Below, piece by piece: positions 1-32,970 of a stretch of 32,970 bases of DNA. Both the position numbers and the translations under genes were made by a program. Below the pieces are notes generated by a model, which ran no database searches, was not told the DNA's origin, and saw only the letters and a list, made by a program, of their open reading frames with translations. Positions within the stretch are counted from its first letter, which is position 1; every line of letters starts with the position of its first letter. The DNA is from Bacteroidetes bacterium 4572_128 (GTDB lineage Bacteria; Bacteroidota; Bacteroidia; Bacteroidales; 4572-128), in the NCBI GenBank assembly GCA_002084355.1, contig NBLL01000032.1, forward strand, positions 1-32,970, given 5' to 3'.

Positions 1-3000
1 CTAACAACATCTAAAGGTTTGAACATTATAAAATAATCTGATAAATTATTTTTAAATAATTCTAAACTTGGAAATATTGCATTTTGAATTTTCTCAGCAT
101 AATTGATACTATCAGTAATATGCTTATGATTTTCTTCTATTTTTTCTTTTGCTTTTTGTAATTCTTGCGTTCGTTGATTGACTTTATTTTCTAAGTTCTC
201 ATAAAGAAGAGCATTTTCTATAGAAACCGCAATTTGTGAAGATAAAATATTAATTGTTTTTATTCTTTCCTCAGTAAAAGCATGAGAACTTGCACTATTT
301 TCGAGATACAAAATAGCGACCATTTTGTTTTTGTGTATTTTTCAAATATTCATCATTTTCATAATCTTTATTTTTTGAAATATCATCAATAAGTACAGAT
401 TTTTTTGTGCGAATTACATATTTCACCATATTTAAAATTACTGATTTTGAAGTATCTAAATTTTCAGATTGCAAAACTGTAATATTTTCAAAACCATATT
501 TTCCTTTTGCTTCTATGGTGAAGTTTTCATTATCATTTTTGATAATTACAGCATAATCTGCTCCCGCATTTTCCATAATTATCATTAAAATAGACTTTAA
601 TAATTTTTCTAATTTCACTTCTCCAGAAAGAGATTGACTTGCTTTTACGATACTTTCTAAATCAAAAGACGATGAATTTGTTCCTATTGCAGTTGCAGTG
701 CTTGATATTATTGTTGTATTTTGATTTGTAAAACTTGATGATTTCGTATTTTCTTTTTCAAAAGAAAATTGCGGATATTTTTCTTCTAACTGTTTTAATT
801 TTGATAAAGCATCCCATTTTTGATACGTTTTATACGCATTTTGTAAATATATTTTTGATAGCATTTCATTTTTTTCTTCTAAATAAAAACGTCCTGCAAA
901 TTCCCAAGAAATTGCTTCTTCACTTGTAAATTGATTTTTATTCGCTCCTTTGATTGCTTTATTATAAAAATCTTGTGCTTTTGCTTTTTCTCCTGTAAGA
1001 CGAAATTTTTCAGATTCTACCAAATCATATTTATGTTGGAAATTTTCAACACAACATTTTGCCCAAACTTTCATTAGTTTTTGATTTTTAATAGCTTTGT
1101 TTAAAAATTTCTTGTCTCTTTTTTTTTCATAAAGTTGTAAATAAAGTAGTGAACTGTAAAAAACTCCGATAGTATTATAATAACTTCCAAATTGAAATTC
1201 TTTATTATATTTTTCTATTCCATCTAAATAAATTTCAATATTATTAAAATCATTAAATATAATTGATAAAATAGATTTAATGATATAATAAGATGATAAA
1301 TTATTATAGTTTTTGTCTAAAATAATTGATTTTACACCTTTATTTTCTTCGAAATATTCGCCTTCTAAATCACAATATTTATCTGTTTTATTTATTAAAT
1401 TTTCATACATTTGAATTGCTATTGAATTAAATTCTATAGCCATTTTAATATTTAATTTTTTTAATTTTATATTATTATCTATAGATATTTTTCGGATTTT
1501 TGTTAATTTTTCATCTGTAAAAAACATAAGATATGTATTATTAATAAGTCCATAACTTGCATATTCTAAGTTTCCTTTTTCATTCGCAATTTTAAATACA
1601 GTATTAAATTCTTCTACTATAAAATGTAATTTCTTAAACCAAAATAAATTCATATAACTATAAACAAAATGAAATTTCTCATTATTATTTTGAATATTTA
1701 ATTTAAGACTTAATTTGTAAATTTCATCAATAATTTTATAGAATTTCTTTAGAAGAAGCATTTCCATATAAAATACAGAAATAGTTAAAAAATAATATAA
1801 ATTATTTTTATAAGCTCCATACTTAACAAATAACCTTGATGTTTTAAAAGATACTATAGGAAATAAAAGTTGTTGATAATGATAAACTGCAGTATCAATT
1901 GATGAAAGTATTTTCATAATTATTTCTTGCTTTTTATCTGACATTTCAGGCAATTTAGAAAAATCAGTTCCTTTTTTTATGAAAAAATACAATTCCATTT
2001 TGATAAATTCTTTTAAAACATCAATTTTAGAAGGCTTTAAAGGAAGTATAAAATCAAACTTTTTTAAAAGATACAAAGCTAAATATATGGATTTATCATA
2101 AAAAGATTGCGAATTATATGAATAAATTAACATAATATTTGAATGGATTTTATCAATAAATTTTTTTATATTATTATTGATAATATCAACAAATTTTTCT
2201 GTATTTTTAAAATCATTTGCTAAATAAGAAACTTCAGTTATCTCATTATAAACTTGCAATGTAAATTCATAATTACTTTTCCAAGAATTTTTTTCTAATA
2301 AATTTCTTGAAATTTTTAAATAATTGTAAGAGGTAAAATAAGCAGACGAATATTTCGCTTTTAGTCCAGCTTGTAAATTTAATTCTGCAAATTGTTTTCT
2401 TTCACTTTCATTTTCAATTAAATTTATACCGTGATTTATTTGATTGACTACATCAAAAATACGTTTTTCCAAATCTTTTTTATCAAGGAATTTTAATAAT
2501 AATTTTCCTGTTTGTAGATGAAATATATTTTTTTCATTTTCAGGAATGGTAGAATAAATAGCTTGTTGGATTTTATCGTGGACAAATTTAAAATTTCTGT
2601 TATCAACAGGAAAAATAAGATTTTCTAAAATTGCAATTCTTAAAATATTTTTTGCTGTTTCTTCGGTTTTTTTATAAATTATTGATAAAGTTCTTAATTC
2701 AAAACGATTTCCTATGCAAGATGCAATTTTCAAAATATCCTGAGTATTTTTTGGTAATTTATGAATTTTATTCTTCATTAACTCTATTACATTATCAGAA
2801 ATATTTTGTTTTTTAATTTCTTCAAAATTCCAATTCCAAATATTTTTTGTAAAATCAAATTTTAAAAATTCCTCTTCATAAAGATTTGTTAATATTGACA
2901 TTTTCTAAATCATTGGCATCAATTTCATTATCACGATAAGCAATAATTGGAAAAAAATATTTTATTTCATTATCATTAACAATCAATTTCAATAATTCAA

Positions 3001-4396
3001 TAGAAGCATTATCTGCCCATTGTAAATCGTCAATAAAAATAATTAAAGGATGTTTTTTATTAGAAATTGTTTTTACAAAATGTGACCAAACATAATTAAA
3101 ACGGTTTTGATTTTCTTTTCCTTCTAATTTTGGTATTTCTTTTTGTTTTCCAATAATTAACTCAAATTCCGGAATTAAATTTGTCAAAACTTCGCCAACA
3201 TTTCCGACAGATTTTTGAATTAGATTTTTCCAATATTTTAAATTTTCATCATTTTCTTTTAAAATAATATTTGCAAAATCTGTAAACGCCTGAATAATCG
3301 CAAAATATGGAATGTCTTTTTGAAATTGGTCGAATTTTCCTTCTATATAAAAACCATTTTTCTTTGTTAATGGTTTATGAATTTCATGAATTAAAACAGA
3401 TTTTCCAACTCCAGACAAACCTGAAATTAGTAATAATTCTTTTTTCGCATTGCTGATATTTTCATAAATTTCAAATAATTTCTTAATTTCATTTTCACGA
3501 CCATATAATTTTTCTGGAATAGAAAGTTTACCCGAAAAATCCTTTTCGCCTAATTTGAAAGAACTTTCCAAAAGTTTTGAACTTTTGGAAAGTTGTTGTA
3601 AATCGTGTTTTAATCCAAAAGCCGATTGATAACGGTCTTCGGCATTTTTAGAAAGTAATTTTAAAATTATTTGAGATAAAAAATTAGGTATTTCCGAATT
3701 AATTTTATGTGGCGAAACTGGAACTTTCGTAATATGACTATGTAAAATCTCCATATTATCTTTTTCTTCGAAAGGCAATTTTCCAGTGAACATTTCGTAA
3801 AGAATAATTCCAAAAGAGTATAAATCAGAACGATAATCGACAGTTCTATTCATACGTCCAGTTTGCTCGGGAGAAATATGCGTAATTGTTCCTTCAAGAT
3901 TATCTATATTAGAAAGGTCTTGATTTTTTAATTTATATTTTGTTGCTATTCCAAAATCAATAATACATATTTTATTATTTTCATCAATTAAAATATTGTT
4001 AGAATTAATATCCTTATGAATAATATTTTGCTCGTGAATTTCAGCTATTGTTTGTGAAATATTAATAGCAATTTTTAATTTATTAAAAAAATTTGCCGTT
4101 TTTTGAAAAAAAAATTTTTTCAAATTTTGTCCGTCAAAATATTCTAAAATTAAAATATTTTTTCCATTATCTTTATCCTTTTTAAAAACTTCTCTTAGAC
4201 CGTCAATTTTTAGATCTTTTGTAAATTCAAACTCATTATTAAAACGATTAATTTTTTCTTCGCTTGGATTTTCATCGTTTAAAATCTTTATTAAAACATC
4301 ATTTTCAAAATCTTTATATTTACCCTTATAAATAATAGAATTTTGACTTTCATAAATTTTTTGTAAATTTTTTTTCATAAGAATATTTTTTTGCAA
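1..4396 (-). pseudogene. Ser/Thr protein kinase - AAA/predicted ATPase - TPR-like region - GAF - coiled coil - SpoIIE phosphatase start; broken in at least two places and truncated by the window edge
   Basis: ORF 2876..4396: kinase motifs (HKDINSNNIL, DFGIA, SPEQTGRMNR.VDYRSDLYSFG) then ATPase P-loop GLSGVGKS and IIFIDDLQWAD. ORF 295..2901 continues with LTNLYEEEFLKFDF..NISDNVIELM..LPKNTQDILKIASCIGNRFEL and GAF. Reverse strand of 1..330, in another frame, reads HKNKMVAILYLENSASSHAFTEERIKTINILSSQIAVSIENALLYENLENKVNQRTQELQ..ITDSINYAEKIQNAIFPSLELFKNNLSDYFIMFKPLDVVS (GAF end, coiled coil, SpoIIE start). Confidence 0.85.
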
Positions 4397-4470
4397 TTTA
4401 AAAATTAAAATTATAAAAAAACAGATTTAAAAAAAATTAAAAAAAAAACAATAAAATTTTTATGCTTATT

Positions 4471-4545
4471 AAATAAAAAAAAAATTTTTCAAAAAACGGC
4501 AAAATTTTAATGATTTTAAATATCGTCCAAAATTTTATATTTTTA
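4471..4545 (-). repeat. Solo copy of the dispersed A-tract/GGACGA repeat family
   Basis: aaaaaaaaaatttttcaaaaaacggcaaaattttaatgattttaaatatcgtccaaaatttt; same core (TCGTCCAAAATTTT) as the large arrays, inverted. Confidence 0.6.
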
Positions 4546-4556
4546 AATTAAAATTT

Positions 4557-6302
4557 TTACCAAAAATCAATATAACAATCTATATGTTCTAATTTGAAAG
4601 CTTCCACTTTTGCCATATTTAGTTTTGTATTATAACAATATAAAACTTGTAGATTTTTTAAATTCCATATTACTTTTAAATCATCAATTTTTGTGTTGAA
4701 ACAAATTAACATTATCAATCCATTCAAATTTTCTAATGGTTTTAAAGTTGTTATTTCGTTATTATAGCACCATAATTTTTTCAAATTTTTCAAATTCCTC
4801 AAAGGTTCTAAACTTGTTATTTTTGTTTGTGGACAATTTAATTCTTCTAATTTTTTTAAATTTTTTAATGGTTCTAATGTTGTAACTAATGTGTTATAGA
4901 TTAATAATTTCCTTAGTTCTTTTAAATTTTTTATTGGAGATAAGTTTTCAATATTTGTGCTATTACAATTAAACTCTCTTAAATTTTTCAAATTTTTTAA
5001 TGCTTTTATTTCTGTGATTAGCGTATTATCTAAATTTAATTTTTCTAATTTCAAAAGGTTTTTTATATGTTTTATATCTTCAACTTTTGTATTATCCAAG
5101 TCAAGAATTTTTAGTTTTTTCAAATTTTTTAATGCTTCTATATTTTTAATTTTTGTATTAAAAAGATGAACTTTTTTTAAATTTTTTAAATTTTCTATAG
5201 GTGTTAAATCTGTAATATTTACATCTCCACAACTTAAAATTTCTAAATTTAAGAGGTTTTTTAATGGGGATAAATCTGTAATTTTTGTGTTGCTGCATTT
5301 TAATTCTTTTAATTTTGTTAAATTTTCTAATGCTTGCAAAGATTCTATTTTTGTATTATAACACCAAAGTTTTTCCAAATTTGTAAAATTTTTTAAAACT
5401 TCTAAATCTTTAATTTTTGTATTATAACACCATAATTTTTCTAAATTTTTTGCATTTTTTATAGATGCTAAGCTTGTAATATTTGTGTACATACACCAAA
5501 ATTTTTTTAAATTTACAAGATTTCTTAGGGGTTCTAAAGTTGTAATATTTTCGCTGGAAAAAGCAAGAACTTCTAAATTTATTAGATTTCTTAAATTTTC
5601 TAGATTAGAAATATCAATATTTTCGCAATATAATTCTTTCAAACTTATAAGATTTCTTATAGGTTCTAAACTATTAATTTCTGTATCATAACAATATAAT
5701 TTTTCTAATTTTTTCATATTTTTTAATGGCTTTAAATCTGAAACACTTGTGTACATACATTTCAACTCTCGTAAATTTACAAGATTTTCCAATGAAGATA
5801 AATTTTCTATATCTGGATTTGAAAAAGCAAGAACTTCTAAATTTATTAAATTAGAAATAGGTTCTAAATCGTCTATATCTGTATATTCAAACCACAATTC
5901 TGTTAAAGAAGTTACATCTCTAATTGGTTCTAAATCATCTATTTGAGTATTATAAAACCATAATTTTTTTATCTTTTTTAAAAAAGTAATAGCTTCAAGA
6001 TTTTCAACATTTGTATCAAAAAAACTAAGTTCTTCTAATTCTATTAAATCAGATATTGGTCCTAAATCAGATATTTCAAAGTTTGAGGAAATATTTAATT
6101 TTTTTAAATTTAAAATCCTTTCTATTTCTTCTTTTGTTGGGTCTTTGTAAATTTTTAATAATTTTTGGAATTCTTGCTTCCAAACATCATCTAATTCATT
6201 CCACCAAATATGTGGGTTAATTTTTTCATTATTTTTTGAAAAAAAATTTTGAGTAAAAAATATTAAAAAAAATATTAGAAAAATTTTTTTTTTTATTTTC
6301 AT
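4557..6302 (-). CDS. Secreted leucine-rich repeat protein, 23 tandem 22-residue SDS22/internalin-like LRRs
   Basis: N-terminal signal-like segment MKIKKKIFLIFFLIFFTQNFFS; then 22-aa units such as LEKLWCYNTKIKDLEVLKNFTN without spacing errors. Confidence 0.9.
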   Translation of the reverse strand: MKIKKKIFLIFFLIFFTQNFFSKNNEKINPHIWWNELDDVWKQEFQKLLKIYKDPTKEEIERILNLKKLNISSNFEISDLGPISDLIELEELSFFDTNVENLEAITFLKKIKKLWFYNTQIDDLEPIRDVTSLTELWFEYTDIDDLEPISNLINLEVLAFSNPDIENLSSLENLVNLRELKCMYTSVSDLKPLKNMKKLEKLYCYDTEINSLEPIRNLISLKELYCENIDISNLENLRNLINLEVLAFSSENITTLEPLRNLVNLKKFWCMYTNITSLASIKNAKNLEKLWCYNTKIKDLEVLKNFTNLEKLWCYNTKIESLQALENLTKLKELKCSNTKITDLSPLKNLLNLEILSCGDVNITDLTPIENLKNLKKVHLFNTKIKNIEALKNLKKLKILDLDNTKVEDIKHIKNLLKLEKLNLDNTLITEIKALKNLKNLREFNCNSTNIENLSPIKNLKELRKLLIYNTLVTTLEPLKNLKKLEELNCPQTKITSLEPLRNLKNLKKLWCYNNEITTLKPLENLNGLIMLICFNTKIDDLKVIWNLKNLQVLYCYNTKLNMAKVEAFKLEHIDCYIDFW

Positions 6303-6334
6303 TTTTAATTATTTTTAATTTTAAATTTAAAGTT

Positions 6335-7039
6335 ATGAGCAATAAATTTTTATTGAAAGATTTAAACAAAAACCTTTCCAAAAAAGATATTTTACAAAAT
6401 TTGCAAATTTTGTTAAAAAAATTTGATAATAAAAAAATAGTTTTTTCTACAAGTTTTAGTATGGAAGATCAAATTATTACAGACATTATTTTTTTTAATA
6501 ATTTACCGATTAAAATTTTTACGCTGGACACTGGACGTTTGTTTGAAGATACTTATAAAGTATTAAAAAAAACCATTGATTTTTACAAAAAAAAAATTTT
6601 CACTTTTTTTCCAGAAAGTCAAGATATTGAAAAATTATATTTTGAAAAAGGAGCTTTTAGTTTTTATTTATCCTTAGAAAATCGTAAAGAATGCTGTTTT
6701 TTAAGAAAAGTAAAACCAATAAAAAGAGCATTAAAAGGTGTGGAATGTTGGATAACTGGAATAAGAGCTACACAATCTGAAGCAAGAAAAAAATTAGATT
6801 TTTTTATGTGGGATGAAAATTTTAATTTAATAAAATATAATCCATTATTAAATTGGAGCTTAGAAGATGTAAATGATTATGTGAAAAATAAAAATTTACC
6901 ATATAATAATTTGTATGACAAAGGTTTTTTAAGCATAGGTTGTGAACCTTGCACAAGAAAAATTAAAAAAGATGAAGATATACGTTCCGGAAGATGGTGG
7001 TGGGAAAATAACACAAAAAAAGAATGTGGATTACATTGA
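6335..7039 (+). CDS. cysH: Phosphoadenylyl/adenylyl-sulfate reductase (Fe-S type)
   Basis: FSTSFSMEDQIITD, TLDTGRLFEDTY, KECCFLRKVKP, GCEPCTR, SGRWWWE, C-terminal KKECGLH. Confidence 0.93.
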   Translation: MSNKFLLKDLNKNLSKKDILQNLQILLKKFDNKKIVFSTSFSMEDQIITDIIFFNNLPIKIFTLDTGRLFEDTYKVLKKTIDFYKKKIFTFFPESQDIEKLYFEKGAFSFYLSLENRKECCFLRKVKPIKRALKGVECWITGIRATQSEARKKLDFFMWDENFNLIKYNPLLNWSLEDVNDYVKNKNLPYNNLYDKGFLSIGCEPCTRKIKKDEDIRSGRWWWENNTKKECGLH

Positions 7040-7049
7040 TTATAAATTT

Positions 7050-7087
7050 TTTTATCATAAATTGAAAAATCTTAATTTATGATAAAA
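7050..7087. terminator. Bidirectional hairpin between convergent cysH and LRR genes
   Basis: Perfect 14-bp inverted repeat TTTTATCATAAATT-n10-AATTTATGATAAAA. Confidence 0.7.
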
Positions 7088-7092
7088 TTATT

Positions 7093-8648
7093 TTACTCAA
7101 GAAGCCATAAGAAACTAATTTTCGTATTTGGAAGTAAGTTTTTTAATTTTCTTTTTTCTTTTTTTGGAAAAACATTGCCTCCAAGATTTAAAAAGTCTAA
7201 ATTTTGTAAATTTTCTATAGAACTTGGCATAGCACGAATTTTATTTTTACTTAAATTTAAAACTCTTAATTTTGGCAAATCACCTATTGCTTTACTAATT
7301 GCCATAATTTTATTTTTACTAAAATTCATCGTATGAACTTGTTTTAGCATTCCAACTCTTTGAGAAATCTTACGCAAACGATTAGAGCTCATATTTAAAA
7401 CTCGCAAATTTTTTAATTTAATTAAAGGTGCAGGAATAGAAAAAAAACGATTTCTATTTAAAGTTAAAACTTCTATTTGTTGTATTTTTATAATATTACT
7501 TTCTATATATTTGAACTTATTTGCTGATAGATCTAATTCTTTTAAAGATTTTATCTTTGCTAGTTTTTCAAAAACTTTTTTAAATTTTAATCTTCTATTA
7601 TCAGCAATAACAAGTTTTTTTAAATTTGATAATTCGATAATTGCATCTGGAAGTTTTTTGAATAAATTATTTTCTAAATTTAGCTCTTCTAATTTTTTTA
7701 GCTTAGAGAATTTCTCAGGTAAAAATGTAAGATAATTAAAACTTACATTTAAAACCATTAATTTAGTTAATTTTATTATATTGTCAGGTAAAACACCAAG
7801 ATTATTATTTGAAACATTCAATATTTCAATTTTTTTTAATTTTCCTAAATTTATTGATAAAGAACTCAAAGAATTATAAGATAAATCCAAATTTACTATA
7901 CTATAATTCTTAAATATTTCTACAGGAATTGAGGTAAATTTATTATAGCTAAAATCTAAAATTTTCAATTTTCTAAGACTTCCAAATTCTTTTGGCAAAG
8001 TTTTCAAAGCATTATGTGAAAAATTTAAATATGTCAAATATCTTAAACGACCAAAACCTTTTGGTATTTTTGATATTTGGTTGTCAGAAAGGTCTAATTT
8101 TTCTAATTTTCTTAATTTGAAAATATCAGACGGAATTTGAATTATTTGATTTGAACTCAAATCTAATTCTATTAAATATCTTAATTTTCCTGTAGTTTTT
8201 GGTAAAAAACGAAGATAATTTTCCGACAAATTAAGTTTTTTAAGATTTTTCATCTTAGAAATATTAGGTGATAAAGTATTTTGAAAATAATTTTTTGATA
8301 AGTCTAAATTTTCTAAGCTTTTTATCCCAACTAATATATCTGAAATTTTGGAAAAACGATTCTTAGATAAATTTCTTTTGGTAAAGCAATTAAATTATTC
8401 CCTTCTAAGTTTAAAATTTGTAAATTACTAAGTTTTTTAATGTCAGCAGGTAAAGATTTTAAACTTTGATTATTTAAATTTAATTTATAAACTCTTTTAT
8501 AATTTTTTAAAGCTTGTTTTAAAGATGTGTATTCCTTTCGTTTTTTTAATTTTCTTTCACTTAATGGTTTCTTGTGGTCTTGTCCGAAAGAGAAACTTAT
8601 AAAATTAAAAAAAAATACTAATAATAAAATTCTTGTAAAAATTTTCAT
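7093..8648 (-). pseudogene. Secreted LRR protein (23-residue LPxxIxxLxxLxxLxLSxN repeats), frame broken near 8370
   Basis: ORF 8331..8648 (signal-like N-terminus, ..LQILNLEGNNLIALPKEIY) leaves frame; the next frame reads LSKNRFSKISDILVGIKSLENLDLSKNYFQNTLSPNISKMKNLKKLNLSE and joins ORF 7093..8253. Confidence 0.8.
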
Positions 8649-8825
8649 AAATCAGAAATTAAAAATTTATATTTATATGCAATTTTTTATTTGCAAATAA
8701 CATACAAAAATAAAATTTTAAAATTTGTTTTTGTAAAATATATATATTATTTGACAAATATTAAAAAAAAAAAAAATCAAATTCGTAAATTTTTTTATTT
8801 TTTGAAAAATTATGAAAATAAAATT

Positions 8826-10580
8826 ATGAAAAAATTTTTAACTTATGAAGTTCTTGTTGGTAATGTAAAAATAGGAAAAAGTAATCCTATTTCTGTTCAA
8901 TCTATGACAAATACAAAAACCTTAGACACAAAAAAAAGTGTAGAACAAATTATAAAAATTACAAAAGCTGGGTCTGATTTTGTGCGTTTAACGGTTCAAA
9001 ATATTAAGGAAGCAAAGAATTTAAAAAATATAAAAAACCAATTGAAAAAATTAAATTTTAATATTCCTATTGTTGCAGATGTACATTTTAATCCAAATAT
9101 TGCAGAAATTTGTGCAAAAAATGTAGAAAAAGTAAGGATAAATCCGGGAAATTATATAGATAAAAAAAAGTTTGAAAATTTAAATTACACAGAATTAGAA
9201 TATAAAAATGAAATTAAAAAAATTCGTTTGAGGCTTTTATCGTTAATAAAAATCTGCAAAGAAAATAAAACATCTTTACGAATTGGAACAAATCACGGCT
9301 CGCTTTCTGACAGAATTATGAGTAAATATGGAAATACAATTTTAGGAATGGTAGAAAGTGCTATGGAATTTTTGAGAATTTGCAAGGAAGAAAATTTTTA
9401 TCAAGTTGTAATTTCCTTAAAATCAAGCAATACGAAAATTATGGTAAATTCTTATCGTAAAATGCTTGAAAAAATGAAAGAAGAAAAAATGAACTTTCCA
9501 TTACATCTCGGAGTTACAGAAGCAGGAGAAAGTGAAGACGGAAGAATAAAATCTGCTGTCGGAATATCAAGTCTTTTGAGAGAAGGAATTGGAGATACAA
9601 TTAGAGTTTCTCTTAGTGAAGCACCAGAATTAGAAATTCCTGTGGCAAAAAAAATCTTAAATTATCTCGAAAATAAAAAACCCGTAAAAAAAATAATAAA
9701 GAATTTCCATTTAGAAAAAAGAAAATTAAAAATTAAAAATTATCCTATGGTAATTTGCGATATTTTTGATTATAAAATTGATGAAAAATTTTTTTCAAAA
9801 TTTTATGATTTTAATGTAAAAAATAATTCTTGGGAAAGAAAATCATTAACACCAGAATTTTTTTTTGTAAATAATTTACAAATAAATGATAAATTTAAAA
9901 TTCCATTTTTTTTAAGGAATTTTAATGAAAATGCAGAATATAATTTTTTAAAAATTGAACATTCTCATTTGAAAAAAAGTTTTTTTGATAAAATAAAAAA
10001 TTTTAAAAATTTGATTTTTATTTTAGAAACTTATAGAAATGATGTTTCAGAAACTTATGCATCTTTTGAAAAATTAGAATTTTTTAAATGTGAAATTCCT
10101 GTAATTGTAAAATTTTCTTACAAAGAGAAGAACTTTGAAAATCTTTTATTAAAAGCATCTTGCGATTTCGGAGGATTATTTATTGATTCAATTGCTGACG
10201 GAATTTTTATAGAAAATAAAATTTCAAATAAAAATCCAGAAAAAATTAATGAATTAAGTTTTGGGATTTTGCAAGGAACAGGTGCAAGAATTTCAAAAAT
10301 AGAATATATTTCTTGTCCTACTTGCGGAAGAACTTCATTAAATTTACAAAATCTAATTAAAGAAATTAAAGAAAATACAAAACATTTGAAAGGCTTGAAA
10401 ATTGGAATTATGGGATGCATAGTAAATGGTTTGGGAGAAATGGCTGATGCTGATTACGGTTATATAGCTATTGGAAAAAACAAACTTAATTTATATAAAA
10501 AAAAAATTTTAATGAAAAAAAATGTTCCAATAGAAAAAGCTTCTGAAGAATTAATTAATTTAATTGCCAAAACAATTTAA
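8826..10580 (+). CDS. ispG: (E)-4-hydroxy-3-methylbut-2-enyl-diphosphate synthase, large (insert-containing) type
   Basis: KIGKSNPISVQSMTNTKTLDT, VADVHFNPNIA, VRINPGNY, LRIGTNHGSLSDRIM, LGVTEAGESEDGRIKSAVGI, SCPTCGRTSLNLQ, GIMGCIVNGLGEMADADYGYIAIGKNK. ATG at 8826 is a better start than 8691. Confidence 0.95.
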   Translation: MKKFLTYEVLVGNVKIGKSNPISVQSMTNTKTLDTKKSVEQIIKITKAGSDFVRLTVQNIKEAKNLKNIKNQLKKLNFNIPIVADVHFNPNIAEICAKNVEKVRINPGNYIDKKKFENLNYTELEYKNEIKKIRLRLLSLIKICKENKTSLRIGTNHGSLSDRIMSKYGNTILGMVESAMEFLRICKEENFYQVVISLKSSNTKIMVNSYRKMLEKMKEEKMNFPLHLGVTEAGESEDGRIKSAVGISSLLREGIGDTIRVSLSEAPELEIPVAKKILNYLENKKPVKKIIKNFHLEKRKLKIKNYPMVICDIFDYKIDEKFFSKFYDFNVKNNSWERKSLTPEFFFVNNLQINDKFKIPFFLRNFNENAEYNFLKIEHSHLKKSFFDKIKNFKNLIFILETYRNDVSETYASFEKLEFFKCEIPVIVKFSYKEKNFENLLLKASCDFGGLFIDSIADGIFIENKISNKNPEKINELSFGILQGTGARISKIEYISCPTCGRTSLNLQNLIKEIKENTKHLKGLKIGIMGCIVNGLGEMADADYGYIAIGKNKLNLYKKKILMKKNVPIEKASEELINLIAKTI

Positions 10581-10701
10581 AATAAAAAAATTATTTGAAA
10601 TTAAAATTTTTTTTCAAAAAAAACTAAAAATTTCGTAAAATTTTTTTTATTTAAAATTCATAAAAAATTGACTTTTTTTAATTTCTTTAAATTTTAAAAC
10701 A

Positions 10702-11113
10702 ATTAAAATTTTGGTTGATTTTTGAAAAAAAAATTTTTTTTATTTTGAAATTAAAAAATATTAAAATTTTGGACGATTTTTGAAAAAAAAATTTTTTTTA
10801 TTTTGATTTAAAAAATATTAAAATTTTGGACGATTTTTGAAAAAAAAATTTTTTTTATTTTGAAATTAAAAAATATTAAAATTTTGGATGATTTTTGAAA
10901 AAAAATTTTTTTATTTTGAAATTAAAAAATATTAAAATTTTGGATGATTTTTGAAAAAAAATTTTTTTATTTTGAAATTAAAAAATGTTAAAATTTTGGA
11001 CGATTTTTGAAAAAAAAATTTTATTTTGGACGATTTTTGAAAAAAAAATTTTTTTATTTTGAAATTAAAAAATATTGAAATTTTGGACGATTTTTGAAAA
11101 AAAATTTTTTTAA
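10702..11113 (+). repeat. Array A: ~8 tandem ~57-bp A-tract/T-tract repeat units
   Basis: Repeated ttaaaattttggacgatttttgaaaaaaaaatttttttattttgaaattaaaaaata with small variants (gac/gat) and one truncated unit. Confidence 0.9.
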
Positions 11114-11128
11114 ATAAAAATGTCAAAA

Positions 11129-11172
11129 TTTTTTTATAAAAATCGATTTTTTTATAAAAATCGATTTTTTTT
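11129..11172. repeat. Two short tandem copies of tttttataaaaatcga, each forming an AAAAATCGATTTTT palindrome
   Basis: tttttttataaaaatcgatttttttataaaaatcgattttttttt, just downstream of rpmE2; could serve as its terminator. Confidence 0.5.
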
Positions 11173-11187
11173 TGAAAAAATTTAGAA

Positions 11188-11445
11188 TTATTTTTTAATA
11201 AATTTTTTATATTTACTTTTGAATTTGTCAATTCTACCTGCTGTATCTATTACAAAATTCAATTTTCCTGTATAAAAAGGATGTGATTTGCTAGAAATCT
11301 CTAACTTTATTAATGGATATTCTTTTCCATTATATTCTATATTATCCTTAGTATTTGCTGCTGATTTTGTCAAAAATGTATGACCATTAGACATATCTTT
11401 AAATACAACAAGACGATAATTTTTTGGGTGTATTTTCGTTTGCAT
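11188..11445 (-). CDS. rpmE2: 50S ribosomal protein L31, type B
   Basis: MQTKIHPKNYRLVVFKDMSNGHTFLTKSAANT..YPLIKLEISSKSHPFYTGKLNFVIDTAGRIDKFKSKY; no zinc-type CxxC. Confidence 0.95.
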   Translation of the reverse strand: MQTKIHPKNYRLVVFKDMSNGHTFLTKSAANTKDNIEYNGKEYPLIKLEISSKSHPFYTGKLNFVIDTAGRIDKFKSKYKKFIKK

Positions 11446-11535
11446 TTTTTTTATTTTTTTTTAATAAATTTTATTTTAAAAACGCAAATATAATTTTTTT
11501 TTTATAAAAAAAATTATATTATTTTTTTATAAATT

Positions 11536-12147
11536 ATGAAAAAAATATTATTAGAAAGTTTTTACCTTGCACCAATTCAATATTATTCTAAATTGCTGAA
11601 TTACAAAGCTTTAATAGAAGTTAATGAAAATTATACAAAACAAACATATAGGAATAGGTGTAAAATTTATTCTGCAAATGGAATTCAAACTTTAAGCATA
11701 CCAGTTAAAAATGAGAAAAAACAAAAAACTTTAGTGAAAGATGTAAAAATTTCTTACGAAACAAATTGGCAAAAACAACATTATAAATCAATAAAATCTG
11801 CATACGGTCGCTCACCTTTTTACGAATATTTTATTGATGAAATAAAAATTTTTTATTTTAAAAAATATAAATTTTTATTAGATTTTAATACAGAATTTCA
11901 AAATTTAATTATAGAAAATTTAGAAATTGAAAATAATTTTTCTTTTACAAAAAATTATATTTCAAAATATCAATTTGATATTTTAGATTTTAGAGGAAAA
12001 ATAAGTCCAAAAAAGAAACTTGCTGACAATGAATTTTTAATGAAAAATTATATACAGGTTTTTGAAAATAAATTTGGTTTTAAATCTAATTTAAGTATAA
12101 TAGACCTTCTTTTTAATGAAGGTCCAAATGCAATTTCTTTTTTATAA
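11536..12147 (+). CDS. WbqC-like family protein
   Basis: LESFYLAPIQYYSKL, QTYRNRCKIYSANGIQTLSIPVKN, SAYGRSPFYEYF. Confidence 0.85.
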   Translation: MKKILLESFYLAPIQYYSKLLNYKALIEVNENYTKQTYRNRCKIYSANGIQTLSIPVKNEKKQKTLVKDVKISYETNWQKQHYKSIKSAYGRSPFYEYFIDEIKIFYFKKYKFLLDFNTEFQNLIIENLEIENNFSFTKNYISKYQFDILDFRGKISPKKKLADNEFLMKNYIQVFENKFGFKSNLSIIDLLFNEGPNAISFL

Positions 12148-13290
12148 AAACTTCTTATAAAATTTTAACCATCTTTCAGGTAAATTTCCATTCAAAACAT
12201 TTATGTAATCTTGATGCGAAACAGATAAAATAAATTTTTTTCGCTCATTTTTATCATTATAAAAAAATTCTAACCACCATCTTTCAGTAATTCTACTTTT
12301 ATAAAAAGTAAAAATTTCACTGTTCAAATTTAAAATAAATTTTTCATAATTTTCAGTTTCTTTATTCGGAAAATCTGCTTTTCGCCAATAAAAACCTTCT
12401 ATAAAATGCCAAATAATTTGTGCTGTTAAATGCGAACTTTGAAAATTATCGTCAGATTTTATTCCTGTTTCATAAATTCCAAAGGAGGAGATATTATCAC
12501 TCATTCCTGCATATTTTGCAATTTGACAAATTTCTTCCGCATAAAGTCCATTTGGAGAACTAAGAAAATTCGACGGCGAATCTGATAAACGAACAGCGGA
12601 AAGATTGACATTAAAAATATCTATATCCCTAATAAATATTTCTGTATCTTTAATGTTTTCGCGAATTTTACCCATTCGCAAACACTCAAAATTATTCTCT
12701 TCTATCCAATTTAATTCTTCTTCAGAAACAAAATAATTTTGATAAGACAAATTTAAAAAATGAAATAAATTAGGTTCTTTTGATTTAAAAATCTCTTTTA
12801 AAAAAGAAAAATTATTTTCATTTAAAATATTCAAATTTGAATCTACTGAAGCAATATTTATATTTTTTTTTATGTTTTTATATCCAATAAAATTTGCAAA
12901 AACTAAATCTATACTTCCACCGATTAAAATCGGAATAACATTTTTTTCCAATATTTTTTCCAAAATATAAGAAATTCCAAAATATGTATCTTTAATTGTT
13001 TTTCCAGTTTTAAAATTTCCCAAATCAATAATTTTCATATTTTCATTGATTTTGCTCAGCGAATATAATTTTTTTCTGACAAAATTCGGAGCAATTTTGC
13101 AAAATTTATTTTTGCTATTTCTATTTTCTTCAACTCCAAAAATCACTAAATCGTAATTTTCTAAATTAATATAATTATCTTTTTCACTAAAAAAATAAAC
13201 ATTTTTTCCTAAAATAGAATCTTTTGGTAAAAAATCAAAATATTCATTTTCTTTATAAGAAAACGGTTCGAAATAATTTTTTAATTTCAT
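12142..13290 (-). CDS. Arginase/formimidoylglutamase-like protein with degenerate metal-binding motifs
   Basis: GGSIDLVF, SVDSNLNIL, IRDIDIFNVNLSAVRLSDSPSNFLSSPNGLYAEEICQIAKYAGMSDNISSFGIYE, GFYWRKADFP. Confidence 0.75.
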   Translation of the reverse strand: MKLKNYFEPFSYKENEYFDFLPKDSILGKNVYFFSEKDNYINLENYDLVIFGVEENRNSKNKFCKIAPNFVRKKLYSLSKINENMKIIDLGNFKTGKTIKDTYFGISYILEKILEKNVIPILIGGSIDLVFANFIGYKNIKKNINIASVDSNLNILNENNFSFLKEIFKSKEPNLFHFLNLSYQNYFVSEEELNWIEENNFECLRMGKIRENIKDTEIFIRDIDIFNVNLSAVRLSDSPSNFLSSPNGLYAEEICQIAKYAGMSDNISSFGIYETGIKSDDNFQSSHLTAQIIWHFIEGFYWRKADFPNKETENYEKFILNLNSEIFTFYKSRITERWWLEFFYNDKNERKKFILSVSHQDYINVLNGNLPERWLKFYKKFL

Positions 13291-14105
13291 TTTTTATTCA
13301 AATTATAAACTTTATTTTTTATCTTTTCTGCCCAAATTTTCTGAGAAAAATTTTTTTCTAAATCTTTATAAAAAATTTTTTTTCCTATTTTTAGACTTAT
13401 TTTTTTATCTTTTTGTTTAAAAACTTCTGAGGGCAATAAAATTAATTCTACATTAAATTTTATTCCAATTTTTTCTCTAAAACGAGCGATATTATAAAAA
13501 ATATTAGAATTTTGTGCTTTTATAAAAACCGGAACAATATTTCTTTTGTGTTGAATTGCTTTTTTTACAAAAGTATGTTTCCATTTTAAATCTTGAATTA
13601 TACTATTTTTACGTCTTGAAACAAGTCCTGCAGGAAAAATTAAAATTTGTTTATCAGATTTAAAAGCACTTTCAATTTTTGAAATGTGAACTTTAGAATT
13701 AGAGCCGTATAAATTTACACCGAGAAAAATATTTTGCAAATTTTTGAAAAAAAATAATAAATCATTTACAATAATTTTCAAATTTGGAAAAAATTTAGAA
13801 ACAGTTCTGGCAAAAATAATTCCATCTAAACCTCCCAAAGGGTGATTTGCAACAAAAATTAATTTTTCGTTTTTAGGCAAATTTTCTTGTCCTTTTACTT
13901 CAATTTTTAAATTGAAATATTTAATGATTTCGTCTATAAAATCAAAATTATGTTTATCTTGATTTTTAATGATAAAATCATTAATTTCTTTTTGATAAAA
14001 AATTTTTTTTAAAAAATTAATTATAAATTTTGGTAAATTTAAATTTCTTTTTTTTAAAACTTCGTCTAAATTTATAAGATTAAAATTTTTCTCTTTTTTA
14101 TACAT
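13287..14105 (-). CDS. 1-acyl-glycerol-3-phosphate acyltransferase/hemolysin-like (PlsC superfamily)
   Basis: LIFVANHPLGGLDGIIFA and QILIFPAGLVSR; 4-nt overlap with the downstream arginase-like gene. Confidence 0.8.
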   Translation of the reverse strand: MYKKEKNFNLINLDEVLKKRNLNLPKFIINFLKKIFYQKEINDFIIKNQDKHNFDFIDEIIKYFNLKIEVKGQENLPKNEKLIFVANHPLGGLDGIIFARTVSKFFPNLKIIVNDLLFFFKNLQNIFLGVNLYGSNSKVHISKIESAFKSDKQILIFPAGLVSRRKNSIIQDLKWKHTFVKKAIQHKRNIVPVFIKAQNSNIFYNIARFREKIGIKFNVELILLPSEVFKQKDKKISLKIGKKIFYKDLEKNFSQKIWAEKIKNKVYNLNKK

Positions 14106-14138
14106 AACTTTTTTATAAAAAAATAATTTTTTACAAAC

Positions 14139-15369
14139 TTACAAAATTTTAAAAATTGCCTTTGCTTTTAATAAACATTCTTCATATTCATTTTCCAAAA
14201 TTGATTTATCTGTAATTGCACCGCCAACAGTAAAAGAAAGATATTTTTTTTTTGAATTATATAAAATACTGCGAATAATTACATTAAAATCAAAATTTCC
14301 ATCTGGCGAAATATAACCAACACTTCCAGAATATAAACCACGTTTTGTTTTTTCATATTTTTCTATCAATTCCATAGCCTTAATTTTTGGTGCTCCGGTC
14401 ATTGACCCCATAGGAAAAGAATATTTTATTGCGTCAATAAAATGAAAATTTTTATCTAATTCGGAAGAAACTGTGGAAATTAATTGGTGAACTTGTGGAT
14501 AAGTATAAATTTTACAAAATATTTTCGGCACGCTCTTTTTCGTCATTTTTTAGTTGTTTTTTTAAAATTTCATCTTCTAATTTATTTATGCCGCGCTTTA
14601 TAGTTCCTTTTATTGGCTGAGAAATAATTTTATTTCCAACTTTTTTTAAAAACCTTTCTGGACTTGCAGATAATAAAAATTTATCTTCCAACTTATAAAA
14701 ACACGAAAACGGTGTCGGAGAAATTTCTTTTAAATCAAAAAATGTTCTAATGGAATTGATTTCTGTTTCTTCGGAAAAAAATTCTTGGCAAAAATTTATT
14801 TCATAAATATCACCAATTTTTATGTGATTTTTTAATTTTTTGAGAATATCAAAATATTCTTTTTTTGTAAACCTCCTTTGAATTTTTTTTTTTAAAAAAA
14901 TTGGCGTTTTTTTGAAAAAATTTTTTTTCGAAAGATTTTCTACAATCTCTATAATTTGATTTTCATTAAAAAAATCATTTAAAAATTCAATTTCTAATTT
15001 GTTTTTTTTAAAAAAGAAAATAATTTGTGGACAAAAAAAATGAATTTTTGGGAAAAATACATTATCAATATTTTCAGATTTTAAATCTTCCAATTCGTTT
15101 TTTAAATCGTAAGTAAAAAAACCAAATAACCAGTCTTTTTTTTCTTCATAAAATTTTTTTAAATTTGAAAAATTATCTTCCTTTTGAATTTTTAATTCGT
15201 CAGAAATTCCAAGAGCAAATATTTTTTCAAAAGAAAAATTAGGTGAAAAATCCTTAAAATCATTGCTGTCTAAATAAACAAATTTTGAGAAATTCTCATT
15301 TGCCCAGAAAAATAAATTTTCCTTAAAAATTTCTATATTTTTCAAAAAAAAATTTTTTTTTAACCTCAT
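14139..15369 (-). pseudogene. pabB: Aminodeoxychorismate/anthranilate synthase component I, disrupted near 14525
   Basis: Part 1: YEINFCQEF, FSCFYKLEDKFLLSASPERFLK, ISQPIKGTIKRG, KNDEKERAENIL. Part 2, other frame: CKIYTYPQVHQLISTVSSEL, SFPMGSMTGAPKIKAMELIEKYE..RGLYSGSVGYISPDGNFDFNVIIRS. The conserved stretch normally joining AENI to the next segment is absent. Confidence 0.88.
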
Positions 15370-15401
15370 AATATTTTTTTTATTTTAAATAAAAAAATAA
15401 A

Positions 15402-16061
15402 TTATAAAAAAATATCCATTTTTTCAAAAAAATTTTTATTTAAAAACAAAAATATCAATATTAAAATATAAACAAAAATGCTCGTTTTTTTATGCTTAGA
15501 ATAAAATTTCAAAGCTGTTCCAAAAGATTTTTTCTTTTCTAATAATTTTTTTTTTGATAATTTTAAAGAGTAAATTTCATCTAAAATTAAATGACTTAAA
15601 TATCCAATCATAACAGATAAAGAAATTATAAATTTATCTTTCAATGGAATTTTAAAAAAATCTAAAAAAAATAAAAGCATTAAAAATGATAAAAAAGACA
15701 TAGGTATAGAATGAAATATTCCTCTATGTTTTGTTAATTTTTTGACAAGATATGTTCCGGGAAACCAAATTATTAAAAAAATTATTATCGGAGCAGAAAT
15801 TAATATTTCTATTTTATAATTTTCTTTGTAAAAAAAATATAATCCAATTATTGCAAATAAAAAAGAAAAAAACACTGAAAATATTTTTATTGGTTTTCCC
15901 GAATTGCTGTCTATATCCGGTAAAAAAGAACCAACAAAACAACCGAAAACAATTAAAAATGCTATCCAGATATTTGTTATTGTAGAAAAAAGTAAACACA
16001 CAGCACTAAAAAAAAATCCTACAATTATTCCTAAAGTTGTGTGTGTTTTGAAATTTGCCAT
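15402..16061 (-). CDS. YdjM-like membrane-bound metal-dependent hydrolase family (DUF457-like)
   Basis: TTLGIIVG, GSFLPDIDSNSGKP, KHRGIFHSIPMS, GYLSHLILDEIYSL, several TM segments. Confidence 0.8.
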   Translation of the reverse strand: MANFKTHTTLGIIVGFFFSAVCLLFSTITNIWIAFLIVFGCFVGSFLPDIDSNSGKPIKIFSVFFSFLFAIIGLYFFYKENYKIEILISAPIIIFLIIWFPGTYLVKKLTKHRGIFHSIPMSFLSFLMLLFFLDFFKIPLKDKFIISLSVMIGYLSHLILDEIYSLKLSKKKLLEKKKSFGTALKFYSKHKKTSIFVYILILIFLFLNKNFFEKMDIFL

Positions 16062-16073
16062 CTATAAAAATTT

Positions 16074-16769
16074 TTATAAACAAAAAACTTTCAAAAAATT
16101 TTTATAAACTTTATCTTGAACTTCTTTAAAATTTATTTCTTTTCCGATTTCATTTTTCATGGAAGTAACACCTTTATTTCCTATTCCGCAAGGAATTATA
16201 TGGTTAAAATAATCCAAATTTGTGTTTATATTCAAAGCAAAACCATGCATACTAACATACCTACTTGCTCTAACTCCAATGGCACAAATTTTTCTAACTT
16301 TAAATGGATTTCCAACATCCAACCAAACTCCGGTAGAATTTTCCAAACGACTTCCTTTTATTTTATACTCTGCTAGGGTAAGAATAATTACTTCTTCTAA
16401 ATTTCTTATATAATTTTTTATCGTAAAATCAAAATTTTCAAGGTCAATAATTGGATACCCAACCAATTGACCTTCACCGTGATAAGTTACATCGCCGCCT
16501 CTATTTATTTTATAAAAACGTGCATTAATTTTTTTTAAAAAATTATCGTCGAAAAGCAAATTATTTGTAGAACCACTTTTCCCCATAGTATAAACATGAG
16601 GATGCTGACAAAATAATAAGTGATTTTCTGTTGCTTTGTCTTGATTATTTTCTCTGTTTTCTAACTTTTGATTTATGATTTTATCAAAAATTTTTTCTTG
16701 ATATTCCCAAGACTTTTTATAATCAATTAAAGCAAGATCTTCAAAAATTATTTTTTTATTTTTTGGCAT
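16074..16769 (-). CDS. lipB: Lipoyl(octanoyl) transferase
   Basis: HPHVYTMGKSG, INRGGDVTYHGEGQLVGYPI, KICAIGVRASRYVSMHGFALNINTNLDYFNHIIPCGI. Confidence 0.95.
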   Translation of the reverse strand: MPKNKKIIFEDLALIDYKKSWEYQEKIFDKIINQKLENRENNQDKATENHLLFCQHPHVYTMGKSGSTNNLLFDDNFLKKINARFYKINRGGDVTYHGEGQLVGYPIIDLENFDFTIKNYIRNLEEVIILTLAEYKIKGSRLENSTGVWLDVGNPFKVRKICAIGVRASRYVSMHGFALNINTNLDYFNHIIPCGIGNKGVTSMKNEIGKEINFKEVQDKVYKNFLKVFCL

Positions 16770-19169
16770 TTTTTTTAATCTTTTTTGTTAAAATCCCAAC
16801 TTCAATTTTTTTATTTTCTTTATCAAAATCAACTTTGATAATATCATTTTCTTTTATATTAGTAGAAATAATTTTCTCGGAAATTTCGTCTTCGAAATAT
16901 CTTTGGATTGCTCTTTTTATTGGTCTCGCACCGAATTTTTTTTCAAAACCTTTTTCAACAACATAATTTTTTGCTTCCTGAGAAATTTCTAATTGATAAT
17001 TTAATTTATTTACTCTTTCGAATAAACCAATTAATTCTATGTCCATAATTTTGAAAATGTCTTTTTTATCAAGCGAATTAAAAGAAACAATATCATCTAT
17101 ACGATTTAAAAATTCCGGAGCAAAAGTTTTTTTCAAAGCTTTCTTAATTTTTTCATAATTAAAATGGTATTTCTAAAATCAACTTTATTACCAAGACTGT
17201 CAGTTAATTGTCCATCATCTAAAACTTGCAATAAAATATTAAATACATCTGGATGTGCTTTTTCAATTTCGTCAAGTAATATGACTGAATAAGGTTTACG
17301 TCTAACTTTTTCTGTTAATTGTCCACCTTCTCCATATCCAACATAACCCGGAGGCGAACCTATTAATCTGGAGATGGAAAATTTTTCCATATATTCACTC
17401 ATATCCATTCTTATCAAAGAGTCCTTTCCTTCGAATAAATAATCAGCAAGTACTTTTGCCAGTTGTGTTTTTCCAACTCCTGTTTGTCCCATAAAAACAA
17501 AAGTTCCTATGGGTTTATTTGGGTCTTTTAAACCAACTCTACTTCTTCGTATTGCTTTCACAATTTTTTCTACTGCTTCATTTTGTCCGATGATTCTTTC
17601 TTTGATTTTATCTCCCATTTTTACCAAACAGGAAATTTCATCTCTTGCTATCTTTTGAACAGGTATTCCTGTCATCATCGCAACAACATTTTCTACATCA
17701 CTTTCAAAAACTTTATCTTTAGTTTCTTCTAATTTTTTCTCCCAGTTAATTTTTTCTTCTTCTAATTTTACTAGTAATTTTTTTTCATTATCCCTTAAAT
17801 CCGCTGCTTTTTCAAAATTTTGTTCTTTAACAGATTCCATCTTTTTTATGCGAGTTCTTTCTATGTCTTTTTCTATTTCGTCAATTAATAACGGAACTTT
17901 TATATTTGCAATATGTATATGCGAACCAACTTCATCTAAAACATCTATAGATTTATCAGGTAAATTTCTATCAGTAATATATCTTTCAGAAAGTAAAACA
18001 CAAGAATTTATTGCTTCCGAAGTGTAAAAAACATTATGATGTTTTTCATAATACTTTTTTATGTTTTTCAAAATTTCTATGCTTTCTTTTATTGTTGTTG
18101 GATCAACCATAATTTTTTGAAACCTACGTTCTAAAGCACCGTCTTTTTCTATTTGCTGTCTGTATTCGTCCAGAGTTGTCGCACCTATACATTGAATTTC
18201 TCCCCGTGCCAATGCGGGTTTTAACATATTCGCAGCATCTAAAGAACCAGCAGCACCTCCGGCTCCGACGAGAGTATGGATTTCATCTATGAACAAAATC
18301 ACTTCGTCAGTATTTTCTAATTCGTTCAAAATAGATTTCATTCTCTCTTCAAATTGACCTCTGTATTTTGTTCCTGCAACTATAGAAGCTAAATCTAAAG
18401 AAACTATACGTTTTTCAAAAAGAACTCTGGAAACTTTTTTTTCTATAATTCTTGTAGCAAGACCTTCAACTATGGCAGATTTTCCAACTCCGGGATGTCC
18501 AATTAAAACAGGATTATTTTTCTTTCTTCTGCTCAATATTTGTACTAACCTTTCTATTTCTGTATGTCGTCCAACTATTGGGTCGAGTTTTTTTTGTTCT
18601 GCAAGATAATTCAAATCTGTTCCAAAAGCATCTAAAACTGGTGTTTTCGATTTTTTCTTAGATTTGGATTTTGAAGGATTATCTTTTTTATTTTCTTTTT
18701 CCTCAGAACCTGTTTTTGAAGTTATTTCTTTATTTAAATGCTTTCTCATCATATCGTAATTAATATTTTTATTATTTAAAAGCCTTGTTGCTTCACTTTT
18801 ATTGTCTTTTAAAATCGCCAAAAGCAAATGCTCTGTATTTACTTCTTTGCTTTTTAAAGATTTTGCTTCTAAAAATATCCATTTTAAAGCTTTTTCAGTA
18901 GATTTTAAAAGCGGTATATTTTTATTTTTTGAGAAGAAATTTTTTTTATTTTCATTTTGAATTTTAAATTCTAAACGTTTTGCTATTTCGTCTAAATTTA
19001 TACCTAATTCAGTTAATTTTTTTATTGCATTTCCATTACCTTTTTTTATCATTCCAAGAAACAAATGCTCAGTACCAACAAACTCATTACCAAGTCTTTT
19101 TGCTTCTTCCATGCTATAAGATAATATTTCTTTTATTGATTTTGATAATTTAGAATTCATAATTTTCAA
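16756..19169 (-). pseudogene. clpC: ATP-dependent Clp protease ATP-binding subunit ClpC, disrupted near 17140
   Basis: ORF 17133..19169: Clp-N repeats, [99 protein letters not shown] then leaves frame. ORF 16756..17136 resumes KKTFAPEFLNRIDDIVSFNSLDKKDIFKI. The conserved TSN segment is missing. Confidence 0.92.
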
Positions 19170-19364
19170 TTTTAAATATTTGCAATATTAAAAAAAATAT
19201 ATATTTAAAAAAATTTTTATAATTTATTATAACATAAAATATTCCAAAAATAAAAAATTGTTAAAAAGTCATATAAATTAAAAAAAAAGTCAAATTGTCA
19301 GTAAATTTTATTTTTTTTTATTAAAAATTTTGTCATTTTTTGAAATTCATAAAAATTGCCGTTT

Positions 19365-19985
19365 TTTTTCAAAAAAAAATTTTTTAATTCAAAATTAAAA
19401 AATATTGAAATTTTTGGACGAATTTTGAAAAAAATTTTTTTTATTTTTAATAATAAAAAATATTGAAAATTTTGGACGAATTTTGAAAAAAAATTTTAAA
19501 TTCAAAATTAAAAAATGTTAAAATTTTGGGCGAATTTTGAAAAAAAATTTTTTTTTATTTCAAAATTAAAAAATATTAAAATTTTGGGCGAATTTGAAAA
19601 AAAAATTTTTTTATTTCAAAATTAAAAAATATTGAAAATTTTGGACGAATTTTGAAAAAATTTTTTTTTATTTTTAATAATAAAAAATATTGAAAATTTT
19701 GGACAAATTTTGAAAAAAAATTTTTAAATTCAAAATTAAAAAATGTTAAAATTTTGGGCGAATTTTGAAAAAATTTTTTTTTATTTTTAATAATAAAAAA
19801 TATTGAAAATTTTGGACGAATTTTGAAAAAATTTTTTAATTTTGAAATTAAAAAGCATTAAATTTTTGGACGAATTTTGAAAAAAAAACATTGGAGTTTT
19901 TTTTTGAACCTCCAATCCAATGTTTGTTTTACGAATTTTTTAAAAAATATTGAAATTTTGGACAATTTTTGAAAAAAATTTTCTT
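19365..19985 (+). repeat. Array B: ~10 tandem units of the A-tract/GGACGA repeat, with higher-order duplication
   Basis: Repeated ttgaaaattttggacgaattttgaaaaaa...tttttaataataaaaaata alternating with ttaaaattttgggcgaattttgaaaaa...caaaattaaaaaat. Confidence 0.9.
19886..19925. other. Array-associated hairpin with two mutually exclusive pairings
   Basis: AAACATTGGAG-tttttttttgaac-CTCCAATCCAATGTTT: ATTGGAG can pair with CTCCAAT, or AAACATTGGA with TCCAATGTTT. Confidence 0.55.
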
Positions 19986-20106
19986 TTAAAATGACAATTT
20001 TTTATTTGTTTTTTTCTTCAATTTTTATAAAAAAAAAATATATAATCCAAGAATTTATTTTCTTAAAAATAATTAAAAAATTTTTTTTTTAATTAAAATT
20101 AATAAT

Positions 20107-20114
20107 TATATTTG
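20107..20114 (+). promoter_or_regulatory. Possible Bacteroidota-type -7 element (TAnnTTTG)
   Basis: TATATTTG about 30 nt upstream of the 20145 ATG; no clear -33 element, and background is very AT-rich. Confidence 0.25.
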
Positions 20115-20144
20115 TTTAATAATTAAAAATTAATTATTGAAATT

Positions 20145-21347
20145 ATGCCAAAGATATCGGATAGAGGTATTTTAATGCCAGAGTCAGCAATTCGTAAATT
20201 AGTTCCTTACGCTGAAGAAGCAAAAAAAAGAGGTGTTAAAGTTTACCATTTGAACATAGGTCAACCAGATATAAAAACTCCGGAAATTGCCATAGAAGCA
20301 ATTAAAAATCTTGACAAAAAAGTTATCGAATATAGTCATTCTGCAGGTATAGAAAGTTATAGGCGAGGTCTTGCAAATTACTATAAAAATGTTGGAATAG
20401 ATGTTGAATATTCTGATATTTTGATAACTACAGGCGGTTCAGAAGCAATTTCTTTTGCTTTTTCCACCTGTTTAAATCCCGGAGACGAAATTATAATTCC
20501 AGAGCCTTTTTATACAAACTATAATAGTTTTGCAAAAAATAATGGAGTGAAAATTGTTCCTATAATTTCTAGTATTGAAAGTTGTTTTTCTCTTCCACCT
20601 ATAGAAGAATTTGAAAATTTGATAACAGAAAAAACAAAAGGAATAATTATTTGTAATCCAAATAATCCTACTGGTTATTTATATTCTAAGGAAGAGTTAG
20701 AAACTCTTGCTAAAATAGTAAAAAAATACGATTTATATTTATTTTCTGATGAAGTTTATAGGGAATTTTGTTATGATGGAAATGAGCATTTTTCTGTTAT
20801 GGAACTTCAAGGAATAGAAAATAATGTTGTTTTAGTAGATTCTGTTTCGAAACGTTATAGTGCTTGTGGGGTTCGTATAGGTTGTTTAGTAAGTAGGAAT
20901 AAAGAGATTATTAAAATTGCTTTAAAGTATGCTCAGGCTAGACTTAGTCCACCAGCTCTTGGACAAATTCTTGGTGAAGCAGCCTTAAAAACTCCAAAGA
21001 GTTATTTTGACGAAGTTTATAATGAATATGTTGAAAGGAGAAATTTTATAATCGAAGAATTAAACAAAATAGACGGGGTTTTTTCGCCTATGCCAAAAGG
21101 TGCTTTTTATTCAATTGTAAGATTGCCTGTAGATGATTCAGATAAATTTTGTAGATGGTTACTTGAAGAATTTAGTTACAAAAACCAAACAGTAATGCTT
21201 GCTCCTGCAACAGGTTTTTATTCCAGAGATGGTTTAGGTAAAAATGAAGTTCGTATGGCTTATGTTCTTAAAAAAGAAGATTTGAAAAACGCTGTTAAAG
21301 TTTTAGAAGAAGCTCTAAAATCTTATAAATTAATCAATAATTTATAA
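20145..21347 (+). CDS. PLP-dependent class I/II aminotransferase (aspartate aminotransferase-like)
   Basis: LNIGQPDIKTPE, ITTGGSEAISFAF, PGDEIIIPEPFYTNY, CNPNNPTGYLYSKEEL, SDEVYREFCYDG, VDSVSKRYSACGVRIG. Confidence 0.93.
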   Translation: MPKISDRGILMPESAIRKLVPYAEEAKKRGVKVYHLNIGQPDIKTPEIAIEAIKNLDKKVIEYSHSAGIESYRRGLANYYKNVGIDVEYSDILITTGGSEAISFAFSTCLNPGDEIIIPEPFYTNYNSFAKNNGVKIVPIISSIESCFSLPPIEEFENLITEKTKGIIICNPNNPTGYLYSKEELETLAKIVKKYDLYLFSDEVYREFCYDGNEHFSVMELQGIENNVVLVDSVSKRYSACGVRIGCLVSRNKEIIKIALKYAQARLSPPALGQILGEAALKTPKSYFDEVYNEYVERRNFIIEELNKIDGVFSPMPKGAFYSIVRLPVDDSDKFCRWLLEEFSYKNQTVMLAPATGFYSRDGLGKNEVRMAYVLKKEDLKNAVKVLEEALKSYKLINNL

Positions 21348-21351
21348 AAAA

Positions 21352-21380
21352 AAATTGGAAAGTTTATAACTTTCCAATTT
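21352..21380. terminator. Bidirectional intrinsic terminator
   Basis: Perfect 13-bp stem AAATTGGAAAGTT-TAT-AACTTTCCAATTT with flanking A and T runs, between convergent genes. Confidence 0.85.
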
Positions 21381-21384
21381 TTTT

Positions 21385-22719
21385 TTATATATTTTCACTT
21401 ATAGGTAAATTATAATCTTCTATCATTTTAATATTTAAATCTTCCAGAGCATCTAATATTGGATTATATATTTCTGGAATAATAGGTCTCCAAACTCCTT
21501 TTACTTTAATTTTATTTTCCAAAATCATTTTAACTCCGACTGCAGCTGGCAAAGCAACAGTTCTTGCTACAGAAGTGTTTGTTTTCGGACTACCAAAATC
21601 TAACATGCGAGATTTAATAACTTCTTGTTTTCCATCTGGATAAATGGCTAAAAAAGTATGTTGCATTACAACCATATCTTTTTCGTCTTCTTTAAGCATC
21701 ATTTTATCAATCATCAAATCAGATGTCAATTCAAAAGCTGTATCTTCTTTTCTGTTTATTTTTTCATTACTAAATAAACCTAAAAATTCCATACTTTTTA
21801 TTGCTGTTGCATCTTTTTCAATTTTTAAATAATTAGCAACTTTTTCTTTTATATTATCAGAAGAAGTTTCTCCAATTTGCATTGCTAAGAAATCAGCATA
21901 AGATTTTCCTGAGAAATCAATTTTTTTATCTTTAATTAAATTTAAAATTTTCATTGCGTCAAAAGTTTCACACCAACCTTTAAATCTAAAAGTTCCTCTA
22001 AACATAGTTTTTGTTTCAGGAATTTTATAAATGTCTATATATTCCAAAGAATCGCGATTAGGATAAACTTCTAAATTTCCAATACCAGGAAAATCTACTT
22101 TAAAAACATCTTTAAATAAATTTTCTGTTGGCACATCTGTAACTTTTCCGTGCTTTAAATATTTAGCATTATTATTTCCTGCAAGTACGACACCCTTTGG
22201 ACTCCAAGAAAATTTATATTTAAATGGATTATCAGAATTTTCTTTAGATGGTAAAGCACCACAAATAGAATAAAATTCCTCTACTTTTCCACCTTTTCTA
22301 TGAATGGTTTCAATAATTCTCATGGCTGACATGTGATCTATACCAGGATCCAAACCTAATTCATTTAATATAATTATTCCAGCATCTTTTGCTTTTTTAT
22401 CTAATGCTTGCATTTCTGCTTGTACATAAGAAGTAGTAAGCATATTTCTTTTATGCTTTATACAATAATTTGCAACCATAACATGAAAAGAATAAGGCAG
22501 TAAACTTACTGTCAAATCATTTTCTAAAATGAGCTTTTCTAAGGTTTCTTCGTCAGAAGCTGTCCAGTATAAAGATTTTCCAAGATGATGACCATCTATC
22601 ATAGAATCTGCTTTAGATTTTGTAGGACTTGCAATAGTTACAAAAATTTCATTTTGCAATAAATTTTGAACTATCGGTTTTACAACCATACCTGCACCAA
22701 GAATAAGAACTTTTTTCAT
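21385..22719 (-). CDS. Saccharopine dehydrogenase family protein
   Basis: KKVLILGAGMVVKPIVQNLL, LLPYSFHVMVANYCIKH, LNELGLDPGIDHMSAMRII, YSICGALPSKENSDNPFKYKFSWSPKGVVLAG. Confidence 0.9.
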   Translation of the reverse strand: MKKVLILGAGMVVKPIVQNLLQNEIFVTIASPTKSKADSMIDGHHLGKSLYWTASDEETLEKLILENDLTVSLLPYSFHVMVANYCIKHKRNMLTTSYVQAEMQALDKKAKDAGIIILNELGLDPGIDHMSAMRIIETIHRKGGKVEEFYSICGALPSKENSDNPFKYKFSWSPKGVVLAGNNNAKYLKHGKVTDVPTENLFKDVFKVDFPGIGNLEVYPNRDSLEYIDIYKIPETKTMFRGTFRFKGWCETFDAMKILNLIKDKKIDFSGKSYADFLAMQIGETSSDNIKEKVANYLKIEKDATAIKSMEFLGLFSNEKINRKEDTAFELTSDLMIDKMMLKEDEKDMVVMQHTFLAIYPDGKQEVIKSRMLDFGSPKTNTSVARTVALPAAVGVKMILENKIKVKGVWRPIIPEIYNPILDALEDLNIKMIEDYNLPISENI

Positions 22720-22869
22720 AAAATTTTTATTTGAAAAATTATTTCCTTATAAATTTATTACAAATGTATAAAATATAAAACAATAAAAATTTTTTTTTGT
22801 ATATTTTTTTATTTATTAAAAAATAATTTTTCCATAAAATTGCCAAAATTTTTAATTTTTCTCAAAAAA

Positions 22870-23736
22870 TTATTCATTAGCAATTCTTATTAAATATTCT
22901 CCATAAGGATTTTTATTCAAACCTTTTGCAAGTTCTAATAATTTTTCTTTTGTTATGTATTTTTTTTGAAAAGCGATCTCTTCTAAACAAGCAATTTTTA
23001 AACCTTGTCTGTCTTCTATAGTTGCAACAAAATTAGATGCCTGTAACAAACTTTTATGTGTCCCAGTATCTAACCAAGCCATTCCACGTCCTAATATTTT
23101 TACTTTTAAACGTTTTTCATTTAAAAATAATTTATTTATATCAGTAATTTCTAACTCTCCTCTTTTTGAGGGCTTTAAATTTTTTGCTTTTTTTATAACA
23201 TCATTTGAGTAAAAATAAAGTCCAGTGACAGCATAGTTAGATTTTGGTCTTTCTGGCTTCTCTTCTAAACTCAAAACTTTTCCATTTTCATCAAAATCAA
23301 CAACTCCATATCTTTCTGGATCTTTTACATAATAACCAAATACTATCGCTCCATCTTTCAACTTGGAAGACTCTTCAAGAATTCCAGACATTCCATAGCC
23401 AAAAAATACATTATCACCAAGTATCAAACAAACATTATCATTACCAATAAATTTTTCTCCTATAATAAATGCTTGTGCAAGACCATCTGGCGAAGCTTGT
23501 ATCTCATAACTTATAGAAATACCTAAATCAGAACCATCACCTAATAAATTCTCATATAAATGAATATCATGAGGTGTAGAAATTATTAAAATTTCACGAA
23601 TATTTGATAACATTAAAATTGAAAGCGGATAATAAATCATCGGCTTATCATAAATCGGTAGAATTTGCTTAGAAACACTTTTTGTAATTGGATACAATCT
23701 CGTTCCAGCTCCTCCAGCAAGAATAATTCCTTTCAT
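22870..23736 (-). CDS. rfbA: Glucose-1-phosphate thymidylyltransferase
   Basis: [79 protein letters not shown]. Confidence 0.96.
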
Positions 23737-23760
23737 TTTATTTTTTTTTTTAATTTTTTT

Positions 23761-24067
23761 TTAATTAACAAGAGATAAAACACCTTTTCCACAGCCAGTT
23801 TTCCCATTTTTGATGGAAAAAACTAATCTATAAACAGCAGTTTTTTTACATATAAAATCTATAATTTCATGTATTTCGTGCATTTTTCCCATATTATTTG
23901 TTAATAATATTTTTTCTTTATCATAAAGTATTGCTATTTAATTCAACAATAAAGTCTTTCATAAAAATAGACGACACTCCTATATTTGCTTCGCAATCGC
24001 ATTGTCCATTAGCAATAAAAAAATTTGTAATAGAATGAATAATAATTAAAAAAAAAATTTTTTTCAT
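23761..24067 (-). pseudogene. Small secreted Cys-containing protein, frame broken in the middle
   Basis: Frame 1: MKKIFFLIIIHSITNFFIANGQCDCEANIGVSSIFMKDFIVELNSNTL*. Overlapping frame: ILYDKEKILLTNNMGKMHEIHEIIDFICKKTAVYRLVFSIKNGKTGCGKGVLSLVN*. Total length 307 nt, not a multiple of 3. Confidence 0.5.
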
Positions 24068-24068
24068 T

Positions 24069-24998
24069 TTAAGAACTTGTTAATTGGTTACGGATTTTTT
24101 TTGTTAATTCAACAATTTTTTTCATTTGACCTTTTGGAATATTAATTATACTTTTTTCATTTTGAACGATAATAAACATTCCATTTTCTTCGATAGACTC
24201 AGGTTCACCAACTTCATAAGTTATTTTTATTTTATTAAATTCTATTTCTAATAATTTAAAATTATTAATAAGTTTTTGAACTTGCTCATCTGATTTATAA
24301 TTTTCTAAAATAGATAACAATTCATTAAGAACTAATTTCTGCTCTCCTATCCTTTCTTTTATTTCATGACTTTTAGACTGCTTAACAACCTGAGTAGCAA
24401 GGTAAAGACCTTCTATCCAAACACCAGAAATTAATAAAGCACTCAAACGCCCCCTATCATTTTTTCTTAAATGCTCGTCCATTTTATTAAAACTCGAAAC
24501 AGAAATTTTTATCAAAGCATCTAAATCGTCATTATTCATCGCAAGACGTTTTAGTGTAGAAAAATCAAAAAATTGTCCAACCTTAATGTCTTCAGCGAGG
24601 TCTCTGATAAACGAAATGTAACTAAGAATAGAAGTATTTTTATTATAAATATTCAAATATCCTAAATCTGCAATATAAATTCCTAAAGCTATAGATTTTT
24701 TAAATTCATTATTATAAATGCTTTTATCTTCAACTTGACTTAAATAATCGGTAGAAAAAGGTATGCCTTCTTTTTTTATCAAACTTGCCATTTCGATAGG
24801 CGAAGAAATATTATAAATAATATTTGCCGTTTGATTTTCTTCAATTTCAACACTTTGCTCTTCATAGAGAGAATCGGGAATATAAAAATCGCCATCCTCA
24901 CCTTTTTTCTTATTAGAATTATCCGAACAAGAAAATAAATTTATTATTATAAATAATATAAAAAAATAAAATAAATAAACTCTAAAAATTAATTTCAT
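24069..24998 (-). CDS. Uncharacterised lipoprotein
   Basis: Signal peptide ending in lipobox-like LFSC; 309 aa continuous ORF. Confidence 0.8.
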   Translation of the reverse strand: MKLIFRVYLFYFFILFIIINLFSCSDNSNKKKGEDGDFYIPDSLYEEQSVEIEENQTANIIYNISSPIEMASLIKKEGIPFSTDYLSQVEDKSIYNNEFKKSIALGIYIADLGYLNIYNKNTSILSYISFIRDLAEDIKVGQFFDFSTLKRLAMNNDDLDALIKISVSSFNKMDEHLRKNDRGRLSALLISGVWIEGLYLATQVVKQSKSHEIKERIGEQKLVLNELLSILENYKSDEQVQKLINNFKLLEIEFNKIKITYEVGEPESIEENGMFIIVQNEKSIINIPKGQMKKIVELTKKIRNQLTSS

Positions 24999-25137
24999 AT
25001 ATAAAAAATATAACGTTTTTAATAAAAAAAAATTTTAAATTAATATAAATTTTTTTATTTTAAAATAAAAATTTTTTCAAAAAAACAAAAATTTTTTAAT
25101 TTTAATTTTTTTATTAAAAAAATGTTAATTTTTATAA

Positions 25138-25986
25138 ATGAATATTAAACAATATTTGATTTTTTTATTTTTTGCATTTAATTTTAATATTATTTTTGGA
25201 CAAATTAAAGACTTCGATGAAGAACAATTAAATGCCCATACGAAATTAGTCAGTCAATTTTTTTTACGATTTAATAACGAAGAAAATAAATATAATATAA
25301 AATATAATAAAAACTCTTTGTTTTTTAGAAGCAATTTTGGAAGAAAAAAAATGCTAAAAGAACTTTTTGATAAAGAAAATTTTGAAATTAAAGATACATT
25401 GAAAAATGAATTTATTTCATTTATTACAAATGATGACAATCCATTATTTATAGAATTTTTTAAAAGCAATTGGTTTGCACAAGTAAATACAAATTTTTTA
25501 TATTTTGGAAAAAAAGAAAAAATAATTTTATTTTTTAAATTAGAAACGAAAAATAATGCCTCAAAATGGATTTTAAAAAATGTTTTTTTTGAAAGATATT
25601 ATAAAAGTTTCTATAATTCAGAAAAAGAAGAAAAAAAATTTATATCGCCAATTAGTCACGAATTAGAATTTTTTAACCTAATAAAAATTTTCAAAGATTA
25701 TGAAAATATAGAATATTATACTTCAGATAATTATGAAATAGATTTTTTATCTATTTTTTTATACGATGTAAAAAAAGAAAATTTAAAATTTATAAATATA
25801 GATAATAAAATAAAATTTCATTTTTTTCAAATAAAGGAATGGTATTTTTCGCTATCTTTTTTTAATAGAAAAAATTATAATTCAGGATGGTTAATTTCAG
25901 ATTTAATAAAAATTAATAAAAAAAATAAAAATATTATTTTAAATTTTATCTCCAAAAGCTCTAAAAAAATAAGAAATGAAAAATAA
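25138..25986 (+). CDS. Secreted protein of unknown function
   Basis: Signal-like N-terminus MNIKQYLIFLFFAFNFNIIFGQ; 282 aa ORF. Confidence 0.75.
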   Translation: MNIKQYLIFLFFAFNFNIIFGQIKDFDEEQLNAHTKLVSQFFLRFNNEENKYNIKYNKNSLFFRSNFGRKKMLKELFDKENFEIKDTLKNEFISFITNDDNPLFIEFFKSNWFAQVNTNFLYFGKKEKIILFFKLETKNNASKWILKNVFFERYYKSFYNSEKEEKKFISPISHELEFFNLIKIFKDYENIEYYTSDNYEIDFLSIFLYDVKKENLKFINIDNKIKFHFFQIKEWYFSLSFFNRKNYNSGWLISDLIKINKKNKNIILNFISKSSKKIRNEK

Positions 25987-26034
25987 AAACATTAAAAATT
26001 TCGTACCTTTCAAAATTTTTAATTTCTTTTTCAA

Positions 26035-26303
26035 AAAAATTTTTTTCAAAAAAACGCCAAAATTTTAATGTTTTTTTAATTTCAATTAAAAAAATTTTTC
26101 AAAAATCGTTCAAAATTTTAAGATTTTTTAATTTCTTAATTTCAAAATAAAAAAAATTTTTTTCAAAATTCGTCCAAAATTTCAACATTTTTTAATTTCA
26201 AATAAAAAAAAATTTTTCAAAATTCATCCAAAATTTTAATGTTTTTTAATTTCAAATAAAAAAAAATTTTTTTCAAAATTCGTCCAAAATTTTAATGTTT
26301 TAA
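26035..26303 (-). repeat. Array C: ~5 units of the A-tract/GGACGA repeat, inverted relative to arrays A and B
   Basis: Repeated ttttttaatttcaaataaaaaaaaatttttttcaaaattcgtccaaaattttaatg. Confidence 0.9.
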
Positions 26304-26309
26304 AAAAAT

Positions 26310-26340
26310 AACATTGGAAGTAAAAAAACCTCTAATGTTT
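26310..26340. other. Array-associated imperfect hairpin
   Basis: AACATTGGAAG-taaaaaaa-CCTCTAATGTTT next to array C; resembles the hairpin in array B. Confidence 0.45.
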
Positions 26341-26695
26341 CGACATCATTTTTTTTAAACAAAATTAAACGAAAAATTATAATTTCTCCGTTATTTTTTT
26401 GATTTTGATTTTGATAATGTTTTTTTTATCAAAATCTTATTTGAAATACGTTAAAATAAAAAAAGCACCTCTTATTGAGGATAAATAAGCTTAATTGAGA
26501 TTTCAAATTATAATTCTGTATAATATTTTTTTCATTTTGAAAAAACAATTTCAAATCACCATATTTTCATTTCTTTTTTGTAAAATGTTGATTTTCATTT
26601 AATTTTAAATTAATTTTAAATTTATTTTTTATTTCATAAAAAACCTAAAAATTAAGTTTGTATCTGTTGATTTTTTTTCAAATAGAAAAATATTT

Positions 26696-27820
26696 TTAAT
26701 TTATTCGCACTTCTGTTCCTTCGGAAACATTTATTAAAGCTTGTACGACTAAATTTGTATTTTCAGAAATTCCAGAAAATAATAAAGTTTTTTCGTTTAT
26801 TTTTTCTATTTTAATTTCTTTTTTCTCGAGAACCCCATTTTTTACTATAAAAACTTCATTCGTATTAAAAACCGCATTTCTTGGAATTTCCATAGTATTT
26901 TTTATATCAATATTTTCAAAAACTGCTTTCAAATACATACCTTTATAAAGTTTATTTTTTGCATTAGAATTTAAAGAGATAAAAATACTAATTGCTTGAG
27001 TTTGCTCATCAACGAAATTAGATTTTCTGATGATTTTTCCTTTCCAAAATTTTGTTCCTTTTTCGTTTTCTATTTTTACAAAATTTCCAATTTTTACAAA
27101 ATTTGCATTAGTAATATCTAAAGGAACTTCAAGCTCTAATTTATTTGTTCTAATGATATTTGCAAGACGCGAACCCATATTTGCAACCGAACCAACTTTA
27201 AAAAATACATCTGTAAAAGTGCCATTAAAAGGAGCATATATATTATATCTTTCTAGGATTATTTCTTCTCTTTCTATGGCATAATAATCACTTAAAATGT
27301 TTCTAATGCCAAAGAATATTTTTTCTTGTTTAGAGTGAACTTCTGGCATTTTAGGCATTTTTTTCAAAATATTTATTTCGTAAAAAAACTTCTCCCATTT
27401 TTTAAAACTCTCAGGGTAATCAACTTTTAAATCTGGCAAAATGTTCGCAAGAGAATTTAAAAATTTACTTTTTTGAGATTTTAAAACAAGAATTTTTTCT
27501 TGATTATTTATTTTTAAAAGTAAAGTTCCCTTTTTAAAAGTCTCGCCTTTTTTGAAAGGAATATCGCCTTTCAAAATTTTATCTGCAGGAACCTGAGAAA
27601 TAATATCTATTTCTTCCTTAGATGAAAGTCGCCCGGAAGCAAAAATTTTGCTTTTTATATTTTGGTATTTTACTTTTTCTGTTTGAACATAACGTTTATT
27701 GATTTTAATTATTTTCTTTTTTGATATTGGTTTCATACTTCCCAAAAAATTCATAGAATAATACGAAATAACAAAAATAGAAATAATAGAACCAAGAATT
27801 ATAAATTGTCTTTTTTTCAT
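26696..27820 (-). CDS. Efflux periplasmic adaptor subunit (HlyD/RND membrane-fusion family)
   Basis: KSKIFASGRLSSKEEIDIISQVPADKIL, IYAPFNGTFTDVFFKVGSVANMGSRLANII, KGMYLKAVFE..TMEIPRNAVF. Confidence 0.85.
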   Translation of the reverse strand: MKKRQFIILGSIISIFVISYYSMNFLGSMKPISKKKIIKINKRYVQTEKVKYQNIKSKIFASGRLSSKEEIDIISQVPADKILKGDIPFKKGETFKKGTLLLKINNQEKILVLKSQKSKFLNSLANILPDLKVDYPESFKKWEKFFYEINILKKMPKMPEVHSKQEKIFFGIRNILSDYYAIEREEIILERYNIYAPFNGTFTDVFFKVGSVANMGSRLANIIRTNKLELEVPLDITNANFVKIGNFVKIENEKGTKFWKGKIIRKSNFVDEQTQAISIFISLNSNAKNKLYKGMYLKAVFENIDIKNTMEIPRNAVFNTNEVFIVKNGVLEKKEIKIEKINEKTLLFSGISENTNLVVQALINVSEGTEVRIN

Positions 27821-27910
27821 ATTTATAATAAATTAAAATTATTTCAAAAATATATAAAATTATTTTTTTCGCAATAATTATTTTAATATGATTTTTTATA
27901 AAAAAATTTT

Positions 27911-28125
27911 GGCTCTTAGAACCTTTTTGTGATAGGAGTTTTTTTTATAAAAAATTATGAAAAATTTATGTTTTTTTTCAAAATATTTTTTTAAAATTTT
28001 ATTCCAAATCGTCATTAAAAATGCTTTATAGGATGATGTAACGAAATAATTGTGGACACTTAAATCATAATCTTTTTATTTTTAATAATAAAAAATTTAT
28101 ATTTCATAAAAAAGTTCCAAGAACC
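27911..28125. mobile_element. Non-autonomous MITE-like or decayed IS element, 215 bp, ~24-bp terminal inverted repeats
   Basis: Left GGCTCTTAGAACCTTTTTGTGATA; right (reverse complement) GGTTCTTGGAACTTTTTTATGAAA; 19/24 identical and 4 of 5 differences are transitions. No transposase ORF inside. Confidence 0.55.
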
Positions 28126-28327
28126 AAAAATTAAAAAAAATTTTTTTTAATAAAAAGTCAATTTTTTAATGATTTTAAATTATTAAAAAAAAAATTTTTT
28201 CCAAAAAATGCCAATTTTTTATATAAAATAAAATCATAAAAAAATCTTTAGAATTTGAAATTTAATTCAAATTCAATTTTTTTTTATTTATTGTGAAAAT
28301 TTTTTATTGAAATAATTTTTTTATAAA

Positions 28328-29257
28328 TTGGAAATACATAGAAATTTAAAAGACATAAAATTAAAAAAATCGGTTATAAGTATAGGAACTTTTGACGGTA
28401 TGCATTGCGGACATTTGAAATTAATCAAGCATTTAAATGAAATTGCAAAAAAATATTGCTTAATTTCTGTTTTATTAACTTTTTTTCCACACCCAAGAAT
28501 CGTACTTAAAAAAGATAAAAATTTAAAATTTTTGAGTGATTTAGAAGAAAAAATTTTTTTAATAAAAAAGAAAACAAAAATTGAACATTTATTTATTATT
28601 GAATTTACAAAAGAAATTTATGAAATGTCAGCTCTTGATTTTATTAAAAAAATTCTTTTGAAAAAATTAAATTTAAAATATTTAATTCTGGGACCAGATC
28701 ATCATTTCGGAAAAAATAGAGAAGGAAGTTTTGAAAATTTATTAAAATTTAGTAAAAAACTTGATTTTCAAATGGAAAAAATTTCGTATTTTCAAAAAAA
28801 TAATATTAAAATTAGCTCTTCAAAAATTAGAAATCTCTTATTGAACGGAGACATAAAAACTTCTAATTTTTATCTAAATTATGATTATTTTTTTTCTGGA
28901 AAAGTTATAAAAGGTAAACAAATTGGTAGAAAAATTGGTTTTCCAACTGCAAATATTTCATTAGAAAATGAAAATAAATTAATTCCGAAAAATGGAATTT
29001 ATGGGGTGAAAGTTTTTTATAAAAATCAATTTTACGACGGAATGCTAAATATTGGTCATCGTCCAACTTTGAAGGAAAAAAATAAAATAAAAACCATAGA
29101 AGTGAATATTTTTAATTTTGAAAAAAATATTTATAATGAAAAATTAACAATCTTTTTTAAAAATTGGATACGAGAGGAAAAAAATTTTTCAAGTTTAGAA
29201 GAATTAAAAAGACAATTATTTTCTGATAAAAAACAAATTTTAAATATTTCAAAATGA
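28328..29257 (+). CDS. ribF: Bifunctional riboflavin kinase/FAD synthetase (TTG start)
   Basis: VISIGTFDGMHCGHLKLI, LTFFPHPRIVL, LILGPDHHFGKNREG, ISSSKIRNLLLNGDI, GKQIGRKIGFPTANI, NGIYGVKV, GMLNIGHRPT. Confidence 0.93.
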   Translation: MEIHRNLKDIKLKKSVISIGTFDGMHCGHLKLIKHLNEIAKKYCLISVLLTFFPHPRIVLKKDKNLKFLSDLEEKIFLIKKKTKIEHLFIIEFTKEIYEMSALDFIKKILLKKLNLKYLILGPDHHFGKNREGSFENLLKFSKKLDFQMEKISYFQKNNIKISSSKIRNLLLNGDIKTSNFYLNYDYFFSGKVIKGKQIGRKIGFPTANISLENENKLIPKNGIYGVKVFYKNQFYDGMLNIGHRPTLKEKNKIKTIEVNIFNFEKNIYNEKLTIFFKNWIREEKNFSSLEELKRQLFSDKKQILNISK

Positions 29258-30402
29258 AAAAAATTTTAATATTAATAGATTGGTTTTTACCTGCTTACAA
29301 AGCTGGAGGACCAATACGTTCGGTTGCAAATTTAGTTTTTCATTTGAAAAATAATTTTGAATTTTTCATTATTACTTCTGACAGAGATTTGAATGATGAA
29401 AATCATTTTAAAAATATTATTTTTGATAAATGGATAAAAAATTACGGTATAAATATTTTTTATTTACATAAAAAGAAACTAAATTATCAATTTTTAAAAA
29501 ATTTTCTAAAAAAAGAAAAAATAGATTTTATTTATTTGAATAGTTTTTTTTCTTTTAATTTTACAATTTATCCATTAATTTTATTTAAAATTTTAAATTT
29601 TAGATTAAAAATTATAATGGCAACACGAGGAATGCTATCGCAAAATGCTTTGAAAATAAAATCATCTAAAAAAAAAGTTTTTATATTTTTAGCAAAAAAA
29701 TTTAAAATATTTAATGGATTGACATTTCAAGCATCAACAGAAATTGAAAAAAAAGAAATAATAGAAGTTTTTGGAAAAAAAGTAAATATAAAAGTGGTTT
29801 CTAATTTACCAAGTTTTGTAAAAAAAATTGATAATTTTTCAAAAGAAAAAAACAAAGCAGAATTAAATTTGATTTTTTTATCGAGGATATCTAAGAAAAA
29901 AAATTTGCTTTTTTTTATTAAAATATTAAAAAAATATGTTTTTATAGGGAAAATAAATTTTTTTATTTATGGAAATATAGATGAAAAAAATTATTGGAAT
30001 ATTTGTAAAAAAGAAATCTCTGATATTAAAAAAAATAATATTCAAATTTTTTATAAAGGAAGTATAGAAAATTTTTTAGTTGGCAAACTTTTAAGAAAAT
30101 TTCATTTTTATATTTTACCTACTTTAAATGAAAATTTTGGACATTCAATTTTTGAGGCATTTTCTAATGCTTGTCCATCTATTATCAGTGATGAAACTCC
30201 ATGGAAAAATTTAGAAAATAAAAATATCGGTTGGGATATTTCTTTGAAAGATGAAAAAAAATGGGTCTTTGTAATTCAAAATTGCTTAAATATGGAAGAA
30301 AAAGAATATAATCAAATTTCAAAAAATTCATATGATTTTGCTGTAGATTTTTTTAAAGATGGCAAAATTATTGATAATAATAAATTATTATTTGATAATT
30401 AA
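29254..30402 (+). CDS. Glycosyltransferase (GT-B, GT4-like)
   Basis: MKKILILIDWFLPAYKAGGPIRSVANL, MATRGMLSQNALKIKS, LNLIFLSRISKKKNL, FYILPTLNENFGHSIFEAFSNACPSIISDETPW. Overlaps ribF by 4 nt (ATGA). Confidence 0.9.
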   Translation: MKKILILIDWFLPAYKAGGPIRSVANLVFHLKNNFEFFIITSDRDLNDENHFKNIIFDKWIKNYGINIFYLHKKKLNYQFLKNFLKKEKIDFIYLNSFFSFNFTIYPLILFKILNFRLKIIMATRGMLSQNALKIKSSKKKVFIFLAKKFKIFNGLTFQASTEIEKKEIIEVFGKKVNIKVVSNLPSFVKKIDNFSKEKNKAELNLIFLSRISKKKNLLFFIKILKKYVFIGKINFFIYGNIDEKNYWNICKKEISDIKKNNIQIFYKGSIENFLVGKLLRKFHFYILPTLNENFGHSIFEAFSNACPSIISDETPWKNLENKNIGWDISLKDEKKWVFVIQNCLNMEEKEYNQISKNSYDFAVDFFKDGKIIDNNKLLFDN

Positions 30403-30450
30403 AAAAATATATTATTTTTATCAAAATTTCAAAATTTTATTTTAAAAGAT

Positions 30451-30999
30451 ATGAGAAACTACGTTTTTATAATTACAATTTTTTTATTTGCGAGCAATTT
30501 TGTTTTTTCACAAAGTAAAACTTTACATAATTTTAAAGCAAAAGATATAGATGGGAAAGATTTTAATTTTTCTCAATTAAAAGGAAAAAAAATAATTTTA
30601 GTAAATACTGCTTCTAAGGCTTCATACACTCCACAATATGAAAAACTTGAGGAAATTTATAGGAAATATAATAAAAAATTAGTCGTTGTTGCATTTCCAA
30701 GTAATGATTTTCTTAAACAAGAGCCTGAGAGTAATAAAAAAATAAAAAGTTTTTGTAAAAGAGAATTTGGAGTAACTTTTCCGCTGATGAGTAAAATTTC
30801 TGTAAAAGGTGAAGAAATTCATCCGATTTATAAATGGTTAACACAAAAGTCAGAAAATGGTGTTTTGGATACAAAAATTAGATGGAGTTTTCAAAAATTT
30901 TTAATTGATGAAAAAGGTCATCTTGTAAAAAAAGTTAATCCAAGTACAAGTCCAGATGATGAAGAAATAATAAATTGGATAGAAGGAAAATCATTTTAA
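30451..30999 (+). CDS. Secreted glutathione peroxidase-fold protein lacking the peroxidatic Cys
   Basis: Signal-like N-terminus ..FVFSQ; IILVNTASKASYTPQYEKLEEIYRKY, FPSNDFLKQEPESNKKIKSFCKREFGVTFP, IHPIYKWLTQKS, IRWSFQKFLIDEKG. Confidence 0.88.
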   Translation: MRNYVFIITIFLFASNFVFSQSKTLHNFKAKDIDGKDFNFSQLKGKKIILVNTASKASYTPQYEKLEEIYRKYNKKLVVVAFPSNDFLKQEPESNKKIKSFCKREFGVTFPLMSKISVKGEEIHPIYKWLTQKSENGVLDTKIRWSFQKFLIDEKGHLVKKVNPSTSPDDEEIINWIEGKSF

Positions 31000-31006
31000 A
31001 ATTAAA

Positions 31007-31075
31007 AATTTGAGTGGATTTTATTTTTATTGTTTTTTTGTTTTTGTTTTTTTGTTTAAACATTCCACTCAAATT
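31007..31075 (+). terminator. Inverted repeat with long T-rich loop downstream of the GPx-like gene
   Basis: Perfect 12-bp arms AATTTGAGTGGA / TCCACTCAAATT separated by 45 nt of T/G-rich sequence. Confidence 0.5.
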
Positions 31076-31086
31076 AATTTTATGCA

Positions 31087-31147
31087 AATTGGAAGAAAAA
31101 GATAAATTAATAAAAATGTTGCAGGAACAATTAAAAAATAAAAATTT
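31087..31147 (+). repeat. 61-bp perfect direct repeat, upstream copy (orphan 3' tail of an Rpn-like gene)
   Basis: aattggaagaaaaagataaattaataaaaatgttgcaggaacaattaaaaaataaaaattt; encodes LEEKDKLIKMLQEQLKNKNL*. Confidence 0.95.
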
Positions 31148-31196
31148 ATAATTTTTATTTATAATAAAATTATATAATTTTATGTTTTTAATATAA

Positions 31197-31839
31197 ATGA
31201 AAATTATGCTTGCTCCATTGGACAATGAAGTGTTTTTTAAAAAGGCTTTTACAATTGCTTACGATTACAATTTCGACAGATTTTTACATTATTTCCTTGC
31301 TGCCATAACACAACAACAAAAAAGAGCTAATACTGGTTATGATATTAAAAAAACCGTTCTTGCTGTTATTGTTTTGACACAGCCGTACAAAATACATAAT
31401 AAAACTGGTATGGTTTTGAAATTTTGATATGAAAAATTCTTATGGAGATTTAATTAGAATTTGGAAACATAATTTAATTTTTTTAAATTCTCATTCAAAA
31501 TACGAAGATAAAAATCTAACAGATGGTTTTCGAGACTGGTTGCATTTAATAAGACAATCAATTGTAAATGAAGAAAATTTTAAATTAAATTTAAATAATA
31601 CTGGAATTGCTAAGGCAGTAAAATTAATTAAATATGATAATTTAAACGATGAAGAAATTGCAAAAGCACAATTATCTGAAGCAAAAAGAAGAAAAAGAAT
31701 GAAAGATAAAAAAGATATTAATAAAAAAGATATTAAAGAAAAAATAGAAAGAATGAAAAAAAAATATAAAATTCAATTGGAAGAAAAAGATAAATTAATA
31801 AAAATGTTGCAGGAACAATTAAAAAATAAAAATTTGTAA
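31197..31839 (+). pseudogene. Rpn/PD-(D/E)XK nuclease family transposase-like protein with catalytic core missing and frame broken
   Basis: ORF 31197..31427: MLAPLDNEVFFKKAFT joined directly to AYDYNFDRFLHYFLAAITQQQKRA..DIKKTVLAVIVLTQPYKIHNKTGMVLK. ORF 31429..31839: HNLIFLNSHSKYEDKNLTDGFRDWLHLIRQSI..LNLNNTGIAKAVKLIKYDNLNDEEIAKA plus a charged C-terminal tail. Confidence 0.6.
31775..31835 (+). repeat. 61-bp perfect direct repeat, downstream copy (3' end of the Rpn-like gene)
   Basis: Identical to 31087..31147. Confidence 0.95.
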
Positions 31840-31865
31840 TTTGCATTTACAATTTAATGTTTTTA

Positions 31866-31903
31866 TAAAAAAAAAATTTTTTCAAAAATTCGTCCAAAAA
31901 TTT
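31866..31903 (-). repeat. Solo copy of the dispersed A-tract/GGACGA repeat
   Basis: taaaaaaaaaattttttcaaaaattcgtccaaaaattt, flanked by direct repeats of tttaatgtttttataaaa. Confidence 0.6.
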
Positions 31904-31923
31904 AATGTTTTTATAAAAACATT
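31904..31923. terminator. 20-bp perfect palindrome between convergent genes
   Basis: AATGTTTTTATAAAAACATT. Confidence 0.4.
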
Positions 31924-31957
31924 TTGATTATTACAAATAATTAAAAAAAATATTTTT

Positions 31958-32812
31958 TTATATAATTATTTCCATAATAGTAAAAAAAGCAAAAATTATG
32001 CTTGCAATTCCATTTTTTGAAAAAAAAATAATATTTATTTTTTCTAAATTATTTTCGTAAATTATTTTATGCTGATAAAATAATAAAGCAATAAAAATAA
32101 TTGCTCCTATCCAATAAAAATTATTATATTTTGCAAAAATACCTGCATAAATAACTAAAAAAGAAGTTATTATATGAAATATAAAAGAAATTTGTAAAGA
32201 CTTTTTTTTTCCAAAAGAAACTGGAATAGAATGTAAATTTTCTTTTTTATCAAAATTTTCATCTTGTAAAGAATAAATTATATCAAAACCACTAACCCAA
32301 AACATTACTATAAAAGAAAAAATTAAAGGTAAAAAATCGAATTTTTCTGTAATTGTTAAATAAGCACCAATGGGCGATAAAGATAAAGCAAGACCTAAAA
32401 TTAAATGACAAAAAAAAGTAAAACGTTTACTATAGCTGTAAGTTAAAATAATAATTAGTGCAATGGGAGATAAGAAAAAAACCATTTTATTTATAAAAAA
32501 TGTTGTCGTAAAAAATAATAAAATATTTATTATAATAAAAAATATTGCAGATTTTTCTGATATTTTATTAGAAGGGATTTCTCTTTTCTTAGTTCTTGAA
32601 TTTTTTTTATCTATTTTTCTATCAATAAAACGATTAAATGCCATAGCAGAGTTTCTCGCGAAAATCATACAAAAAATAACAAAAATAAAAATTTTTATAT
32701 CTAAGTTTTGTGTTTTTTCATAAGCAAGAAAAAAACCTATTAATGCAAAAGGTAAAGCAAAAATAGTATGAGAGAATTTTACTAATGAGAAAAAATTTAA
32801 AATTTTATTCAT
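31958..32812 (-). CDS. ubiA: UbiA-family prenyltransferase (4-hydroxybenzoate polyprenyltransferase-like)
   Basis: VKFSHTIFALPFALIGFFLAY, NSAMAFNRFIDRKIDKKNSRTKKREIPSNKIS, YSYSKRFT, LSPIGAYL, GFDIIYSLQDENFDKKENLHSIPVSFGKK. Likely start MNKILNFF at 32812, not 32914. Confidence 0.9.
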   Translation of the reverse strand: MNKILNFFSLVKFSHTIFALPFALIGFFLAYEKTQNLDIKIFIFVIFCMIFARNSAMAFNRFIDRKIDKKNSRTKKREIPSNKISEKSAIFFIIINILLFFTTTFFINKMVFFLSPIALIIILTYSYSKRFTFFCHLILGLALSLSPIGAYLTITEKFDFLPLIFSFIVMFWVSGFDIIYSLQDENFDKKENLHSIPVSFGKKKSLQISFIFHIITSFLVIYAGIFAKYNNFYWIGAIIFIALLFYQHKIIYENNLEKINIIFFSKNGIASIIFAFFTIMEIII

Positions 32813-32816
32813 AATT

Positions 32817-32969
32817 TTAAAAAAATTTTTTACCAAAAATATTTTTTTTAATTCTATTTTTATATTTTTTTTGTAACCGCTCATTATAGTATGGTAAAAA
32901 AAGTTTTTTCGCAAAAAACAAAAACCATAAAGCTTTGATTTTAAGGTTGTTGCGTTTTTTGTAAAATGC
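32817..32969 (-). CDS. Possible C-terminal fragment of a gene running off the window edge
   Basis: Open frame AFYKKRNNLKIKALWFLFFAKKLFLPYYNERLQKKYKNRIKKNIFGKKFF*; short and low-complexity. Confidence 0.2.
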   Translation of the reverse strand, partial: AFYKKRNNLKIKALWFLFFAKKLFLPYYNERLQKKYKNRIKKNIFGKKFF

Positions 32970-32970
32970 A

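Follow-up and report, generated by a model that had tools for sequence, protein, structure and literature searches.

In the genus of Bacteroidetes bacterium 4572_128, an uncultured member of the Bacteroidales, a protein of the glutathione peroxidase (GPx) family has lost two of its four catalytic residues: alanine stands in place of the peroxidatic cysteine and serine in place of the catalytic asparagine. Judged by sequence comparison, this loss is real and genus-specific. We consider the chances about even that the protein is exported, is probably a monomer and has been retained as a pseudoperoxidase with a binding rather than a catalytic role. The gene lies near the end of the window, by which we mean the whole stretch of 32,970 nucleotides that was analysed.

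The GPx-like protein and its active site

The gene is a full-length frame with an ATG start and a TAA stop (Table 1), and its 182-aa product exceeds the gathering score of the Pfam profile GSHPx (PF00255; 123.9 bits, cut-off 27, E=2.6×10−36, residues 25–130). The sequence-only reading had proposed that the fold is preserved, and structure prediction agrees with it: AlphaFold, run with an alignment of 37 sequences, gave a confident GPx fold (pLDDT 88.5, pTM 0.83, 138 residues at 90 or above). The best PDB fold matches were the reduced form of poplar GPX5 (2p5q, E=7×10−18) and S. aureus Gpx C36S (9kzm); human GPX4 Sec-to-Gly (2gs3) was also found, and all 50 Foldseek matches listed were GPx structures or designed GPX4 variants. 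Poplar GPX5, the top match with 34–35% identity, is an active enzyme with Cys, Gln, Trp and Asn. The S. aureus and human proteins lack the natural nucleophile at the same position and still fold as GPx, so that a natural protein of this kind could plausibly fold as well; they are, however, laboratory mutants bearing that single change.

The catalytic tetrad of GPx consists of Cys/Sec, Gln, Trp and Asn (PMC7409322, PMC10084747). Here, the tetrad positions read Ala57, Gln90, Trp145 and Ser146, and thus Gln and Trp are present while Cys/Sec and Asn, two of the four, are lost. The catalytic motif is N52-T-A-S-K-A57-S-Y-T-P-Q-Y, with codons 54–60 being GCT TCT AAG GCT TCA TAC ACT, exactly as first read. 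The alignment places Ala57 at the peroxidatic position and confirms the earlier claims that Gln (in QEP) and Trp persist and that Asn is replaced by Ser. A different cysteine taking over at the catalytic site was ruled out, as the only one in the protein, Cys102, aligns with the resolving position. Cys102 sits in a predicted helix (residues 95–106), so that the resolving Cys of thioredoxin-dependent GPx-like proteins is retained. Of the Pro, Phe and Tyr described as thioredoxin contacts (PMC10084747), which we mapped by offset, P92 and F101 are kept and Tyr corresponds to Phe106. By descent the protein is a member of the GSHPx superfamily, yet it does not qualify as a GPx enzyme.

Export is probable from the signal-like N-terminus (MRNYVFIITIFLFASNFVFS before Q), in which we recognized by eye a short basic start, a hydrophobic core and an end in FVFS before Q. 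The signal peptide claimed in the sequence-only reading therefore stands as probable: the low pLDDT over residues 1–20 agrees with it, although low pLDDT is no proof. The gene appears to be single-copy, as no further GPx, with Cys or otherwise, was found in its own genome (G000, 73% complete), and a protein search of the second genome of the genus (G001) likewise returned one GPx match.

Table 1. Positions of the GPx-like gene, its key residues and flanking features in the window
Feature	Coordinates	Strand	Support
ribF (riboflavin kinase/FAD synthetase), upstream	28328..29257	+	TIGR00083, 244 bits
Group 1 glycosyltransferase, upstream	29254..30402	+	PF00534, 48 bits
GPx-family putative pseudoperoxidase gene, 182 aa	30451..30999	+	Pfam PF00255, AlphaFold, PDB fold matches
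Probable Sec signal peptide, aa 1–20	30451..30510	+	By eye; pLDDT low over residues 1–20
Ala57 (GCT), peroxidatic Cys position	30619..30621	+	Alignment; ~65 homologous loci with Cys
Gln90 (CAA), catalytic Gln kept (QEP)	30718..30720	+	Invariant column
Cys102 (TGT), resolving-Cys position, sole Cys of protein	30754..30756	+	Invariant column
Trp145 (TGG), catalytic Trp kept	30883..30885	+	Invariant column
Ser146 (AGT), replaces catalytic Asn (RWSFQKF)	30886..30888	+	Asn in all aligned Cys homologues
Inverted repeat, ~11 pairs, long T-rich loop	31008..31080	+	Strand folding z −1.85, weak

Distribution of the Cys-less form

The second Ala-bearing genome, G001, is a separate assembly from the only known genus-mate (JAOZVH010000176.1, Bacteroidales bacterium GMC9.metabat2.18; the entries G001:C235 and L034 are this one record). 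Its protein is 99% identical and shares Ala57, Ser58, Ser146 and Cys102, and the DNA identity between the window and G001 is 98.2% across 2,985 shared bases. Moreover, going from a Cys codon (TGT) to GCT requires at least two base changes. Recurrence of the same residues in a separately assembled genome, together with this minimum of two substitutions, in practice rules out a sequencing error. The window does come from a draft metagenome-assembled genome carrying further disrupted genes, but all three active-site changes are common to both assemblies, and GCT is not known to serve as a recoding codon for Sec or Cys. We therefore reject the explanation that a sequencing, assembly or recoding artefact conceals a Cys, which we regard as extremely improbable.

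A protein search that covered 60 relatives returned matches from 34 genomes, and a scan of genome contigs gave 42 loci. The resulting figure of about 65 homologous loci counts loci rather than species, with some genomes occurring in both searches (e.g. L011 and L048 come from one genome, that of Balneicella halophila, whose homologue has Cys). All homologues that cover the catalytic site have Cys, except the window's own copies and the genus-mate; Ala is thus conserved in both genomes of the genus (2/2), the point on which the first reading had asked for an alignment. Asn is present in the homologues covering the WNF motif, except for a frame-shifted second fragment in L037. One Saprospiraceae GPx homologue with Cys (L060:4001–4546) has an in-frame stop in the matched stretch, for which it was omitted from the alignment; it may be a pseudogene or reflect an assembly error.

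We also scanned for the motif at wider ranges. The order-wide pattern covered catalytic codons starting with A, C or G, T-initial codons (e.g. the TCN serine codons) lying outside it. It matched in 21 of 393 genomes; once translated, the matches in G000 and G001 alone proved to be GPx, the remaining non-Cys matches being AtpG, PurL or chance. With any codon allowed at the catalytic position, 203 of 396 genomes across the phylum matched; among the matches listed, no non-Cys GPx appeared besides the window, the other GPx-type matches carried TGT or TGC, and the rest resembled AtpG/PurL motifs or chance. A wider clade of Cys-less GPx was accordingly not found in the 393 order genomes, nor in the 396 phylum genomes among the matches listed.

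A search of open-licence papers for a described bacterial Cys-less GPx returned none. According to a survey that profiled 1,997 bacterial GPx-like proteins, and whose preprocessing may have dropped odd sequences, Cys, Asn and Trp each occur in 100%, Gln in 95% and the resolving Cys in 94% (PMC10084747). The protein described here shares the fold, Gln, Trp and resolving Cys with the bacterial thioredoxin-dependent GPx-like proteins (S. aureus Gpx, MtGpx0; PMC10084747) and differs from them in its Cys-to-Ala and Asn-to-Ser changes, at two positions that are invariant in that profile. Natural homologues with the Cys/Sec replaced are known from ciliates, in which GPx-like proteins have incomplete tetrads (X/Q/W/N) or none (PMC7409322). 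Those proteins, however, are eukaryotic and belong to expanded multigene families, and the named ones keep Asn or lose the whole tetrad, whereas the present gene is bacterial, single-copy and reads A/Q/W/S.

Constraint and genomic setting

Among the 35 Cys homologues in the alignment, conservation reaches 90% or more in 47 columns, of which the window protein keeps 40. The seven departures are V30A, C57A, G58S, G81A, G93E, Y106F and N146S; the sequence-only reading had overlooked G58S, G81A, G93E and Y106F, as well as the kept Cys102 and the genus-mate. Their number is not unusual, as Cys homologues also depart at up to nine conserved columns; what is unusual is which columns changed, C57 and N146 varying nowhere else in the alignment. 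Changes affected three of the eight active-site columns (mapped by us from PMC10084747) and four of the 39 elsewhere (P=0.084), so that the apparent clustering at the active site is suggestive only and not significant alone.

Between the two genus members the GPx gene differs at four bases and one residue (dN 0.0034, dS 0.025). For the same pair, ribF gave dN 0.0093 and dS 0.024 and the glycosyltransferase dN 0.0080 and dS 0.038, the dN/dS of these neighbours (0.21 and 0.38) being higher than that of the GPx gene. With 81% of possible changes nonsynonymous, one or fewer nonsynonymous among four has P~0.02 under neutrality, a rough value given that there are only four substitutions, two of them in one codon. 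In the tree the two genus members pair as a clade (100/100) whose stem measures 0.82 changes per site, inside a group dominated by Bacteroidota. This placement assigns the loss of Cys to the genus stem, at no fixed point along it, and because the stem is long, the constraint may in large part be older than the loss.

The gene neighbourhood offers no clue to function. The glycosyltransferase gene overlaps the end of ribF and stops 48 bp before the GPx gene. No standard terminator was found after the GPx gene; the inverted repeat directly past its stop is a possible transcript 3′ end. Just beyond, at 31088–31166, stands a second copy, with 94% identity to the G001 copy, of a 79-bp stretch that lies at the end of ORF 31429–31839 (31775–31853). 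This ORF and its neighbour 31197–31427 matched no family above the cut-off and resemble, by eye only, remnants of mobile or Rpn-type elements.

Further disrupted genes and repeats were seen elsewhere in the window. On the minus strand, clpC is split at 17133–17172 (ORFs 16756–17136 and 17133–19169); about 94 bases are absent relative to G001, which has one intact frame of 841 codons, and the gap is either a real deletion or an assembly fault. A chorismate-binding enzyme gene (pabB/trpE-like), on the same strand, is split at 14512–14549 (ORFs 14139–14546 and 14512–15369), with about 71 bases absent relative to the intact frame of G001. That two short frame-breaking gaps fall within 3 kb is odd. 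At 295–4396, the overlapping minus-strand ORFs 295–2901 and 2876–4396 resemble a single kinase/AAA/GAF gene divided by a shift of frame. AT-rich tandem arrays at 10694–11184, 19366–19888 and 26016–26301 have a unit of ~54–58 bp that contains TTTTGGACGA[A/T]TTTTGAAAAAAA or its complement; they recur widely in G001, where a 5.5-kb probe gave 244 matches, almost all of them short, and are a dispersed repeat family of the genus.

We found a classical AhpC-type 2-Cys peroxiredoxin in G001, a thioredoxin in G000, several ResA/TlpA-like exported proteins in the genus and, confined to G000, a rubrerythrin-like match, both genomes being incomplete drafts. Neither draft yielded a haem-copper oxidase. 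With the classical 2-Cys AhpC/Prx present in the genus, peroxide removal can fall to another enzyme, and the complement of these incomplete drafts could fit a setting in which loss of GPx activity is harmless.

Possible functions of the protein

By established GPx chemistry, a protein without the Cys thiolate would form neither a sulfenic acid nor a Cys102 disulfide, hence run no peroxidase cycle; we infer that peroxidase activity is absent. We suggest that the ancestor was a thioredoxin-dependent GPx-like protein of the Bacteroidota periplasm, and that the peroxidatic Cys would have changed to Ala and the catalytic Asn to Ser on the branch to this one genus, with the fold, Gln, Trp and the resolving-Cys helix being kept. 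Retention may then be due, with some uncertainty, to residual binding, by way of either the GPx cleft or the helix that carries Cys102. Candidate ligands would be a thioredoxin-like periplasmic partner, an oxidised or unfolded protein, or a lipid; the first is suggested by the mostly kept Cys102 helix and described thioredoxin contacts. More narrowly, we tentatively propose as a possibility that the former GPx is now a periplasmic binding or mixed-disulfide protein acting through its former resolving-cysteine helix. Such a functional pseudoperoxidase had no counterpart among bacterial GPx in the open-licence papers searched.

The even chance that we give to a pseudoperoxidase kept as a binder reflects evidence on two sides. 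Ala57, Ser146 and Cys102 in both genus genomes, Cys in every other covered homologue, the Pfam match and predicted fold, the full frame, the 40 of 47 conserved columns, the mostly synonymous change, the single copy and the AhpC-type enzyme of G001 argue for it; against it stand the small sample of two genomes and four base differences, the non-significant clustering at the active site and the long stem. The retained non-peroxidase role suggested in the sequence-only reading is accordingly upheld in its premises, namely the fold, a half-lost tetrad, Ala in both genomes, an intact ORF and mostly synonymous change, but these data do not separate retention from slow decay, the selection signal amounting to four base differences. 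Such a functionless decay, in which AhpC would have made the activity dispensable to an organism probably living at low oxygen while the frame has yet to break, seems rather unlikely to us. The oxidase not found in either genome, the AhpC-type enzyme of G001, the long stem and the window genes disrupted relative to G001 are consistent with it. However, the frame is full-length with a signal-like N-terminus and a conserved core despite long divergence, and three of the four substitutions are silent or within the one changed codon. Furthermore, G001 has undamaged copies of clpC and pabB, which are broken in the window, and this argues against breakage as the usual condition of the genus.

Cys102 might instead be the sole redox centre of a repurposed thiol protein, joined to a partner through mixed disulfides or in a disulfide-bonded dimer. 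It is the only Cys and invariant in the alignment, and the surrounding helix with the Pro and Phe described as thioredoxin contacts is kept (PMC10084747). Yet no residues are known that would activate Cys102 itself, and it is conserved across nearly the whole family, so that its retention over one branch is weak evidence, and we think this explanation unlikely.

A GSHPx match alone would misannotate the organism as having this peroxidase. Pseudoenzymes reveal which parts of an enzyme remain of use once catalysis is lost, and a natural Ala/Ser version from a bacterium provides a clean test of a non-catalytic role for the GPx scaffold.
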